Positions 1 to 64,000 of a DNA stretch of 64,000 nucleotides are shown in pieces. Source of the stretch: Prochlorococcus marinus XMU1408 (lineage in GTDB: Bacteria; Cyanobacteriota; Cyanobacteriia; PCC-6307; Cyanobiaceae); NCBI RefSeq assembly GCF_003208055.1, contig NZ_QJUE01000002.1:496001-560000 (forward strand), given 5' to 3'. The position numbers were made by a program, and so were the translations under genes. Below the pieces are notes generated by a model. It worked only from the letters and a program-made list of their open reading frames with translations, searched no databases and had not been told where the DNA came from. The stretch's first letter is position 1; every line of letters begins with the position of its first letter.

Positions 1-609
1 GAGCATTTTTTTTATAAGTTATCATCAGGAGCTGATGTATTCAATTCACTAATTGAATTACAGATAAAACATAATTCTTCATCTTTTCTAATAAGTGCTG
101 TTGGTGATCTTTCAAAAGTTTCATTCAAATGCCCTTTAAATGAAAAGCCTGTAATACTTGAGAAAAAGCTTGAGATAATTACCTTAAGTGGTTATTTGAC
201 ATCGTCAGATTCACATGTTCATATCAGTGTATCTGACGAAAATTGTGCTGTTTTCGGGGGACATCTTCTTTCTGGAACAACTGTTCTCAAATCGTTAGAT
301 ATTTTACTGGGTGTAACTCCAAACCTTAGTAGGCAATCTATAAAGAACTTAAGTGATAATCCTGTATGCGTAGATATTTATGTTTTATCAGATTGCCCTT
401 GGTGCAAAAGAGCTCTTAAACTTCTTGATTCATATAATATTGATTATAATTATAATTTAATTACTAATGATGATGAATTTAAAAAAATTAGCAATATAAC
501 TTCTGTTAATACCTTCCCTCAGATATTTATAAATAATGAATTTATTGGCGGCTATTCAGAATTAGCTAAATTATCTACTCTTGGGAGTTTAAATAAACTT
601 ATTAATTAG
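1..609 (+). CDS. PPC (DUF296) domain fused to glutaredoxin, 5' partial
   Basis: The frame is open from the first base of the window, so the start lies outside. The N-terminal part reads as a PPC/DUF296 domain, with the characteristic SDSHVHIS strand and GGHLLSGTTV (about codons 67-89). The C-terminal 75 residues form a glutaredoxin-like domain with a CPWC active site near codon 132 and the TFPQIFINN-x3-GG glutathione-site segment. Glutaredoxins reduce disulfides or handle Fe-S clusters using glutathione; PPC domains occur alone in bacteria and with AT-hooks in plants. A TTG at 196 could give a shorter product but would cut the PPC domain in half. The domain calls are firm; the combined role is unknown. 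Confidence 0.8.
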   Translation, partial: EHFFYKLSSGADVFNSLIELQIKHNSSSFLISAVGDLSKVSFKCPLNEKPVILEKKLEIITLSGYLTSSDSHVHISVSDENCAVFGGHLLSGTTVLKSLDILLGVTPNLSRQSIKNLSDNPVCVDIYVLSDCPWCKRALKLLDSYNIDYNYNLITNDDEFKKISNITSVNTFPQIFINNEFIGGYSELAKLSTLGSLNKLIN

Positions 610-726
610 CTTTAATATTTAACGGTCTAATATATATTTTAAATATTTGATGTTTTTTTATGCTCATATTTATGGATATATTATTTAGTTTTATTAGAGT
701 CATTATTAATAAAATAATTATAATTT

Positions 727-1614
727 ATGGATAATCCTTTATCTATTAAACCTTTGAGCAAAGCTGATATTGATTTTGTTACTGAAATATCAAGAAAAGA
801 GGGGTTTGCACCAGGAGTGGGTGATTTAGGAATTTATCAAAATACAGATAGTCAGGGACTTTGGGTTGGTTGGTTGAATGATACCCCTATTGGCTGTATT
901 GCCGGTGTTAGATATAATGAAAACTATGGATTCCTTGGTTTGTTCTTAGTAATTGAGAAGTTTAGAGGTAGAGGATTTGGATTGCAGCTTTGGAAAAAAG
1001 CAATGGCTCATTTAAGTGATTTGCCTTGTGTTGGTTTGGAGGCCGCTCCTGAGAGAATTGCTGATTATTCAAAATGGGGTTTTACTGTTTCATCGAAAAC
1101 AACAAGATGGCAATGGTTGGGAAATGGAAAATTCCTTGATGAATGTTTAACGCAGGAGGATTTAAATAATTTTAGTTTTGTTGAGGATTCTTCAATACCT
1201 TCGACTGCTGTTGAAAAATTTGATGAAAAAAGAGAAGCTACTCCTAGACCTCATTTTCTTTCAAATTGGCTAAATCATCCAGCTGGAAAGGTAATAGCAG
1301 TTATCGATAAAGAAGGAATATGTCATGGCTTTGGTCGAATAAGACCATGTCTTTTGAAAACTGGTGATGGGTGGAGAATTGGCCCTTTAATGGCTGACTC
1401 TCCAAAGCTTTTAAAAATTTTATTGAAAAAATTAATTGATAGTCATCCAGGACTGATAATTATTGATACACCTGGATTAAATAATTCTGCCACTGAATTA
1501 TTTAAGGATCTTGGTTTTAAATCTGAATCAGAAACTTTTAGAATGTATAGAGGGTATCAACCACCTGTCTCTATGAATGATGTGTATGGATTAGCATGTC
1601 TAGAGTTGGGCTAA
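727..1614 (+). CDS. GNAT-family N-acetyltransferase, two-domain type
   Basis: A 295-residue protein. Residues about 8-135 form a GNAT fold with the acetyl-CoA loop as RGRGFGLQLW (about 80-90), preceded by the beta-4 strand GFLGLFLV. The C-terminal half (about 160-290) resembles the second domain of YitH-like acetyltransferases. The substrate cannot be read from the sequence. It stands alone, convergent with the small gene at 1629-1832, and has a clear ATG start. Confidence 0.75.
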   Translation: MDNPLSIKPLSKADIDFVTEISRKEGFAPGVGDLGIYQNTDSQGLWVGWLNDTPIGCIAGVRYNENYGFLGLFLVIEKFRGRGFGLQLWKKAMAHLSDLPCVGLEAAPERIADYSKWGFTVSSKTTRWQWLGNGKFLDECLTQEDLNNFSFVEDSSIPSTAVEKFDEKREATPRPHFLSNWLNHPAGKVIAVIDKEGICHGFGRIRPCLLKTGDGWRIGPLMADSPKLLKILLKKLIDSHPGLIIIDTPGLNNSATELFKDLGFKSESETFRMYRGYQPPVSMNDVYGLACLELG

Positions 1615-1628
1615 ATATTTTCCTATTT

Positions 1629-1832
1629 TCATCTGTTGGAGTTTAATTTTTCTCTATGTATTTGTTTCTCTGAGTTTAATTGAGACTCTAATTGATCAAT
1701 AAGCCTAGTAACTAATGATTGGAACTCTGGTTGGCAACCTCTGAAGGCAGCTTTATGTCTTATTGATTCGTTTCGTGTCCTTAGATCAGTAAGCATTAGC
1801 TGCAACGCATCAATTTTAGCGTTGGTATTCAT
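1629..1832 (-). CDS. small conserved hypothetical protein
   Basis: A 67-residue, charged, helix-predicting protein with an ATG start and a single Cys. No signal peptide or membrane segment is visible. It lies 21 bases downstream of the SDR gene on the same strand, so the two probably share a transcript. I do not recognise a family. Confidence 0.55.
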   Translation of the reverse strand: MNTNAKIDALQLMLTDLRTRNESIRHKAAFRGCQPEFQSLVTRLIDQLESQLNSEKQIHREKLNSNR

Positions 1833-1853
1833 GATGAATTTAAGATTTGGTAT

Positions 1854-2522
1854 TTAAATTTTAAACGTCTTTATTGCCTTACTCATATTTGTTTTGGGAT
1901 TTTCTTCGCTACTAGTAATCTCGATTATTTTTTCTATTGAATCTTTTGTTTTTAAAGCCTCTATGCAGGCTTTTGCGACTAGTCTTCTAGGGATCGAGCC
2001 TTCTTCTTGAGTTTTTTCACCGGAAAATAAAATATTTTGATTTTTTAAATTAGTTTCATCCTCATTTAGGCCTCCTGGACGAATCACAGTCCAATCAAGG
2101 CCACTTTTTTGTAGTGATCTTTCACCCAATCTTTTCCAAATGAGTATGAGACCAAATAAATTTAGAGGGTGTATTAATTTGCCTGCACAAAGAGAACTTA
2201 CAAGTACAACCCTTTTTAGTCTTTGCCTTTTACAACTTTCAACTTGTTTTTGGATATTTAAATAATCTACTTTAGCGGGCCCTGTTAAATCGATGGATGG
2301 TCTTGCACCAGTAGCTATTACGAGACTATCACATCCTTTTAGAGCGTAATCAAGAGTAACGCCATTAGTATCTGACAAAAAGTACCTTTCACAGCCTTTT
2401 AACGAATTAGGTAGTTCTGATTGTGATCTAATTATTAATCTCACCTCATATCCAGCCGAGATGGCTTCTTCTGCTACTCGGTAACCTGTTTTCCCAGAAG
2501 CACCTGTTATTGCTAATTTCAT
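1854..2522 (-). CDS. atypical SDR, NAD(P)-binding NmrA/epimerase-like protein
   Basis: A 222-residue Rossmann protein. The nucleotide-binding TGASGKTG lies at residues 6-13, followed by the VRLIIRS strand end, VIATGA, and a VVLVSS strand. This matches the short atypical SDR (SDR_a5, NmrA-like) proteins common in cyanobacteria and chloroplasts, which often act as redox sensors or tetrapyrrole-linked reductases. No catalytic Tyr-x3-Lys is evident, so the enzymatic role is open. It is the first gene of a probable two-gene unit with 1629-1832. Confidence 0.7.
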   Translation of the reverse strand: MKLAITGASGKTGYRVAEEAISAGYEVRLIIRSQSELPNSLKGCERYFLSDTNGVTLDYALKGCDSLVIATGARPSIDLTGPAKVDYLNIQKQVESCKRQRLKRVVLVSSLCAGKLIHPLNLFGLILIWKRLGERSLQKSGLDWTVIRPGGLNEDETNLKNQNILFSGEKTQEEGSIPRRLVAKACIEALKTKDSIEKIIEITSSEENPKTNMSKAIKTFKI

Positions 2523-2601
2523 AGAAAATTAAACTAAATTGATATATTTTCTAGCAAAAAATGGTACTTTTTGTTGAGATAATAAAAATCATTGAATAAT
2601 A

Positions 2602-3255
2602 TTAAGCCTTTAAACAAATAACTGGTTTTTTCCTGGAGGGGTAAAGCTCCTTGCATAATTTACATATTGTTCCGTTACATCCTCTTGCTGAGCAATATTC
2701 TCTTCCATAAAATATGATTTGTAAATGTAATTTGTTCCATAGACTTTTAGGAAATATTTTTTTAAGATCCTTTTCAGTTTGAATAACACTTTTTCCAGAA
2801 CTTAAACCCCATCTTTGAGATAATCTATGTATGTGTGTATCCACAGGAAATGATGGTATACCAAAAGCCTGTGACATTACTACACTCGCTGTTTTATGTC
2901 CTACTCCTGGTAAAGACTCAAGGCTTTTAAATGAATTAGGTACTATATTATTATATTTGTTAATAACAATTCTTGATAAATTATATATATTTTTTGCCTT
3001 TGTCTTTGCTAGCCCAAGTTGCTTTATATAACTATAAATCTTCTCTTCACCTAATCTATACATTTCTTCTGCTGAGTTAGCAACTCTAAAAAGTTCTTTT
3101 GTTAATTCGTTGACTTTTTTGTCAGTAGATTGAGCGCTTAAAACTACTGCTATAAGCAAAGTAAAATCATTTTGATGATCCAAGGGGATATGTGTTTCAG
3201 GGTATATCTCTTCAAGTCTTTTTATTATTACTTTTACTCTCTCAGATTTTTTCAT
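2602..3255 (-). CDS. nth: endonuclease III
   Basis: A base-excision-repair DNA glycosylase/AP lyase of 217 residues, the family's usual length. The helix-hairpin-helix LPGVGHKTA gives catalytic Lys121, and VDTHIHRL gives catalytic Asp139. The C-terminal cysteines are Cys188, Cys193, Cys198 and Cys201, spaced C-x4-C-x4-C-x2-C rather than the textbook C-x6-C-x2-C-x5-C [4Fe-4S] ligand pattern. The start is ATG. Confidence 0.92.
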   Translation of the reverse strand: MKKSERVKVIIKRLEEIYPETHIPLDHQNDFTLLIAVVLSAQSTDKKVNELTKELFRVANSAEEMYRLGEEKIYSYIKQLGLAKTKAKNIYNLSRIVINKYNNIVPNSFKSLESLPGVGHKTASVVMSQAFGIPSFPVDTHIHRLSQRWGLSSGKSVIQTEKDLKKIFPKSLWNKLHLQIIFYGREYCSARGCNGTICKLCKELYPSRKKPVICLKA

Positions 3256-3437
3256 TTAGTATTAATATTTTTCTTAATTTAATTAATTAAAAATTGATAA
3301 CGTGCAAGCCAGAACATAAAAACGGAAGCAAGTGTATCATTTTATACATTTACCCGTGCTTTTTGTCTATCGACTTTTGCTTTTGCTTAACTTTAACTTT
3401 AATTAGTTCTCAATGGATAGAATAAGCAAAAATAATT

Positions 3438-4499
3438 TTGGAGAATACTGAACTAGAAATCCAGAACTTATGGCATAAGTTTAAATCCAATAAAGATAGC
3501 AACTGGGTTTTAAAAGATATTAATTTTTCTCTGAACACTGGTGAATTAGTTGGTTTGCTTGGTCCTTCTGGTTGCGGAAAAACTACTCTGCTCAGATTAA
3601 TTGCAGGTTTTGAAAAGCCAAATAGTGGATTTATAAGAAAAAATGGTCAAATAATTTCTGATAAAAATTACCTTCTTTTACCTGAAAGAAGGAAAATAGG
3701 GATGGTTTTTCAAGACTATGCACTATTTCCTCATTTAAATGTTTGGGATAATGTTTGCTTTGGTATAACCAAGAAAAAAACATCTATTGAAAGAGCAAAT
3801 TGGCTATTAAATTTATTAGGTATTTATGAATTTAAAGGTAGATATCCTCACGAATTGTCTGGCGGTCAAAGTCAAAGAGTCGCATTAGCTCGAGCCCTGG
3901 CTCCAGGAACCTCATTGGTTCTGTTAGATGAACCTTTTTGCTCTTTAGATGTTGAAGTAAGAGCCAAGTTAAGATTAGAGCTTTCTTCTGTATTAAAGTC
4001 CTGTTCGGCTTCTGCTCTTTTAGTAACTCATGACCCTCAAGAAGCATTAGCTATTTGTAATCGAGTGGCTGTTATGAGAAAAGGTGAAATTCTGCAATAT
4101 TCAACTCCAGTAGAAATGGTTTCTAGGCCATCTAATGATTTTGTAGGTCAATTTGCTTTGCAAAGAAATATTTTACCCATTCGACATTTTAATAATTCCT
4201 ATTCAACAAGAATTGGAAAATTGAATATTTCTTTTGATAAATCAATCTCAACTAATTCTGTATGTATGTTCGATAAAAACTCTATTCTAATTGAGCCATG
4301 TCCAAATGGATTGTTCACTGTCATGGCAATAGAGTATCGTGTTAATCATTATGTCTATACAGTAATTACAGATGGTATAAAATTAAGCGTAGAAATGGGA
4401 TTAGAATCTAAATTGAATATTGGAGATAATTGCAAGGTAAGATATATTTTAGGAAAAGAATTCTTAGTTCTACCTGAGAAAATCAAATCTAATTTCTAA
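3438..4499 (+). CDS. futC: ABC transporter ATPase, FutC/FbpC-like (iron(III) uptake)
   Basis: A 353-residue nucleotide-binding subunit: Walker A GPSGCGKT (42-49), Q-loop Gln92, signature LSGGQ (140-144), Walker B VLLDEP (161-166), H-loop His198, then a C-terminal regulatory extension like the TOBE domain of FbpC/PotA ATPases. PERRKIGMVFQDYALFPH resembles the Fe(III) subgroup, and a ferritin gene follows, which supports iron. The start is TTG at 3438, as no ATG lies near. The permease and binding protein are not in the window. Spermidine or sulfate transport is a less likely alternative. Confidence 0.7.
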   Translation: MENTELEIQNLWHKFKSNKDSNWVLKDINFSLNTGELVGLLGPSGCGKTTLLRLIAGFEKPNSGFIRKNGQIISDKNYLLLPERRKIGMVFQDYALFPHLNVWDNVCFGITKKKTSIERANWLLNLLGIYEFKGRYPHELSGGQSQRVALARALAPGTSLVLLDEPFCSLDVEVRAKLRLELSSVLKSCSASALLVTHDPQEALAICNRVAVMRKGEILQYSTPVEMVSRPSNDFVGQFALQRNILPIRHFNNSYSTRIGKLNISFDKSISTNSVCMFDKNSILIEPCPNGLFTVMAIEYRVNHYVYTVITDGIKLSVEMGLESKLNIGDNCKVRYILGKEFLVLPEKIKSNF

Positions 4500-4664
4500 T
4501 TTAACTAACGATATTTTTTAATATAATTTTTAGCAATTGAGATTCATTATCAAATCAATAATTTTAAATTTTCGTTTTCACGGCAACAAAATGATACAAA
4601 AAGAGTTATCATTTGTTTGAATAAAAAATTAGTTTTTGCTTTCTTTGGCCTAGCTTTTTTTGTT

Positions 4665-5216
4665 ATGCAATCAGCAACATCAAGTTCTATAAATCTCAAT
4701 ACTGGTCCTTCAGGTCGCGCTATTGCGCAACCTATGGACAAAGACCTTCTTGAGGCTTTGTATCAACATACTTCACTTGAAAGGGATTCAAGTGCTCAAT
4801 ATTTAGCCATGTCCCTTTGGCTACTAGAAAGAGAATTGCGAGGCTTTTCTAATTTTTTTAAAAAGGAGTCTTTATCTGAACAGGAGCATGGTTTTAACTT
4901 CGCAAAATATATAATCGCAAGAGGTCAAAGCGTTGAACTTGATGCGGTGACTAAACCAATACAAAATTGGAATTCAGTTGAAGAATTAGTAACACTATCT
5001 TTCCAAATGGAAGCTGACGTTACGACCTCTGTCCAGCAGCTATATTCCATGGCAGAGAGATCAAATGATACTCGTACTACAGTATTTCTTGATCCAGTTA
5101 TAGACGAGCAAATTAAATCTGAGGATGAAATGGCTTATTTGCTTGGTAAAGTCAAATTTGCTAAAAATGATCCTTCTGCGCTATTTATTATTGATAATGA
5201 ATTAAATATTGATTAA
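4665..5216 (+). CDS. ferritin, iron-storage protein
   Basis: A four-helix ferritin of 183 residues that stores iron as ferric mineral. Ferroxidase-type motifs are visible: LYQHTSLERDSSAQYLAM in helix A, KKESLSEQEHGFNFAKYI (Glu-x2-His) in helix B and QMEADVTTSV in helix C. The upstream TTG at 4617 would add 16 hydrophobic residues resembling a leader. I prefer the ATG at 4665 because family members start shortly before the GPSGRAIAQPM segment. It lies downstream of the FutC-like gene and close to the CRP-like regulator, which fits an iron-homeostasis locus. Confidence 0.88.
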   Translation: MQSATSSSINLNTGPSGRAIAQPMDKDLLEALYQHTSLERDSSAQYLAMSLWLLERELRGFSNFFKKESLSEQEHGFNFAKYIIARGQSVELDAVTKPIQNWNSVEELVTLSFQMEADVTTSVQQLYSMAERSNDTRTTVFLDPVIDEQIKSEDEMAYLLGKVKFAKNDPSALFIIDNELNID

Positions 5217-5234
5217 TTAATTTTTATTTTATTC

Positions 5235-5516
5235 TCAAATTTCTTGGAAAGAATTTGATCTTTTAGTAACTTCTAATAAAAACTCTATAGATAATTCATT
5301 ACAGTTTCTTTTAAACATATTTTCTGCAATATTTAATATTTTTAATCTATTAATGTTTAATTTATTAAGCTCTTTCTTTAACCTAGTTAATAAAATTTTG
5401 TTTTGACAAGTTTTAATTGAGTTATTGATATTATTTGTTCTATTTTTAATGTATTCCACTTCTTCGCAAAGTGAAAGAATAATAGATTCTGAATAGTTGA
5501 AAAGATATTTATTCAT
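5235..5516 (-). CDS. hypothetical protein, helical
   Basis: A 93-residue, Asn/Lys/Leu-rich protein predicted to be mostly helical, possibly coiled coil (residues 10-60). It lies 6 bases downstream of the CRP-like regulator on the same strand, so it is probably co-transcribed, and converges on ferritin. No family is recognised. The location suggests a role linked to iron or regulation, which is inference only. Confidence 0.55.
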   Translation of the reverse strand: MNKYLFNYSESIILSLCEEVEYIKNRTNNINNSIKTCQNKILLTRLKKELNKLNINRLKILNIAENMFKRNCNELSIEFLLEVTKRSNSFQEI

Positions 5517-5522
5517 TATTTA

Positions 5523-6119
5523 CTATGCAGTTAATGGTGATGACTCTATGAATTCAGGCGACAGGCTTAGAGTTGGATCCCCCGATGGTGCTTTTAGTAA
5601 TTCTGCTGTTCTCAGCCTTGAAATTAAACGAGTTGAAGTAACTCTTGTAGATCCTATTAATTCTCCAATCCTTTCATGCGTAAGCCTAAATGGTAATTGA
5701 CACCAATCGCCGCATCTTCTTCCGAGACGATTGACTAATAAGGCAAATAGAGCTTGTAATCTTTGCTCAGCGTTTCCTAAGTGTCTAATCCTAAGAAGTT
5801 GAAGAGTCCACTCATTGACAGCGTCATAACCTCCTGCTTCATCTGTTGACTCAGCATCACTTCTAAAGCAAAGAGGGGTTAAAGCCTCTACGCAGACCCC
5901 TTCACTGCATAATCGATCTGTTCTTAATTGGTCTCCTGATTGCAAGAAAGCAAGTGTCATTCCCTCTGTCTCTTCACAAGGACAATAAACACGTGCTATT
6001 CCATCCAGAACTTCAATGCAAGTATCTCCTCTTCTTGAGGAGGGGTCTATTAACACTGATTGGCCAGTAGCCATTCGAACAGCTGCTGAAGGAGAGTCTG
6101 CGTATGTTCTAAAGCTCAT
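5523..6119 (-). CDS. CRP/FNR-family transcriptional regulator
   Basis: A 198-residue regulator with an N-terminal cNMP-binding-like beta roll and a C-terminal winged helix. LTHERIGELIGSTRVTSTR is the helix-turn-helix. No intact cAMP-binding phosphate cassette is visible, as in other picocyanobacterial CRP-like factors. I chose the ATG at 6119; a longer frame from 6197 adds 26 residues of doubtful quality. It sits between ferritin and pcb. In Prochlorococcus a CRP-type regulator near ferritin is tied to iron stress, so control of this locus is a reasonable inference. Confidence 0.75.
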   Translation of the reverse strand: MSFRTYADSPSAAVRMATGQSVLIDPSSRRGDTCIEVLDGIARVYCPCEETEGMTLAFLQSGDQLRTDRLCSEGVCVEALTPLCFRSDAESTDEAGGYDAVNEWTLQLLRIRHLGNAEQRLQALFALLVNRLGRRCGDWCQLPFRLTHERIGELIGSTRVTSTRLISRLRTAELLKAPSGDPTLSLSPEFIESSPLTA

Positions 6120-6334
6120 CGCATACAAGGAGCTTAATTGGATCTTTAACTTACACAAGAAAGGATCCTTTTTGCAACCGATTCTCAATAGCAACAAGCT
6201 CTTGAGATCTTTTTATGCTTTTTTACTGGAAAATGTATAAAAAATCACTATTGATAATGGCTTTTGCTCCTTTTATTTATTTTTCGTGTGTTAATTGTGA
6301 CATTTGAGTGAATTGATTAACTAGTTTTTCTGGC

Positions 6335-6369
6335 AAAAAAAAAAGGTCCGCTTAAGCGGACCTTTTTTT
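6335..6369 (-). terminator. rho-independent terminator of pcb
   Basis: A perfect inverted repeat, GGTCCGCTTAAGCGGACC (6345-6362), extended by an A-run on the left and a T-run on the right. On the minus strand it lies just after the pcb stop and ends in a run of Ts. The symmetry would also let it work on the plus strand. Confidence 0.85.
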
Positions 6370-6406
6370 ATTCACTAAATAAGTGAATTAATGAACTAGG
6401 TATTAA

Positions 6407-7465
6407 TCAACCGTTGGTGATTTTTGCGTTTTCCATATTGTCGAACGCTTTACCTACGCGTCTAAAGTCAAATCCCATAGCTCTTAATGCATGCCAGAGA
6501 TGTCCCTGTATGAAGAAGAAGCCAAGATAGAAGTGAACATTTGCTAACCAAGCTCTTGCTGTATGAGCTCCAGTTGCAAGTGATGCATCGGTATCAACAA
6601 AATAAGGAGCGAAATCAAACTTGAGTTGAAGTACATCTCCAAAAAATTCTGTTGAATAAACAGTTGTATTTGTTGAGCTCCAGAAAGCAGCAACAAGAGC
6701 ACAATAGCCAACACCAGCTAGTGAGTAAGAAAGTACAGCCTCTGCGGATAGGAGTCCTTTACCTTTGAATTCGGTATACTCACCAAATTGCTTAGTAATA
6801 ATATGGAATGCGCCACCAATAATTTGGAAAAATGCTAAGAAAGCATGGCCACCCATAACATCTTCCAAGTTAGAAATCTGTAGGAAATCAGCTTGGTGAT
6901 TCCAAATCATTCCTAAATCTAGGTTGTAGCTAACAGTGCGAGTAGCTCCAAGTGCACTGTCCCAAATTCCATGATATTGAGCCCATTCAACGAATTGAAT
7001 GTTAGCTAAACCAAGGAAAATAAGGTGGTGTCCAAGGATAAAAGTAAGTTTGTCTGGATCATCCCACTCGAAGTCAAACTTTTTAGGGCGACTTCCTTCT
7101 GGATAATTTCCAAGATCTCCGTCATATCTTGTTGAGTGGAGTATTCCTCCAGCACCAAGCACACCAGAGAAAATCAGGTGAAGTACTGCAATAACAGTGC
7201 AGCCATAAGGCTCAGTAATAACACCGTTTTCGATTCCACCTATTCCAAGTTGAGCAAGGTGAGGCAAGCAGATCAAGTTTTGATTACCCATCGCAACGGA
7301 TGAGTCGTAACGAGCTAGCTCAAATAAAGTGAACGCACCTGCCCAGAACATCATCAAACCAGCATGGGCAGCATGCGCAGCGATGAATTTTCCGGAGCGA
7401 TTGGCCGTCCCTGAATTACCCGCGTACCAGTCATAGGTAACGTTGGGGTTCCCGTAGGTCTGCAC
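6407..7465 (-). CDS. pcb: Pcb chlorophyll a/b-binding antenna protein
   Basis: A 352-residue six-helix antenna protein of the CP43/IsiA family that binds divinyl chlorophylls a and b around the photosystems. It starts with the typical MQTYGNPNVTYDWYAGNSG and carries the conserved His residues (HAAHAG, LGHHLIFLG, QGHLWHALRAMGFDF). It lacks the large lumenal loop of CP43, as Pcb and IsiA do. The start codon is GTG. The neighbouring ferritin and CRP-like genes suggest this may be an iron-responsive Pcb, as described for some low-light Prochlorococcus; that part is inference. Confidence 0.95.
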   Translation of the reverse strand: MQTYGNPNVTYDWYAGNSGTANRSGKFIAAHAAHAGLMMFWAGAFTLFELARYDSSVAMGNQNLICLPHLAQLGIGGIENGVITEPYGCTVIAVLHLIFSGVLGAGGILHSTRYDGDLGNYPEGSRPKKFDFEWDDPDKLTFILGHHLIFLGLANIQFVEWAQYHGIWDSALGATRTVSYNLDLGMIWNHQADFLQISNLEDVMGGHAFLAFFQIIGGAFHIITKQFGEYTEFKGKGLLSAEAVLSYSLAGVGYCALVAAFWSSTNTTVYSTEFFGDVLQLKFDFAPYFVDTDASLATGAHTARAWLANVHFYLGFFFIQGHLWHALRAMGFDFRRVGKAFDNMENAKITNG

Positions 7466-7718
7466 GAGAAATAAACAAAGAACAGTAAGAGGATATATTT
7501 AGAGCTCTATAAGTTCCATATCCCTTCACATTGCTTATTGAAATTGTAGGTTTTGTACATATTTCATGTTCATCTGCTACTGATCAAGAACTTCGTGTTA
7601 TGGGTCTATCAAGTAGTTAAATAGCAGACTTTCACTAAGTTTTTTAATTTTTAACCTCTGAAATTTGCTTATTTCACATTTAAATTTTGTTATTTTGAAA
7701 ACATTATTGATTTGATTA

Positions 7719-8444
7719 ATGGATTACATAAATATTCTAAAGGAGTTTTTTGTAGATGAAAGTATTTTCGTTTCAAGAAAAAAGCGTTTAATTGTATTTT
7801 TAGGATCTTTTGCGGATTTTGATAGTTTTGAATATTGCCAACAATTGGCTGACCAGTCAAAGTTGCTTTATAAATACTCAATCGATTTGATTATTATTGG
7901 TATTGGTAGTCAAAGTTCTAAAGAAAAATTCTGTGATTTTAATAAAATGGATATAAAAAATGTTTTTTCAGTAAATAATTCTGATCTTCATAACCAACTA
8001 AATTTTAATAAAGGACTTGTATCACCATTACCTGCCATTATTAATTTATTGATCATGTGCACCGGAATAAAATCGAAAGGAACTATCAAGGAAGTTCTGC
8101 GAGGTTATTTTGGCGATAGAAATGCAAATAAATTATTTAGTGAAGATGAAATTATCAAAATCGGATCAATCTCTTTATTTAAAGGAGAAATGTTTGATGT
8201 CTTTTCTAAAAATGATGTTTTACGGCCTTTCGAATTGGCGACAAGGAGACTTGTGAATATGATTGAAATACTTTCTAATTGGAACATTTACGTAACTGAT
8301 CAGTCATATTTAACTCAGAGAAGTGCAACAATACTACTTGATGAAAACAACCAATTACTTTATGAATTCATTTCTGAAAGTCTTTTAGGATACTCAAGCA
8401 ATATGAGTAAACCAATATCATTCTTAGAAGACTTCTTGAATTGA
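7719..8444 (+). CDS. peroxiredoxin-like (AhpC/TSA) thioredoxin-fold protein
   Basis: A 241-residue protein. RLIVFLGSFADFDSFEYCQQL (about 23-43) followed by a YSIDLIIIGIGSQ strand resembles the PRX-like2/AhpC-TSA cyanobacterial family. No Cys-x2-Cys is present; the Cys in EYCQQ and FCDF are the only candidate redox cysteines near the N-terminus. It is divergent from pcb and 4 bases upstream of a small zinc-ribbon gene, so the two form an operon. A role in redox protection of the antenna is only suggested by position. Confidence 0.55.
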   Translation: MDYINILKEFFVDESIFVSRKKRLIVFLGSFADFDSFEYCQQLADQSKLLYKYSIDLIIIGIGSQSSKEKFCDFNKMDIKNVFSVNNSDLHNQLNFNKGLVSPLPAIINLLIMCTGIKSKGTIKEVLRGYFGDRNANKLFSEDEIIKIGSISLFKGEMFDVFSKNDVLRPFELATRRLVNMIEILSNWNIYVTDQSYLTQRSATILLDENNQLLYEFISESLLGYSSNMSKPISFLEDFLN

Positions 8445-8448
8445 TATC

Positions 8449-8664
8449 ATGATTAAAAATAAATGTTTGGTTTGTGGTAGCTTTGATTTCAGGGCGGATC
8501 GTGCATTATCTGGAAGATTAATTTGTATTTCATGTGGCAATCCCTACGGAGTAAGAAAGTTTGCTAGGAATAAATCAAATAAAAAGTATTCTTCACCCAA
8601 AAACATTAAAAAATTGTTGATTATACTTTTATTAATAATTGTTTTTATTTTTGTTATTGTTTAG
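8449..8664 (+). CDS. zinc-ribbon protein with C-terminal membrane anchor
   Basis: A 71-residue protein. Two Cys-x2-Cys pairs (Cys6/Cys9 and Cys26/Cys29) form a zinc ribbon, followed by a basic linker and one strongly hydrophobic helix (about 53-71). The topology suggests a cytoplasmic zinc ribbon tethered to the membrane by its tail. It directly follows the peroxiredoxin-like gene. Function unknown. Confidence 0.6.
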   Translation: MIKNKCLVCGSFDFRADRALSGRLICISCGNPYGVRKFARNKSNKKYSSPKNIKKLLIILLLIIVFIFVIV

Positions 8665-8667
8665 TTT

Positions 8668-9471
8668 TTATACAATTGACCGCCAATAACTTCCTTGCTT
8701 AATTACTTTGATTGAAATGTTATAAAGTTCACTTAATACCTCTGAATTAATAAGTTCTTCCGGAGTCCCATCATTTATGATTTTACCACCCTTTATTAAC
8801 AGCACTCTGTTGGTTAATGGAAGTATTGACTCTAAGCTGTGAGTTATATATATTATATTTAATGACTTATCAATTAATTTGAGTAAAGTTTTATTCAGAA
8901 TTGAATTTGATTTTATATCTAAATTGCAAAAAGGCTCATCAAGAACCAAAAGTTTAGGTCTATATACTAAAGCCCTAGCAAGCATTCCTCTTCTTTTCTG
9001 TCCATCAGATAATGAATGAAACTCCTTATCAACTATGTTCTGTATGTCTAACTGTATTATTAAACTCTCAACGTTTTTCATATCATCTTTTGATATCAAC
9101 TTGGAATATCTTTCGTTAAAAGTACCAGTAAAACCTGATATTATTAAATCCTTCAATTTTACTCCTTTATTTACTCGGTTTTCCATATCTTTAAATAGAA
9201 AACCAATATCTTTTCTTAAATCCCATATATTAATATTTTCTTTGTTAAATAGCTTGAACGAACTACCTCTCTCTATAAGTGGGTATATTGATCGGTTAAG
9301 TAATTTTAGAAATGTTGATTTGCCAGATCCATTTGGACCTAGGATTAAAATGTTTTCACCAAAATTGAGATTTATATTTATATTTGAAAGTATTATCTTT
9401 TGATCTATCATTACATTTAAATTTTTAACCTGAGCCCATGATATTAATTTACTTTTAGGTCTATGTACCAT
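8668..9471 (-). CDS. ABC transporter ATP-binding protein, orphan
   Basis: A 267-residue ATPase: Walker A GPNGSGKS (45-52), signature LSDGQKRR, Walker B LLVLDEPF and a THS switch histidine. No permease is adjacent, so the partner and substrate are unknown. The single-domain architecture resembles ModF/ZnuC-type or uncharacterised cyanobacterial ATPases. It lies 31 bases downstream of the chlorophyllide oxygenase gene on the same strand and may be co-transcribed. Confidence 0.75.
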   Translation of the reverse strand: MVHRPKSKLISWAQVKNLNVMIDQKIILSNININLNFGENILILGPNGSGKSTFLKLLNRSIYPLIERGSSFKLFNKENINIWDLRKDIGFLFKDMENRVNKGVKLKDLIISGFTGTFNERYSKLISKDDMKNVESLIIQLDIQNIVDKEFHSLSDGQKRRGMLARALVYRPKLLVLDEPFCNLDIKSNSILNKTLLKLIDKSLNIIYITHSLESILPLTNRVLLIKGGKIINDGTPEELINSEVLSELYNISIKVIKQGSYWRSIV

Positions 9472-9502
9472 CTATAAAAAGAATTTATAAAGTAATTTTT
9501 AT

Positions 9503-10837
9503 TTATATTAATAATAAAATAAAGCTAATTGGGAATAATAATCTTGTTAAAAGTTTAATATATATAACTCTGTTATTTTTAATAGCCATATTAGGGTTCT
9601 CTGGAGGATAGAGCATTCCTCTATCATCATGAACAGAATTAGTTAATGAATTAGTAGGGTGTAAATCCCATGGTTTTTCTTTGTTCAGTGCATTTTGGAG
9701 CCAGTCCCAATAATATTGAACCATTTTATCTTCACCTAATAATTTAACATTATCTTTTTGTATGTAGCCCATTTGATCATTAAATGTTTGAGTTTTTAAA
9801 ACCAAGTAATCTTCAGTGAAAATCTTATAAAAAGTTCTACGTTGGAGATGACTAAATAGCACAAACTTAGTAAATAATTTGTTTTTTAGAAATTTTCTAT
9901 AATGTCTAACAATTACTCTTGCTTTGTTATTTCCAAGTGGAATATGATCAAGTACCTGAATGTATCTAGTACTTTCTGGAGAGCCTTTGTATATAAAAAT
10001 CCTACCAGGAGGAACAAATTTTATTCTTATAAACTCTTCCTGACCATTTGTTTTATATGAATATATACTTTCTATTTGCCTATTATCTCGTTTTATTTTT
10101 TGATTGAAACTAGTAATAGTTTCTCTGTTTACGTTTTTATCTGGGATAGTATCTCCGTGCATCCAGAATACATGTAATATATCTAGATGATTCTCAATAA
10201 TCCTTGCCCAATCTGCTTTAAAATCTACATATACTTCTTCATACTCATATTCTAATGAAGGAAATCCATATGAATCAGGTAGTAGGCTATTTAATGATGA
10301 TTTGATTTCAAAATCTTCAATGTTTGCAAGAGGTGTACCAGTATAATAAATATATATATATCCTTCTTTCTCTACACATGGATATTGAAAAAGTTTTATG
10401 CTTTTTGCATAATTATCATAATTAGAATCTATGATATGTTGACAAGTTATTCTATCTAGATTTGTACAACTACCTTGCGATGAGAACCTTGCTCCATGGT
10501 AAGGGCAAACAAGTTGTCCGTTTATAACTTCACCGCCTAAAAATGATGCTCCTCTGTGGGGGCATACATCTTTTACACATCGAACAATACCTTCTCTATC
10601 GCGATACAAAACAAGTGGCTCATTATAAATAGTGAAATGATTTAATTTCCCCTCCTTTATTGATTCACTACTTGAAACTGAATACCAGCCTAATAGGCCA
10701 TTAGTTAATTGATTGGATGGCTTTGGTGATGAAACCTCAAGATCTTTTACGTTTTCTTTCCCATTAAAACTTGAACTAATGAGATTATTAGTCTCAAATT
10801 CATATGATTTCTTATTTTTTTCTTTTTCGTCGTTCAT
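9503..10837 (-). CDS. cao: Rieske oxygenase, Prochlorococcus-type chlorophyllide a oxygenase
   Basis: A 444-residue Rieske non-haem iron oxygenase. Rieske ligands are Cys92-x-His94 and Cys111-x2-His114; the mononuclear iron motif is Asn216-x2-Asp219-x2-His222-x4-His227. A C-terminal hydrophobic helix suggests membrane anchoring. This layout fits the divergent Prochlorococcus enzyme that oxidises the 7-methyl group of (divinyl) chlorophyllide a to give the b form. The pcb gene nearby supports this. A pheophorbide a oxygenase/PaO-like enzyme is the alternative. Confidence 0.78.
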   Translation of the reverse strand: MNDEKEKNKKSYEFETNNLISSSFNGKENVKDLEVSSPKPSNQLTNGLLGWYSVSSSESIKEGKLNHFTIYNEPLVLYRDREGIVRCVKDVCPHRGASFLGGEVINGQLVCPYHGARFSSQGSCTNLDRITCQHIIDSNYDNYAKSIKLFQYPCVEKEGYIYIYYTGTPLANIEDFEIKSSLNSLLPDSYGFPSLEYEYEEVYVDFKADWARIIENHLDILHVFWMHGDTIPDKNVNRETITSFNQKIKRDNRQIESIYSYKTNGQEEFIRIKFVPPGRIFIYKGSPESTRYIQVLDHIPLGNNKARVIVRHYRKFLKNKLFTKFVLFSHLQRRTFYKIFTEDYLVLKTQTFNDQMGYIQKDNVKLLGEDKMVQYYWDWLQNALNKEKPWDLHPTNSLTNSVHDDRGMLYPPENPNMAIKNNRVIYIKLLTRLLFPISFILLLI

Positions 10838-10896
10838 AGTCGAGTAGATCTTTTATTGAGATAAAAATTGGCTCATTAAAAGATTATTCTCCTGAT

Positions 10897-11007
10897 ATGT
10901 TTAAAGACTCAAAAAAAATAGCACCTAAAGCCTTCGAGTATGGATTAAATTTACATAAAAAAACTTCAAATTTATATAGTTGTCTTGCCCAAGAGGTCAA
11001 GAAATAA
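10897..11007 (+). CDS. possible small ORF, 36 residues
   Basis: A short open frame with an ATG start, divergent from the oxygenase gene. It would encode a basic peptide (MFKDSKKIAPKAF to the end QEVKK). The frame is open upstream to 10840, with only non-standard starts there. The composition looks protein-like, but nothing else supports expression. Confidence 0.28.
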   Translation: MFKDSKKIAPKAFEYGLNLHKKTSNLYSCLAQEVKK

Positions 11008-11030
11008 AGTGTCTTCCAAAATTCTCTTGC

Positions 11031-11222
11031 TCAAATGATTTTCGGAGAAACCTCAATGCTTGATACAAATTCTGATGCTTCCTCAATATCATTGCAGAAT
11101 TTGCATGTTCCAAGATAGCAACCTAGGTATCTCATGAAAGAGGTTTTTCCTCCAGTAAGTTGATATTCATGAATGGTACCGCCCTGTGGCGTTGCTTTTA
11201 CTAGTTGTGGTAAAGGGGCCAT
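11031..11222 (-). CDS. small conserved protein with clustered cysteines
   Basis: A 63-residue protein starting at the ATG at 11222 (a TTG two codons upstream is less likely). It has a compact GCYLGTCKFCND segment with three cysteines (C-x4-C-x2-C) that could bind metal, preceded by a well-structured TIHEYQLTGGKTSFMRYLG. It looks like a picocyanobacterial conserved hypothetical. Function unknown. Confidence 0.6.
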   Translation of the reverse strand: MAPLPQLVKATPQGGTIHEYQLTGGKTSFMRYLGCYLGTCKFCNDIEEASEFVSSIEVSPKII

Positions 11223-11329
11223 TAACAAATTCCTTTTCTATAATTTGCTTTTATTAAGAGCTTTTCGCAATAGGTAAATTTACTAAAAATCTAATGAATT
11301 TATAAAGATTTTAGAAAAAGTAGAATGAA

Positions 11330-11500
11330 CTAATCTGTATACCCATCATCGTCATCAGAATTAAGTATTCTAGGAGTTTTTTTCATATGTTCGTCCCATG
11401 GGTGCACATATGAATCTTTATCAGAGTAGACCTCACTTTTTAACTCTTCTATCAAAGTTTCAAAGTCCTTGATAATTCTTTTAAGATTGTCTTTTTTCAT
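11330..11500 (-). CDS. small acidic conserved hypothetical protein
   Basis: A 56-residue protein with an ATG start at 11500. It has an amphipathic N-terminal helix (MKKDNLKRIIKDFETLIEEL), an HPWDEHMKKTPRIL segment and an acidic tail (DDDDGYTD). The coherent composition and tidy placement in an otherwise empty interval support a real gene. No known family. Confidence 0.6.
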   Translation of the reverse strand: MKKDNLKRIIKDFETLIEELKSEVYSDKDSYVHPWDEHMKKTPRILNSDDDDGYTD

Positions 11501-11835
11501 TTATATCGATAATTAATTGATATTATTATAATAATTAATTTATAAATTTACTATTTTTTACTAATTTCACTCAATGAATGATTAGTTGTTCTTTTTAATG
11601 TATTCAAAACCTATAATCAACAAGATTTTGTTTTGTGAAAACTTTTTGATGAAATTGAGAGTTCCTAAATTCATTTATTTTGTAATAATGCTTTTATCCC
11701 TCGAATTCTCAAAATTTAGGCAAATTTTATTGATTTTGTAATCAGTGGTTTACAATTATAAGATAAAAGGTTTTTCCTTTTTTTCTTATAACCAAATCAG
11801 TTGATGGTGAGTTCTTACGAAAACATCTAAATAGT
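11501..11835. other. AT-rich intergenic region, left edge of the island
   Basis: These 335 bases lie between core-type small genes and the first polysaccharide gene (galE). I see no tRNA, no convincing ORF (the longest is a 28-codon frame near 11650) and no strong hairpin. It probably holds the galE promoter and marks the left boundary of the island. Confidence 0.5.
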
Positions 11836-12885
11836 ATGCGAATACTACTTACAGGTGGAGCAGGATTCATAGGTTCGCACATATCTTTGTTGCTGCTTCA
11901 GAAAGGCTTTGATCTAGTAATCCTTGATTCTTTTGTTAACAGTTCCACAAATGTAATTAAAGTAATAACATCTTATGTAGAAAAAAAATCCTCAAAATGT
12001 AATTTAAAAATCATTAATGGTGACATTAGAGATAGAAATCTTTTAGAAAAAATTTTCATTGATTCTATTAAAGATAGCAAGCCTATTCAAGCTGTTATAC
12101 ATTTGGCTGGTTTGAAATCAGTCGCTGACTCTGTCCTTAATCCACTAGGGTTTTGGGATGTAAATGTATGTGGTACTAATAATCTCTTAGAAACTATGAG
12201 TAAAAATGAATGCTACTCAATAGTTTTCAGCAGCAGTGCAACAATCTATGGTTTACCGGATTCTCTTCCTATTAGGGAAGACCACAAAGTTTCACCAATT
12301 AATCCTTACGGCGAGACAAAAGTTGCAATAGAAAAAATGTTGGAAGGCCTTTATAAATCAAATATTAATTTGTGGAGAATTTGCTCCCTTCGTTATTTTA
12401 ATCCTGTTGGTGCACATCCATCAGGTTTGATAGGGGAGGATCCTATTGGAATACCAAGCAATCTATTCCCTTATATATCCCAGGTTGCGGCAGGAAGAAG
12501 AGAATTTTTAAACGTCTTTGGAGATGATTGGGATACAAATGATGGTTCTGGTGTTAGAGACTATATACATATTATGGATTTATCAGAGGGGCATATAGCT
12601 GCAATAGATTATTTGACTTCTAAAGAATCATGTTTTGAATTTATTAATTTAGGATCTGGAAAAGGATACTCCGTCTTTGAGATTATTAATCAATTTGAAC
12701 TTTCTACAGGAGTTCAAATTCCATTCATAATAAAGGGGAGAAGAGTTGGTGATATAGCAAAATGTTATGCAGATATTTCAAAGGCCAAGAATTTGTTAAA
12801 TTGGTTTCCAAAAAGATCATTGGAAGAGATTTGCTTAGATGGATGGAATTGGCAAAAAAATAATCCAAATGGATATATTTTATAA
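11836..12885 (+). CDS. galE: UDP-glucose 4-epimerase
   Basis: A 349-residue extended SDR. NAD-binding GGAGFIG lies at residues 7-13, the catalytic Ser region is FSSSATIYG (131-139) and the Tyr-x3-Lys is Tyr158/Lys162 in NPYGETK. The substrate-loop sequence RYFNPVGAHPSG is typical of GalE. It interconverts UDP-glucose and UDP-galactose (or the N-acetyl forms) for surface glycans. ATG start; first gene of the island. Confidence 0.9.
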   Translation: MRILLTGGAGFIGSHISLLLLQKGFDLVILDSFVNSSTNVIKVITSYVEKKSSKCNLKIINGDIRDRNLLEKIFIDSIKDSKPIQAVIHLAGLKSVADSVLNPLGFWDVNVCGTNNLLETMSKNECYSIVFSSSATIYGLPDSLPIREDHKVSPINPYGETKVAIEKMLEGLYKSNINLWRICSLRYFNPVGAHPSGLIGEDPIGIPSNLFPYISQVAAGRREFLNVFGDDWDTNDGSGVRDYIHIMDLSEGHIAAIDYLTSKESCFEFINLGSGKGYSVFEIINQFELSTGVQIPFIIKGRRVGDIAKCYADISKAKNLLNWFPKRSLEEICLDGWNWQKNNPNGYIL

Positions 12886-12970
12886 TGAAGTAAGCACGCT
12901 AAATAACTTCAATACATTTCTATTCTCTAACTGTATTCACATTAATTGTTTTGCTATTTAAATATTCTTT

Positions 12971-12990
12971 TAAAGAATTTGAATTCTTTA
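12971..12990. repeat. 9-bp perfect inverted repeat downstream of galE
   Basis: TAAAGAATT and AATTCTTTA are separated by two bases. It is 86 bases past the galE stop and not followed by a clear T-run, so it may be a weak terminator, a processing site or a protein-binding palindrome. Confidence 0.4.
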
Positions 12991-13005
12991 GTGATTTCTA
13001 TTATT

Positions 13006-13017
13006 CTAGAAAAATAG
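13006..13017. promoter_or_regulatory. CTAG box A (near match)
   Basis: CTAG-AAAA-ATAG, one mismatch from the CTAG-N4-CTAG box, directly followed by TATGCA. It lies about 120 bases upstream of the nucleotidyltransferase-like gene at 13138. This is the weakest member of the group. Confidence 0.35.
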
Positions 13018-13137
13018 TATGCATCATCTCGATTGAAACTCTATATTCCAACCGTCAAATGAAAATCAAATGTATTTTCTGAAAACTAGTGATATGTTTT
13101 CTAAAGGGTTCTTTTCTCATCGAATTAACTTAATAAT

Positions 13138-14184
13138 ATGAATATTGAAAAACTTTTTATTAATGGTGAGGTATCTTTATATGGTTACAATTATAAATCC
13201 TTACCCGAAGTTATTCCTAAACTATCTAAAAAGAAAATTTTAATTGCTTATCTTAAACATAGTATTCATCAAAATTATTTTTCATCAACTAATGTTAAAT
13301 TACTTGATTCAATTAATCAAGTAGGACTTGAAGATAATGATATTAATAACACTTTCTTGTTGGATCAGTCATTCACAAAGTGTCTGATTAAGTCATATCC
13401 CAGCAATCCTCAATATGTTTTCGTTTCCCTTTCTAATCCCTTTTATTATCCATATATCCTAATAGGTATAATTAGAAGATTGCTTTTGCGAAAAATCAAC
13501 ATAATTGGTATAAGATCTTTAATAATTTCAAAATCCAATACTTATTGGATTTTATTAAGTAGAAACACCATTGCTAATGGCTTTACATTCTATTTATCAA
13601 GAGAATTTGGAATTAAGAATTTTTTAAAATTTCTTCATTTTGAGCATATAAACTATGTAATACTTAGATCTTACGACGCACTTCCAGTACTCTCTTCTTT
13701 GAGTTCCGATATTGATATGTTAGTCGACTCTAGAGATGTAGAAAAAGTTAAGACATTTTTAATCGAAAATACTGGCACACAAAGAATTGATATATGGAGC
13801 TCAAATAGTCCTGATTTCAATGGAGTCCCCTATTTTCCTGAAGATGTTTCTAAAAATGTTCTAGCTAGAAGTATTGATGGACCTTGCTTGTCAAAAATAC
13901 CTAATAAATATGATGAATTAAATCTTTTGATATTTCATTGTCTCTATCATAAAGGTTTTAATAGTGGGATAAGGTCTAAATATAGATCTTATAATTGTGT
14001 TCCAATTCATGAGAAATATTCAAAGCGTATTAAAACAATGTCAAATAAATTGGGGATAAATATTGGTTCCAATATGGAAGATATGCATTTTTATTTAATT
14101 AAAAAGAAATTAACACCAAGAAAAGATCAGTTAATTAAACTATCAAAAAATAATGAGTGGATAAAATGTATTTTACGAGAATAA
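13138..14184 (+). CDS. nucleotidyltransferase-like protein, intact paralogue
   Basis: A 348-residue protein. VILRSYDALPVLSSLSSDIDMLVD (about 174-197) has the shape of a nucleotidyltransferase active-site strand, with Asp191-x-Asp193 as the likely metal ligands. It shares many segments with the 524-residue protein at 14987-16561: an SxYGY start, LLDQS near 75-78, VSLSNP and GIIRRLL, SLYHKG-like CLYHKGF, and a C-terminal KLSKNNEWIK. In polysaccharide clusters such proteins are often misannotated or linked to sugar activation or phosphotransfer. The actual substrate is unknown. Confidence 0.5.
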   Translation: MNIEKLFINGEVSLYGYNYKSLPEVIPKLSKKKILIAYLKHSIHQNYFSSTNVKLLDSINQVGLEDNDINNTFLLDQSFTKCLIKSYPSNPQYVFVSLSNPFYYPYILIGIIRRLLLRKINIIGIRSLIISKSNTYWILLSRNTIANGFTFYLSREFGIKNFLKFLHFEHINYVILRSYDALPVLSSLSSDIDMLVDSRDVEKVKTFLIENTGTQRIDIWSSNSPDFNGVPYFPEDVSKNVLARSIDGPCLSKIPNKYDELNLLIFHCLYHKGFNSGIRSKYRSYNCVPIHEKYSKRIKTMSNKLGINIGSNMEDMHFYLIKKKLTPRKDQLIKLSKNNEWIKCILRE

Positions 14185-14259
14185 TTTAGTAAAATATATT
14201 TTCCTATAGTTCTTGGCTTAATTATTTAATGCTTTTAATGAAATATATATAGTATCAAT

Positions 14260-14985
14260 TTAATTAACATTTGCATTATAGTTTAGTATTTTACTACGCA
14301 TTTTTTTAATGAGAAATTGATTATTACTTTCATAGCTATAAACAATAGATTTAATTTGTGAGAAAGTTAATCCTGGAAATCTTTTATTTCTATTTGTATT
14401 CATGTCTTTAATTGTATTGGTTAAACATTGGTCTTTTGTAGAGTCGCAGTAAATATAAATTGTATTTGTTTGATTTGAAATTGAATTCAAATTAATTATT
14501 ATCTTTTTATATAGAAAATTAGAAATTTTTAATATATTAAGAGAAGGTAGTATATGGTAAATACCTTCTGAAATTACAAAATCATTCTTAGAATTATTAA
14601 TCATATCCCAAGTGAATATAATATATTTAATTAGAAGCAATGTATATATTCTATGAATAGATTTTCTTCTTATAAAATGATAAAAATAAATCATTATAAA
14701 AATGATAACAAGAATTTTATTTTTAAAACTTGAATATATAATAAAATTTAAAAGAAGCTTATACTTCGCTATATACCCTCTACTAAATGAGTTGATTGTT
14801 TTATCTACTTTATAACCACCGGATATTAGATCTTTTTCTAATTTATTCATAAAGGTTGTCTTTCCTGAAGCGAAATTACCTAATAATTCTATTAGGATTT
14901 TATCATTATAAGTATCTTTCTTTTTTATTATATAATCTTTAATTGTTTCATATTTATATGAGTATTTATTTTCTTCTTCCTGCAT
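14260..14985 (-). CDS. P-loop kinase-like protein with hydrophobic segment
   Basis: A 241-residue protein. Walker A GNFASGKTT lies near residue 36, in the style of small nucleotide or sugar kinases. A strongly hydrophobic stretch (about 75-105) suggests membrane association. A later IYIYCDS strand and an Arg-containing NRNKRFPG lid-like segment support a kinase fold. It starts one base after the stop of 14987-16561, so the two are translationally linked. Substrate unknown. Confidence 0.5.
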   Translation of the reverse strand: MQEEENKYSYKYETIKDYIIKKKDTYNDKILIELLGNFASGKTTFMNKLEKDLISGGYKVDKTINSFSRGYIAKYKLLLNFIIYSSFKNKILVIIFIMIYFYHFIRRKSIHRIYTLLLIKYIIFTWDMINNSKNDFVISEGIYHILPSLNILKISNFLYKKIIINLNSISNQTNTIYIYCDSTKDQCLTNTIKDMNTNRNKRFPGLTFSQIKSIVYSYESNNQFLIKKMRSKILNYNANVN

Positions 14986-14986
14986 T

Positions 14987-16561
14987 TTAGTGGTTTATTA
15001 TCACCTTTATTATATTATTATATATCTCTATGACTGCATTATTTATCTTAGAATTAATTTTTAATATTCTATCTTGAAAGCTTATTTTTACTGTTTTTGC
15101 ATTTCTAGCCATATTTCTATATTCATCTATTTGTTTTGGCAAAATTATTTGTAAATATTCTAGGGTTTCAATAGTATTATCCGTAGAATGAATTAAGCTA
15201 CAGCTTGAATTATCAATTTTTTCTCTAAGTTTGTTTTTGATTCTTATTAGTTCTTGAGGATTTCTATTCCTTTTGTCTACAAAAATGATATACATATATG
15301 GATCATAATATGAACTACATGTTTTTATCATTTTCGGTTCTGAATCCCATATGCCACCGCGTAAATTTTTTTTCGTCAGATGTCTTTGTTCTTTCGTCAT
15401 ATATTGATAGTCGATAATTTCCATAGAGTTATCTTTTAAATATTTATTGATATATTTTTGTTTGTTTCCATATTTAATACCTTCCTTTAGAATGTAGATA
15501 TATAGGAATTTATTATATTTAATAGTATATTTAAGATTACTTTTTACCCAGTCATTGCTATCACTTATTTTTACCAGAGTATCTCTTGCTGGTTTCCAAT
15601 TTATTTTATTCATATATTTATCTAGATCTTCAAGAGTAGAAAATGAATTATTAATTCCTAATTCTTTTTTATATTTATCAATATATGTTTTAAATATTGA
15701 TTCTCTAGGTAAATAATTTGTTTTATGATGAGAGCTATTTATTTTTGAATTGTAACCTTTATGGTATAAACTATAATATATCATTATATTTAGAGCATCA
15801 ATACTCCTTGGTATAGATAATTTTTTATCATTACTTATTGTACTATTAATTATTGATTTCCCAATTCTAGGAGGTAAAAATGGAAGTCCATTTATACCTG
15901 GTTTTGTTATAGTCCATAGTTTTATTCTTATATTACCTTTATGACTATTTAGGAATCTTTCCATCTCATCCTTTCCTTTATCTTCTATTATTATATGTAT
16001 ATTTTCCTCTTGATTACTTTTTTTCTTCTCATCTAAGAGTGGGATTACATATTTTAATTTTCTAGTTTTTGTAAAACTATCAATTCCTTGTAAGCCTAAT
16101 TTATCGGAGAAATGAAAGATATTGGTTTTAATTTGTACGTTTCTTTTTAGTACTATCCAAATTTTCTTTTTGTTGATTAAAGTTAATCCCTTATACTTTA
16201 TCTGGTTGATTAATAAACGTCTAATTAATCCAATTATTGATATAGGATTTAATATTAAACTATTCAGAGAAACTATAACATAATTTGCTATTAGTGGATA
16301 TCCTTTTATTAAACTCTTTACTGAACTCTGATCAAGAAAAATTAAATCACTTTCATCCCATTGAGTCTGTCTATAACTTTCATATATAAAGGCTTCTAAG
16401 TCATTTCTTATAAGTTTTTTATGTTTTTTTTCTTTAAAAAAAAATTTTACTTTATCTATATAGTTTTTTCTGATAACATCTGGAACTATCATATCTGAAT
16501 AGCCATAAAAGCTGATTGTGGAATTATTCTTTAAGTTTTCTATAACATCAATTAAATTCAT
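14987..16561 (-). CDS. nucleotidyltransferase-like paralogue with degenerate active site
   Basis: A 524-residue protein. Residues 1-345 align by eye with the protein at 13138-14184 on the other strand: SFYGY (17-21), FLDQSSVKSLIKGYP (75-89), GLIRRLLI (111-118), SLYHKGYNS (264-272) and KISDSNDWVK (331-340). The Asp-x-Asp of the paralogue is replaced by Asn187-Ile-His189 (NIHIIIED), so nucleotidyl transfer is probably lost. An extra domain (350-524) contains HSTDN (458-462) and is not recognised. It lies downstream of the ABC flippase gene and one base upstream of the P-loop kinase gene. Confidence 0.5.
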   Translation of the reverse strand: MNLIDVIENLKNNSTISFYGYSDMIVPDVIRKNYIDKVKFFFKEKKHKKLIRNDLEAFIYESYRQTQWDESDLIFLDQSSVKSLIKGYPLIANYVIVSLNSLILNPISIIGLIRRLLINQIKYKGLTLINKKKIWIVLKRNVQIKTNIFHFSDKLGLQGIDSFTKTRKLKYVIPLLDEKKKSNQEENIHIIIEDKGKDEMERFLNSHKGNIRIKLWTITKPGINGLPFLPPRIGKSIINSTISNDKKLSIPRSIDALNIMIYYSLYHKGYNSKINSSHHKTNYLPRESIFKTYIDKYKKELGINNSFSTLEDLDKYMNKINWKPARDTLVKISDSNDWVKSNLKYTIKYNKFLYIYILKEGIKYGNKQKYINKYLKDNSMEIIDYQYMTKEQRHLTKKNLRGGIWDSEPKMIKTCSSYYDPYMYIIFVDKRNRNPQELIRIKNKLREKIDNSSCSLIHSTDNTIETLEYLQIILPKQIDEYRNMARNAKTVKISFQDRILKINSKINNAVIEIYNNIIKVIINH

Positions 16562-16582
16562 ATTTTTATTTTTAGACTATTA

Positions 16583-18352
16583 TTATTGTTTTATACTCTT
16601 GTAATCTCTTAACTTGCAAAGGTTTAATTCTCCTTTATCATCAATCCAAGCAACATCTGTATCTGGTGGCATAACTGTTAACTTGTGTGTTGCCATAATG
16701 ACAAGAGATTTTTTTGATATTTCTAAAATAATATTATTTAGTTCTTTTTCAACTTCAAAGTCTAGTGAACTAGTAGGCTCATCAAGAATTAATATTTTTG
16801 GATTAAAGTATATTGCTCTAGCAAAAGCTATTCTTTGTTTTTGCCCTCCAGAGAAATTTTGTCCTCTTTCACCTAGCCTGAAATTTATTCCTTTAGGTAA
16901 TGATCTAATATGAGACCAAATATTTGCTTTTTTTAATGAATAGATTAATTTAGCTTTGTCTATTAGTTCTTTATTAACCCCAAAAGCTACATTTGAACTT
17001 ATTGTATCATCATATAGTGAATAGTCTTGATGAAGATATGAAATTAAGTTTTCTTTATTAAATTCTTCCGATATTATTATTTCACCAGAAGTAGCTGTAA
17101 TTAATCCTTTAATAATATCTAAAAGTGTACTTTTACCAGAACCACTGTTTCCAATAACCAAGAGTAATCCTTTTTTTTCTAATTTTAAATTTATATTGTT
17201 CAAAATATTGATATTATTATTATTATGATGAAAATTCATATTTTTTATTTCTATAGATCTGTTATCAAATTTTCCGAAGTTAATATATTTAATAAAATTA
17301 TTATTAGATGTATTTTCTTCTTTTAGTTCGGTTAAGATATTTTTAACAATTTTAGAACCATATTTAATACTACTTAAACCATGAAATATAGCAGTCAAGG
17401 AAGGTTGCAATCTGTAAGCAGCAAATGCAAATGTTCCCAACATAGTAAGACCATTTAATGAATTACTAGATTCAATTCTATAAAATACAGTTATAATCAT
17501 TAAACCAGAAAACGCAAATAACTCTAATAGATATTTTGGACTTTCATTTATTGTTTGATAATCAGCTAATTTTTCGGCAAATCTTCTTGACGGTATTTTG
17601 AATCTATTTATAAAAAAATTTTCAGCAGCATATATCTTTATGTCTTTAATTGATTCAAATGATTCTTTAGCCATTTTGAATCTTTCTTTATTAGCTTCAC
17701 TTGTAATTATGCCTATTCTTGCCGTTTCTTTCTTTACTATACTGTAAAATACAATATAGAAAATACCTATAAATGTTATTGATAGTAATGTAGCTTTTGG
17801 ATCTGTAAAGTATAAATAAGTGGTTATAAATATAAGTATAATTACATTTGTCATAAGTAACATTGTTGGTCTAAAAACTTGTATAATAAATTGATCAACT
17901 TCGGAAAGTATTAATTTTGATATATCAGCTGAGTCTTTTTTATATATAAAATTATATTTTTTTGAAATATATTTTTTTAGTAATCTTACAGCTATATTAT
18001 CTCTTATGAATTCAACAAATTTATTAATCTTATATTGAGAATATATTTTAAATAAAGTTGATAATGTTATTATAAATGTAGCAAACAATGCTATTAATAT
18101 AGTTAATAGTTCTAAATTTATATCTCCAATGTTTATTATATTTAAATAATTAGTAATAGATTCATAATTGTTAAACGCATCTTCTTTTTGACTAATTATT
18201 TTAAGTACTGGTATTATTGATGCAATACTTATAGCATCCATTAATCCAACTATGCACATTAATATTAATAATTTAGCTAATTTAATTTTTTCTTTTAATT
18301 CAAGTATTGATAATACTTTTTGTATTAATTTAATTGAATGTTCTTGTTTCAT
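16583..18352 (-). CDS. ABC transporter, fused membrane and ATPase domains (flippase-like)
   Basis: A 589-residue half-transporter of the MsbA/PglK type. The first 330 residues hold about six membrane helices. The ATPase domain has Walker A GNSGSGKST (about 399-407), signature FSGGQ (500-504), Walker B ILILDEP (521-527) and a THK switch. Such proteins flip lipid-linked oligosaccharides or lipid A precursors across the inner membrane. Its position after a WbpB-like gene fits lipid-linked glycan export. It probably works as a homodimer. Confidence 0.8.
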   Translation of the reverse strand: MKQEHSIKLIQKVLSILELKEKIKLAKLLILMCIVGLMDAISIASIIPVLKIISQKEDAFNNYESITNYLNIINIGDINLELLTILIALFATFIITLSTLFKIYSQYKINKFVEFIRDNIAVRLLKKYISKKYNFIYKKDSADISKLILSEVDQFIIQVFRPTMLLMTNVIILIFITTYLYFTDPKATLLSITFIGIFYIVFYSIVKKETARIGIITSEANKERFKMAKESFESIKDIKIYAAENFFINRFKIPSRRFAEKLADYQTINESPKYLLELFAFSGLMIITVFYRIESSNSLNGLTMLGTFAFAAYRLQPSLTAIFHGLSSIKYGSKIVKNILTELKEENTSNNNFIKYINFGKFDNRSIEIKNMNFHHNNNNINILNNINLKLEKKGLLLVIGNSGSGKSTLLDIIKGLITATSGEIIISEEFNKENLISYLHQDYSLYDDTISSNVAFGVNKELIDKAKLIYSLKKANIWSHIRSLPKGINFRLGERGQNFSGGQKQRIAFARAIYFNPKILILDEPTSSLDFEVEKELNNIILEISKKSLVIMATHKLTVMPPDTDVAWIDDKGELNLCKLRDYKSIKQ

Positions 18353-18382
18353 TTTTATTTTTTAATTGTCTTAAATATGTAT

Positions 18383-19471
18383 TTATTCTAAGTCTAATGG
18401 TATTTCAACTATTTGATTAGTATTGGCAGACTTATAAGCAGCTACAACAAGCTCTAGACTATTTAATCCTGATTTTCCACTACAAATTGGATCTTCCTTT
18501 CCATTTAATACATTTATCATATTGAGGTAATATTTCTCATGTCCAAACCCATAAACATTATCTATTTTATAATTATTAAATTCTACTTTCTCTTTATCAT
18601 CCGAATTTATATCCTTAAAGTTCCAATATTTTATTTCATTTAAGGCAACACCTCCTATTTTCACACTTCCTTTTTCACCTAATACAGTAATAGAACCCTC
18701 AATATTATGTGGGAATGTAAGCATTGTTATTGCCATTGTTCCAAGTGTTCCCGACTCCCATGAAAATTGTAATGTTGCGGTATCTTCGCATTCAATTTCT
18801 CTTCCAAGAGTTGCTGTAAATGCATTTATTTTAATTATTGGTCCAATCAACCACTGTATTAAGTCAACATAATGAATACCTTGATTCATTAATGCTCCAC
18901 CATCTAAATTTTTTGTGCCTCTCCATTTATCTTGATCATAATAACTTTGAGGCCTCTGCCAGAATACATTTGCATTGACTAAGTAGATTTTCCCAAACCT
19001 TTTTTTTTCTATCTGCTCTTTCAATAGTTTTAAGGTTTTATTCAGTCTGTTTTGTTTCATTATAAATAATTTAACATCATTATCTTCACAAGCTTTTACC
19101 ATTTCTTTGGCATCCGTCCAATTAGTAGCCATTGGTTTTTCGGAACAACAATGAATACCTTTTTTAGCAGCCATAATTACCTGAGAGGAATGCATTCCAC
19201 TAGGAGTTGCAATTACGACAAGATCAATTTTTAGTTCATGCCTTTCGTGAGACTCCAGCATATGTTTATAGCTAGTAAAGCTGATTGGTGATTCACCAAT
19301 ACCCGCAAAATCTTTTTTTATTGATTGAATTACTGTTTGTATTCTTCCTTCTTCTGGATCGCAAATTGCTATCAAAGTTGCTTTGCTTGAATGATTATAT
19401 ATAGCCTTAATGTGATTCTTCGAGATCCTACCGCAACCAACCAAGGCAATATTTATTTTGTTGTCAGCCAT
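18383..19471 (-). CDS. wbpB: Gfo/Idh/MocA oxidoreductase, WbpB/WlbA-like
   Basis: A 362-residue NAD-dependent dehydrogenase. The N-terminus INIALVGCGRISKNH is typical of UDP-GlcNAcA 3-dehydrogenases (WbpB/WlbA). EKPMATNW supplies the conserved Glu-Lys-Pro and GGALMNQGIHYVDL the catalytic His region. I chose the ATG at 19471 over the upstream start at 19501. The enzyme oxidises C3 of UDP-GlcNAcA before transamination. Partners WbpA, WbpD and WbpE are all in this island. A CTAG box lies 34 bases upstream. It heads a minus-strand run with the flippase, the paralogue and the kinase. Confidence 0.75.
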   Translation of the reverse strand: MADNKINIALVGCGRISKNHIKAIYNHSSKATLIAICDPEEGRIQTVIQSIKKDFAGIGESPISFTSYKHMLESHERHELKIDLVVIATPSGMHSSQVIMAAKKGIHCCSEKPMATNWTDAKEMVKACEDNDVKLFIMKQNRLNKTLKLLKEQIEKKRFGKIYLVNANVFWQRPQSYYDQDKWRGTKNLDGGALMNQGIHYVDLIQWLIGPIIKINAFTATLGREIECEDTATLQFSWESGTLGTMAITMLTFPHNIEGSITVLGEKGSVKIGGVALNEIKYWNFKDINSDDKEKVEFNNYKIDNVYGFGHEKYYLNMINVLNGKEDPICSGKSGLNSLELVVAAYKSANTNQIVEIPLDLE

Positions 19472-19505
19472 TATTAAGCATATATAATCTAATTCTAACA
19501 TAAGA

Positions 19506-19517
19506 CTAGAATACTAG
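19506..19517. promoter_or_regulatory. CTAG box B
   Basis: CTAG-AATA-CTAG, embedded in ACTAGAATACTAGT (19505-19518). It lies 34 bases upstream of the WbpB-like start on the minus strand, the only promoter region visible for that four-gene run. Confidence 0.6.
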
Positions 19518-19579
19518 TTTTCTATTATGATGAACTCGTGACTCAATTAGGTTTGAAATAATTAATTAATTAATTATTT

Positions 19580-20305
19580 TTAGATATTATTTTTTTTATT
19601 ATTTTTAAATAAAAGAAAATGTGCATTATTCCTAAAGTATTGCGATTCTGAATATGGATCTGTCTTCTGTTTGAAAATAATACTGAAATCAAACTCTAAA
19701 AGTAAACTTTCGTAATCTAAAATATTATAGTTTCTATAAAGATAGGAGTCCTGTAGTGATTTCTTTTTATGGAAATCATATATTATTATATATTTAAATA
19801 AATTTGAATATTCATACAAATGTTTTGTTATTAATTTTTTATTTAGAAGGTAAAAAACTCTGTGATATATTGCACAATCAAAAGATTCTGATTTATAAGA
19901 TGCAAGTGTATCTTTTATAATTGATTTTGATATTTTATTTATAAATTTATATGATTTATCAGAATACTTTTCTCTACATACATCTATAGCTTTATTACTT
20001 ATATCATATCCTAAATATTTAATATCTTTTGAATGGTTAGTTATAATATTCTTTAGATTTGGAGCACTTCCGCATCCAAACTCAAAAAAGGTATTTAGTG
20101 AATATTTTTTAGATATATCAGAATAAATATTTCTTGACTTTTCCGTTGAATGATTATATTGATTATACCAAAATGAACTATTAATTATATGCCTATATTT
20201 CCAGTACATACTTGAATTGTATAATCTGTCAACAAGATTTTTAAAAATTTTTAAAGATTTTACTTTAGTAATTATTTTAATAATTATATGATTTTTAATA
20301 GACAT
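19580..20305 (-). CDS. SAM-dependent methyltransferase-like protein
   Basis: A 241-residue class I methyltransferase fold. Motif I is FFEFGCGSAPNLK (about 73-85), followed by YLGYDISNKA as the acidic second strand and a FDCAIYHRV segment. The target is unknown; in this setting O-methylation of a sugar is plausible. It is one of four methyltransferase-like genes in 3 kb. Strongly AT-rich. Confidence 0.6.
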   Translation of the reverse strand: MSIKNHIIIKIITKVKSLKIFKNLVDRLYNSSMYWKYRHIINSSFWYNQYNHSTEKSRNIYSDISKKYSLNTFFEFGCGSAPNLKNIITNHSKDIKYLGYDISNKAIDVCREKYSDKSYKFINKISKSIIKDTLASYKSESFDCAIYHRVFYLLNKKLITKHLYEYSNLFKYIIIYDFHKKKSLQDSYLYRNYNILDYESLLLEFDFSIIFKQKTDPYSESQYFRNNAHFLLFKNNKKNNI

Positions 20306-20466
20306 AAATCAAATTAATTTAATTTTCTATATTACTATTATAGAGATATTCTTATTTAATATCAGTCAATGGTTATTGTATATTTACATATTTATAAACC
20401 ATCTTAATTAGTTATAAAATATTTTAAATTAAAATTAAGTATAAATTTTATGAAATCGATACTTAT

Positions 20467-21177
20467 TTATAGCTTTCTTAGTAATGTAACATTTCCCCCA
20501 ACTAAAAATGGAAATAATGCACTTATTATAAAATATAAATATGGAAAATACCTAGATATTCTCCTTCCTAAAGGCGGAATCAAAGCTCCATTTCTTTGGC
20601 AAATGAGTTCTGTTAGAACACCAACTGAGAATATTTCTTTGATTCTTGATTTAGATAAACCATTGTAATTATGATTCCATGGCTTTGAATATCTCCAATC
20701 TTGAAGTATTATATATTTATTTTTTTTTGTAACTCTTATCATTTCCTTTGCTATTTCATCTGATTCAACCTTATCAATAGAGTGAATGAACATAGTTGAT
20801 TCATTAACCAAATCAAAACTATTAGATTCGAATTCTAAATTGGAGGCATCATTTATCATAAAATTTAGATTTGGATACTGATTTTTTGCTTTTTCCAATC
20901 TTTCTTTTATTAATTCAATGCCGTAAACATTTGATGGTAAAAAGCCAAGCTGAATAAATTTTATTGTTCCATTCCCATCTCCACATCCAACATCCAATAC
21001 TTTTAGAGTTTTTATTTTTCTTAAGTCGATAAAATTTAGTACTTTATAGAATGCAATATCACGAGCAAAAACTTGATAGAAGTTTTCTGGGTTAATTAGT
21101 GAATTTCTATATGCACCGCCTGTATTTTTTGAATATGTCTTGTACCAATCTATATTTTTTTGTAGATCTGTTGGCAT
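20467..21177 (-). CDS. SAM-dependent methyltransferase
   Basis: A 236-residue class I methyltransferase. Motif I is VLDVGCGDGNGT (about 60-71), followed by VYGIELIKERL, MINDASNLEFESNSFDLV and a late IILQDWR strand. It probably modifies a sugar or lipid precursor. It is divergent from 21243-21953, with a perfect CTAG box midway in the 65-base gap. Confidence 0.75.
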   Translation of the reverse strand: MPTDLQKNIDWYKTYSKNTGGAYRNSLINPENFYQVFARDIAFYKVLNFIDLRKIKTLKVLDVGCGDGNGTIKFIQLGFLPSNVYGIELIKERLEKAKNQYPNLNFMINDASNLEFESNSFDLVNESTMFIHSIDKVESDEIAKEMIRVTKKNKYIILQDWRYSKPWNHNYNGLSKSRIKEIFSVGVLTELICQRNGALIPPLGRRISRYFPYLYFIISALFPFLVGGNVTLLRKL

Positions 21178-21201
21178 TTATAAATCCAAAATACAAATGT
21201 T

Positions 21202-21215
21202 ACTAGAATTCTAGT
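21202..21215. promoter_or_regulatory. CTAG box C (perfect palindrome)
   Basis: ACTAGAATTCTAGT, a perfect 14-base palindrome centred in the 65-base gap between two divergent methyltransferase genes. The last T begins a TATGCT hexamer (21215-21220), a -10-like element for the plus-strand gene. The placement suits joint control of both directions. Confidence 0.65.
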
Positions 21216-21242
21216 ATGCTATGTCAATACTGAAATTCTTAT

Positions 21243-21953
21243 ATGAATGTAGGCGACAAGATAGAGACAGAGTCATCATCATGGAATTTTGCTGGCGATG
21301 TTCCTGAAAACTTCATTGAACATGCTAGAAAATCAATCCCTCTTTACAGAGAAGGACATAAATTAATAAGTGACTATAGCGATTTTTTTGTAAAGGATAA
21401 TAGTGTTTGTTATGAAATTGGAGTATCCACGGGTGAATTAATTTCTCAATTAGCTAAAAAGAATAAAAACAAAAAAAATATTACTTGGATTGGTATTGAT
21501 TCCGAAGAGAAAATGACAGAATTTGCTTCTAAATATACAGAAAATATTTCTAATATTAATATCATAAATCAGGATTGTGTCAATTTTGATTATGAACCAT
21601 CTGATATAATCATTTCATATTATTGTATTCAATTTATTTATCCAAAATATCGTCAATTACTTTTTAATAGGATTTATAAAAGTCTAAATTGGGGTGGAGC
21701 TTTCTTCTTGTTTGAAAAAGTAAGAGGACCTGACGCGAGATTTCAAGATATAGCTACATGTTGGTATAATGAGTGGAAGGAATCTAACGGTTTTAGTCCA
21801 AGTCAAATTTTAAATAAGACTAAGAGTCTTAAAGGTATTTTAGAACCTTTTTCAACGCAGGGTAATTTAGATTTATTAAGACAAGCAGGTTTTAAAGATA
21901 TTTCTACCATAATGAAATTTTCTTGTTTTGAAGGTTTTCTTGCTATAAAATAG
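21243..21953 (+). CDS. SAM-dependent methyltransferase, CmoA-like fold
   Basis: A 236-residue protein. CYEIGVSTGELISQL is motif I, ITWIGIDSEEKM the second strand and IIISYYCIQFI motif IV. The order and the IPLYREGHKLI helix recall CmoA-like methyltransferases. In this island a glycan or lipid substrate is more likely than tRNA. It is followed 10 bases later by another methyltransferase-like gene. Confidence 0.7.
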   Translation: MNVGDKIETESSSWNFAGDVPENFIEHARKSIPLYREGHKLISDYSDFFVKDNSVCYEIGVSTGELISQLAKKNKNKKNITWIGIDSEEKMTEFASKYTENISNINIINQDCVNFDYEPSDIIISYYCIQFIYPKYRQLLFNRIYKSLNWGGAFFLFEKVRGPDARFQDIATCWYNEWKESNGFSPSQILNKTKSLKGILEPFSTQGNLDLLRQAGFKDISTIMKFSCFEGFLAIK

Positions 21954-21963
21954 TAAATTTGAC

Positions 21964-22725
21964 ATGATTAACATATTATATAGCATTATAAAATTTATTT
22001 TATTAAAGATAAAAAACCTATTTTTCTTTAAATTACCTAGATCGTTTGCTATAAATTTATGGCCTACTAAAAGTTATGAGGTTTGGTTACTTATTCAATT
22101 TATTCTTTTACTTATTAAACCTCGAAAGATTGTTGAGTTTGGATCTGGCAGAAGCACTCATTATCTAGCTGAATATACACAAAAGTTTAATTGTAAATTT
22201 TATTCAATTGAAGAAAATATATTTTTTATATTTAGAAACTTAGTTGGTCTAAAATTAAGTTACCTAAATCAATTTAATTTGATTCACGTACCTACCAATG
22301 ATGATTGGTATAGTTTAAATAAACTTATCAAATATAACTACTTAAATGAAGCAGATTTTTTATTTATTGATGGGCCCAATGGATCTACAAAGTACTTTAA
22401 GAAAAGAAATGATAGGAATTCTTCAAAAGCTTTAAAATACTTTTCAGAAAATTATTCAAATCCTTTATGTATTATTATAGATGATTTACAAGACCAATCA
22501 GTAATGAATTTTAGTAATAGATTACTTATAAATAAAAATAATCTTTTTTTTATATTATTCAAATACAGTTCTAACAATTTAATACTCTTCTGTGTAGAAA
22601 ATAATTATAATTTTCCAATCAAAGAGTTTATTAAACTTTCAAAAATGGAGGATTTGTATATGTGTGGATCTGCTAAATTCGATGAAATACAAAATTATAT
22701 AGTTATGAATGATTTGATTTATTAG
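21964..22725 (+). CDS. methyltransferase-fold protein, membrane-proximal
   Basis: A 253-residue protein. Two hydrophobic N-terminal segments (about 5-25 and 40-52) precede a Rossmann motif IVEFGSGRSTHYL, then FLFIDGPNGS. That arrangement suggests a membrane-associated class I methyltransferase-like enzyme. The target is unknown. It is co-directional with 21243-21953 and ends at a strong terminator hairpin. Confidence 0.5.
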   Translation: MINILYSIIKFILLKIKNLFFFKLPRSFAINLWPTKSYEVWLLIQFILLLIKPRKIVEFGSGRSTHYLAEYTQKFNCKFYSIEENIFFIFRNLVGLKLSYLNQFNLIHVPTNDDWYSLNKLIKYNYLNEADFLFIDGPNGSTKYFKKRNDRNSSKALKYFSENYSNPLCIIIDDLQDQSVMNFSNRLLINKNNLFFILFKYSSNNLILFCVENNYNFPIKEFIKLSKMEDLYMCGSAKFDEIQNYIVMNDLIY

Positions 22726-22732
22726 ATTATAT

Positions 22733-22774
22733 TATTTAAAGTAATTTATATTTAAATTACTTTAAATATTTTTT
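22733..22774 (+). terminator. terminator hairpin with 16-bp perfect stem
   Basis: TATTTAAAGTAATTTA (22733-22748) and its exact complement (22753-22768), with a four-base loop, followed by Ts. It ends the methyltransferase unit. The stop codon of the convergent asparagine synthetase gene falls within the right side, so the two 3' ends overlap. Confidence 0.75.
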
Positions 22775-24563
22775 GCCATATAGCAACGTTATACAGTCTC
22801 CATCTTTCTTTTGAGTTTAATACATTCCATTTTTCTTCTAATTCCTTTATATTTGTGATTTCTAAAATTAAAGGTGAATTTCTTATAGTTGATAGCATTT
22901 CACGTGAGAACTTTTTGTCCCATGCTTTCTCAGGAGAATCATATCCTAACTTGCTTTTTCTCCACGCTATTTCACTTGGTAATTTATTTATGCTGCGTAT
23001 TGGATACTTTGTCCATCCATTTTTGACTTTAGAATCTGATTTTAAATTTAGACAATACTCAACTAGTTTATAATCTAAAAAAGGGACCCTAGCCTCTACT
23101 GAATTAGCCATTGAGTTTCTATCTTCTGATCTTAATATTTGTGGAAGCGATGTTTTTTTTAATTCTATTATTTGAGAATTAACTATATGTCCTCTTTGAT
23201 TTTTTAATTCTTCGTATAAATTATATGTTGGATCTATTGATAAATTAACAAAATTTAATCTATTTCTTAAATAAGATGTTCTTAACTTACTACTTCCCCC
23301 TCCTATTAAATATTTAATTAGACTCTTGTAATTTATATCGTTATTGTTATTATTTGAGTTTTTAATTTCATTTAGAAAACCTAATATACCATTTTTTCTG
23401 TATGTTGTTATTAACCTAGGTAATATTAGTCTTGTGTAACCTAGTAAAATTTCATCTGAGCCTTGCCCATCAAGCATTACTTTAAGACCTAAAGCTCTGG
23501 CTTTACTCATAACATTAAATTGCATAATGCTACTGGTTGACGCAAATGGTTCGTCTTGAAAAAAAATTATCTCATTAATAATTTTTTTAAAATATTCATA
23601 ACTTGGTGTTACATTTATCAAGCTACATCCAGCATGTTTAGCAGCTATTTCTGCATAATACGATTCATTTGTATCTTCTTCAGTAGATTTTGCATGTATT
23701 CCAAATAGTTTGTCTTTATTTTTTCTTGAATAAAGATTTGAAGCGAGTGTTACTATTAGGGAGCTATCCAAGCCTCCAGAAAGAGCTGTTCCTAATGAGA
23801 CATCACTCCTCATTCTGATTCTTATTGCATTATTAATGTGATATAAAAATTCATCAGGTTTAAATTCGTTTTCATCTATATTTATTTTTTTATTTAGATC
23901 GTACCAACATTTTATATACTTTTCTCCTTTACGATTTATTTTTAATGAGTGACCTGCTTCTAGTGAATTTATATCTTTAAAAAATGTATTATTTGTAGAA
24001 TTAGTGCATCCACTATATAAAAAAATCGATAGTTCTTCATAATTTACTTTACTTCCAAGTTTATCAATTCTTAATTGTTTAATTTCAGATCCAAAGTAAA
24101 AGCAATCAGAGTAAATAGACCAGTAAAATGGTTTAATTCCATATCTATCTCTTGAGCAGAATAATTCCTTATATTCTCTATCCCAAATAGCAAATGCCCA
24201 CATCCCATTAAATTTCTCCTGGCAATCTTCACCCCATTGAATATATGCTTTTAATAATACTTCGGTATCTGATTCTGTTTTGAATAAATGACCAAGCTTT
24301 ATGAGCTCTTTCTTTATTTCTATATAGTTATATATTTCTCCATTATATATTAATACATATCTTTCATCGACATTAAAAGGTTGATCTGATTCTCTTCTAA
24401 GATCTATTATAGAGAGTCTTCGATGTGCAAGTCCAATATGTTCATCATAATAGTAGCCCTCTGAGTCAGGCCCTCTGTGTTCAATCGCTTGATGTAACTT
24501 CTCAAGATGTTCTCTATTTATAGGTTTATCATTAATTGATAATATCCCAGATATTCCACACAT
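22752..24563 (-). CDS. asnB: asparagine synthetase B-type amidotransferase
   Basis: A 603-residue, two-domain enzyme. The N-terminal glutaminase starts MCGISGIL (Cys2 nucleophile) and has IEHRGPDSEGYY, RLSIIDL and YNGEIYNY. The synthetase domain has the ATP-pyrophosphatase loop LSGGLDSSL (about 265). All key residues are intact. In polysaccharide clusters such enzymes amidate uronic acids (as proposed for WbpS), which would fit the diacetamido-uronate pathway here; asparagine synthesis is the other option. Confidence 0.88.
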   Translation of the reverse strand: MCGISGILSINDKPINREHLEKLHQAIEHRGPDSEGYYYDEHIGLAHRRLSIIDLRRESDQPFNVDERYVLIYNGEIYNYIEIKKELIKLGHLFKTESDTEVLLKAYIQWGEDCQEKFNGMWAFAIWDREYKELFCSRDRYGIKPFYWSIYSDCFYFGSEIKQLRIDKLGSKVNYEELSIFLYSGCTNSTNNTFFKDINSLEAGHSLKINRKGEKYIKCWYDLNKKINIDENEFKPDEFLYHINNAIRIRMRSDVSLGTALSGGLDSSLIVTLASNLYSRKNKDKLFGIHAKSTEEDTNESYYAEIAAKHAGCSLINVTPSYEYFKKIINEIIFFQDEPFASTSSIMQFNVMSKARALGLKVMLDGQGSDEILLGYTRLILPRLITTYRKNGILGFLNEIKNSNNNNNDINYKSLIKYLIGGGSSKLRTSYLRNRLNFVNLSIDPTYNLYEELKNQRGHIVNSQIIELKKTSLPQILRSEDRNSMANSVEARVPFLDYKLVEYCLNLKSDSKVKNGWTKYPIRSINKLPSEIAWRKSKLGYDSPEKAWDKKFSREMLSTIRNSPLILEITNIKELEEKWNVLNSKERWRLYNVAIWQKIFKVI

Positions 24564-24672
24564 ATATGTATTTTATCATAATAAGTTTAATTATTATATT
24601 ATATATCCTAAAATTTATTAATTGAATATTGTTTAGACTTTGCTATATTATGATAAGTAATTTACCATTTAA

Positions 24673-25737
24673 GTGAAATTAATATATCTTGCGAATTTAA
24701 ATTCTATTCATACTACTAGATGGATTAATTATTTTGCAGATATAAAAGATAAGGATGTTTTTGTAGTTTCTTCAGCACCTTCTTCAGATAATCAAATTAA
24801 CAATAGTATTAATTATTTTATAATAAAATCTGTTTTTGACTTTTTTAAATTTTTTAAAGCAATTCTTACTCTTCGTTCTAGAAGTAATGACATTGTCCAT
24901 ATTCACTATTTAGGTTGGAATTCTTTATTTATTTTGTTTGCCAGCAAGTACAAAAAAATTATTCTTACTCCATGGGGTTGTGATATCTACGAAAATAGAA
25001 AAAATCTAATCAAGAGGATTTGGTTAAAGTATCTATTCCGGAAGGCTGACTATGTTATTTGTGATTCTATAAAGTTACTTAAATCCTCCTGTGAATTAGG
25101 AGCAGTAGAATCTAGGAGCTCAATAATTGCATTTGGTACTGATATAAAATTATATTCCAATATCAATAAACCTTTTTATGTTGATTCAACTAATCATAAA
25201 ATTTTAGTTGGTACAAATCGGCTAATGGAGCTTATTTATGATCCTTTTACATTCTTAAAAGCAGCAAAAGAATTGCTAAATAAAAATTCTAATTATATGT
25301 TTCTTCTAGCCAATGAAGGCTCTCTCAAACCTTCGATAGAGCAATATATTCTTAATAATAATCTACAAGACTCTGTAAAGCTTATTGGGAGGCAGCTTGG
25401 CACACAAAATATTAATTTTTATAATTCATTAGACATATATGTTTCTACATCACTTCGCGATGGAGGTTTATCCGCTAGTGTTGCAGAGGCAATGTCATGT
25501 GAAAGATTAGTCATTGTTTCGGATAATTCTGAGAATTCAAATTACATAGTTCATGGAAAGTCTGGGTATTTATTTAGCAATAAAGATTTCTATGAATTAT
25601 CTAGATTAATAGAACTCTCAACTTCTGATATATCTTTGTCGAGGGATATTGGTAAAAATGCAAGATCTATTATCAAAAAAGATTGTAATTTTCATATTGA
25701 GATGGATAAAGTTAATAAAGTCTATGATTCTATATAA
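24673..25737 (+). CDS. glycosyltransferase family 4
   Basis: A 354-residue GT4/GT-B enzyme. The C-terminal donor-site segment is TSLRDGGLSASVAEAMSC with the E-x7-E-like motif, and the N-terminal half has HIHYLGW and LTPWGCDIYE. It transfers a sugar from a nucleotide donor to a lipid-linked acceptor at the cytoplasmic membrane face. GTG start at 24673, divergent from the AsnB-type gene. Specificity cannot be read. Confidence 0.8.
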   Translation: MKLIYLANLNSIHTTRWINYFADIKDKDVFVVSSAPSSDNQINNSINYFIIKSVFDFFKFFKAILTLRSRSNDIVHIHYLGWNSLFILFASKYKKIILTPWGCDIYENRKNLIKRIWLKYLFRKADYVICDSIKLLKSSCELGAVESRSSIIAFGTDIKLYSNINKPFYVDSTNHKILVGTNRLMELIYDPFTFLKAAKELLNKNSNYMFLLANEGSLKPSIEQYILNNNLQDSVKLIGRQLGTQNINFYNSLDIYVSTSLRDGGLSASVAEAMSCERLVIVSDNSENSNYIVHGKSGYLFSNKDFYELSRLIELSTSDISLSRDIGKNARSIIKKDCNFHIEMDKVNKVYDSI

Positions 25738-25799
25738 CCTTATACTCATGTCTTTTGATTTCTATTTATATTGTATTAGTTATAATTTTTTATTTAATA

Positions 25800-26687
25800 T
25801 CATCTAATCCACCTACTTAAATCTTTGTTTATTAATTTTTCTAGTAATAAAATTTCTTCTTTATAATATATATTATTTAATTCAAGTTTTGTTTTATTAC
25901 TTAATTTTTTTGGCTCTGTCATCAGATGCTTTCTTGAATATCTTACTATCCTTGAATAAAGTTTATTAGGAATTAGTTTTCTTATTATCTTAATTCTTGA
26001 ATTAGTTCTATCAAATATATAGTTTATTAATTTATTTTTTGGAATTTTTATTTCTTCTTTTCCTTTTATGTGAAATTTGTTATTATGATTTGATTTGATT
26101 TTTAGGAAATTTAAAATCTCATTTATATATTTATGGCTATTTGTTCCATAAAGGTCTTCAAAGAGTACAAAATACATATTATCTTTTTTAAAATATTCTA
26201 AATAACGTTTAATTTGTACAGTATATAAACCCCTAGAAATATAATATGCTGGGCTATACCATTCGTTATAGGTACTATTATGCTTATCTATGTTCTCTGA
26301 TTTTATTGCATTAATAAATGAAAGATTCTTCTCTACACCTTCCATCAAATGAAAGTTATATTGAGAATACGCTCTTTCAATTGGATTTCTTAAAATAAAA
26401 ATTATTTTCAAATCCTCACCCAATGTTTTTTGGATTCTCTTAGGAACATAATTATATAACATATAATCAGGCGTACATTCTCCAATACATTTTTCATATT
26501 CAGCCTCTTTAAATTCATTTAAATACCACTCTAAACCTTTTTTATAGTTAGAATCTTTATCAAAAAAATGTATCTCTTTATTCTTTGGCATAAATATATT
26601 TTCGTTTTGAATTAGTATTTCATGAAAACTTGTTGTACCTGCTCTTTGTGTTCCAACACATATAAAATTAGGTAATTTATTTTTCAT
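25800..26687 (-). CDS. PAPS-dependent sulfotransferase
   Basis: A 295-residue sulfotransferase. The 5'-phosphosulfate-binding loop is GTQRAGTTS (12-20) and the 3'-phosphate-binding segment ILRNPIERAYSQY (98-110, with Arg100 and Ser108). An EIHFFD strand and ECTPDYM follow the family pattern. It probably sulfates a surface sugar using PAPS. It stands alone, divergent from the WbpD-like gene. Sulfated surface glycans would be notable for a nutrient-limited picocyanobacterium. Confidence 0.82.
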   Translation of the reverse strand: MKNKLPNFICVGTQRAGTTSFHEILIQNENIFMPKNKEIHFFDKDSNYKKGLEWYLNEFKEAEYEKCIGECTPDYMLYNYVPKRIQKTLGEDLKIIFILRNPIERAYSQYNFHLMEGVEKNLSFINAIKSENIDKHNSTYNEWYSPAYYISRGLYTVQIKRYLEYFKKDNMYFVLFEDLYGTNSHKYINEILNFLKIKSNHNNKFHIKGKEEIKIPKNKLINYIFDRTNSRIKIIRKLIPNKLYSRIVRYSRKHLMTEPKKLSNKTKLELNNIYYKEEILLLEKLINKDLSRWIR

Positions 26688-26777
26688 TTTTAATGTGTTG
26701 TATAAAATATTCTCTATGGATTCAGCTTAGTCGCAATTAATGGAGTATTTTATATTAAAAAGACAATCTGTTGATTC

Positions 26778-27365
26778 ATGACTCAATTCAACAATGTTGT
26801 AATCCATAAAACTTCTATAGTTGATGATGGTGCTTCTATTGGCAGAGATACAAAAATATGGCACTGGGTGCACATTTGCTCTAAAGCAACTATAGGTAAA
26901 AACTGTTCAATAGGTCAAAATGTTTTTATTGGAAATAATGTTGTTATAGGTGACAATGTGAAAATCCAAAATAATGTATCTGTCTATGACAACGTAATCC
27001 TTGAAGATTTTGTATTTTGTGGACCAAGTATGGTTTTCACTAATGTTTCTAAGCCAAGATCAGCTGTTAGTAGAAAAAACGAATATCAAGACACAATCGT
27101 AAGAAAAGGAGCAACTCTCGGTGCCAATTCTACAATCATATGTGGTGTCGAAATAGGCGAAAATGCCTTTATTGCAGCTGGCGCGTTAGTTAATTCAGAT
27201 GTAAAACCATATGCATTAATGATGGGTTTACCTGCAATTCATAGAGGTTGGATGAGTGCTTATGGAGAAAGAATACCCCTACCTCTTTCAGGTAGTAAAA
27301 CATGGATCTGTAAAAAAACAAATTCTATTTATAGGTTAAATGGAAACAGTTTAGTCTCTGAATAA
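26778..27365 (+). CDS. wbpD: left-handed beta-helix N-acetyltransferase, WbpD/WlbB-like
   Basis: A 195-residue hexapeptide-repeat acetyltransferase. Repeats such as [25 protein letters not shown] run through the N-terminal half; [10 protein letters not shown] and [14 protein letters not shown] match WbpD/WlbB, which acetylate the 3-amino group of UDP-2-acetamido-3-amino-2,3-dideoxyglucuronate. It lies directly upstream of WbpA but is separated from it by a strong terminator and a CTAG promoter. ATG start. Confidence 0.82.
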
Positions 27366-27377
27366 AGTTTTATTCCT

Positions 27378-27423
27378 ACAATCTATTCATTTATTTATTA
27401 AAATAAATGAATAGATTGTTTTA
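27378..27423 (+). terminator. terminator hairpin with 19-bp perfect stem
   Basis: ACAATCTATTCATTTATTT (27378-27396) pairs exactly with 27401-27419 around the loop ATTA, then TTTT. It separates the WbpD-like gene from the promoter of the next operon. It is unusually long and GC-poor for a terminator. Confidence 0.75.
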
Positions 27424-27502
27424 AGCTATATTTTCTAAATGGATGCCCATGGTATTGAAATATTAAATATTGGTTTAAATGAAATTGATTGTTTTGGGCA
27501 AC

Positions 27503-27530
27503 TATGCTAAATTTTATCTAGAAATCTAGT
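27503..27530 (+). promoter_or_regulatory. TATGCT -10-like element plus CTAG box D
   Basis: TATGCT (27503-27508) is followed nine bases later by CTAG-AAAT-CTAG (27518-27529). The box ends about 10 bases before the TTG start of the WbpA-like gene, so it must lie in the promoter or leader. It is the most compact example of the arrangement. Confidence 0.6.
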
Positions 27531-27539
27531 TACAATAGT

Positions 27540-28892
27540 TTGTATAACCCAAGCTTGAAGACCAGTATTCATGATAGTGGTAGCAAATTTAAGGAAATAA
27601 TTATTCAAAAATTAAAAACTAATTCTGCAATTATAGGTGTAATTGGGATGGGGTACGTTGGACTTCCTTTGTCCTTATCTTTCGCCGAAAAAAAATTCAG
27701 TGTGATCGGCTTCGATATAGATAATAAAAAGATTGATTCACTTAATAGTGGTAAGTCATATATACATCATATTAAAACTAATAGGATACAAAATTGTGTT
27801 AATAAAAATTTGTTAAAGGCTTCCTCAGATTTCAGAATTATATCTGAGATTGATTGCATTATTATCTGTGTACCAACTCCATTGAATGATCACAGAGAAC
27901 CAGACTTGAGTTATATAACAACAACATTAAATTCTATAGCTCCTTATCTTAGAAAATCACAAATATTAAGTTTAGAAAGTACTACATATCCTGGAACGAC
28001 AGAGGAGATTATTAAACCAATTGTTGAGAGATCTGGATTAACTATTGGTGAAGACTTCTTTGTTGTTTATTCTCCAGAAAGAGAAGATCCTGGTAATGAT
28101 AATTTTAATAATAAAAATACACCCAAGGTAATGGGTGGAATTACTAATAATTGCAGACATGTTGGGAATTTTTTATATAGTCAAATTTTTATAGATGTTG
28201 TTGAGGTAAGCTCTACAAGAGCAGCAGAGATGACAAAATTATTGGAAAACATTTATCGTTCAGTTAATATTGGTTTAGTTAATGAACTTAAAGAGTTGGC
28301 AGAAAAATTAGATATTGATATTTACGAAGTTATCAGAGCAGCTTCTACAAAACCATTTGGCTTCACACCTTATTATCCAGGACCTGGTTTAGGTGGTCAT
28401 TGTCTTCCTATTGATCCATTCTTTTTAACATGGAAAGCAAAGCAATTTAATATTAATACTAGATTTATTGAACTAGCTGGAGAAATTAATAAGGCTATGC
28501 CTAAGTATGTAGTAGATAAAACCAATGATGCACTTAATCAAATAGGAAAACCTATTTCTAATAGTAGGATTTTAATACTTGGTATTTCATATAAAAAAAA
28601 TATTGATGACATGAGGGAATCTCCTGCAGTAGAAATAATGGAGATTTTAAGAAATAAGTCAGCTGATATTCAATACAGTGATCCATTTTTTGATAAATTT
28701 CCTAATATTAGAAAGTATTACTTTAATTTAAACAGTGTTAAGCTTAATGAGATAAACCTAAGATCATTTGATGTTACCATTTTAATCACTGATCATGATA
28801 GTTTTGATTATTATGCTATTAGAAATTATAGTAATCTTTTAATTGATACTAGGGGAAGATTTCAACCTTCTGAAAATATTATAAGAGCTTAA
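27540..28892 (+). CDS. wbpA: UDP-N-acetylglucosamine 6-dehydrogenase, WbpA-like
   Basis: A 450-residue nucleotide-sugar dehydrogenase. NAD-binding GVIGMGYVGLPL (33-44), catalytic Lys233 and Asn237 in KLLENIYRSVNI, and Cys288 in GGHCLPIDP are all intact. It oxidises UDP-GlcNAc to UDP-GlcNAcA, the first step toward diacetamido-uronates. The start appears to be TTG at 27540, since the first ATG lies inside the Rossmann motif. First gene of a long plus-strand operon. Confidence 0.85.
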   Translation: MYNPSLKTSIHDSGSKFKEIIIQKLKTNSAIIGVIGMGYVGLPLSLSFAEKKFSVIGFDIDNKKIDSLNSGKSYIHHIKTNRIQNCVNKNLLKASSDFRIISEIDCIIICVPTPLNDHREPDLSYITTTLNSIAPYLRKSQILSLESTTYPGTTEEIIKPIVERSGLTIGEDFFVVYSPEREDPGNDNFNNKNTPKVMGGITNNCRHVGNFLYSQIFIDVVEVSSTRAAEMTKLLENIYRSVNIGLVNELKELAEKLDIDIYEVIRAASTKPFGFTPYYPGPGLGGHCLPIDPFFLTWKAKQFNINTRFIELAGEINKAMPKYVVDKTNDALNQIGKPISNSRILILGISYKKNIDDMRESPAVEIMEILRNKSADIQYSDPFFDKFPNIRKYYFNLNSVKLNEINLRSFDVTILITDHDSFDYYAIRNYSNLLIDTRGRFQPSENIIRA

Positions 28893-28901
28893 TCTTATAT
28901 A

Positions 28902-30143
28902 ATGAAAATTTCAAAGTATCTTCTTTATTCAATTATAATACCATCTGGATTTAAATTCTTTGGATTAACCCTCGCCTCCTTGTTATCTCTTCCTTTAGTA
29001 TTAATACAATTATCTAAATGGAATTATAAACTTCCAATTTATTATAATTATTCACTTTTAGCTTTCATTTATTTTACTTATCTTATTATCCAATCAATTA
29101 TAGGTGTAATAATTCTTTCTGATTTAAGAATTTTATATTGGTGTATATATTTTGCTATTGTTTATATTATATATATAGCTAATCAAAACTATATTCTTTA
29201 TGATTGTAATTATAGAAAGAAATTTAATGATATTATTTTCGCTTCTTCCTTAACCTATTTTATTGTTTACTTTATAGTTTCTATTATAGGTTATTTATCT
29301 TATGGTAATTTCTACACACATCAAGATGATTTTTTTGTAGGTAGCTCAGGCGCCTTTTTAATGGGTGTTCCTTTATTAGCAAGTATATATAATCTTTGGA
29401 AAAAAGCAAATTTCAATTTAAACTCTAGATATATATTATATATATTATTTTATTTGATTAATGTAATAATTCATGATTCTCGCTTAGGTCTTCTGATACT
29501 TGTACCATTTCTATCTTTTTATATTATAGAAAGTGTTAAACCAAGTAATATTTTTAATATAATATTAGTTTTGTCCATTTGCATAGGCTCATGGGGCAGT
29601 ATAGCTAAATTAGCGCCAGTTGAATCAAATAATTTTACAGGTTTAGGTAATAGTATAGGACAATTATTTTTTGACGAAAGATTGGAGACAACAGCAGATA
29701 AGTTGCAAAGCGATTATGTCAGATTGATATCTTTATCTACAGCTTACAAGAAATTGCAAATTGCAAATCCCTATGAATTTTTATTTGGTACAGGATGGTA
29801 TACATCTCGTGAACTTCTGAAGCCATTAACAAAAGATGTACTTGCTGCATCAGAATCACGTGGATATTATTTTATTCTTGATGATTCAAGTCTTCAGGCC
29901 GAAGGGTTTGTATTGTTAATAACTGATTTAGGTTTGGTTGGTTTTACATTTACATTGATTTTTATATTTTTAACTTTTCGACGTATTTTTAGAGCTCATA
30001 CTTCTTTGCCTACAAAGTTGCTTTTTTCATTTTATTTACTTATTGTATTCTTTACTTTGTTTATTGGTAATCCATTAAATATGGCCCCATTCTTTCTGCT
30101 TTTGCTTCCTAATGGGATCTTAGATAATCTCTTAATTGACTAG
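28902..30143 (+). CDS. polytopic membrane protein, O-antigen polymerase (Wzy) candidate
   Basis: A 413-residue protein with about ten hydrophobic helices and a larger extracytoplasmic loop (about 245-325) containing the DYVRLISLSTAYKK and GTGWYTS region. Topology, length and position between WbpA and glycosyltransferases fit a Wzy polymerase or O-antigen ligase. Sequence conservation in that family is too low to choose between them by eye. Confidence 0.6.
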   Translation: MKISKYLLYSIIIPSGFKFFGLTLASLLSLPLVLIQLSKWNYKLPIYYNYSLLAFIYFTYLIIQSIIGVIILSDLRILYWCIYFAIVYIIYIANQNYILYDCNYRKKFNDIIFASSLTYFIVYFIVSIIGYLSYGNFYTHQDDFFVGSSGAFLMGVPLLASIYNLWKKANFNLNSRYILYILFYLINVIIHDSRLGLLILVPFLSFYIIESVKPSNIFNIILVLSICIGSWGSIAKLAPVESNNFTGLGNSIGQLFFDERLETTADKLQSDYVRLISLSTAYKKLQIANPYEFLFGTGWYTSRELLKPLTKDVLAASESRGYYFILDDSSLQAEGFVLLITDLGLVGFTFTLIFIFLTFRRIFRAHTSLPTKLLFSFYLLIVFFTLFIGNPLNMAPFFLLLLPNGILDNLLID

Positions 30144-30185
30144 ACTTTTTTTTATATCAAATTATAATAAAAAAAACAATTTATA

Positions 30186-31187
30186 ATGAAAAATTTCTCT
30201 TTAGTTATGCCTGTTTATCTTAGAAACGATATTATACATTATTCTTTAGAATCAGTTAATAAGCAAACAAAAAAGCCTTATGAGATTATTATAGTTGATA
30301 ATAATACAAATATTTATGAGACTAAAAAACTTAAATCTATTATTGAAACTTTTCAGAACGGTGTACCCATTAGATATTTTAAGTCTCTAATAAATAGTGG
30401 AGCTCAGGCTAGAAATCTTGGTGTTAAATATGTTACTACAGAAATTGTTGCTTTTTTAGATAGTGATGTAATCCTAGAGGAAGATTATTATGAGCAGTTA
30501 CTTACCTTATTTGATTCTAGTCCAGATTGTATTGCCGCTCAAGGATTAGATATTGATTTAATTAAGATATCTAATAAAAATAGAAACTTATTTGAGAATT
30601 TACTCTACCAGTTTGAACAGTTTTTTGAGACGTCTTTACTTTTTGAAAAGACCCATCCATACGTTTCTCCTTCTCTAGCAATTTCTCATCCTGATGTTTC
30701 TAATGATTTTGTTTTAAAAAGTGAATGGATTTCAACTTGTGCAGGTATGTTTAAAACTTCACTTTTTAAAAAATACTCTTTTCCATCAAATTTTATTACA
30801 TATTCTAATAACGAATACTTAATGTTTTCTTATTCCTTATTTTTAAATCGTGAAGGAGATATGATTTATACAAGTTCTGCAAAATATAAAGATCTTCAGA
30901 CATCCTCTGGAAGAATAGCTCATTTGCCTTACTTATATCAATTACAAACATATGACACATTTATTTTCTGTAGGCTTTTTAGTATGAACATTTCAAATAT
31001 ATTTGTATTTATTAAATCTAGAATAGGTTTATTAATCTATAATATTTTGAAGTCTATTTATAATAGAAAAATTAATCCTTTTTATCTTATAAAAGTTATT
31101 CATTCTTCTATTTATCCTTTATTACATCTTAAAGAAATAATCAAAGGCGATTTATCCTTTTATGACGTTGATTTTTCTGATTTTTAA
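30186..31187 (+). CDS. glycosyltransferase family 2
   Basis: A 333-residue GT-A enzyme. The N-terminal FSLVMPVYLRNDII and YEIIIVDNNT are typical GT2 strands, and VAFLDSDVILE supplies the Asp-x-Asp metal site (about 92-98). ISTCAGMFKTSLF is the acceptor-side region. It is part of the operon starting at WbpA. Sugar specificity unknown. Confidence 0.82.
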   Translation: MKNFSLVMPVYLRNDIIHYSLESVNKQTKKPYEIIIVDNNTNIYETKKLKSIIETFQNGVPIRYFKSLINSGAQARNLGVKYVTTEIVAFLDSDVILEEDYYEQLLTLFDSSPDCIAAQGLDIDLIKISNKNRNLFENLLYQFEQFFETSLLFEKTHPYVSPSLAISHPDVSNDFVLKSEWISTCAGMFKTSLFKKYSFPSNFITYSNNEYLMFSYSLFLNREGDMIYTSSAKYKDLQTSSGRIAHLPYLYQLQTYDTFIFCRLFSMNISNIFVFIKSRIGLLIYNILKSIYNRKINPFYLIKVIHSSIYPLLHLKEIIKGDLSFYDVDFSDF

Positions 31188-31192
31188 TAAAA

Positions 31193-32461
31193 ATGCATAT
31201 TTGGATATTTCAAACTGGAGAGCCTCTTCATTGTGATACTGAGAAATATAGACCAATGAGGGCTGTTAATTTATCTAATATGCTAATTGAGAGAGGACAT
31301 AATGTTGAAATTATAAGTTCAGATTTTTACCATCAACTTAAACTCCATAGAACTGGTAAATTTTCAAAGTTAATTATAAATAAACTACTCAATATTAATT
31401 TAATTCCTTCAACTGGTTATACAAAACACGTAGGAATAGCAAGATTATTTGATCATTTAATTCTATCCTTAAATCTTATAATATTTCTCTATTTTAAAAA
31501 ACCTAGGACCCCTGATTTTGTTTTTATAGGTTACCCTCCCATTGAGTGTGCTTTTGTTTTACAGATTTGGCTTCATGCTCGTAATATTAATTTTTTATTA
31601 GATATAAAGGATAATTGGCCAGTAACCTTTCTCCAACCTTTCCCAAAGATTATACATCCTATATTAAAAATATTATTTTTTCCATATTATGTGATTTCAA
31701 AGTATACAATTAAAAATGCTTCAATTATATCTTCAATTACACCGAATTTTCTTAAGTGGTCTCAGCAATTTAGTAAAAGAAAATTAAATTCAGCTACTAC
31801 TTACAACAGTGATTTTGTATTGCCTTTAGTTCGTCGTCCTATTGATATTAAACCTGATGATTTATCGCAATCTTTTATTTATTGGAAAGATTATAATTTA
31901 GATATTAGTTTAAGAAAGCATTTTACTTTTGTTGGAAGCCTAACAAATTCTTTTGATTTTGATATTTTATATCATGTGTCTAAATATATGTATATATACG
32001 ACCCTTCTATCTCATTTGTTATATGTGGATCTGGTGATCAATTTCAACGACTAAAGAAATTGTTTAGTGATTCACTCAATGTTCTTTTAGTTGGAAAAGT
32101 AAATGAAATCGATGCTTATACAATAATAAATTCATCAATAGCAACTTTATCTCCATATAATAATTTTAACCATTTTAATATGAGTATTCCAAATAAAGTA
32201 ATTGAAAGCCTTGAATATTCTACTCCTTTTATTACGACTTTATCTGGCGATGTTGCTTTTTTAGCTAGGGATTATAATGTGGGTATAGCTTCTTGTACAA
32301 CTCCCGATCTTTTTAAAGATGCTTGTTTAAAATTATATAAAAATCCAAAATTAAGATCTATAATGTCAGATAATGCTATCAATTTGTATAATTCAAATTT
32401 TAACTATTACAAGATTTATGCCGATCTTGTTGATAGAATTGAAAAATTAACTAATTACTAG
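31193..32461 (+). CDS. glycosyltransferase family 4, WbuB-like
   Basis: A 422-residue GT-B enzyme. MHIWIFQTGEPL-like N-terminal strand, DIKDNWP, SSITPNFLKW, then FTFVGSL and the donor site NMSIPNKVIESLEYS. The length and the DIKDNWP segment recall WbuB-type enzymes that add amino sugars or uronates. It lies 5 bases after the GT2 gene. Specificity is an inference. Confidence 0.75.
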   Translation: MHIWIFQTGEPLHCDTEKYRPMRAVNLSNMLIERGHNVEIISSDFYHQLKLHRTGKFSKLIINKLLNINLIPSTGYTKHVGIARLFDHLILSLNLIIFLYFKKPRTPDFVFIGYPPIECAFVLQIWLHARNINFLLDIKDNWPVTFLQPFPKIIHPILKILFFPYYVISKYTIKNASIISSITPNFLKWSQQFSKRKLNSATTYNSDFVLPLVRRPIDIKPDDLSQSFIYWKDYNLDISLRKHFTFVGSLTNSFDFDILYHVSKYMYIYDPSISFVICGSGDQFQRLKKLFSDSLNVLLVGKVNEIDAYTIINSSIATLSPYNNFNHFNMSIPNKVIESLEYSTPFITTLSGDVAFLARDYNVGIASCTTPDLFKDACLKLYKNPKLRSIMSDNAINLYNSNFNYYKIYADLVDRIEKLTNY

Positions 32462-32492
32462 TCTTCCACCTTTTTTCTTTTAGCTTTATTCA

Positions 32493-33524
32493 ATGTCTGA
32501 TAATTTTAATTTAATTGACCCAAATTATTATATATCACCTTTAGATGTTTCTGATTATGAAATTGGTTTTTTGATGAAAATATTAAAAAAAATGTTACTT
32601 ATTAGATTTACTGAGGAATGTTTAGCCTCTAATAAGAAGGAAGGAAAAATCGGATCTCCTGTTCATTTGGGTATTGGACAAGAGGCTATCGCAACAGCAA
32701 TTTCTGAGTGTCTTAATAAAGAAGATTATATTTTTGGCAATCATCGTTCTCATAGTCATGTTCTTTCTTTGGGCACTAACTTACAATCTTTTTTTGCTGA
32801 AATTCTGTGCAAATCATCAGGCCTTTCTGGAGGAAGGGGTGGGTCTATGCACTTAATTGATGAATCTGTAGGTTTTTATGGATCTGTACCAATTGTTGCT
32901 GGAACTGTTCCACTAGCTGTTGGAGCTGGTTTTACATCTAAATTGAAAAAAAATAAATCAATATCAGTATCTTATTTTGGTGATGGAGCTATTGAAGAAG
33001 GAGTAGTTCATGAGTCTCTTAATCTTGCAAGAATTAATCAACTTCCTGTGATTTTTGTTTTAGAAAATAATTTATTTTCCAGCCATTTGCATATTTCTCA
33101 ACGCCAGCCAAGTCCTTTTTCTTCTAGATATTCAAAAGCTAATGATATTGAATCTTTTTTGGTTGATGGTAATAATGTGTTAGAACTTTTTAAATGTGCC
33201 TCTAAAATAATTAGTAATTGTAGAAATAAGCATAGACCATATTTTATCGAAGCTGTAACCTATAGATGGTTAGGTCATGTTGATTGGAGAGAAGATATCG
33301 ATGTGGGTGTTAGTCGATCTAAAACTGATATTGAAAAATGGAAAAGAAGAGATCCCATTAAAAGATTAGAAGATTCTTTACTAAATAAATGTTTAACTAC
33401 TAAGAAAGATCTCAAAAATATAAGGGACGAATTAAAGTCTTATGTGGAAGAATCTTGGATTAAAGCATTGAATGCCTCTAAACCTAATCCTGACTCATTA
33501 ATTGATCACGTTTATCGTCAATAA
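32493..33524 (+). CDS. thiamine diphosphate E1 alpha-like subunit
   Basis: A 343-residue E1 alpha subunit. The TPP-binding motif is GDGAIEEGVVHESLNLA through LENN (163-193), and the GNHRSHSH segment holds conserved His. It resembles pyruvate/acetoin dehydrogenase E1 alpha, which forms an alpha2beta2 enzyme decarboxylating a 2-oxo acid. The beta partner starts 2 bases after its stop. No E2 or E3 gene is near, and both neighbours are sugar genes. Confidence 0.8.
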   Translation: MSDNFNLIDPNYYISPLDVSDYEIGFLMKILKKMLLIRFTEECLASNKKEGKIGSPVHLGIGQEAIATAISECLNKEDYIFGNHRSHSHVLSLGTNLQSFFAEILCKSSGLSGGRGGSMHLIDESVGFYGSVPIVAGTVPLAVGAGFTSKLKKNKSISVSYFGDGAIEEGVVHESLNLARINQLPVIFVLENNLFSSHLHISQRQPSPFSSRYSKANDIESFLVDGNNVLELFKCASKIISNCRNKHRPYFIEAVTYRWLGHVDWREDIDVGVSRSKTDIEKWKRRDPIKRLEDSLLNKCLTTKKDLKNIRDELKSYVEESWIKALNASKPNPDSLIDHVYRQ

Positions 33525-33526
33525 AA

Positions 33527-34537
33527 ATGTCTTTTAATAATGATATTGAAATTAGTTATTGTGATGCTATTAGAGAGGCTTTTTCATATCTATTAAAGAA
33601 CTATCCTGAGGTCTTTGTTATAGGACAAGGACTTTGGAGCCCATGGTATGTTGGAAATACAATGTTAAATCTGGATACGATTTATGGCAAAGATAGAGTT
33701 ATAGATACTCCCGTTTCTGAATCAGCAACAACTGGTGCAGCTTTAGGAGCAGCAATAACTGGAATGAAACCAATTGTTGTCCATCCTCGTATGGATTTTA
33801 TGCTTTATGCAATGGACACCATTGTTAACCAAGCAGCTAAATGGAATTATATGTATGCGGGCAAATGTAGTTCCCCTTGTCTGACAATTAGATCCATAAT
33901 TAATCGTGGAGGAGAGCAAGGCGCTCAACATTCTCAAGCATTACATTCATTATTTTCTCATATTCCTGGCTTAAGAGTGGTTATGCCTGCTACTCCAACA
34001 GATGCCAGGGACTTGTTAATAGCCTCTTGTCTTTCACCTGATCCTGTTCTTTATATTGATGATAGATGGTTATATAGTCAAAAAGAGATATTATCGCCTA
34101 TAAAAGAAATAAATCTCGCAGAACAAGGCCCATTAGTTTTAAATAATGGAAGTGATTTAACTATTGTAGCCTGTAGTTATTCTGTTTTGTTAGCCAAGCA
34201 AGCAATTAAAGAATTAAATTCAAGTAAAAATATAAATTCAATAGAATTAATTGATCTAAGAATATTAAACCCTTTACGTATGAATCTAATTATAAATTCT
34301 GTTAAGAAAACAGGACGGTTATTAGTTATAGATGGTGGTTGGGATAGCTGTGGAATAGGCTCAGAGATAATAAGTAAGGTTTGTGAAAACATTGATTTAT
34401 CATTACTAAAGACTCAGCCACAAAAAATATGTTTACCTAATTGTGCGGCACCTTCGGCAATGAATTTAGAGGATGAATATTATCCTAATATTCAGAGAGT
34501 AATAGCTAAAATTAAATTTATTATAGTTCAAAATTAA
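33527..34537 (+). CDS. thiamine diphosphate E1 beta-like (transketolase-type) subunit
   Basis: A 336-residue E1 beta subunit. DTPVSESATTGAALGAA contains the Glu that activates the TPP aminopyrimidine (about 65). QHSQALHSLFSHIPGLRVVMPATPTDARDLL and a C-terminal transketolase domain (KKTGRLLVIDGG) follow. It pairs with the preceding alpha subunit. Because a WbpE-like aminotransferase follows, the pair may build or modify a sugar or acyl precursor rather than feed central metabolism; this is inference. Confidence 0.8.
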   Translation: MSFNNDIEISYCDAIREAFSYLLKNYPEVFVIGQGLWSPWYVGNTMLNLDTIYGKDRVIDTPVSESATTGAALGAAITGMKPIVVHPRMDFMLYAMDTIVNQAAKWNYMYAGKCSSPCLTIRSIINRGGEQGAQHSQALHSLFSHIPGLRVVMPATPTDARDLLIASCLSPDPVLYIDDRWLYSQKEILSPIKEINLAEQGPLVLNNGSDLTIVACSYSVLLAKQAIKELNSSKNINSIELIDLRILNPLRMNLIINSVKKTGRLLVIDGGWDSCGIGSEIISKVCENIDLSLLKTQPQKICLPNCAAPSAMNLEDEYYPNIQRVIAKIKFIIVQN

Positions 34538-34573
34538 TTCTAAAAAAGATTTGAATTTAATAAGTTTCCTATT

Positions 34574-34590
34574 TATGCTAGATTTCTAGT
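34574..34590 (+). promoter_or_regulatory. TATGCT overlapping CTAG box E
   Basis: TATGCT (34574-34579) overlaps CTAG-ATTT-CTAG (34578-34589). The box ends 18 bases before the ATG of the WbpE-like aminotransferase, suggesting an internal regulated promoter in the operon. Confidence 0.6.
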
Positions 34591-34607
34591 TATATAAAAA
34601 AAGATGA

Positions 34608-35711
34608 ATGACAGCAGTCCCTTTTTTTGACTATTCTCGTCACTATCTAGATGATAGAGATAACTATCTAAAGATTATCGACGAAGTTTCATCTAAAGGT
34701 GCATTTATAATGCAAAATGAATTGAGTCAATTTGAAGAAAATTTATCATCTTTTACCAAAGCTAAATATTCAATAGGTGTTGCTAATGCTACAGATGGTC
34801 TTGAGATGTGTTGGATGGCAATTGGATTAAATCCCACAGATGAGGTGATTATTTCTTCTCATACTATGCTAGCTACTGCTTCAGCAATTAAACTTGCAGG
34901 TGGTAAACCAATACCTGTTGATATTGGTTATGATAATTTAATTGATCCATTAAAAGTTGAAGAGGCAATAAATGAAAATACCGTTGGTATTATGCCAACG
35001 CAATTAAATGGTCGAACATGCGATATGGATAAAATAATGTCAATAGCTAATAAATATAATTTGTACGTTGTAGAGGACGCAGCACAGGCATTAGGTTCAT
35101 CTTTTAATGGAAAGTTTGCAGGAACATTTGGTCATGCTTCTTCAATTAGTTTTTATCCTGCTAAAGTTTTAGGATGCCTCGGAGACGGTGGAGCGATTCT
35201 TACTAACTCTGAGAATTTATTTCAAACGATTTATCAATTACATGATCACGGAAGAGATTTAAATGGAATTGTTAGAAGATGGGGAAGAAATAGTCGTCTT
35301 GATAATTTAAATGCAGCAATATTAGATTTTAAATTAAAATCTTACAAAGATGTTATTAAAAGAAGAAGACAAATAGCCAGTATTTATCAAGAAAGATTAT
35401 CTACACTCGAATACATAAATCTCCCACCTGCTCCTGGTTCTGAGGATAAGCATTTTGATATATTTCAAAACTATGAAATTACAGCAAGAAATAGAAATCA
35501 ATTGAAGAAATATTTACATGATTTAGATATTGGAACATTAATTCAGTGGGGTGGTCAAGGGATACATCAATTTAAAGAATTAGGATTTGATTTGAATCTT
35601 CCTAATACTGAGTTATTCTTTAAGAAATGCCTTATGTTACCTATAAATTTATTTATCAGTGATAACGATGTAAATTATGTTTGTGATAGTATTATTAAGT
35701 TTTATAAGTAA
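34608..35711 (+). CDS. wbpE: DegT/DnrJ/EryC1 aminotransferase, WbpE/WlbC-like
   Basis: A 367-residue PLP enzyme. PLP Lys186 lies in SFYPAKVLGCLGDGG, and Asp157 (VVEDAAQALG) binds the pyridine nitrogen. The whole sequence fits sugar aminotransferases. With WbpB it would convert the 3-keto intermediate to UDP-2-acetamido-3-amino-2,3-dideoxyglucuronate. Other DegT enzymes act at C4, so the C3 assignment rests on the other pathway genes present. It lies 2 bases before the phosphoglycosyl transferase gene. Confidence 0.8.
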   Translation: MTAVPFFDYSRHYLDDRDNYLKIIDEVSSKGAFIMQNELSQFEENLSSFTKAKYSIGVANATDGLEMCWMAIGLNPTDEVIISSHTMLATASAIKLAGGKPIPVDIGYDNLIDPLKVEEAINENTVGIMPTQLNGRTCDMDKIMSIANKYNLYVVEDAAQALGSSFNGKFAGTFGHASSISFYPAKVLGCLGDGGAILTNSENLFQTIYQLHDHGRDLNGIVRRWGRNSRLDNLNAAILDFKLKSYKDVIKRRRQIASIYQERLSTLEYINLPPAPGSEDKHFDIFQNYEITARNRNQLKKYLHDLDIGTLIQWGGQGIHQFKELGFDLNLPNTELFFKKCLMLPINLFISDNDVNYVCDSIIKFYK

Positions 35712-35713
35712 GA

Positions 35714-36445
35714 ATGAAGAGACTAATTGATATTATTTTATCTCTTACAGGATTGTTTTTATTACATCCGTTTATATTTATATGTTTATTTTGTGTTTGG
35801 ATTCATGATTTTAAATCACCTTTATACATTTCAAAAAGAATAGGAATTGGAGGGCGTGTCTTTAATATGATCAAAATTAGAACAATGATTATTAATGCAG
35901 AGCATACAAAAGTTGATTCTACCGTAATTAATGATAGTAGAATAACACCAATTGGTTTTTTCATAAGGAAATATAAGATAGATGAGATTATGCAATTAAT
36001 TAATATTCTCAAAGGTGATATGTCTTTAGTTGGACCTAGACCAAATGTTAAAAGAGAGACAGATTTATATACAAGTATGGAAAAAAAATTATTAAGTATT
36101 AAACCTGGACTAACAGATTTTGCTTCAATTGTTTTTTCTGATGAGGGAAATATTATTTCAAATACTTATGACCCTAATATTGCCTATAATCAGCTTGTTA
36201 GGCCAGGTAAAAGTATATTGGGCTTGTTCTATGTCGATAAAAAAAACATTTTCGTTGATATACTTTTAATTCTAATTACTCTAATAAGTTTTTTATCTAG
36301 AAGACTTAGTTTGGATTTAGTGGTTTTGTTACTTAAAAGACTTGGATCCAGTAAAGATTTGCAAGTTATTGCGAGTCGAAAGACAAAACTTGTTCCTTCT
36401 CCTCCTCCTGGCTCAGATGAAATAGTTACAAATAGGAGTATTTAA
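35714..36445 (+). CDS. initiating phosphoglycosyl transferase (small monotopic type)
   Basis: A 243-residue enzyme. A hydrophobic N-terminal re-entrant helix (1-30), FNMIKIRTM, DEIMQLINILKGDMSLVGPRP and KPGLTDFA are the family signature. It transfers a sugar-1-phosphate to undecaprenyl phosphate to start the glycan. It is the short PglC-like form without the N-terminal helices of WcaJ. It lies 2 bases after the aminotransferase gene. Confidence 0.88.
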   Translation: MKRLIDIILSLTGLFLLHPFIFICLFCVWIHDFKSPLYISKRIGIGGRVFNMIKIRTMIINAEHTKVDSTVINDSRITPIGFFIRKYKIDEIMQLINILKGDMSLVGPRPNVKRETDLYTSMEKKLLSIKPGLTDFASIVFSDEGNIISNTYDPNIAYNQLVRPGKSILGLFYVDKKNIFVDILLILITLISFLSRRLSLDLVVLLLKRLGSSKDLQVIASRKTKLVPSPPPGSDEIVTNRSI

Positions 36446-36497
36446 TTAATCAATAATAAATATAAATTTTTAACTTTACAATTATTTTTATGTATTA

Positions 36498-36522
36498 TAT
36501 GCTAAATTTATAGATTTCTAGT
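36498..36522 (+). promoter_or_regulatory. TATGCT plus CTAG box F (one mismatch)
   Basis: TATGCT (36498-36503) is followed six bases later by ATAG-ATTT-CTAG (36510-36521). The layout closely matches box D and the core TTTCTAGT is identical to box E. It lies 20 bases before the ATG of the dehydratase. Confidence 0.55.
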
Positions 36523-36541
36523 AAAAAAAATTGGGTTGTTA

Positions 36542-38485
36542 ATGGTCCTTCATTCTCAAAATCTTATTAGGAACATTATCTATTCTCTAGTAAGGTTTGT
36601 TAGTTATCTAAAGAAAGTCAGGTCAAGAACTAGATTTTTTATTCTTATAAGTATTGATTTTTTAGCTTTAGTTTTATCTTTTTCTTTGATCGAATATTCT
36701 AATAAATTTTCTAGTCTGTATTTTGATCCACCTTTTTTAATTATAAAATATGTAGTTTCTATATTAATTATGCAAATTATATATATATTTTTTGGAAACT
36801 ATTCTCTTAGAACTTTATATTTTGATAGTAAAGCTTTTTATAGGACTGCATTTATAAATTTTCTATCAATCTCTTTCTTATATTTTTTATTTAGGCTTTT
36901 TATAAATGATTTATTTATAAATAAATTTCTATTTTTATGGTTAGTTTCTACTTTCTTTCTTTGTTTATCTAGAATGTTTATTAAAGATATACTTCTAAGC
37001 TCTTCACTTAGAGTTAATACTAAATATACAACAATAGCTATTTATGGTGCTGGTGGAGCTGGTGCTCAATTAGTCAATAGTTTGATTTTAGATTCAAAAT
37101 ATAAGATTTATGCTCTTTATGATGATAATCCTAGTTTATGGAATACTGAGATTTTTGGTATTAGGATTTCTCCCCCTTCAAATCTTTTATATGACAAAGA
37201 TTTTATTGGAAAATTATTTATTGCTATGCCTTCCGTAGATGAATATAGTTATTCAAAAGTAATTAGGAAGGTCGAACAATATAAAATTCCAATTATGCAA
37301 GTTCCTTCTATTAATGAAATTACAAAAGGAATTGCAAATATTGATTCTTTAAGACCAATCCCTATAGAAAAACTATTAGGTAGAAAGGTTGTTCCACCTT
37401 TTACGAATTTGCTAGAAAATGCAATTTCTAATTTAAATATATGTGTTACTGGAGCTGGAGGTTCTATTGGTACTGAACTTTGCATGCAAATCCTAAGACT
37501 TAATCCTAAAAAATTATTGCTTATAGACTTTAGCGAAGTAAGTTTATATAATTTAATTAATAAAATTAATGAAGATTTATCTTCTAGAAATATAAATATT
37601 GAAGTTATACCTTTATTAGGTTCTACAACAAATTATATGTTTTTAAAGAACAATTTTATGAAGCATAAAATTGATGTTGTTTACCATTCAGCAGCTTATA
37701 AGCACGTTCCTTTACTTGAATATAATGTTTTAAATGCTATTAAAAATAACATTTTTTCATCGCTAAATGTATGCAAAGCCTCTTTATGTGCAAATGTTAA
37801 GAAAGTTACTCTTATTTCTAGTGATAAAGCCGTTAGGCCAACGAATATTATGGGGAGTACAAAAAGGATATCTGAACTTATTTTCCAGGCCTATGACAGT
37901 CAATTAAATAATAATTCTATAAATCAAAAGAAAAATACAATCTTTTCCATTGTTAGATTTGGAAATGTCTTAGAATCGTCTGGATCCGTTGTGCCTCTTT
38001 TTAAAGAGCAAATAAGTAAAGGAGGCCCGATAACATTAACTCATAAAGATATAATTCGTTATTTTATGACCATTCCTGAAGCTGCTCAACTCGTTATTCA
38101 AGCATCTCAGATATCTAAAGGTGGTGAAGTTTTTATACTAGATATGGGTGAACCAGTTAAAATCATGGACTTAGCAATAAAAATGATTCGACTAAGTGGA
38201 TTAGAACTAAAAAATGCTGATAATTTACAAGGAGATATAGAGATTGTTATCACAGGTTTAAGGCCAGGGGAAAAACTGTATGAAGAATTATTGATAGGCG
38301 GTGATTGTTATCCTACTGAGCATCCATTGATTTATTTAGCAAATGAACTTTCAATTCCTTATGAAGAATTAATGACTAAAATTAATGATCTAAAATCTGC
38401 ATATAATAATATGGATAGAACAAATGCATTAAATTTAATGAATGAATTATTACCTGATTGGCAAAGAAGTAAGATTAATTCGTAA
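36542..38485 (+). CDS. membrane-anchored nucleotide-sugar 4,6-dehydratase, FlaA1/CapD/WbpM-like
   Basis: A 647-residue protein (ATG at 36542; a TTG at 36536 is less likely). Four N-terminal membrane helices are followed by a first nucleotide-binding motif YGAGGAG (168-174) and the catalytic SDR domain with TGAGGSIGTE (303-312). The catalytic set appears as SSD (426-428), Met437 and Lys441 in TNIMGSTKR, the Met-for-Tyr pattern of WbpM. It probably converts UDP-GlcNAc to a 6-deoxy-4-keto sugar. Confidence 0.88.
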   Translation: MVLHSQNLIRNIIYSLVRFVSYLKKVRSRTRFFILISIDFLALVLSFSLIEYSNKFSSLYFDPPFLIIKYVVSILIMQIIYIFFGNYSLRTLYFDSKAFYRTAFINFLSISFLYFLFRLFINDLFINKFLFLWLVSTFFLCLSRMFIKDILLSSSLRVNTKYTTIAIYGAGGAGAQLVNSLILDSKYKIYALYDDNPSLWNTEIFGIRISPPSNLLYDKDFIGKLFIAMPSVDEYSYSKVIRKVEQYKIPIMQVPSINEITKGIANIDSLRPIPIEKLLGRKVVPPFTNLLENAISNLNICVTGAGGSIGTELCMQILRLNPKKLLLIDFSEVSLYNLINKINEDLSSRNINIEVIPLLGSTTNYMFLKNNFMKHKIDVVYHSAAYKHVPLLEYNVLNAIKNNIFSSLNVCKASLCANVKKVTLISSDKAVRPTNIMGSTKRISELIFQAYDSQLNNNSINQKKNTIFSIVRFGNVLESSGSVVPLFKEQISKGGPITLTHKDIIRYFMTIPEAAQLVIQASQISKGGEVFILDMGEPVKIMDLAIKMIRLSGLELKNADNLQGDIEIVITGLRPGEKLYEELLIGGDCYPTEHPLIYLANELSIPYEELMTKINDLKSAYNNMDRTNALNLMNELLPDWQRSKINS

Positions 38486-38514
38486 AAATCAAATTTCTAA
38501 ATTATATATATGAT

Positions 38515-38577
38515 GATGGTTTTAAATTTTTATATATGTTATTATTTAATGTCTATTTAGAGAATTTAAAAACCATC
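38515..38577. terminator. inverted repeat between convergent genes, possible two-way terminator
   Basis: GATGGTTTTAAATT (38515-38528) is complementary, with one bulged base, to 38563-38577. The loop is long (34 bases) and AT-rich. It lies between the dehydratase and the convergent Wza-like gene, whose stop codon is in the right arm. Confidence 0.4.
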
Positions 38578-39720
38578 TTTAAAAAGATTTAAAAAGGAAT
38601 AAACACCAACAAATGGTCGTGTGATTTCAGATGTTAATTCTGAGAATGTACTTAATTTATTTTTTCCAATATAAATCATATCTCCCTCTCTCATATATGG
38701 ATTATGTACTGAATTAGGTTTATTCTTTAAATTATATTTTATATTTAGATTAGTAATTACTCCATTATTTTCATATCTATAGAACCTTACAGAACCAGCT
38801 GAAATTTGTCTTCCTCCAGCCATTTGAATTGCATCGTTTAATGTTGATACTCTTGGCAATTTAACAATACCTGGCTCGTCAACTTTTCCATTTACAAATA
38901 CATTTATAAATTTAGAGTTGATATTTGTTTTATTTATTTTAAGTATTAAATCAGTATTTATTGTTTTAGACTTTTTAATTTTAATTATATCTCCATCATA
39001 TAATCTAATATTTTTATCCAATTGATTAGATGTAATTAATTTCATAAAGTTGATATTAGCTGTTATGAATCCTCCACCATTACTTATTGAATTTTTGCGA
39101 ATTACTTTGATATTCGAAAGATCTGATGTTGCAAGGATTCCACTTGCTGCTTTTAATGCGTCATAAAGATTTGGATTATAAAAATTTTCTTGATTTATAT
39201 CTTCTAAATCATTTATATTTACTTCGGCTCTTTCGTTTTTTATTATTTCTGAATTTAGTATTTTAGTATTTAAGGTATAGTATCCTGGCCTTACAATTTC
39301 TCCATCGATATAAACTTTTACAGGTCGTGGTTTAACTAATTCTATCTTAACATTCGGATTTTTGACATATTCTCTATATCTTATATTTAAAAGTTTTTCA
39401 AGTTCGGAAATTGTTAATCCAGAAATATAGATTGTATTTAATCTAGAAAGTTTAACATTACCATCTGAGTCAATATTTTTTACTGCTGTTAAAGCAATTA
39501 TATCTTCAGATACCTCGATTTTAATATTATCACCTGGTCCTAATATATAATTACTATCCTGTTTTTGATAAAAATAATCTGTTGAAAGTACATTAGAAGG
39601 AAGATTATTATTTTCAAGTTCTTTTGAATACAACTTATTATATATATTTGAGCCTGTTGTAGCTAAGAAAAATAAAGCTATATATATATATTTAAGACTT
39701 TTATATTTAATTCTGGTCAT
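38566..39720 (-). CDS. polysaccharide export protein, Wza-like
   Basis: A 384-residue exported protein. A signal-like N-terminus is followed by YILGPGDNIKIEV, the polysaccharide-export (PES) domain, then two SLBB-type domains (VKVYIDGEIVRPG and VFVNGKVDEPG). It forms the periplasmic/outer-membrane channel for the polymer. No lipobox cysteine is obvious. It lies 34 bases downstream of the Wzz-like gene and is surely co-transcribed. Confidence 0.82.
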   Translation of the reverse strand: MTRIKYKSLKYIYIALFFLATTGSNIYNKLYSKELENNNLPSNVLSTDYFYQKQDSNYILGPGDNIKIEVSEDIIALTAVKNIDSDGNVKLSRLNTIYISGLTISELEKLLNIRYREYVKNPNVKIELVKPRPVKVYIDGEIVRPGYYTLNTKILNSEIIKNERAEVNINDLEDINQENFYNPNLYDALKAASGILATSDLSNIKVIRKNSISNGGGFITANINFMKLITSNQLDKNIRLYDGDIIKIKKSKTINTDLILKINKTNINSKFINVFVNGKVDEPGIVKLPRVSTLNDAIQMAGGRQISAGSVRFYRYENNGVITNLNIKYNLKNKPNSVHNPYMREGDMIYIGKNKLSTFSELTSEITRPFVGVYSFLNLFKDGF

Positions 39721-39754
39721 ATTAAATAATGGCTAATATAATTAATTATAACTC

Positions 39755-41428
39755 TTATTGGATCAATATCAATCCGAATGTTTTTAGATCAACCAGGTTT
39801 AATCTATTTTTAAGTTTGTTAATTTCTTTTTTCTTTACATTACCTTTGGCTGTTAATATTATTAATTCATCACTATTTTCTATTATTGAAATATTCTCAT
39901 CATTATCTTCTATTAATATACGATTATTTATTATATTCAATTTATCTAATATTTCTTTTGTATCATTTGTTATATTACCAATAGGTATTATTCTAATTTT
40001 ATTATTATTAATATTTATTCTATTTTTACAGATAAGTAAAATATCATCGATCCATTTTTCTTTTTCATAAAAATTTAATTCAAGTATTTTCTCTACTTCT
40101 AATTCTTTCATGATTTCCTTTGAATTATAAATTAATCCCTTTTTTATTTCAATTAGATATGAACATAGAGCACCAGTAGTTAATCCAAATAATGTACCTA
40201 ATAATATTATTGCTTTTCCTCCAAGTGAAACTGGTTTGTCTAATATTGTTGGTTTTGTAATTAATTGCCATGGCTCTTTATTTTTTGCTTTTTCTAATGC
40301 TAAAATATTTAATTGATTTTCTAAATTATTTAATGTCTCTTGATTTCTGAATGACTGTCGGATTAATCCTTTATACTTTATTAGTATTTCTTTTGGTATT
40401 GTTGTTGCCTCTATTTTTGCTAATGCAAGGATTTTTTGTGCTTGCAAATATGCATTTGTCCTTCTTTTTAAAGTTTTTAATATAAAATTTCTTTTATCTA
40501 CAAGTTCTTTAACTCCTTTGTCCTTTTCTGTGAAACTAGCTCTAGCAATTGCTAATTCTATATCTAATTCATCAAGTTTTTTTGATAAATTATCTTTTGA
40601 TAATTCATCAATAGTCTTTCCGTAGAATGCAATAGCGTCATCGTTGCTTTTAATGTTTTCAAGTCTTTTTAATTGTTGCTCTGCTGATCTTACTTGATTT
40701 GTTGCTAAGTTTCTTTCATTTTCAATTGTTAGATAACTAATATCAGTATTCGCTTTAGGATTTTTATCGATAGTTACAAGATCTAGATCTTTTTCTATTG
40801 CATATTTATACATTTCTTCAAGATCTAATTTACTTTTTTTCTCGTAGTAAGCTATTTGATTCTTTATATATTTTAATCCATTGTTGACATTTTTTAGTCT
40901 ATCACGACCTGAATAAACCTGATAGGATTTTGATATATTTTCAAGAACTTTTATGATAGCTTTTTTGTCTGTATCCTCATATGTAATATTAAGGACTGAT
41001 GTTTTGGGTATTAGTCGAATCTTTAGATTATCTCTTCTCCAATCATTAAAGTTTATATTTTGTATTTTATATTTGTTTTTATATTCTTCATAAACATTAA
41101 ATAGTAAGGATGGACTTTTTAATATTTCAACTTCTGTATTTAATTCGTTATTGCCTCCTATATCAATTAATGATAATGGAACATCAAGTCTTTCTTTTAT
41201 ACTATTTTTCATAGCTGATTGATTATCCTGAGGAGACTGTATTACTATCTGAAATTGACCTTGCCAGGAAGCTTTTTTTAACTTTGAATAAACAAATGAT
41301 GATATGATGGATGCCAATGTAATGATTAATATGATATTTTTATTTCTCTGAACAAAACTTATGAGATCTTTGATATCAAATTCTGTATCAATTTCTGGAT
41401 TGATTAAATCTTGATTTTTATTTTCCAT
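39755..41428 (-). CDS. chain-length/export protein, Wzz/GumC-like with degenerate C-terminus
   Basis: A 557-residue polysaccharide co-polymerase. Two membrane helices (about 30-48 and 400-425) flank a long coiled-coil periplasmic region. The segment after the second helix reads like the remains of a tyrosine-kinase domain: ISIIENSDELIILTAKGN and TFGLILIQ resemble its last strands, but no Walker A or B and no tyrosine cluster remain. It controls chain length and couples to the Wza-like channel. A CTAG box lies 28 bases upstream. Confidence 0.78.
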   Translation of the reverse strand: MENKNQDLINPEIDTEFDIKDLISFVQRNKNIILIITLASIISSFVYSKLKKASWQGQFQIVIQSPQDNQSAMKNSIKERLDVPLSLIDIGGNNELNTEVEILKSPSLLFNVYEEYKNKYKIQNINFNDWRRDNLKIRLIPKTSVLNITYEDTDKKAIIKVLENISKSYQVYSGRDRLKNVNNGLKYIKNQIAYYEKKSKLDLEEMYKYAIEKDLDLVTIDKNPKANTDISYLTIENERNLATNQVRSAEQQLKRLENIKSNDDAIAFYGKTIDELSKDNLSKKLDELDIELAIARASFTEKDKGVKELVDKRNFILKTLKRRTNAYLQAQKILALAKIEATTIPKEILIKYKGLIRQSFRNQETLNNLENQLNILALEKAKNKEPWQLITKPTILDKPVSLGGKAIILLGTLFGLTTGALCSYLIEIKKGLIYNSKEIMKELEVEKILELNFYEKEKWIDDILLICKNRININNNKIRIIPIGNITNDTKEILDKLNIINNRILIEDNDENISIIENSDELIILTAKGNVKKKEINKLKNRLNLVDLKTFGLILIQ

Positions 41429-41456
41429 AATCTTTTACGAATATTTTTCTATAATA

Positions 41457-41468
41457 CTAGTTACCTAG
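41457..41468. promoter_or_regulatory. CTAG box G
   Basis: CTAG-TTAC-CTAG, 28 bases upstream of the Wzz-like start on the minus strand. On that strand it is followed by TATTATAG, a possible -10 element. Confidence 0.58.
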
Positions 41469-41531
41469 TTTTATGTAAATAGCTTATTTAAATAAATTTC
41501 TTGTATTTAAGATTATATTTAATATACTTGT

Positions 41532-43412
41532 TTAAAAATTGTAGCTAACTTTAAATTTATAATTCAATTTATCATCTTTTAATAACTGCCCCATATCATT
41601 ATTACTCAAATAATTAGATATTCCTAGACTCAACTTTGTTTCTTTTGTTATTTTTCTTTCAAGGTTCAGGCTATATGTATTATCACTATTACCTATGGCT
41701 TTATTTATATTCGGTATTATAGACATTCTGTTATTTAGATTATAAATAACATTTAATCCTAATGATGATAGTGTTCCATCCCCAGTAAATGCAAATTTAG
41801 GATTTACATTCATTGTAATGAATTCATTGATATCTAAACTGTTTGCTAATTCGGCAAATAAATATCCAGGTCGAGTTTTACCTAGCACTCTTCCGAATGT
41901 CATTCTTAGAGAATTTTTAAGGTTATAAAAATCTTTTTTAGTATTGTATAAAACTGTACCACCACCTCTGATTGATGGATTTCCTGGTTGTAAATAAGTT
42001 TTAATGTATTTATTATCGTAATTCTTCTTGCTAATATTTTCTGTTGCTATTTCAAATGTAAAATTATCAGAGAATCCTCTTGAAACAATAATATTTTGTG
42101 TTCCCTTGTTATCTACTCCATATACTATTTCTGTTTCTCTTTCATTTAAAAGATTTATATTGTTATTTTTATATATTTGATTATTTTGTTTTTTTGATTC
42201 TTTATCTTGACTTTTTATAATACTATTTCTTTTATTAGTAGGTGTGTATATGAATCTTCCTCCATAAATTATCTGTTTAGTACTAGGCATTGTCAATATA
42301 GATGTAGAAGGAGTAAGTCCAAAACTATTAGTTAAATAACCTTCTAATGTTATTTTATGATCTATATTGTAGTTTAGTCCTGCCGTATATACATTTTCTT
42401 TTGAGTATTCTAAATTACTATTGAAACTATTATAACCGTAAATTATTGGAATATAATATGAATAAAATGTCGTTATATTTTTTGTATGTTTATTACTGAT
42501 ACCTAAACCAATTCCAAGATTATTTCCATAGAAGTTTCTCTTACCATTATGATTACCTTGATTTTTTGGTAGTATCGATAATTTTGGTACTATTGAAAAT
42601 TCTTTATTATCTAATTTGTATGTTATTGGTAAAGATATACTTCCAATTAAATTATTATTTAATATTTTTTCATTCTTACTATTAAATATATTTTTACTAT
42701 TACTAGTACAATTATAACCAAAGCATCCACCGCTTCCTACTTTCCAATTTTCAATAGATCCATCTATACTAATTTTATAATATTCTTTGTTTAATATTTT
42801 ATACTTTATATTACCTCCAAAATTTGTCCATAAATTTGCTGAAGATTCATTGTATTGACCTATTTTTTTAAATAAAGGATCATCCGCTTCGGTATAAAAA
42901 ATTCCAAGTGTAATTTGACTATTTAAACCATATTGTATGAGTCCTGAATAATTCTGATTTCCTATGCCTCCTGAGTTTCCTGAGGAAAATGAAGAAACAG
43001 TATTTGTCTCTATTCTCAGCTCACCATTTTTAAGTGTACTTGCTGTTGGTATCGATTTACCCTTATTTAATAATATGAATCTATTATTTGATTTTTTAAT
43101 TTCATTACTTCTTTTAATGTTATTTTCTATATTTTTGATGAACTTAATCTTCTCATCTTTTTCCTCTACTTGTATTTGTAACCATTTTACTTCATCTTCT
43201 TTTTTATTTTCTTCTTCATCTAATATATACCAATCTATATCATCTCCTTCTATATTTTCTTCTTCAATAGGTTTCCATTCTATTTTGTCATTTTTATTAG
43301 AATTATAAATCTCTGATGATTTAATCTTATTCTCATTAGTAATTGATACTATTATTAAAATAATCAAATATACGCAATTAGAGCTAATTTTACTTTTAAA
43401 TAAATTCATCAT
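41532..43412 (-). CDS. outer-membrane beta-barrel protein with acidic tryptophan repeats
   Basis: A 626-residue exported protein. A hydrophobic leader (about 10-25) precedes three acidic repeats of about 16 residues, each with a central Trp (IEWKPIEEEN, IDWYILDEEEN, VKWLQIQVEE). From about 115 the protein alternates polar and hydrophobic residues and ends in KVSYNF, a C-terminal aromatic typical of barrels. The GELRIETN start of the barrel and tandem barrel halves recall YjbH-type exopolysaccharide proteins. Its position upstream of Wzz and Wza supports a role in polymer export. Confidence 0.6.
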   Translation of the reverse strand: MMNLFKSKISSNCVYLIILIIVSITNENKIKSSEIYNSNKNDKIEWKPIEEENIEGDDIDWYILDEEENKKEDEVKWLQIQVEEKDEKIKFIKNIENNIKRSNEIKKSNNRFILLNKGKSIPTASTLKNGELRIETNTVSSFSSGNSGGIGNQNYSGLIQYGLNSQITLGIFYTEADDPLFKKIGQYNESSANLWTNFGGNIKYKILNKEYYKISIDGSIENWKVGSGGCFGYNCTSNSKNIFNSKNEKILNNNLIGSISLPITYKLDNKEFSIVPKLSILPKNQGNHNGKRNFYGNNLGIGLGISNKHTKNITTFYSYYIPIIYGYNSFNSNLEYSKENVYTAGLNYNIDHKITLEGYLTNSFGLTPSTSILTMPSTKQIIYGGRFIYTPTNKRNSIIKSQDKESKKQNNQIYKNNNINLLNERETEIVYGVDNKGTQNIIVSRGFSDNFTFEIATENISKKNYDNKYIKTYLQPGNPSIRGGGTVLYNTKKDFYNLKNSLRMTFGRVLGKTRPGYLFAELANSLDINEFITMNVNPKFAFTGDGTLSSLGLNVIYNLNNRMSIIPNINKAIGNSDNTYSLNLERKITKETKLSLGISNYLSNNDMGQLLKDDKLNYKFKVSYNF

Positions 43413-43540
43413 CTTTATATTATGTTTTATTGTGTTCTGTTATTATAGCTGTTATTTTAGTTTTTTTATGATATATATTTAATATTCCATCCAGAATCTT
43501 TTTTGGTTTCATTCTAATAAATTTATTTTTATGTGAAGAT

Positions 43541-44530
43541 CTATATATCATAATTTCCATACTTATTTAATTTAAATCTTTTTATATCTTTTTCTGGGCT
43601 ATCCATATTTTTGCCTTTCTTGATTATATTTCTCATATCACTAATTGTTTCATAGTCATGAACAATTAATACTCCACCTTGACATTTTACAAGAAATTTA
43701 TCATTTGGAAATACATCACATATCTCACCATTCTTAGCATTTATAAAAGAATGTGATTCAAGATCTGTATAGAATATATTGGCTATGTATATTTTAACCT
43801 TTATCTCTTTTATATAACTAAATGCTCCATAAAATGGTTTAGTTACTGCTCTGATTAGTCTTTCTATATTATAGATGCTGTCATTCCAGTCAATTATCCC
43901 ATCATCAGCTGTTCTTTTAGGGTAAAATGAACCTTTAGTATCTTTTTGCTTCTTTACTTTTATATTTTGTTGTTCGATGTTATCCCAGTTTTTCTTTACT
44001 ATATTAATAAATGCCAAAAGATTCTTATAGTGTAACGTCTCTGATGTGTCAAAATTATTTATACTAAAACATTCTTTTCCTACAACTGGACCATTATCTA
44101 TACCAGCTTGATATTTAAATAGATTTGTATAAAAGAATTTTCTATCCTCAATTATTGACCAATTTAGTGGCGATCTTCCTTTACCAAACGGTAAGTCCAT
44201 TGAACTTCCATGCATTCCATACACGCCGCAGCTAAAGCATTTAAGTATTCTCTCAGGTATTAGTCTTTGCCAACCTATAGCAAATGCGATTTTAAAGTTA
44301 CTTTCTTTAAAAAATTTATAATCAAGCTCATCTTTTAAACTATATTTGTTAGCTATATAGATTGATTGATATAAATTTTTGTGCTCCTGTAAATCTGTAT
44401 AGCCAGCAACAGATTGTTCATATCCTTTTTTTGGATTAATTGTTACTAAATTTATTTTACAACCTTCTTTTTCAAATATTCTACTTATATGGAGTGTTGT
44501 ATTTTTACAACCAAACAGTGTAAATTCCAT
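43541..44530 (-). CDS. formyltransferase-family protein (sugar N-formyltransferase-like)
   Basis: A 329-residue protein of the formyltransferase fold. GMHGSSMDLPFGKGRSPLNW (105-124) supplies catalytic His107, and AGIDNGPVVG supplies Asp145. The Asn normally two positions before the His is Gly105. A C-terminal part (about 210-329) resembles the second domain of Fmt/ArnA-type proteins. It may formylate an amino sugar using formyl-tetrahydrofolate. Its ATG overlaps the stop of the upstream deacetylase gene by one base. Confidence 0.68.
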   Translation of the reverse strand: MEFTLFGCKNTTLHISRIFEKEGCKINLVTINPKKGYEQSVAGYTDLQEHKNLYQSIYIANKYSLKDELDYKFFKESNFKIAFAIGWQRLIPERILKCFSCGVYGMHGSSMDLPFGKGRSPLNWSIIEDRKFFYTNLFKYQAGIDNGPVVGKECFSINNFDTSETLHYKNLLAFINIVKKNWDNIEQQNIKVKKQKDTKGSFYPKRTADDGIIDWNDSIYNIERLIRAVTKPFYGAFSYIKEIKVKIYIANIFYTDLESHSFINAKNGEICDVFPNDKFLVKCQGGVLIVHDYETISDMRNIIKKGKNMDSPEKDIKRFKLNKYGNYDI

Positions 44531-45225
44531 TAATTGTATAAAAAGCTCTTACAATTCTTTTTAGTTTCAAGAATTATAAACTCTTCATGTAATTTTATCC
44601 ATTTTAGGAGTGTTTCTGTAGGTGAGCTTGTAACATTTGTCCACCATATAGGATGAATTAATATATGAAATTGCTTTTTTATATTTTGTTTTGTATTTAG
44701 ATCTATTTTCTTTCTTATATCAACTCCAGCTGAATCTGAATAATAGCACATACTTTTAAAGTATTTATCCTGATATGTATGATCGACATTTGGTAGTTTT
44801 CTATTGTTGTTATTGAGAAATTTTCCAGGTCTATGTAATGAGACTAGCTTTATTTTTACTTGAAAATATCTTTCAAATATTTCTTTCTCATTTATCAATC
44901 CATTATCTATATCTTGATATGCTTCAGGATCAAAGTGTAGTGAGATATTATGTCCTAATTCTTTTATTTGTTTTATTATGTCTTGATTGTATTGGCTTAA
45001 TGGATTGTATGTATTTGATGTAAGCATTATAAAGTAATTTGCTTTTATATTTATTTTATTTTCAAGTATTGCAATTTTTAAGGCTTCTTCTAATGAAAAG
45101 TCTATATCATGTCTTAGATTTATTATTTTATTCTTTGAATTTAGATCTTCTTCAAAACTTCTAAAGCTATAATTATTTTCAATAAAAAAAATTAAAAACT
45201 TTTCTAGAGAATTGATTCCATACAT
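44530..45225 (-). CDS. polysaccharide deacetylase-like protein
   Basis: A 231-residue protein of the carbohydrate esterase/NodB type. LRHDIDF (His39, Asp40, Asp42) and GHNISLHFD (His92, His97) supply metal and catalytic positions, and HILIHPIWW is a late histidine strand. Deacetylation would expose an amine that the overlapping formyltransferase gene product could then formylate. That coupling is inference from gene order. Confidence 0.65.
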   Translation of the reverse strand: MYGINSLEKFLIFFIENNYSFRSFEEDLNSKNKIINLRHDIDFSLEEALKIAILENKINIKANYFIMLTSNTYNPLSQYNQDIIKQIKELGHNISLHFDPEAYQDIDNGLINEKEIFERYFQVKIKLVSLHRPGKFLNNNNRKLPNVDHTYQDKYFKSMCYYSDSAGVDIRKKIDLNTKQNIKKQFHILIHPIWWTNVTSSPTETLLKWIKLHEEFIILETKKNCKSFLYN

Positions 45226-45326
45226 TATTTTCTTCCTCCATATTTTTTATTCATTTTATATGATTTTATTATATTTTGCAGTTTCTTTTCATTCATATAT
45301 TTATTATATCGATAGAAGTAATTCAT
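45225..45326 (-). CDS. possible 33-residue leader ORF
   Basis: A basic peptide frame (start MNYFYRYNKYMNEKK) overlaps the 3' end of the upstream gene, and its stop overlaps the ATG of the deacetylase gene as TAATG. It may be a translational-coupling leader or a gene remnant. The AAATATGGAGGAAGA near its end is also a good Shine-Dalgarno for the deacetylase. Confidence 0.25.
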   Translation of the reverse strand: MNYFYRYNKYMNEKKLQNIIKSYKMNKKYGGRK

Positions 45327-45693
45327 ATGATTTGTTTAGTTCTGGTGTGATTTCCTCATCCAGGTAAACTATAGCAAGATAAGTTGGTAAATCATCGTAT
45401 TTTTCAAGCAAATTTTTTACGAATTCTGGAGAAGGAATTAGTTCTCCTCTGAATATATATTTGTATATACGTATTGTTGTTTTATTAAATGTTTTAAATA
45501 GTATATTATTTTTTACAATTTGCCATAACTGGTTCCTATTGATATTCCTTTTTTCTGCTATTTGATTAAAAAGTTTTGCAATAAAATAATAGTAATTTGC
45601 TACTTTATATTTATCGATATTTTTTTCTGTTATGTTAGAAGTAGTATTTAAAAGATATTCTACTTGTGTTTTTTGAAGATCTTGCTCTCTCAA
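45304..45693 (-). CDS. hypothetical protein, possible regulator remnant
   Basis: A 129-residue helical protein if the TTG at 45693 is used. The same frame stays open upstream to a stop at 45895-45897, adding about 67 coherent residues with no ATG, GTG or TTG in between. The segment ending FRGELIPSPEFVKNLL resembles the ILRGERVLNLDETIAFI part of the RHH protein at 46116, so it may be a diverged relative lacking the DNA-binding N-terminus, or a pseudogene. Function unknown. Confidence 0.45.
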   Translation of the reverse strand: MREQDLQKTQVEYLLNTTSNITEKNIDKYKVANYYYFIAKLFNQIAEKRNINRNQLWQIVKNNILFKTFNKTTIRIYKYIFRGELIPSPEFVKNLLEKYDDLPTYLAIVYLDEEITPELNKSYELLLSI

Positions 45694-45919
45694 ATAATCT
45701 TTTTTATTTTTATATGATCCTTTTTTAATTACAATATGTTTATTTAAAATATTGTGTATATATTCTTTAGTTGATAAACTGGGGTTATCGATTTCACTAC
45801 TTATAATTTCCGCTAACGGATAAGTAATATTATATCTGTAGGCTGATAAATTTTCAGCACTTTTTTTTAGCTCTGTCAGTTTTTTAATAGATTTTTAAAA
45901 CTTTTAACTATTTTATCTT

Positions 45920-46114
45920 ATGTCTGCTAGTTTTGCTAGTAATCTAGTAAATAAATTTTTGGACTCTGATTTAACTATTGATATAAGCAATGAGTTATTC
46001 GTTGAACTTGAGACTTTGGCTAAGGATAGTGGTATCGATGTAGATGTGTATATCCAAGATGTCCTTGAAGAAGAGGTTTTGAAGAATATAACGCTAAGCC
46101 TAGTGAAAAAATAA
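45920..46114 (+). CDS. small ribbon-helix-helix-like or antitoxin-like protein
   Basis: A 64-residue protein with an ATG start. DLTIDISNELFVELETLAKDSGIDVDVYIQDVLEEEV has the strand-helix-helix rhythm of CopG-like proteins. It converges on the larger RHH gene at 46116 with a one-base gap and is divergent from 45304. A CTAG box lies within its first codons. The DNA-binding assignment is tentative. Confidence 0.5.
   Translation: MSASFASNLVNKFLDSDLTIDISNELFVELETLAKDSGIDVDVYIQDVLEEEVLKNITLSLVKK
45936..45947. promoter_or_regulatory. CTAG box H (inside the 5' end of a gene)
   Basis: CTAG-TAAT-CTAG, with a further CTAG seven bases upstream, lies in the first codons of the gene at 45920 and upstream of the minus-strand frame 45304. 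Because it is coding sequence it is weaker evidence than the intergenic boxes. Confidence 0.4.
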
Positions 46115-46115
46115 T

Positions 46116-46727
46116 TTATGAGTTAATTGGTTGTTTTGAGTGTGTATTAATACACTCAGTGATTTGAAATAGTTTTGGAAGTATGGGTGTTCTGCTCATA
46201 GATATAAAACAAGGTATTACTGGACACCCTCTATGAAATTTTATAAAAGCTATTGTTTCATCTAAATTTAGAACTCTTTCTCCCCTCAAAATATCCTGTA
46301 TTAAATGAAGGTTGTCTTTGTTTATGTTTTTTGCATCTGCTTGCTTTGTAAAAACCCTCCATGCTTCTTTATCTGAAAGCATCTCTTCTCTTGCTATGTT
46401 TTTAAATTGCTTTTCTAGAAGATGTGAATATTGAATAACATCAGAATCCGAGAGAACTCTATTGCTTGTGTCAGTAGAGCTAATTCTTTTAGGATTATTG
46501 TTCAGATCTTTTATTTGAGATGATATTAAATTTAACTCTTTTTCAATAACTTCAATTCTACTTTCAAATTCAGTTCCACTCGGACTAAACCCTTGATTTT
46601 TTAGATAAGATTCTATTAGCTTGCTTACATAATCTCCAAGTGTCATTCCTGACTTTATTGCTTGCTGCTTTACGCTTCTAAGAAGATCAGGGTTAATATT
46701 AATGTTTAATTGAGTTCTTGTAGCCAT
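46116..46727 (-). CDS. ribbon-helix-helix DNA-binding protein with coiled coil
   Basis: A 203-residue protein. Residues 1-44 (TQLNININPDLLRSVKQQA, then GMTLGDYVSKLIESYL) form a clear CopG/Arc-type ribbon-helix-helix. A coiled coil (about 55-80) and a helical C-terminal domain follow. Such proteins bind DNA as dimers through short half-sites. Its own upstream region holds a near match to the CTAG box. It is the only clear DNA-binding regulator in the island, hence the best candidate for the box. Confidence 0.72.
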   Translation of the reverse strand: MATRTQLNININPDLLRSVKQQAIKSGMTLGDYVSKLIESYLKNQGFSPSGTEFESRIEVIEKELNLISSQIKDLNNNPKRISSTDTSNRVLSDSDVIQYSHLLEKQFKNIAREEMLSDKEAWRVFTKQADAKNINKDNLHLIQDILRGERVLNLDETIAFIKFHRGCPVIPCFISMSRTPILPKLFQITECINTHSKQPINS

Positions 46728-46819
46728 TTGATAGAAAGATTGGCCTCTTTTAATTTAAATAATAATACGTAAAAGCGCGAAGTGTTAATAGTTATAGAAA
46801 TATAGTTATTCTATAAATA

Positions 46820-46831
46820 CTAGTGATCTAT
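46820..46831. promoter_or_regulatory. CTAG box I (one mismatch)
   Basis: CTAG-TGAT-CTAT lies 93 bases upstream of the RHH gene start. On the minus strand it reads ATAG-ATCA-CTAG, with the same mismatch as box F. Confidence 0.35.
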
Positions 46832-46930
46832 AACGGTTTCTTTAAGATCGTAGATTTTCTTCCTATAAGCTCGAATTGTTTCGAAATTTATTGAGAATAT
46901 TCCTATTAATAAATTCCAAAATGTATACTT

Positions 46931-47617
46931 TTATCTTGGGTAAAAATGTCTCGAAAAATCATTAAAATTATTAAATCTATGCTCTAAAGTTAATTCATTG
47001 TTCTTTCTGGAAATAACAAAAAAGCCTCCTTCATCAACATACATACTATCAACCTTTGTATTTTTGAAGATATCTCTTATTACATCTCCATTATGAGAGC
47101 TAACTATTGTATTGTTCTTTTGTTCTATAGGCATAGATAAATATAATTTTTTTAATTTTTTAACTCGATTTAATTTATCTTCAGTAAAAGGACCTCTATG
47201 CACTAAATTGAAATCAATTTCATCATATTTTCCAAAAGCAATACTTGCCGTTTGCCTCGCTCTACAAATTGGACTAGTAATTATAAATCCGATAGGTACA
47301 TTGATATTTCTCATGTGTTCACCAATGACTCTAGCCTGTACTTTTCCTCTTTTGTTAAGACAAGTACCTTCTGAGAAGTAATGAGATTCAGCAAATCTCG
47401 TACCATTTATTCCGTTTGAATGAACAACGCTCTCTAGCGCATCAAATATCACATTATCTTTATATGAATTTCTGTCTGCATGTCTAAAATGAAGAATATA
47501 TCCTCCATTCTGAATTATATTAGCCCATTTTTTTTCGGCCTTCGTTCCTCTATAAGCAGCAATATCACTCGTTTTCTCTGTAAATAACTTCTGTTTAATT
47601 CTAGACTTGTTGTCCAA
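46931..47617 (-). CDS. histidine phosphatase superfamily protein
   Basis: A 228-residue protein. The catalytic RHG-like motif is FRHADR (Arg45, His46), ITSPICRARQTA is the second arginine motif and SSHNGD the second histidine. It is a SixA/PGM-like phosphohydrolase. The start is TTG at 47617; the frame stays open about 24 codons further and would encode a hydrophobic stretch (FYFITLTISSSASFLYLL), so the true protein may have a membrane anchor with a non-standard start. Substrate unknown. Confidence 0.68.
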   Translation of the reverse strand: MDNKSRIKQKLFTEKTSDIAAYRGTKAEKKWANIIQNGGYILHFRHADRNSYKDNVIFDALESVVHSNGINGTRFAESHYFSEGTCLNKRGKVQARVIGEHMRNINVPIGFIITSPICRARQTASIAFGKYDEIDFNLVHRGPFTEDKLNRVKKLKKLYLSMPIEQKNNTIVSSHNGDVIRDIFKNTKVDSMYVDEGGFFVISRKNNELTLEHRFNNFNDFSRHFYPR

Positions 47618-48201
47618 TAAATATAAAAATGAGGCTGATGATGAAATTGTTAATGTAATAAAATAAAAATTAGTTTTATTACATTAAATACTTTTTGTGT
47701 CTGAATGTCACGATGCCTTTAAAAATTTTTTGTGGGAATATTTATTTTCTCATTTTATTTATAATTACTAGGATTTCTATATTTTCTATGATTTTGGAAT
47801 ATTTCATCAAATTTATAAGGTATTTAACAAGGAATATTACTCTAAATATTTAATCTACTAATTTCTTTGGAGTATTGTAGTTAATTTTTTAAAAGTCGCT
47901 AGGGTGACATATCCGATGATTTTATAGTTTGAAAACGATGTCTCAAGATGAGCTTTTAAGTTTCGAGTTTTAGTTATCCTTTTACTGATAGACCTTTATC
48001 ACTGTATTTGGAGACATAGCATTTATAGGAACTTTGATTCTGAAGCCATCCACTAGACCCGATATCATGTGGTTTTTAGCTGTTTAGACAAGTATCAATG
48101 CACCAAAATGGGGCATTGAAAAAAAAGGATTCAGCTATAACTGTGATTTTCTATTTTCATCTCTTTATTTAACGTCCTCCTTGTATATAAAGAAAGGCAT
48201 T
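47618..48201. other. long intergenic region beside the initiator tRNA
   Basis: No standard gene is visible. On the minus strand two overlapping frames (about 47950-48075) both give protein-like peptides, one starting MISGLVDGFRIK, the other containing SGWLQNQSSYKCYV without a start; these look like decayed coding DNA. A 7-bp hairpin (TCAATGC with GCATTGA) lies at 48095-48119. I found no duplicated tRNA end that would mark an attachment site. Confidence 0.45.
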
Positions 48202-48221
48202 AAAAAAGCCCCTGAGGGCTT
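48202..48221 (-). terminator. terminator of the initiator tRNA gene
   Basis: AAGCCC and GGGCTT form a hairpin around CTGA. On the minus strand it follows the tRNA 3' end by about 10 bases and ends in a run of Ts. Confidence 0.75.
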
Positions 48222-48230
48222 GGTTTTAAT

Positions 48231-48307
<77 letters not shown>

Positions 48308-48359
48308 TTGCATTTAAAGCATACATCTTAGTGTGACGTTATAGATTAGTTTGTTTGAA

Positions 48360-49322
48360 TTAAGGGACCTTTAATTGTCCTTCAACTTCAATATAAATAC
48401 CAGGCTTTTTCTGAAGGATAATTTCATCAAGTTCTTCTAATGCAGTTGGGCTGATCCATTCAAGTTGTCTAAGAAGATGAATGGCTACAGCATGTTTTGC
48501 TCTTCTTGATCCGTCTTCAACCTTTATTGAGAGTCCTATTCCTTCTCCTAAAAGACCTATGCATTGAATACCTTCACTACCTCCTTTGCTAATTATTTGA
48601 TTATGACCTCTTTTTATTAATTCCGAATCAAAACATCCCTTGCCAGCCACAAGATCAGGATTATTAGTCATTGCTCGAGCTATTCTTTCAAATTCTGGTT
48701 GATCTGACTTAGATAAATGTGCATATAAAACAGCCATTTGAGATAAATGCAAAAGTAATGTAGGTGCTCCACAGTCATCTCTTTCGGCAATGAGTTCTTC
48801 TGCTGGTATTTTTAGTAACTCTGAAACTCTTCTGAAAATTTCTTTTTGAAGCGGATGATGTCCCATCAAATAGCTATCTAAATCCCAATTCATTTTTTTG
48901 CATGTCGCTAGAAATGCCGAATGCTTTCCTGAACAATTGTGTTGAAGTTTGCTTTCTCTATTTGCTGGAATGGGGCATTTAAGCTCTTTTATATCAATAT
49001 CTGCGTTCCAGAGTAACTTAAAAGCTGTTCTAGCTTGATCTGCTGAACCTTGATGAGAGCCGCATGCAAGAGCTAAAGCTTTATTGTCTAAATTGTATTT
49101 TTCTGAAGTACCACTTGTGAGAAAAGGTAATACTTGAAAAGGTTTAAGTGCTGATCTGATGAATGTTTCATATTCACTCAAGCCAGCTTTCATTAGAGTT
49201 CTACCTTTTGTATCACATATTGAGGCGTGAGCTCTATGAATTGATTCAACACTTGATCCTCTTTTTACTAGAACTTTCAGAGAACTTTTATTGTTATTTG
49301 ATAAATTGTTTTGTAGATTCAT
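48360..49322 (-). CDS. L-asparaginase II family protein
   Basis: A 320-residue protein from the ATG at 49322, just after the stop of the preceding gene; the longer frame from 49475 would overlap that gene heavily. LVKRGSSVESIHRAHASI, ALACGSHQG, HNCSGKHSAFL and ERDDCGAPT match the asparaginase II (Rhizobium-type) family. It hydrolyses asparagine to aspartate and ammonia. Last gene of a tight four-gene minus-strand operon. Confidence 0.82.
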   Translation of the reverse strand: MNLQNNLSNNNKSSLKVLVKRGSSVESIHRAHASICDTKGRTLMKAGLSEYETFIRSALKPFQVLPFLTSGTSEKYNLDNKALALACGSHQGSADQARTAFKLLWNADIDIKELKCPIPANRESKLQHNCSGKHSAFLATCKKMNWDLDSYLMGHHPLQKEIFRRVSELLKIPAEELIAERDDCGAPTLLLHLSQMAVLYAHLSKSDQPEFERIARAMTNNPDLVAGKGCFDSELIKRGHNQIISKGGSEGIQCIGLLGEGIGLSIKVEDGSRRAKHAVAIHLLRQLEWISPTALEELDEIILQKKPGIYIEVEGQLKVP

Positions 49323-49324
49323 TA

Positions 49325-49822
49325 TCAATAAAATCTTAAAAATATAAATATTAATGAGATTAAAATAGTAGACAATACATATATAATTATTGTTTCTAGA
49401 TGGTTTAGAATAGGTTTGACTTGGTGTTGAGCAATAAGCAAGTCTTTCGCTCTCCAGTCTATGGGCTTTTCCCAAATTTGCCCATCATACCAACCAGATT
49501 CTTCATACTCAATATTTTCAGCATTAAGTCGTTTATATATATAAAACCAACTTAACCATTGTCTTATCAATAATAATATAGGAAGAAAAAGAGATGTAGT
49601 TAGACTTATAATTGCAAGATCAAATATGTTATTTTTTAGATAATCACTTCCATAAGATATTGTTAAGCTGATTGGTGCAATAAAAATCCAACTAAATATT
49701 AGCTTCCTGTAGAAAAATTTTTTTTCGAGTAAAGGCCAAGATATTATCCATGAATTTCTAATGCTATTGAATTCATTCAATGGTCTTTGATTAGATGGAA
49801 CAGGGCATATCATCTTATTCAT
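49325..49822 (-). CDS. CGLD27-like (DUF1230) membrane protein
   Basis: A 165-residue protein with two membrane regions (about 40-60 and 68-90) and a C-terminal hairpin helix. CPVPSNQRPLNEF at the start and GWYDGQIWEKPIDWRAKDLL are conserved in the cyanobacterial and plastid CGLD27/DUF1230 family, which is linked to photosynthetic acclimation but biochemically undefined. It overlaps rsfS by 8 bases. Confidence 0.78.
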   Translation of the reverse strand: MNKMICPVPSNQRPLNEFNSIRNSWIISWPLLEKKFFYRKLIFSWIFIAPISLTISYGSDYLKNNIFDLAIISLTTSLFLPILLLIRQWLSWFYIYKRLNAENIEYEESGWYDGQIWEKPIDWRAKDLLIAQHQVKPILNHLETIIIYVLSTILISLIFIFLRFY

Positions 49823-50189
49823 CTTTTAATTCTATTAATCGATTATTAGCAAAATTATGACTTATTCCATTACTCCAAAATGATTCTAAATCGTAGAATT
49901 TTCTTTCATTCGGTTGCAAAACATTAATTATCAGATCTCCATAATCTAATAATGCCCATTTTGCTTCATTAATTCCTTCCTTTCTAAGAGGTAATATGTC
50001 TGCTTCTTCTTTTAGTGTCTTTTCAACATTACTAACTATTGCCCTTACTTGAACATCGGAAAGTCCTTCTGTAATTAATATCCAATCGGCGATACTTGAA
50101 ACCGCATCAACTTTCAAAAGTTTTATATCCCCAGCTTTTCTATCATCGCAAGCAACTGCAGCTATTTCAACTAGCCTACTGCTATCCAT
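49815..50189 (-). CDS. rsfS: ribosomal silencing factor RsfS (Iojap)
   Basis: A 124-residue protein from the ATG at 50189. DDRKAGDIKLLKVD, SIADWILITEGLSDVQVRAI and WALLDYGDLIINVLQPNERKFYDLESFW are the family hallmarks. It binds ribosomal protein uL14 and blocks subunit joining when nutrients are short. The longer frame (50261) runs into the previous gene and is unlikely. It overlaps both neighbours by 8 bases, so the operon is translationally coupled. Confidence 0.9.
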   Translation of the reverse strand: MDSSRLVEIAAVACDDRKAGDIKLLKVDAVSSIADWILITEGLSDVQVRAIVSNVEKTLKEEADILPLRKEGINEAKWALLDYGDLIINVLQPNERKFYDLESFWSNGISHNFANNRLIELKDE

Positions 50190-50817
50190 AAACATTCTCA
50201 CTAGTAACTGATTTTTTAGAACCTTCCTGAGATGCCATTTCTGCGCGCGCTCTTTCGGCACTTTTCCTTAGAGCTTCTAATCTATCTTCATAAAATGTTC
50301 TCTTTTTTTTCTTCCTAGATTTTTCTACTAAGTCTTTTAATGCACCACCAAGACTTTTATAAGCATTAGGAACGCTATATCCAAATCTGCATGCTAAATC
50401 AATAGCTCTTTCATCAGCTGATATCGCATCTTGTAAACGTTTCTCTGAATTATTCTTCAAATACAATCTATAGCCTGCAAAACCTGACAACCCTAATGCC
50501 ATTAAGAGAAGCAATCCATCTTGTACCCATAATTCTCCTATGGCTCCACCTAAACCTATTGCAAGAGCAGCCATTTCCCAGCCATCTCTAGGAATAGTAT
50601 CATTTTGAATACGTCCCACTTCATGCCAAAAAAGTAAATTCCTATGATCTTGGGCTAGATACTCCCATTGCTCAAGGTCAACTTGAATTTCCACTTCATC
50701 TCGCCCGATTTCTTCAAGCGTGATCAATGGTGGATCTATGGCTGCTGCGGCTTCAATAAAGACCCAGCTTTGGTTTTCTGGTGGCAGCAGCCCTTTAAGG
50801 CGCTGTAGTTCGCTCAT
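50182..50817 (-). CDS. DUF3318 membrane protein
   Basis: A 211-residue cyanobacterial protein. The N-terminal half (SELQRLKGLLPPENQSWVFIEAA) and LLFWHEVGRIQND (an HExxR-like feature) are conserved in DUF3318. Two hydrophobic helices (about 80-115) are followed by a basic C-terminal coiled region. Function unknown. First gene of the operon with rsfS. Confidence 0.75.
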   Translation of the reverse strand: MSELQRLKGLLPPENQSWVFIEAAAAIDPPLITLEEIGRDEVEIQVDLEQWEYLAQDHRNLLFWHEVGRIQNDTIPRDGWEMAALAIGLGGAIGELWVQDGLLLLMALGLSGFAGYRLYLKNNSEKRLQDAISADERAIDLACRFGYSVPNAYKSLGGALKDLVEKSRKKKKRTFYEDRLEALRKSAERARAEMASQEGSKKSVTSENVYG

Positions 50818-50937
50818 GCTTTTTGTTTCTTGTTCGGAAAGTTAGCTAAACTTTAATGGTAATTTGCCGATCTAGACAGTAGATGATAAACAGATACCTA
50901 GAATGCGTGACATAAATGAAGTTTACAAGAAATTCTG

Positions 50938-53900
50938 ATGCCACGGCGTAAAGATATACGTCGGATTTTGATACTAGGGTCTGGCCCAATTGTTATTGGT
51001 CAGGCTTGTGAATTCGATTATTCCGGAACCCAAGCATGTAAAGCTTTAAGAAGCGAAGGATTTGAAGTCGTTTTAGTTAACTCTAATCCAGCTTCCATAA
51101 TGACTGATCCTGAGACTGCCAACAGGACCTACGTTGAACCACTTACATCTTCAGTTGTTCAAAAAATTATCGAAAAAGAAAAACCAGATGCTCTTTTACC
51201 TACAATGGGAGGTCAAACTGCTTTGAACATAGCAGTTGAATTGGCAGAAAATGGTGTTTTAGAAAAATATAATATTGAATTAATTGGAGCAGATCTTAAA
51301 GCAATAAAAAAAGCTGAGGATAGAAATTTATTTAAAATAGCAATGAATAATATTGGGGTAGAGGTATGTCCATCTGGTATAGCTTCAAATCTTCAAGAAG
51401 CAGAAATAGTAGGAAATAAAATCTCTTCATTCCCAAAAATAATTCGTCCTGCTTTTACTTTAGGTGGAAGTGGAGGAGGTATTGCTTATAATCAAGATGA
51501 GTTTTTAGAATTATGTAAAACAGGTTTAGACGCTAGTCCAGTTTCTCAAATACTTATTGAGAAATCTCTCTTGGGTTGGAAAGAATTTGAGCTGGAAGTT
51601 ATGAGAGATTTATCAGATAATGTTGTAATTATTTGCAGTATTGAAAATGTTGATCCTATGGGTGTGCATACTGGTGATTCTATTACAGTAGCTCCAGCTC
51701 AAACCCTAACTGATAGAGAATATCAGCGATTAAGGGATTATTCGATTTCTATAATTAGAGAAATTGGCGTTGCAACTGGTGGAAGTAATATTCAATTTGC
51801 AATTAATCCTATTAATGGTGAAATAATAGTAATAGAGATGAATCCTCGTGTTAGTAGATCTTCAGCATTGGCAAGTAAAGCTACTGGTTTCCCAATAGCT
51901 AAAATTGCTGCTCTTTTGGCCGTAGGTTATAGATTAGATGAAATTATTAATGATATTACTGGTAAGACACCTGCATGTTTTGAACCTTCAATAGATTACG
52001 TAGTTACTAAGATTCCACGTTTCGCATTTGAAAAATTTTCAGGTAGTTCTCCAATACTAACTACATCAATGAAATCAGTCGGAGAGGCAATGGCAATAGG
52101 AAGATGTTTTGAAGAATCTTTTCAAAAGGCAATAAGATCTTTAGAAACAGGACTAAGTGGTTGGGGGTGTGATCGAATTGATAAAAAGGTCCCATCTGTT
52201 GAATTAGAAAGATTACTAAGGACACCTTCTCCTGAAAGAATAATGTACGTTCGATTAGCAATGTTGGATGGACGTACTGATGATGAGATATATTCTTTTT
52301 CAAAGATAGATCCTTGGTTCTTATCTAAGTTGAGGAATTTAGTTAATGCTGAAGCTCAATTACTTAAGTATAAAAATATTAATCATTTAAGTTCGAATTT
52401 TTTATTTAAACTAAAACAGCTTGGATTTTCTGATCATCAAATTGCATTTGCTTTGAATACAGATGAATTAACTATTAGATCAAAAAGAGCTTATTTTAAA
52501 ATATTACCTGTTTTTAAAACAGTTGATACTTGTGCTTCGGAATTCTCCTCTAAAACACCATATCATTATTCAACATATGAAAGACCTGTCTACAAGATAG
52601 ATAATTATGGGAATATAATAAATAATATTAATCTTAATGAGATTAATATTGATAATAAAAATAAGATTTTAATTCTTGGTGGTGGACCAAACCGTATTGG
52701 ACAAGGTATTGAATTTGATTATTGTTGTTGTCATGCCTCTTATCAAGCTCAAGAGGAAGATTTTATAACAATAATGATAAATAGTAATCCAGAAACAGTT
52801 TCTACCGATTATGACACAAGTGATATTCTTTACTTCGAGCCTTTAACTCTTGAAGATGTTCTAAATGTTATAGAATTTGAGGAACCTTCTGGCATAGTAG
52901 TTCAATTTGGAGGACAAACTCCTTTAAAACTTTCCTTGCCAATTGTCAATTGGTTAGAAAAATCTGAAAACTCAAAATTACGAACTAAAGTATTAGGTAC
53001 ATCACCTAAGTCAATCGATTTAGCCGAAGATAGAGAGCTTTTTGACAAGGTTTTGAGGAAATTAGACATTAGGCAACCCAAAAATGGTATTGCTAGAACT
53101 TTTGAAGAATCATTAGCTGTAGCTAATAAAGTAGGCTATCCATTAGTTGTTAGGCCTTCATATGTTCTTGGTGGTAGAGCTATGGAAATTGTTTATGAAC
53201 AAGACGAATTAAAAAGATACATAACAGAAGCTGTAAATGTTGAGCCAGATCATCCAATCCTTATTGATCAATATTTAGAGAATGCCATTGAGGTTGATGT
53301 TGATGCTTTGTGTGACGTAAGTAATGATGTTGTTATTGGTGGTTTGATGGAACATATTGAACCAGCGGGTATTCATTCTGGCGATTCAGCCTGTTGCCTC
53401 CCTGCAATAACGCTTTCTGATGAATCAATTAAAACAATTAAGGATTGGACTAAATCTTTAGCTATTGAATTAGATGTTGTTGGTTTGATCAATATTCAAT
53501 TTGCTGTCAAAAGAGACAATGATGGTAAAGAGATCGTTTTCATTATTGAGGCAAATCCCAGAGCCTCAAGAACTGTTCCTTTTGTTTCTAAAGCTACTGG
53601 CGTCCCACTGGCGAAAATTGCTACTCAATTACTACTGGAGAAAAAACTAAAAGATATAGGGTTATATCAAGAGCCAATTCCACCTCTTCAAGCGATAAAA
53701 GAGGCCGTTATGCCATTTCGACGTTTTCCTGGCTCTGACAGCGTTTTAGGACCCGAAATGCGTTCAACCGGTGAAGTGATGGGATCTGCAAATAATTTTG
53801 GAATGGCTTATGCCAAATCTGAGTTAGCAGCTGGCGAAGGGTTACCTACTTCCGGTTTTGTCTTCCTATCTACTCATGATCGAGATAAACCGGCTTTAAT

Positions 53901-54246
53901 TCCAGTTGCTAAAAAATTAATTGAACTTGGCTTTTCTCTTTTAGCAACATCTGGAACGGCTAAATATCTTGAGAAATTTGATTTGCTTGTTGAAACGGTT
54001 TTAAAAGTCCATGAAGGCAGACCAAATATTGAGGATCTGATTAGATCTGGGAAAGTTCAATTAGTAATTAATACTCCAATTGGAAGGCAAGCTATTTACG
54101 ACGATAAATATCTTAGAAAAGCAGCACTTGACTACTCTGTTCCTACTTTAACAACCTTGAAAGGTGCTAGTGCGGCTGTAAAAGGGATAGAGGCATTGCA
54201 GAATCAAACCTTGTCAGTTAATGCGTTACAAGATATTCATTCATAA
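50938..54246 (+). CDS. carB: carbamoyl-phosphate synthase large subunit
   Basis: A 1102-residue CarB, close to the usual length. Two homologous halves each begin with a nucleotide-binding motif ([19 protein letters not shown] near 11 and [18 protein letters not shown] near 578), each with an ATP-grasp domain, ending in an MGS-like allosteric domain (about 950-1090). It makes carbamoyl phosphate from glutamine-derived ammonia, bicarbonate and 2 ATP for arginine and pyrimidine synthesis. Confidence 0.97.
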
Positions 54247-54470
54247 ACTTTTTTAAGTAATTATTAAAATTATTTTTTGACTTTTATTATTATTTAATAT
54301 ATTCATTTGAATTGTTTAAATTATTAAATATTTATTCCATAGTAATTCTTTCAGGCATTGTTAATGTCTATTTTTTTGATGCTTAAGGCAAAGCTCTATT
54401 ACTAGCTGATTAAAAATTCACCTTTTTTTCAAATTAAGTCATACAATTATTGTCTTGCTTGATATGGGTA

Positions 54471-55574
54471 ATGACCGCAACAGCTTCTTCACCAAAACTA
54501 AGAGTTGATACACGAGGAACAAATCAGTTGCCGCCCCATTTGGATGAAAACCTTTTAACTCCTCGTTTTTATGTAACTGAATTTAAAAAAGCCGCAAAGA
54601 CTGAATTAATTGATGCTCGTGAAGAGTTTGAAGCAATGCTTTCAGAAATGAAAGCTGATTATAACTGCACTCATTTCGATAGAAAAGCAAGTTTAGATAG
54701 GTTGCAAGAACTACCTCAGAAGTCTAAAGAAGTATATGAAAGTTATTTAGTCAGATCTGTTATTTCTGAGTTTTCTGGGTTTTTACTTTTTAAAGAAATT
54801 TCTAACAGACTAAAGAAAGAAGGTAATAGGGATCTTGGAAAGCTATTTCAGTTTTTAGCGAGAGATGAAGCTAGACATGCTGGCTTCTTAAGTAGGGCAC
54901 TAGTTGCAGAGGGGATTGAAGTCGATCTACCTCATTTAGGCGGAAAAAGAGCTGCAACTTGGTTCCCAATTAGTTGGGTTATTTATTCTGTTTACCTTTC
55001 AGAAAAAATTGGGTATTGGAGATACATTTTGATGGATAGGCACCTTAAGGCTAATCCAGATCAGGCTTTTGCTCCCCTTTTTGATTTCTTTGAGCCATGG
55101 TGCCAAGACGAAAACAGACATGGTGATTGTTTTACAGTAATGATGAGATGCTGGCCAGGAATTACTAAAGGATTTAGAGGCAAGCTATTAAGTCGTTTCT
55201 TCTTGTGGAGTGTTTTTCTTACTCACACTTTGACAGTTTGCGAAAGAGGAGAGTTTTATGAATTGCTTGGCATTGATCCAAAAGAGTTTGATGAGGAAGT
55301 TATAAAAAGAACAAACCACACATCTAAAAATGCTTTCCCTTGGGTTTTTAACCTTGAGGATAATAAGTTTTGGGATTTGAGAAACAAAATTATTGAATCT
55401 TTCAGATCTTTTGTAAGTGCTAAAGGTTTAACAAAACCAGTTAAATTCTTAAAATTTGCAACTTTGATATTTAAGCAATTCGCACTTCCAATGGAGAAGA
55501 CAAACGCATTGAGATATGATAAAGATGTAAATTTTACTGGTCAGGATATCTTGAATTTCTGGACTGACAAATAA
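54471..55574 (+). CDS. acsF: Mg-protoporphyrin IX monomethyl ester oxidative cyclase
   Basis: A 367-residue di-iron enzyme from the ATG at 54471 (a TTG at 54450 would add seven unlikely residues). FLARDEARHAGF and CQDENRHGDCF carry the Glu-x2-His iron ligands. It closes ring E of chlorophyll under oxygen. The 224-base gap upstream probably holds its promoter. Only one copy is in the window. Confidence 0.95.
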   Translation: MTATASSPKLRVDTRGTNQLPPHLDENLLTPRFYVTEFKKAAKTELIDAREEFEAMLSEMKADYNCTHFDRKASLDRLQELPQKSKEVYESYLVRSVISEFSGFLLFKEISNRLKKEGNRDLGKLFQFLARDEARHAGFLSRALVAEGIEVDLPHLGGKRAATWFPISWVIYSVYLSEKIGYWRYILMDRHLKANPDQAFAPLFDFFEPWCQDENRHGDCFTVMMRCWPGITKGFRGKLLSRFFLWSVFLTHTLTVCERGEFYELLGIDPKEFDEEVIKRTNHTSKNAFPWVFNLEDNKFWDLRNKIIESFRSFVSAKGLTKPVKFLKFATLIFKQFALPMEKTNALRYDKDVNFTGQDILNFWTDK

Positions 55575-55590
55575 GAGTATTTATAGAAAT

Positions 55591-55977
55591 TTAAATGTCA
55601 AAGGGATTACCAGCTTGCGTATCTAGCCCTTTGAAATATTTTCCAAATTGAGCGTTGTAGACTTCGTCCTCTTCTTGTGTCTCACATTCTAAAGGTCCAA
55701 TAGCTTTTGAAACGCATAGCAAACCGTATCCATTGTTTTTCATCTCTTTGGATAAACCTATGCAAGCTTTTTGATCCATTTGTCCTGAAATTATCTTAAC
55801 CGCACATTCTGAGCAGCATCCATTACGGCAAGAGAAAGGTAATTTGTCTCCGATAATTTGTCCATGTTCGTCTTTAGATTCAAAATTTCTCAATATGTAC
55901 TCTCCTTCAGGAACGTCAAAGGTATATGTTTTTCCTTCCTGTTTATGATGGATAGTAATTTTATGAACTGGTTTCAT
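55591..55977 (-). CDS. 2Fe-2S ferredoxin, plant type with C-terminal extension
   Basis: A 128-residue ferredoxin. The cluster ligands are Cys50, Cys55, Cys58 (CRNGCCSEC) and Cys88. An acidic C-terminal tail (98-128) extends beyond ordinary PetF. It passes electrons to unknown partners; convergent placement beside acsF makes a cyclase link tempting but unproven. It lies 7 bases after 55985-56320, so the two are co-transcribed. Confidence 0.85.
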   Translation of the reverse strand: MKPVHKITIHHKQEGKTYTFDVPEGEYILRNFESKDEHGQIIGDKLPFSCRNGCCSECAVKIISGQMDQKACIGLSKEMKNNGYGLLCVSKAIGPLECETQEEDEVYNAQFGKYFKGLDTQAGNPFDI

Positions 55978-55984
55978 TGATAAT

Positions 55985-56320
55985 TTATTTCTGAGGCGTT
56001 ATATCTATTCTTTCTGGTGGGTCCGGGGGTTGACTTGCATGTTGCCAAAGCTCTTCAATATCAAGTGTTTTAGTTAGCCTTTCACCACCAAATCGAAGTT
56101 TTAACCAAGCAATTGTTTTTGAATCTTCAGCTACAACGGCTTCATATCCTTGTTGTTTAGTGATATTGAATTTGCTTACCAGCGATGAATTTAGGAACCA
56201 CATAGGATAGTTTTCTCCTTTGCGATCCCTTCTCTCATGAAATGATTCTCTTAATTGTCCATTACCCTGTAATTGGCCTTCTGGGGCAAGAAGAATATTT
56301 AGGGTTTTGGTCTCCGACAT
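55985..56320 (-). CDS. conserved cyanobacterial hypothetical protein
   Basis: A 111-residue soluble protein. Notable features are SFHERRDRKGENYPMWFLNSSLV, IAWLKLRFGGERLTKTLD and a proline-rich tail (QPPDPPERIDITP). It is encoded directly upstream of the ferredoxin gene and may be its partner. No known domain is recognised. Confidence 0.65.
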   Translation of the reverse strand: MSETKTLNILLAPEGQLQGNGQLRESFHERRDRKGENYPMWFLNSSLVSKFNITKQQGYEAVVAEDSKTIAWLKLRFGGERLTKTLDIEELWQHASQPPDPPERIDITPQK

Positions 56321-56516
56321 TATTTAAAAATCAGAAATGGTATTGATCTTAGGCTTTATAGTTCCTAGGATCTAGATTAAATAACTTTAGTAAAAGGAAT
56401 TACATTGACGCAAATAGTTTGATAGATCTTCACAAGATTTTCTTCTTATATGTAAGTAATCTTTCTAATTATTTAAAAGAGCTATATATATTTTTGCTTA
56501 ATTGATAATTATTTAT

Positions 56517-56735
56517 TTAAGACTCTTTTTTTGGTGCAGCTGCCTTGGCTTTCAGAGCTTCAGCTTCAGCTGCTTTCTTTGCTTCTTCAAAATCAATTCT
56601 GTTTTGTAGTTGACCTGACGCTCTCATCCAGTCATTTACACTAGCTTCCTTGCCAGCAGCCTCACATTCCTCTTGATACTTCAAGAATGGATACCAATGA
56701 TGTGTAGCATTCTTGGAATCTGTAAAATTAGTCAA
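56517..56735 (-). CDS. small hypothetical protein with Ala/Lys-rich tail
   Basis: A 72-residue protein with a TTG start, since an in-frame stop lies just upstream. HHWYPFLKYQEECEAAGKEASVNDWMRASGQLQNR is well ordered, and the tail is rich in Ala, Glu and Lys. The 196-base gap upstream contains CTAGGATCTAG (three-base spacing), judged unrelated to the island box. Function unknown. Confidence 0.5.
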   Translation of the reverse strand: MTNFTDSKNATHHWYPFLKYQEECEAAGKEASVNDWMRASGQLQNRIDFEEAKKAAEAEALKAKAAAPKKES

Positions 56736-56870
56736 TTTCTTAAGTATTCAATAAATTAATTATCGCATCATATTTTCTTCTTTTGGCAGCATATTAATTT
56801 TTTATAGTAATAGTTCAATCCTTTGTTGTACTTATTACTCTTAGTTCGACTTTAATAAAATCCGATTTTG

Positions 56871-57752
56871 ATGAAACTAGCTTTTATTGGTCTTGGATCT
56901 ATTGGGGAACCAATGGCTGAGCGTCTCGCTGATAATGGTTATGATTTGAATTTATATAAGAGAAATAAATTAAATATTGATGATAAAAAAAAATATTTTT
57001 TTGATCCTATAGAAGCCGTTATTGACTGTGATGGCCTTTTGATTTGTGTTACTGATAATAAGGCTGTTGAATCTGTTTTATTTGGTGCTAATGGAGTAGC
57101 AGATTCACTAAAGCCTAACTCTTTTGTAATTGATTTTTCTACTATAAGTCCTAATAAATCAATTTCTCTACATCAAAGATTACGCAAAAAAAACGTATTT
57201 TATGTTGATTGTCCAGTTTCTGGTGGAACTGAGGGAGCTCATAAGGGCTCCCTCTCTTTGTTTGTTGGTGCAAGTAAAAAAGAGTGTTTATCTTTCGAAA
57301 ATATATTTGAAGTGCTCGGCGAATCAATAAATTACTTCAATGGCGTTGGTAAAGGTCAACAAGTCAAAGCTTTAAATCAGATATTAGTTGCAGGAACATA
57401 TGCAGCAGTCGCGGAAGCAATGGAATTAGGAAAATTCCTTGAATTACCTATGGATGTTGTGGTTAATGCTTTAAAGGTTGGAGCAGCTAATTCTTGGCCA
57501 TTAGAAAATAGATCAAAGGCAATGTTGATTGATAAACATCCTTTGGGATTTAAATTAGAGTTGCATCATAAGGATTTATCTATTGCCATTGATCTAGCTA
57601 AATCTTTAAATATTGATTTACCTATTACCTCAAGAGTAAAAGAAATTGAGCAGAGATTAATGCAAGTTGGGTTAGGTGAACTAGACGTTTCTGTGCTTCA
57701 TAGATACATCTCATTAATGAAAAAAGAAGACGAGAATAATTGTATTGATTAG
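56871..57752 (+). CDS. 3-hydroxyisobutyrate dehydrogenase-family oxidoreductase
   Basis: A 293-residue beta-hydroxyacid dehydrogenase. NAD(P)-binding FIGLGSIGEPMAERL (5-19), the substrate motif DCPVSGGTEGA (about 117-127), catalytic Lys in GKGQQVKALNQ and KDLSIAIDLA are intact. It could act on succinic semialdehyde, glyoxylate or similar small acids. The ATG at 56871 is preferred to the TTG one codon upstream. Confidence 0.85.
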   Translation: MKLAFIGLGSIGEPMAERLADNGYDLNLYKRNKLNIDDKKKYFFDPIEAVIDCDGLLICVTDNKAVESVLFGANGVADSLKPNSFVIDFSTISPNKSISLHQRLRKKNVFYVDCPVSGGTEGAHKGSLSLFVGASKKECLSFENIFEVLGESINYFNGVGKGQQVKALNQILVAGTYAAVAEAMELGKFLELPMDVVVNALKVGAANSWPLENRSKAMLIDKHPLGFKLELHHKDLSIAIDLAKSLNIDLPITSRVKEIEQRLMQVGLGELDVSVLHRYISLMKKEDENNCID

Positions 57753-57824
57753 CTTTTAGTTACTTATTTGTTTACAATCTTAATTAAGCGTGTTATATTA
57801 AAAATTAATTTTTAGATATACGTT

Positions 57825-57953
57825 ATGAAGTTGGGGAAGCAGCACGCGAAGCTAATAAAGTTGCAAACTAAAGCTGAGTCTTGCATGTCTCGTGATGAAG
57901 CTCAGAAGATTATTCGTAAGGCTGAAAAAGCTCAATCAAAAATCTCAGGATAA
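57825..57953 (+). CDS. small basic hypothetical protein, 42 residues
   Basis: A compact ATG-initiated frame rich in Lys and Gln (MKLGKQHAKLIKLQTKAES, then RDEAQKIIRKAEKAQSK). It predicts two short amphipathic helices. It ends in a 9-base overlap with the convergent gene at 57945. No family recognised. Confidence 0.55.
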   Translation: MKLGKQHAKLIKLQTKAESCMSRDEAQKIIRKAEKAQSKISG

Positions 57954-58349
57954 TTTTTTATTTATTAAGTCATTAAACATTATCCCTTCATGTTTTTTGT
58001 ATTTAACACTCCAAAGATTTGAGGATATTGATTTTAATTTGTCTATTAAAGTGTCTGTGTTACCTGTGTTAATCCAATCTGATTTGATTATAGGAAGATT
58101 ATTTTGCATACTTTCAAAACTAATTTCTGCTACTAATAAGCCTGTTTCATCATTTGAGATTTTTAAATTACCTTCATTAGTTCTTTTAAATAACCTAAGC
58201 AATAAATCAAGTAGTATTTTTTCAGTTTCTTTTGAAGGAGGTTCATTTTTCGAATCTATTCCAGAATAAGTTTTTCCTCCAAGAGGCATTAACCTTTTAT
58301 TATTTTGTTCAGCAAGGGCAATAGCTATTAAATATTTTTGTTCTTCCAT
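57945..58349 (-). CDS. hypothetical protein
   Basis: A 134-residue soluble protein. KYLIAIALAEQNNKRLMPLGGKTY is followed by a predicted helical middle (ETEKILLDLLLRLFKRTN) and a WSVKYKKHEG strand near the end. No family is recognised. It is divergent from the ABC-2 operon at 58446. Confidence 0.55.
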   Translation of the reverse strand: MEEQKYLIAIALAEQNNKRLMPLGGKTYSGIDSKNEPPSKETEKILLDLLLRLFKRTNEGNLKISNDETGLLVAEISFESMQNNLPIIKSDWINTGNTDTLIDKLKSISSNLWSVKYKKHEGIMFNDLINKKLS

Positions 58350-58445
58350 TTAGTTTTAACAACCTATAGATTTTTCTTTACTTAGATTTTATCTGCTATG
58401 TAGGCAAAAATGTTTTATCTTAATGTTGAAGCATTCGACATTTAA

Positions 58446-59444
58446 TTGCCTAATAATACTAGTGACTTGATCCTTGTAGATCAGCTGAGTAAATATTATC
58501 GAGTTGCAAACAAACAGCCGGGGTTTAAAGGTACTCTCAAGCATTTTTTCGATCGAAAGACTTATGACGTCACTGCTGTAAGGGATATAAGCTTCAAAAT
58601 CACTCGAGGAGAAATAGTTGGGTTTCTTGGAGCTAATGGAGCTGGTAAGACCACATTATTAAAAATGATGTGTGGTCTTATTCATCCATCGACAGGGTTA
58701 GTTGATGTTGGTGGTTTCTCTCCTCAAAGAAGGCAAAAGGCTTTTCTAAAGGAGATAACTTTGGTTATGGGGCAAAAGCAGCAGTTAATTTGGGACCTTC
58801 CTCCCATGGACTCTTTGTATGTAAACGCTGCTGTATATGGTTTGTCTGACCAAGAAGCAAAAGTAAGAATTAATGAATTAGCAGAAATGCTTGAACTAGG
58901 AGAAGAACTTACAAGACCTGTAAGAAAGTTGTCTTTAGGACAAAGAATGAAATCTGAAATTCTTGCGGCCTTATTGCATAAACCATCTGTCCTTTTTTTA
59001 GATGAACCTACTCTTGGTCTAGATGTAAATGCTCAAGCTAGAGTTCGTAGTTTTTTATCCGAATACAACAAAAGAACTGGTGCGACAATTTTGCTGACTA
59101 GTCATTACATGGCTGATATCACAGCATTATGTCCAAGAGTTATTTGTATTCATAAAGGAAAGCTTTTTTATGATGGCGATCTTGATTCACTGGCTAATTC
59201 ATTATCACCATCAAGAGAGGTAAAAGTTGAATTGAAAAATCCATGTGCAAGTGAACAATTTGAAAAATATGGTGAGATTCAAGATTTAAATGATCGTTTT
59301 GTAAGTTTGTTGGTTTCAAGGGATAAATTGACAGCTGTAGTAAGTAATCTATTAACTGATTTCGATATAATCGATTTAGAGATTAGTGATCCTCCTATTG
59401 ATCAATTAATAGGAGAATTATTTATAAAAGGTGAAGTCAATTGA
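58446..59444 (+). CDS. ABC-2 type transporter ATPase
   Basis: A 332-residue ATPase. Walker A GANGAGKT (62-69), signature LSLGQRMK, Walker B VLFLDEPT and a THS-like SHYM switch are present, with a C-terminal NatA/DrrA-type domain. It starts at TTG 58446, as no ATG is near. It powers the two permeases that follow, exporting an unknown lipid, peptide or glycan. It overlaps the next gene by 4 bases. Confidence 0.85.
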   Translation: MPNNTSDLILVDQLSKYYRVANKQPGFKGTLKHFFDRKTYDVTAVRDISFKITRGEIVGFLGANGAGKTTLLKMMCGLIHPSTGLVDVGGFSPQRRQKAFLKEITLVMGQKQQLIWDLPPMDSLYVNAAVYGLSDQEAKVRINELAEMLELGEELTRPVRKLSLGQRMKSEILAALLHKPSVLFLDEPTLGLDVNAQARVRSFLSEYNKRTGATILLTSHYMADITALCPRVICIHKGKLFYDGDLDSLANSLSPSREVKVELKNPCASEQFEKYGEIQDLNDRFVSLLVSRDKLTAVVSNLLTDFDIIDLEISDPPIDQLIGELFIKGEVN

Positions 59445-60238
59445 GAATATTTGGATTGTCTTTCAAGGTTATTAAGACCTTACTTACAACACAATATGCA
59501 TACATGTTGGAATATCGCATTGAAATAGCATTATGGGCTCTATCTGGAGTACTACCATTTATTATGTTTTCTCTTTGGAGTCAAAGTGATGTTGGTAATT
59601 CATTCGGTCTAAATGATATTGGGTTGGCAAGATATTTTTTAAGTGCTTTTCTGGTTAGGCAATTTTCAGTTGTTTGGGTTGTCTTCTCGTTTGAGGAAGA
59701 TTCTCTTTCTGGTCGATTATCACCATATTTGCTTCAACCTTTGCACCCTCTATTTAGATATGTAGCTTCTCATTTGGCAGAGCAAGCAACAAGACTTCCT
59801 TTCGCATTAGCCATAGCTATTACTTTTTTCATATTAAATCCATCATCTTTTTGGCTTCCCTCACTACCTCAAGTTTTTCTGGCGTACTTATCAACTCACT
59901 TTGCTTTTACTATAGCTTTCCTTCTTCAAAGTTTAGTAGCTGCACTATGTTTTTGGACTGAAAAATCGAGTGCTCTAGAAAGATTAATATTTGTTCCTTA
60001 CCTTTTTTTATCTGGTTTATTAGTACCGTTATCAGCTTTTCCTTCTAACGTTCTAAAAGTTGCAATGTTAACTCCATTTCCTTATCTAATTAACTTTCCA
60101 GCAAAGATTTTATCCGGAATGCAAGTTGATATATTTAATGGCTTTTTAGCCCAAATCTTGTGGATTTCAATTCTCATCCCTTCTGTAAATATACTCTGGA
60201 AACTTGGAGTAAAAAGATATACAGCTATGGGAGCCTAA
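59441..60238 (+). CDS. ABC-2 type permease, first subunit
   Basis: A 265-residue protein with about six membrane helices, starting at TTG 59441 inside the ATPase stop (TTGA overlap). YMLEYRIEIALWALSG and FEEDSLSGRLSPYLLQPLHP are typical of the paired ABC-2 permeases (DUF990-like) found with such ATPases. Substrate unknown. Confidence 0.8.
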   Translation: MRIFGLSFKVIKTLLTTQYAYMLEYRIEIALWALSGVLPFIMFSLWSQSDVGNSFGLNDIGLARYFLSAFLVRQFSVVWVVFSFEEDSLSGRLSPYLLQPLHPLFRYVASHLAEQATRLPFALAIAITFFILNPSSFWLPSLPQVFLAYLSTHFAFTIAFLLQSLVAALCFWTEKSSALERLIFVPYLFLSGLLVPLSAFPSNVLKVAMLTPFPYLINFPAKILSGMQVDIFNGFLAQILWISILIPSVNILWKLGVKRYTAMGA

Positions 60239-60239
60239 T

Positions 60240-61028
60240 ATGTATCGTTATTTTAAAACTATCAGATTATTTTGGTCTACAGCTTTTGCTTCTCAACTTG
60301 AATATCAATTAAACTTTTTAATTGAACTTTTAGCCATGTTGGGTACTCTTTTGGGAAGTGTATTTATATTGTCCCTTTTTTTTACTGGAGGAAGGCAACT
60401 GGGAGATTGGACTTGGGAATCGGCTTTAGTTATTCAAGGTGTTTATACATTTCTAGATGGTTTAACTAATGCTCTTTTACGACCAAATTTAACCGAAATC
60501 GTTAATTACGTGAGAGAAGGTACTCTTGACTATGTTTTATTAAAACCAATTGATAGTCAATTTTGGTTATCAGTTAAAAAGTTTTCTTTTGCAGGATTAC
60601 CTGAAATCATATTGGGACTTTCCATTGTCTTTTGGGCGTCTTTTCAAACGGGCTACTCTGTTTCAATTTACTCCCTATCTGTATTCATTATTTCCTTATT
60701 TTTTGGTTTTGTTATTCTTTATTCAGTTTGGTTCTTAATTGCTGCATCAAGTATTTGGTTTGTTAAGACATGGAACGCAACAGAAGTACTTAGAGCTTTG
60801 TTAGCTGCAGGTAGATATCCCATTTCAGCTTACCCAGTTATTTTGAGATTCATATTTACTTTGGTTTTACCTGTAGCCTTTTTAACCACTTTTCCTGCTA
60901 AGGCAATTCTGGGAGAATTAAATCTTATTATTTTATTTTTTGGTCTGATATTAAGTAGTTTATTTTTTATTTTTAGCAGATTATTCTGGAAATTTGCTCT
61001 TAAACACTATACTTCTGCCTCAAGTTAA
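60240..61028 (+). CDS. ABC-2 type permease, second subunit
   Basis: A 262-residue protein with about six helices, one base after the first permease gene. VNYVREGTLDYVLLKPID is the same cytosolic loop seen in the partner. The two permeases probably form a heterodimer with the ATPase. Confidence 0.8.
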   Translation: MYRYFKTIRLFWSTAFASQLEYQLNFLIELLAMLGTLLGSVFILSLFFTGGRQLGDWTWESALVIQGVYTFLDGLTNALLRPNLTEIVNYVREGTLDYVLLKPIDSQFWLSVKKFSFAGLPEIILGLSIVFWASFQTGYSVSIYSLSVFIISLFFGFVILYSVWFLIAASSIWFVKTWNATEVLRALLAAGRYPISAYPVILRFIFTLVLPVAFLTTFPAKAILGELNLIILFFGLILSSLFFIFSRLFWKFALKHYTSASS

Positions 61029-61032
61029 TTAT

Positions 61033-61056
61033 TTAACTAATTTAGTTAATGCTTTT
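61033..61056. terminator. weak terminator-like repeat between convergent genes
   Basis: TTAACTAA (61033-61040) and TTAGTTAA (61042-61049) form a short AT hairpin, followed by GCTTTTATT. It is weak but well placed after the permease gene. Confidence 0.3.
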
Positions 61057-61087
61057 ATTATTTTCACGATATTTATAAATTTTAGAA

Positions 61088-62401
61088 TTATTGTCCGATC
61101 CCTAAGAAGGAATTGAATATGAATAATAAACTAAAGATTGTGAGGAATGACATTCCAAACCAACAAACTGTTTTTAGAACAATGCCATAATGAAATTGGC
61201 TTTTTACTAATGAACTATTCATTGTATCCATAGCCATCCAAGCGAATAGAGGAGCCGACAGAAAACTTCCTGTCATAGCCCCAAATACATAGTCTTTAAC
61301 TCCAATTCCTCCAGATTTGGCAATCAAAAGTGCACAAAGTGATGCAAAAACGTGAAATATGATCCATTTTTTTAGACGTTTTCTTTCTGACAAAGAAGAG
61401 CTATTTCCCTTATCTGATCGAGTTATCAAACCATGAGCTGATGAAATGCTTCTGGGATATGCGTCTAGACATGTAAGCGTGGTGCTAAACATTGCTGCAA
61501 AGGCTGCAGGAACAATGATCCACATTGCCCATCCGCCAATAGATTCTGTATACAAACGTATTAAATTCTGAGCAAAACTAACGCCTGAACCTGTAAGCAT
61601 CTCATCGCCAGTGCCATACATTGTGAATGCACCAAGAGTTAGAAAGAAAATAGCAGTAATAACAGTGATGAAATATCCAAGATTGAAATCAAATTCTGCT
61701 TCTTTCAACGTAGCGGTATGATCTGTCTCTTTAGCTCTTGAAAACATCCATAGTGATGGCCATATACAAAGTTCTACCGGACCAGGCATCCATCCCATCA
61801 AAGGAATTAAAAATCCTAAGTTTGAAAGGGTCCATGGAGAGGGATTGCTATTTAATAATGAAAAATTGCCATCTCCAGCAGGTCCTTTTATTAGTAAAGA
61901 TATAACAGCAAAAAATGTTAATAATGTAAGCAAAAATACAAGAATCTTGGATATTCTATCAAGGGCTTTATATTGACCTATAAATAATATTAATGAACAT
62001 ACTATTAATATACCTATCGCTAAATCTAAAGCAGGAAAGGATGAAAAAATTACTATATTTTTTAAAAGAAGACCTGTAACAAAACTAACGGCCGAAATAG
62101 TAAATGTACCAGTTATTAATCCAACTATTACATATATAGGCAAATAAAATTTATTACGTTTTTGAAATCCCTCTAAAAGCGATAGCCCTGTAACAGCTGT
62201 AAATCTTGTGCCAACAAGTAAAAATGGATATTTGACTAGATTCGTTAATAAAATAAGTCCAATAAGAGAAAATCCAAATTTGGCTCCAGCTGTAGTGGAT
62301 GACATTAGATGTGATCCGCCTATACATGCAGCTGCTAGAAGGATTCCAGGGCCAAGACTTTTTCTATAACCTATGGATTTACTTGAGACTAATTTTTCCA
62401 T
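61088..62401 (-). CDS. NRAMP-family transporter with altered metal motif
   Basis: A 437-residue protein with about eleven helices in the NRAMP pattern. The first helix reads GPGILLAAACIGGSHLMSST where canonical NRAMP has Asp-Pro-Gly-Asn, and the sixth has GWMPGPVE where canonical has Met-Pro-His. The metal-binding Asp and Asn are therefore not evident. It may move another ion or solute. Stand-alone gene, ATG start. Confidence 0.75.
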   Translation of the reverse strand: MEKLVSSKSIGYRKSLGPGILLAAACIGGSHLMSSTTAGAKFGFSLIGLILLTNLVKYPFLLVGTRFTAVTGLSLLEGFQKRNKFYLPIYVIVGLITGTFTISAVSFVTGLLLKNIVIFSSFPALDLAIGILIVCSLILFIGQYKALDRISKILVFLLTLLTFFAVISLLIKGPAGDGNFSLLNSNPSPWTLSNLGFLIPLMGWMPGPVELCIWPSLWMFSRAKETDHTATLKEAEFDFNLGYFITVITAIFFLTLGAFTMYGTGDEMLTGSGVSFAQNLIRLYTESIGGWAMWIIVPAAFAAMFSTTLTCLDAYPRSISSAHGLITRSDKGNSSSLSERKRLKKWIIFHVFASLCALLIAKSGGIGVKDYVFGAMTGSFLSAPLFAWMAMDTMNSSLVKSQFHYGIVLKTVCWFGMSFLTIFSLLFIFNSFLGIGQ

Positions 62402-62550
62402 ATATTTGGGAAGATATTATTATTTTCACAATAAAAAAAATTTTTTCAATTTAAGTACATAAAGATTATTATTTTATAGAGAGATATCTTTTTATTAAAT
62501 TAGCTTTTTCTAAGTTCTTTTTATTGCCAAGCTTCTATAGACTTTTCATA

Positions 62551-63057
62551 ATGACTAAATCAGTTAATCTATATTTAGCATCAGGCGTGAGTGAAGGGAT
62601 AGGCTTTTGGCTAGTTAACTTTACTGAGGATGATGATATTTGTAATTCTCTCGGTACTAAATTACTTGAGTGTTATAGAAAAGAGCTATTTGGTCTTGAA
62701 GGAGCAATTGAAGTTAAGGAAGCAATTAATACCACATTAGATATCCTTGCCTTCGATTCAAAATTTGATCGATATAAATTAGAATATTCTAATATAGGTT
62801 ATTCCTCTGAGATCCCTATTAACATAATTGAGGATATATTTGACCTATGGGCATATAATTATAATAATAAGATTTTATGGAAAAAATATATTGGTTTATT
62901 GAAGTTCAGAAAAAAAATAAAAACAAATAATAATTATATTAATATAGGATTAAAAGGTGATATTTATGAATTTGCTATCAAATTAGAAGCATTAATAAAT
63001 CTGAGAAAAGTAAATGCTTTATCAGGCCTTACTAAATTTAATGAATCAATGTGGTAA
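62551..63057 (+). CDS. hypothetical protein
   Basis: A 168-residue protein from the ATG at 62551 (a TTG at 62524 adds nine residues). SVNLYLASGVSEGIGFWLVNF, DILAFDSKFDRYK and a basic C-terminal helix are visible. No signal peptide, no family. It converges on the phosphoribosyltransferase gene. Confidence 0.6.
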   Translation: MTKSVNLYLASGVSEGIGFWLVNFTEDDDICNSLGTKLLECYRKELFGLEGAIEVKEAINTTLDILAFDSKFDRYKLEYSNIGYSSEIPINIIEDIFDLWAYNYNNKILWKKYIGLLKFRKKIKTNNNYINIGLKGDIYEFAIKLEALINLRKVNALSGLTKFNESMW

Positions 63058-63064
63058 TTATTAT

Positions 63065-63451
63065 TTAGGCTCTAGATTGATAATATAAATCACTATCAAT
63101 ATCAGCAGCATTTATATTCTCCCATGGGAAAACTATCCATTCTTTACCTTCTATATATTTATATGAATTCCACCAAGTAGGTATTTTTTTACTTATCCAT
63201 ACGTGAGTTTGTGTGCCTTTCAAATGTCTAATTTGTTCAAGAGTTTGACCAGAATCATAAATATCATCAACTATAAGACAATTATTTTTTGGTTTTCCTA
63301 GCAAAGGTAATCCAAGTGAATGACTTAAGGCAACAGCAATACAAAGTCCACCTCTCGGAAATCCATATACACCTTCAAAATGCTTATTTTTACATTGTGT
63401 ATATATTGAATATATACAATCTTCAAATTCATTCCAGCTTAACTTATTCAT
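63065..63451 (-). CDS. phosphoribosyltransferase-domain protein
   Basis: A 128-residue protein. The PRPP loop is CLIVDDIYDSGQT (58-70), preceded by GFPRGGLCIAVALSHSLGLPL. It resembles xanthine/hypoxanthine phosphoribosyltransferases but is short, and HVWISKKIPTWW supplies the C-terminal hood. It may salvage a base or act as a regulator; the substrate is not readable. Confidence 0.78.
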   Translation of the reverse strand: MNKLSWNEFEDCIYSIYTQCKNKHFEGVYGFPRGGLCIAVALSHSLGLPLLGKPKNNCLIVDDIYDSGQTLEQIRHLKGTQTHVWISKKIPTWWNSYKYIEGKEWIVFPWENINAADIDSDLYYQSRA

Positions 63452-63495
63452 TTATGGGTTATTAATTTCTATTCTGTACAATTAAAGTTTAATTT

Positions 63496-63624
63496 TTAGA
63501 ATTTTCTAGATAAACTGTAGTAGCCCATAAAGCCTCCTATAGTAAGAATCCCTGCGATTGGGGCGGATAAATTTAATGGTGTGGCCCATTCATGAACCAT
63601 TAAAGAAGCTAAAATAGTAAACAT
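63496..63624 (-). CDS. small membrane protein, 42 residues
   Basis: An ATG-initiated frame encoding one long hydrophobic segment (LNLSAPIAGILTIGGFMGYYSL) after a short polar HEWATP start. It is like the many single-helix proteins of photosynthetic complexes, but no known subunit matches by eye. Confidence 0.6.
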   Translation of the reverse strand: MFTILASLMVHEWATPLNLSAPIAGILTIGGFMGYYSLSRKF

Positions 63625-63776
63625 TAAACTAATATTAGAATTTTAATAAAATAGTACATAAATGATTGTTTTGCTTTTTAAGTTTGCAATAATTTACAAC
63701 TATATGTAATTATTTATGATTTTTTTCGTGATGAATTTATTTTTTATTTGACATTTACAGAAGTATTTAATTTATT

Positions 63777-63944
63777 TTAATTGTCATTTGATGCATTGTT
63801 TTCAAATATTTTCGCTACTTGGCTATATATTTTAGCAAATAGCCAAGAAATGAATATTATACTAAAAATCCCTAGAATTATTGTTATTGCTGATATCCCA
63901 GCATCATTTGGACCATAATTAATAGCGGGATCAAATCCTTCCAC
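63777..63944 (-). CDS. small membrane protein, 55 residues
   Basis: A GTG-initiated frame (EGFDPAINYGPNDAGISAI) followed by one membrane helix (TIILGIFSIIFISWLF) and a polar tail. It has the form of small thylakoid or complex-assembly proteins. No identity assigned. Confidence 0.55.
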   Translation of the reverse strand: MEGFDPAINYGPNDAGISAITIILGIFSIIFISWLFAKIYSQVAKIFENNASNDN

Positions 63945-64000
63945 GATAATAGGCTTTTAGAATTATTAATATATTAATATCTTTTTTGATGCGATTAATC

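Follow-up and report, generated by a model that had tools for sequence, protein, structure and literature searches.

The window analysed here, a stretch of 64 000 nucleotides from Prochlorococcus marinus XMU1408, contains a locus that makes surface polysaccharide. Two open reading frames lie there on opposite strands, P0001 (13138..14184, plus strand, 348 aa) and P0002 (14987..16561, minus strand, 524 aa), exactly where an earlier note on this DNA had placed them, at 13138 and 14987. P0001 adjoins galE, and P0002 belongs to an opposite-strand row with an ABC exporter gene and P0003. The exporter gene (16583..18352, minus strand; PglK, HepA and MsbA models below their cut-offs) is located upstream of P0002 in the same orientation with a gap of 21 bp, and is probably in the same operon; a Gfo/Idh/MocA dehydrogenase gene (18383..19501, minus strand) is also found upstream on this strand. 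GC content is 0.22–0.25 at 13–18 kb of the window as against 0.32–0.37 at 1–9 kb, and an ordinary ndk gene is present elsewhere in the genome.

P0003 (14260..14985, minus strand, 241 aa) is a P-loop protein with the Walker A motif GNFASGKT (14857..14880, minus strand), encoded 1 bp downstream of P0002, as one base separates the stop codon of P0002 (14987–14989) from the ATG of P0003 (14983–14985). The earlier note had described P0002 as translationally linked to a P-loop kinase gene; the spacing and the Walker A motif are confirmed, whereas we infer, rather than observe, translational coupling and the kinase identity of P0003. Neither Pfam nor NCBIfam assigned P0003 to a named kinase family above cut-off, the only Pfam match being MobB (13.3 bits, cut-off 26.6); PHROGs gave a weak match to thymidylate kinase (E 0.0074), and no convincing relative was found among 149 genomes.

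The presumed nucleotidyltransferase site of P0001 and its counterpart in P0002

P0001 consists of an N-terminal domain (residues ∼1–150) and a nucleotidyltransferase (NTase) domain (∼156–348) and has no NDPK-like domain, whereas P0002 comprises an N-terminal domain, an NTase domain, an NDPK-like domain and a C-terminal tail. BLASTP aligned residues 3–347 of P0001 to residues 7–344 of P0002 with 31% identity over 351 columns (E 2e-46), and the match was also obtained in a search of the own genome (E 8e-45). In a set of 21 sequences the two were reciprocal best matches, with 153 and 158 bits compared with at most 105 and 110 for any other. As judged from these alignments P0001 and P0002 are paralogues, and the claim that they share motifs along nearly their whole common length survived proper alignment. 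Beyond the shared part, P0002 carries 180 further residues (345–524; the earlier note gave 175) that include the sequence HSTDN.

The intact Asp-x-Asp of P0001, D191-I-D193 (13708..13716, plus strand), is part of the motif SSDIDMLVD, and D218 (RIDIW; 13789..13791, plus strand) is the presumed third catalytic aspartate. At the aligned place P0002 reads ENIHIIIED, with N187-I-H189 (15995..16003, minus strand) replacing Asp-x-Asp and K214 (RIKLW; 15920..15922, minus strand) the third aspartate, so that all three carboxylates are gone (D191→N187, D193→H189, D218→K214). The loss of the first two, and the NTase-type motif in P0001, had been read correctly before; the loss of the third had been overlooked. 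The aspartates of the pattern D-x-D...D are catalytic in the NTase superfamily, and this pattern is complete in P0001 and absent in P0002. D-x-D was present in 20 of the 21 sequences, including one, L031, counted by its DIDLL, which was read in the sequence and matched separately, since the pattern scan itself gave nothing for it; P0002 was the sole exception.

PF14907 (NTP_transf_5), a family of uncharacterised nucleotidyltransferases, gave matches spanning the D-x-D in P0001 (E 0.045) and in the relatives P0008 (E 0.016) and L008 (E 0.041), in each case below the cut-off (13.8 bits for P0001, curated cut-off 31.2 bits), and did not match P0002 at E ≤ 1. Weak Foldseek rows (prob 0.21–0.23) related the model of another relative, P0005, to CCA-adding NTases. 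On the basis of the residue pattern, the sub-threshold PF14907 matches and these rows, P0001 is presumed to be an NTase. No curated family cut-off was reached by P0001, P0002 or P0003 in the Pfam and NCBIfam scans; NCBIfam gave no match for any of the three (at E ≤ 1 for P0003), and PHROGs nothing useful for P0001 or P0002. For the family, which the earlier note did not recognise, relatives could be assembled, and the C-terminal domain of P0002 could be placed, a point that had been missed.

The NDPK-like domain of P0002

AlphaFold gave a poor model for P0002 (mean pLDDT 49.1), and the NDPK fold of P0002 itself therefore rests on alignment with relatives. In structure comparison nearly all rows listed for this model fell on residues 1–142, and no NTase or NDPK was among those listed; the resemblance of the N-terminal domain to SAM-methyltransferase Rossmann folds (best Z 6.2) was too weak on such a model and was set aside. 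Alignment with relatives, together with the fold of P0005, a Planococcus relative, places the domain at residues ∼349–475 (15137..15517, minus strand), with H458 of HSTDN (15188..15190, minus strand) aligned to the histidine of the NDPK motif. Although of modest quality (mean pLDDT 60.9), the P0005 model matched NDPKs in 48 and RP2 in two of the 50 matches listed (Z 9.4–10.1; 111–126 residues aligned, rmsd 2.9–3.7), whereas Foldseek returned no match for it at E ≤ 0.001 (best 4.4e-3). The top match, tied with NDPKs, was RP2, a protein whose NDPK-like domain is not known to act as a kinase.

When a 10-row profile of the domain was compared with PDB, the top 13 of 27 matches were NDPKs (best E 0.0027), although one mimivirus enzyme accounts, through its variants, for many of these 13. 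When the longer core profile A5 was used, three other proteins came out on top (E 0.008–0.061) and NDPKs followed from E 0.079. The relationship was invisible to PDB searches with P0001, P0002 or P0005 alone, which gave no match, and no NDPK was detected by Pfam with P0001, P0002 or P0004. The Pfam matches came via P0005–P0008: PF00334 was found at E ≤ 1 in six of 14 members (best E 7.5e-4, profile positions 6–132 of 135), below its cut-off of 27 bits in every case, with 19.8 bits for the best relative, P0005, and no match for P0002. When the domain profile was aligned directly to the NDK encoded in this genome (hhalign), the match was partial (prob 25%, 38 columns). Taken through the relatives' profile and the P0005 model, the C-terminal domain of P0002 is NDPK-like.

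The NDPK-type histidine is present in all 19 domain-bearing sequences, two of which, L031 and L008, had been selected by that very motif. In an alignment of 13 of these 19 rows with the own NDK, the motif NVIHGSD of the latter corresponds to SLIHSTD in P0002; the histidines are aligned, and the full N-x-x-H-G-S-D is not retained in P0002. S455 of P0002 stands at a position that is Asn in the own NDK and in most relatives. Since the histidine is kept in 19 of 19 sequences, P0002 may retain a catalytic role through this domain.

It is somewhat unlikely that P0002 is instead a pure pseudoenzyme, with both its NTase and its NDPK-like domain non-catalytic, serving P0001 or the kinase as a partner, as a regulator or as a scaffold that binds glycan. 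The missing NTase carboxylates would fit such a role, as would the replacement of the motif glycine by Ser or Ala in 19 of 19 rows, the low identity of the P0002 domain to the first row of the 10-row domain alignment (22%, the lowest of the set) and the tied top rank of RP2. A pure scaffold, however, would not need the histidine, RGGxW and the Lys and Arg invariant in the 10-row alignment, all of which P0002 has kept despite the loss of its NTase site. The binding or scaffold role in glycan modification suggested earlier thus finds partial support: the glycan context stands, whereas a mere scaffold is not borne out, P0002 having an NDPK-like domain whose histidine is present in every domain-bearing sequence.

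Relatives and origin of the pair

Relatives were found in the window's class (Cyanobacteriia) and in Bacilli; within the genus, this was the only one of 41 genomes to carry the family (17 of the 41 being at least 90% complete). In 16 relatives the NTase domain precedes the NDPK-like domain, and in two rows the order is reversed; in nine of the 16 the same chain also bears an N-terminal region and ends in a kinase-like domain. L022 and L023 belong to genomes already represented by L014 and L016 and were not added to the count. By eye, L009 (a 79-aa frame with eight stops in the match), L040 (nine stops in the match), L034, and L032 and L033 (594- and 606-aa frames resembling NTPases of another kind) were dismissed as chance rows. 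No phage or plasmid relatives of P0001, P0004 or P0005 were found, nor any on viral contigs by pattern scans, which used few short peptides and could have missed relatives.

The pair together with a P-loop gene, whose recurrence the earlier note had proposed to check, was not found again in the genomes searched. A kinase gene adjoins the reversed-order relative L031 (Pkinase, 1.6e-12), the cluster of the Planococcus relative L014 includes an APH-like gene, and in L037, from a Cyanobiaceae genome, the NTase is fused to a thymidylate-kinase-like P-loop domain. Comparison of P0003 with the P-loop domain of P0009 revealed no similarity, and because the two P-loop domains are dissimilar the L037 fusion is a lead, and not more, towards a Rosetta-stone link to P0003. 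Inspection by eye showed no recognisable kinase around L004, and none was identified in the examined part of L008.

A tree of 18 of the 21 rows, from which L015, L024 and L025 were left out as near copies of others, joined P0001 and P0002 with a support of 62/0. A long-branch warning was raised; P0002 had a long branch and an odd composition, L037 a very long branch, and the outgroup did not form one side of any branch. In view of this weak support and the warning, a duplication within the lineage can only be supposed; of the proposed duplication followed by a change of role, the paralogy with divergence is borne out.

That P0001 and P0002 were acquired separately, already diverged and serving different pathways, with an accidental division of labour, appears distinctly unlikely. 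The weak tree support, the opposite strands and different gene neighbours, and the two family members of genome G808, indicating that one genome can hold several, would agree with such an origin; the clear margin of the reciprocal best matches over nearly the whole of P0001, and the adjacency of the genes in the sole genome of the genus with the family, argue against it. It is highly improbable that P0002 is a decaying copy that will end as a pseudogene, within a glycan island that is AT-rich and changes fast. Its very low GC content, its branch length and composition and the family's absence from the other genomes of the genus might suggest such decay, but its 524 codons are intact, the NTase carboxylates are lost while the HK, P and D motifs and those of the NDPK-like domain are spared, and the spacing of 1 bp to P0003 leaves the operon tight.

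A possible divided enzyme and comparison with known systems

Our preferred reading, to which we give a probability of about 0.45, is that P0001, P0002 and P0003 form a divided version of a multidomain surface-glycan modifying enzyme that arose by duplication and complementary loss. The relatives with NTase and NDPK-like domains on one chain would represent the undivided form. After duplication, P0001 would have retained the NTase active site without the NDPK-like domain, P0002 would have lost the three carboxylates and kept the NDPK-like domain with its histidine, and P0003 would supply the kinase role. The kinase might first phosphorylate an acceptor, be it a sugar, an alcohol or a glycan. 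With an NTP or an NDP-activated donor, P0001 could then add a nucleotidyl or phospho-linked group to this phosphate or remove one from it, and the NDPK-like domain of P0002 might move a phosphoryl group via phospho-histidine, probably recharging the nucleotide. P0002 may use its dead NTase domain to hold P0001 or the acceptor. All of this chemistry is conjectural.

Rather doubtful is the broader proposal of an undescribed class of glycan-modifying enzyme in which a nucleotidyltransferase is coupled to a kinase and to an NDPK-like phosphohistidine domain that either recharges the nucleotide in place or passes phosphate straight to the glycan. In this genome, reciprocal loss would have distributed the active sites between two paralogues, neither of them complete alone. 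If true, three phosphate-handling activities would be joined in one surface-glycan tool shared by Bacilli and the window's class, pointing to a sugar-phosphate modification that is so far unassigned; the pair would offer a compact example from nature of active sites lost complementarily after duplication, and PF14907-like NTases would gain a functional context. The open-access literature searched described no polysaccharide protein with NDPK and NTase domains and nothing with NTP_transf_5.

A kinase and a nucleotidyltransferase acting in turn, as proposed here, resemble by description the kinase PsmK and the annotated nucleotidyltransferase PsmN of the lasso peptide pseudomycoidin, where a serine is phosphorylated and hexoses are then added to the phosphorylated residue; the sections of the review concerned leave open nucleotidylation by PsmN with the sugar added by a host enzyme (PMC9266682). 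There the substrate is a peptide, and those sections mention no NDPK-like domain (PMC9266682). LicD, fukutin and FKRP are described, in the relevant part of another source, as NTase-superfamily transferases using CDP conjugates (PMC11666461). Their pathway also involves a glycan kinase, for example POMK. The LicD family (PF04991) was not matched in Pfam at E ≤ 1 by P0001, P0002 or the 14 members scanned. To our knowledge, no NDPK-like domain occurs in LicD, fukutin or FKRP. PF14907 is similar over the D-x-D region and differs in that its cut-off was not attained in any row and that P0002 has no carboxylates. NDPKs (PF00334) share the P0005 fold, both profile ends and the histidine motif, but where the own NDK has H-G-S-D the family domain reads H-S-[STA]-D or, in the two rows of reversed order, H-[SA]-[ST]-N; it also has a conserved RGGxW and is joined to an NTase in 19 of 19 rows.

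Active-site residues kept and lost in the paralogous pair

P0001 (13138-14184, plus strand; 348 aa) and P0002 (14987-16561, minus strand; 524 aa) are open reading frames encoding paralogues with 31% identity across 351 columns (E 2e-46). In the nucleotidyltransferase (NTase) domain, D-x-D was found in 20 of 21 sequences, that of the relative L031 being counted from separate readings of its sequence, and the sole exception was P0002. A third Asp is present in P0001, in all 16 relatives of the same domain order and in the fusion L037; the likely counterpart in L031 reads FDFR, and in L008 no match to the motif pattern for this Asp was found. At these three positions, presumed from the NTase superfamily to hold the catalytic carboxylates, P0002 carries N187, H189 and K214; it retains P251, H267-K268, P324 and D327, all invariant in a 14-row alignment.

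A 10-row profile of the C-terminal domain of P0002, P0002 included, gave 27 PDB matches, the best 13 of which were all nucleoside diphosphate kinases (NDPKs), many of them variants of one mimivirus enzyme, with E values from 0.0027; the aligned parts include the first strand and helix as well as the His motif. PF00334 matched the Planococcus relative P0005 over nearly its whole length (profile 6-132 of 135; E 7.5e-4), and the curated cut-offs of NTP_transf_5 and NDK were reached in none of the rows inspected. The predicted model of P0002 itself was poor, and the fold was examined on P0005, whose AlphaFold model has a mean pLDDT of 60.9 (about 73 across residues 261-410). Using this model, Foldseek returned no match at E ≤ 0.001, and NDPKs made up most of its list from E 4.4e-3 onward; with VIA-align, 48 of the 50 matches listed (Z 9.4-10.1; 111-126 residues) were NDPKs and two were RP2, whose C-terminal domain is NDPK-like. 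On alignment, the His of HSTDN in P0002 falls on that of NVIHGSD in the genome's own NDK, which is the catalytic His. The NDPK-like His is present in 19 of 19 domain-bearing sequences, of which 17 were picked by other means and two (L031 and L008) by the His motif itself. As an ordinary ndk lies elsewhere in the genome, the domain of P0002 is not the housekeeping NDPK.

Domain architecture of the relatives

Sixteen relatives (L004, L011-L017, L024-L030 and L035) show the order NTase then NDPK-like, and nine of these (L011-L013, L026-L030 and L035) have a C-terminal kinase-like domain marked by the motifs D-F-x-P-x-N and D-F-E-F. The same nine have an N-terminal region, which in the eight of them included in the 14-row alignment lines up with the N-terminal domain shared by P0001 and P0002; BLAST covers it only partly, the match of L029 beginning at P0001 residue 30. 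Pfam Pkinase matched 6 of 14 family members (best 9.1e-6), the scores inspected for fused proteins being under the Pfam cut-off. No kinase domain is present in the Planococcus proteins; an APH-like gene (PF01636, 1.7e-7) lies in the L014 cluster of this genus, and apparently similar ORFs occupy the matching position in L015-L017. No kinase was recognised by eye near L004.

L031 and L008 have the reversed order, NDPK-like then NTase, with the NDPK-like motifs FHSSND and KIHATN observed in L008 and L031 (973-2157). The gene after L031 encodes a kinase (Pkinase 1.6e-12); the L008 protein continues into a WavE domain, and no kinase was recognised in the examined part of that locus. In L037 (1549-2895), from the window's own family, the NTase and a P-loop domain resembling thymidylate kinase (PF02223 3.4e-5, 24.1 bits versus a cut-off of 27) form one protein; of 191 genomes in the family, only the one that carries L037 showed this fusion.

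A proposed divided enzyme

One base separates the P0002 stop from the start of P0003 (14260-14985, minus strand; 241 aa), a presumed kinase with the Walker A motif GNFASGKT, for which no named family was found; between it and the P-loop domain of L037 no similarity was seen. On the proposed reading, the components joined in the fused enzymes are here spread over three proteins, with the NTase site in P0001, the NDPK-like site in P0002 and the presumed kinase in P0003. P0001 and P0002 are reciprocal best matches (153/158 bits versus at most 105/110 for others), and this clear margin in sequence comparison fits a duplication followed by complementary loss. Tree support for the pair was 62/0, by which duplication is neither shown nor rejected. 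Genome G808 also has two members, L026 and L035, both with intact NTase and NDPK-like motifs, unlike the window pair.

The kinase would phosphorylate an acceptor or a building block, the NTase would add or use a nucleotidyl or phospho group, and the NDPK-like His could shuttle phosphate. A kinase followed by an NTase has a precedent in PsmK/PsmN (PMC9266682) and a looser one in glycan kinases with LicD/FKRP-type transferases (PMC11666461).

Distribution and genomic surroundings

Among 41 genomes of the genus, of which 17 have a completeness of 90% or more, only the window's genome carries the family. A P0001 search among relatives matched 2 of 149 genomes (G000 and G111), and further matches came from the order of G111 (4 of 291), the family of G671 (3 of 27, all already found) and the window's own family (2 of 251, the second being the L037 fusion). 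The phylum search matched 4 of 386 genomes, including L009, which was judged a chance match. A scan of named genomes yielded four Planococcus/Planomicrobium loci; when the class to which one of them belongs was searched, there were matches in 12 of 348 genomes, eight with the family and one (L031) with the reversed-order relative, the other three being judged chance.

Upstream of P0002 and P0003, on the same strand, lie an ABC exporter and a Gfo/Idh/MocA dehydrogenase. The surroundings of P0001-P0003 further encode GalE, glycosyltransferases, a sulfotransferase, an asparagine synthase-like protein, a UDP-glucose/GDP-mannose dehydrogenase, a bacterial sugar transferase, a Polysacc_synt_2 protein, a polysaccharide export protein and a Wzz protein. 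These neighbours mark a surface polysaccharide locus. At 13-18 kb of the window the GC fraction is 0.22-0.25, against 0.32-0.37 at 1-9 kb; just ahead of the low-GC region are an AhpC-TSA_2 protein (PF13911; 7719-8444, plus strand) and a Rieske-like oxygenase ORF recognised by eye (9503-10837, minus strand). Also within the polysaccharide locus, a pair bearing E1 dehydrogenase and transketolase domains (32493-34537 and 34608-35711, plus strand) comes immediately before a DegT aminotransferase and a sugar transferase; this set may belong to a branched or unusual sugar pathway.
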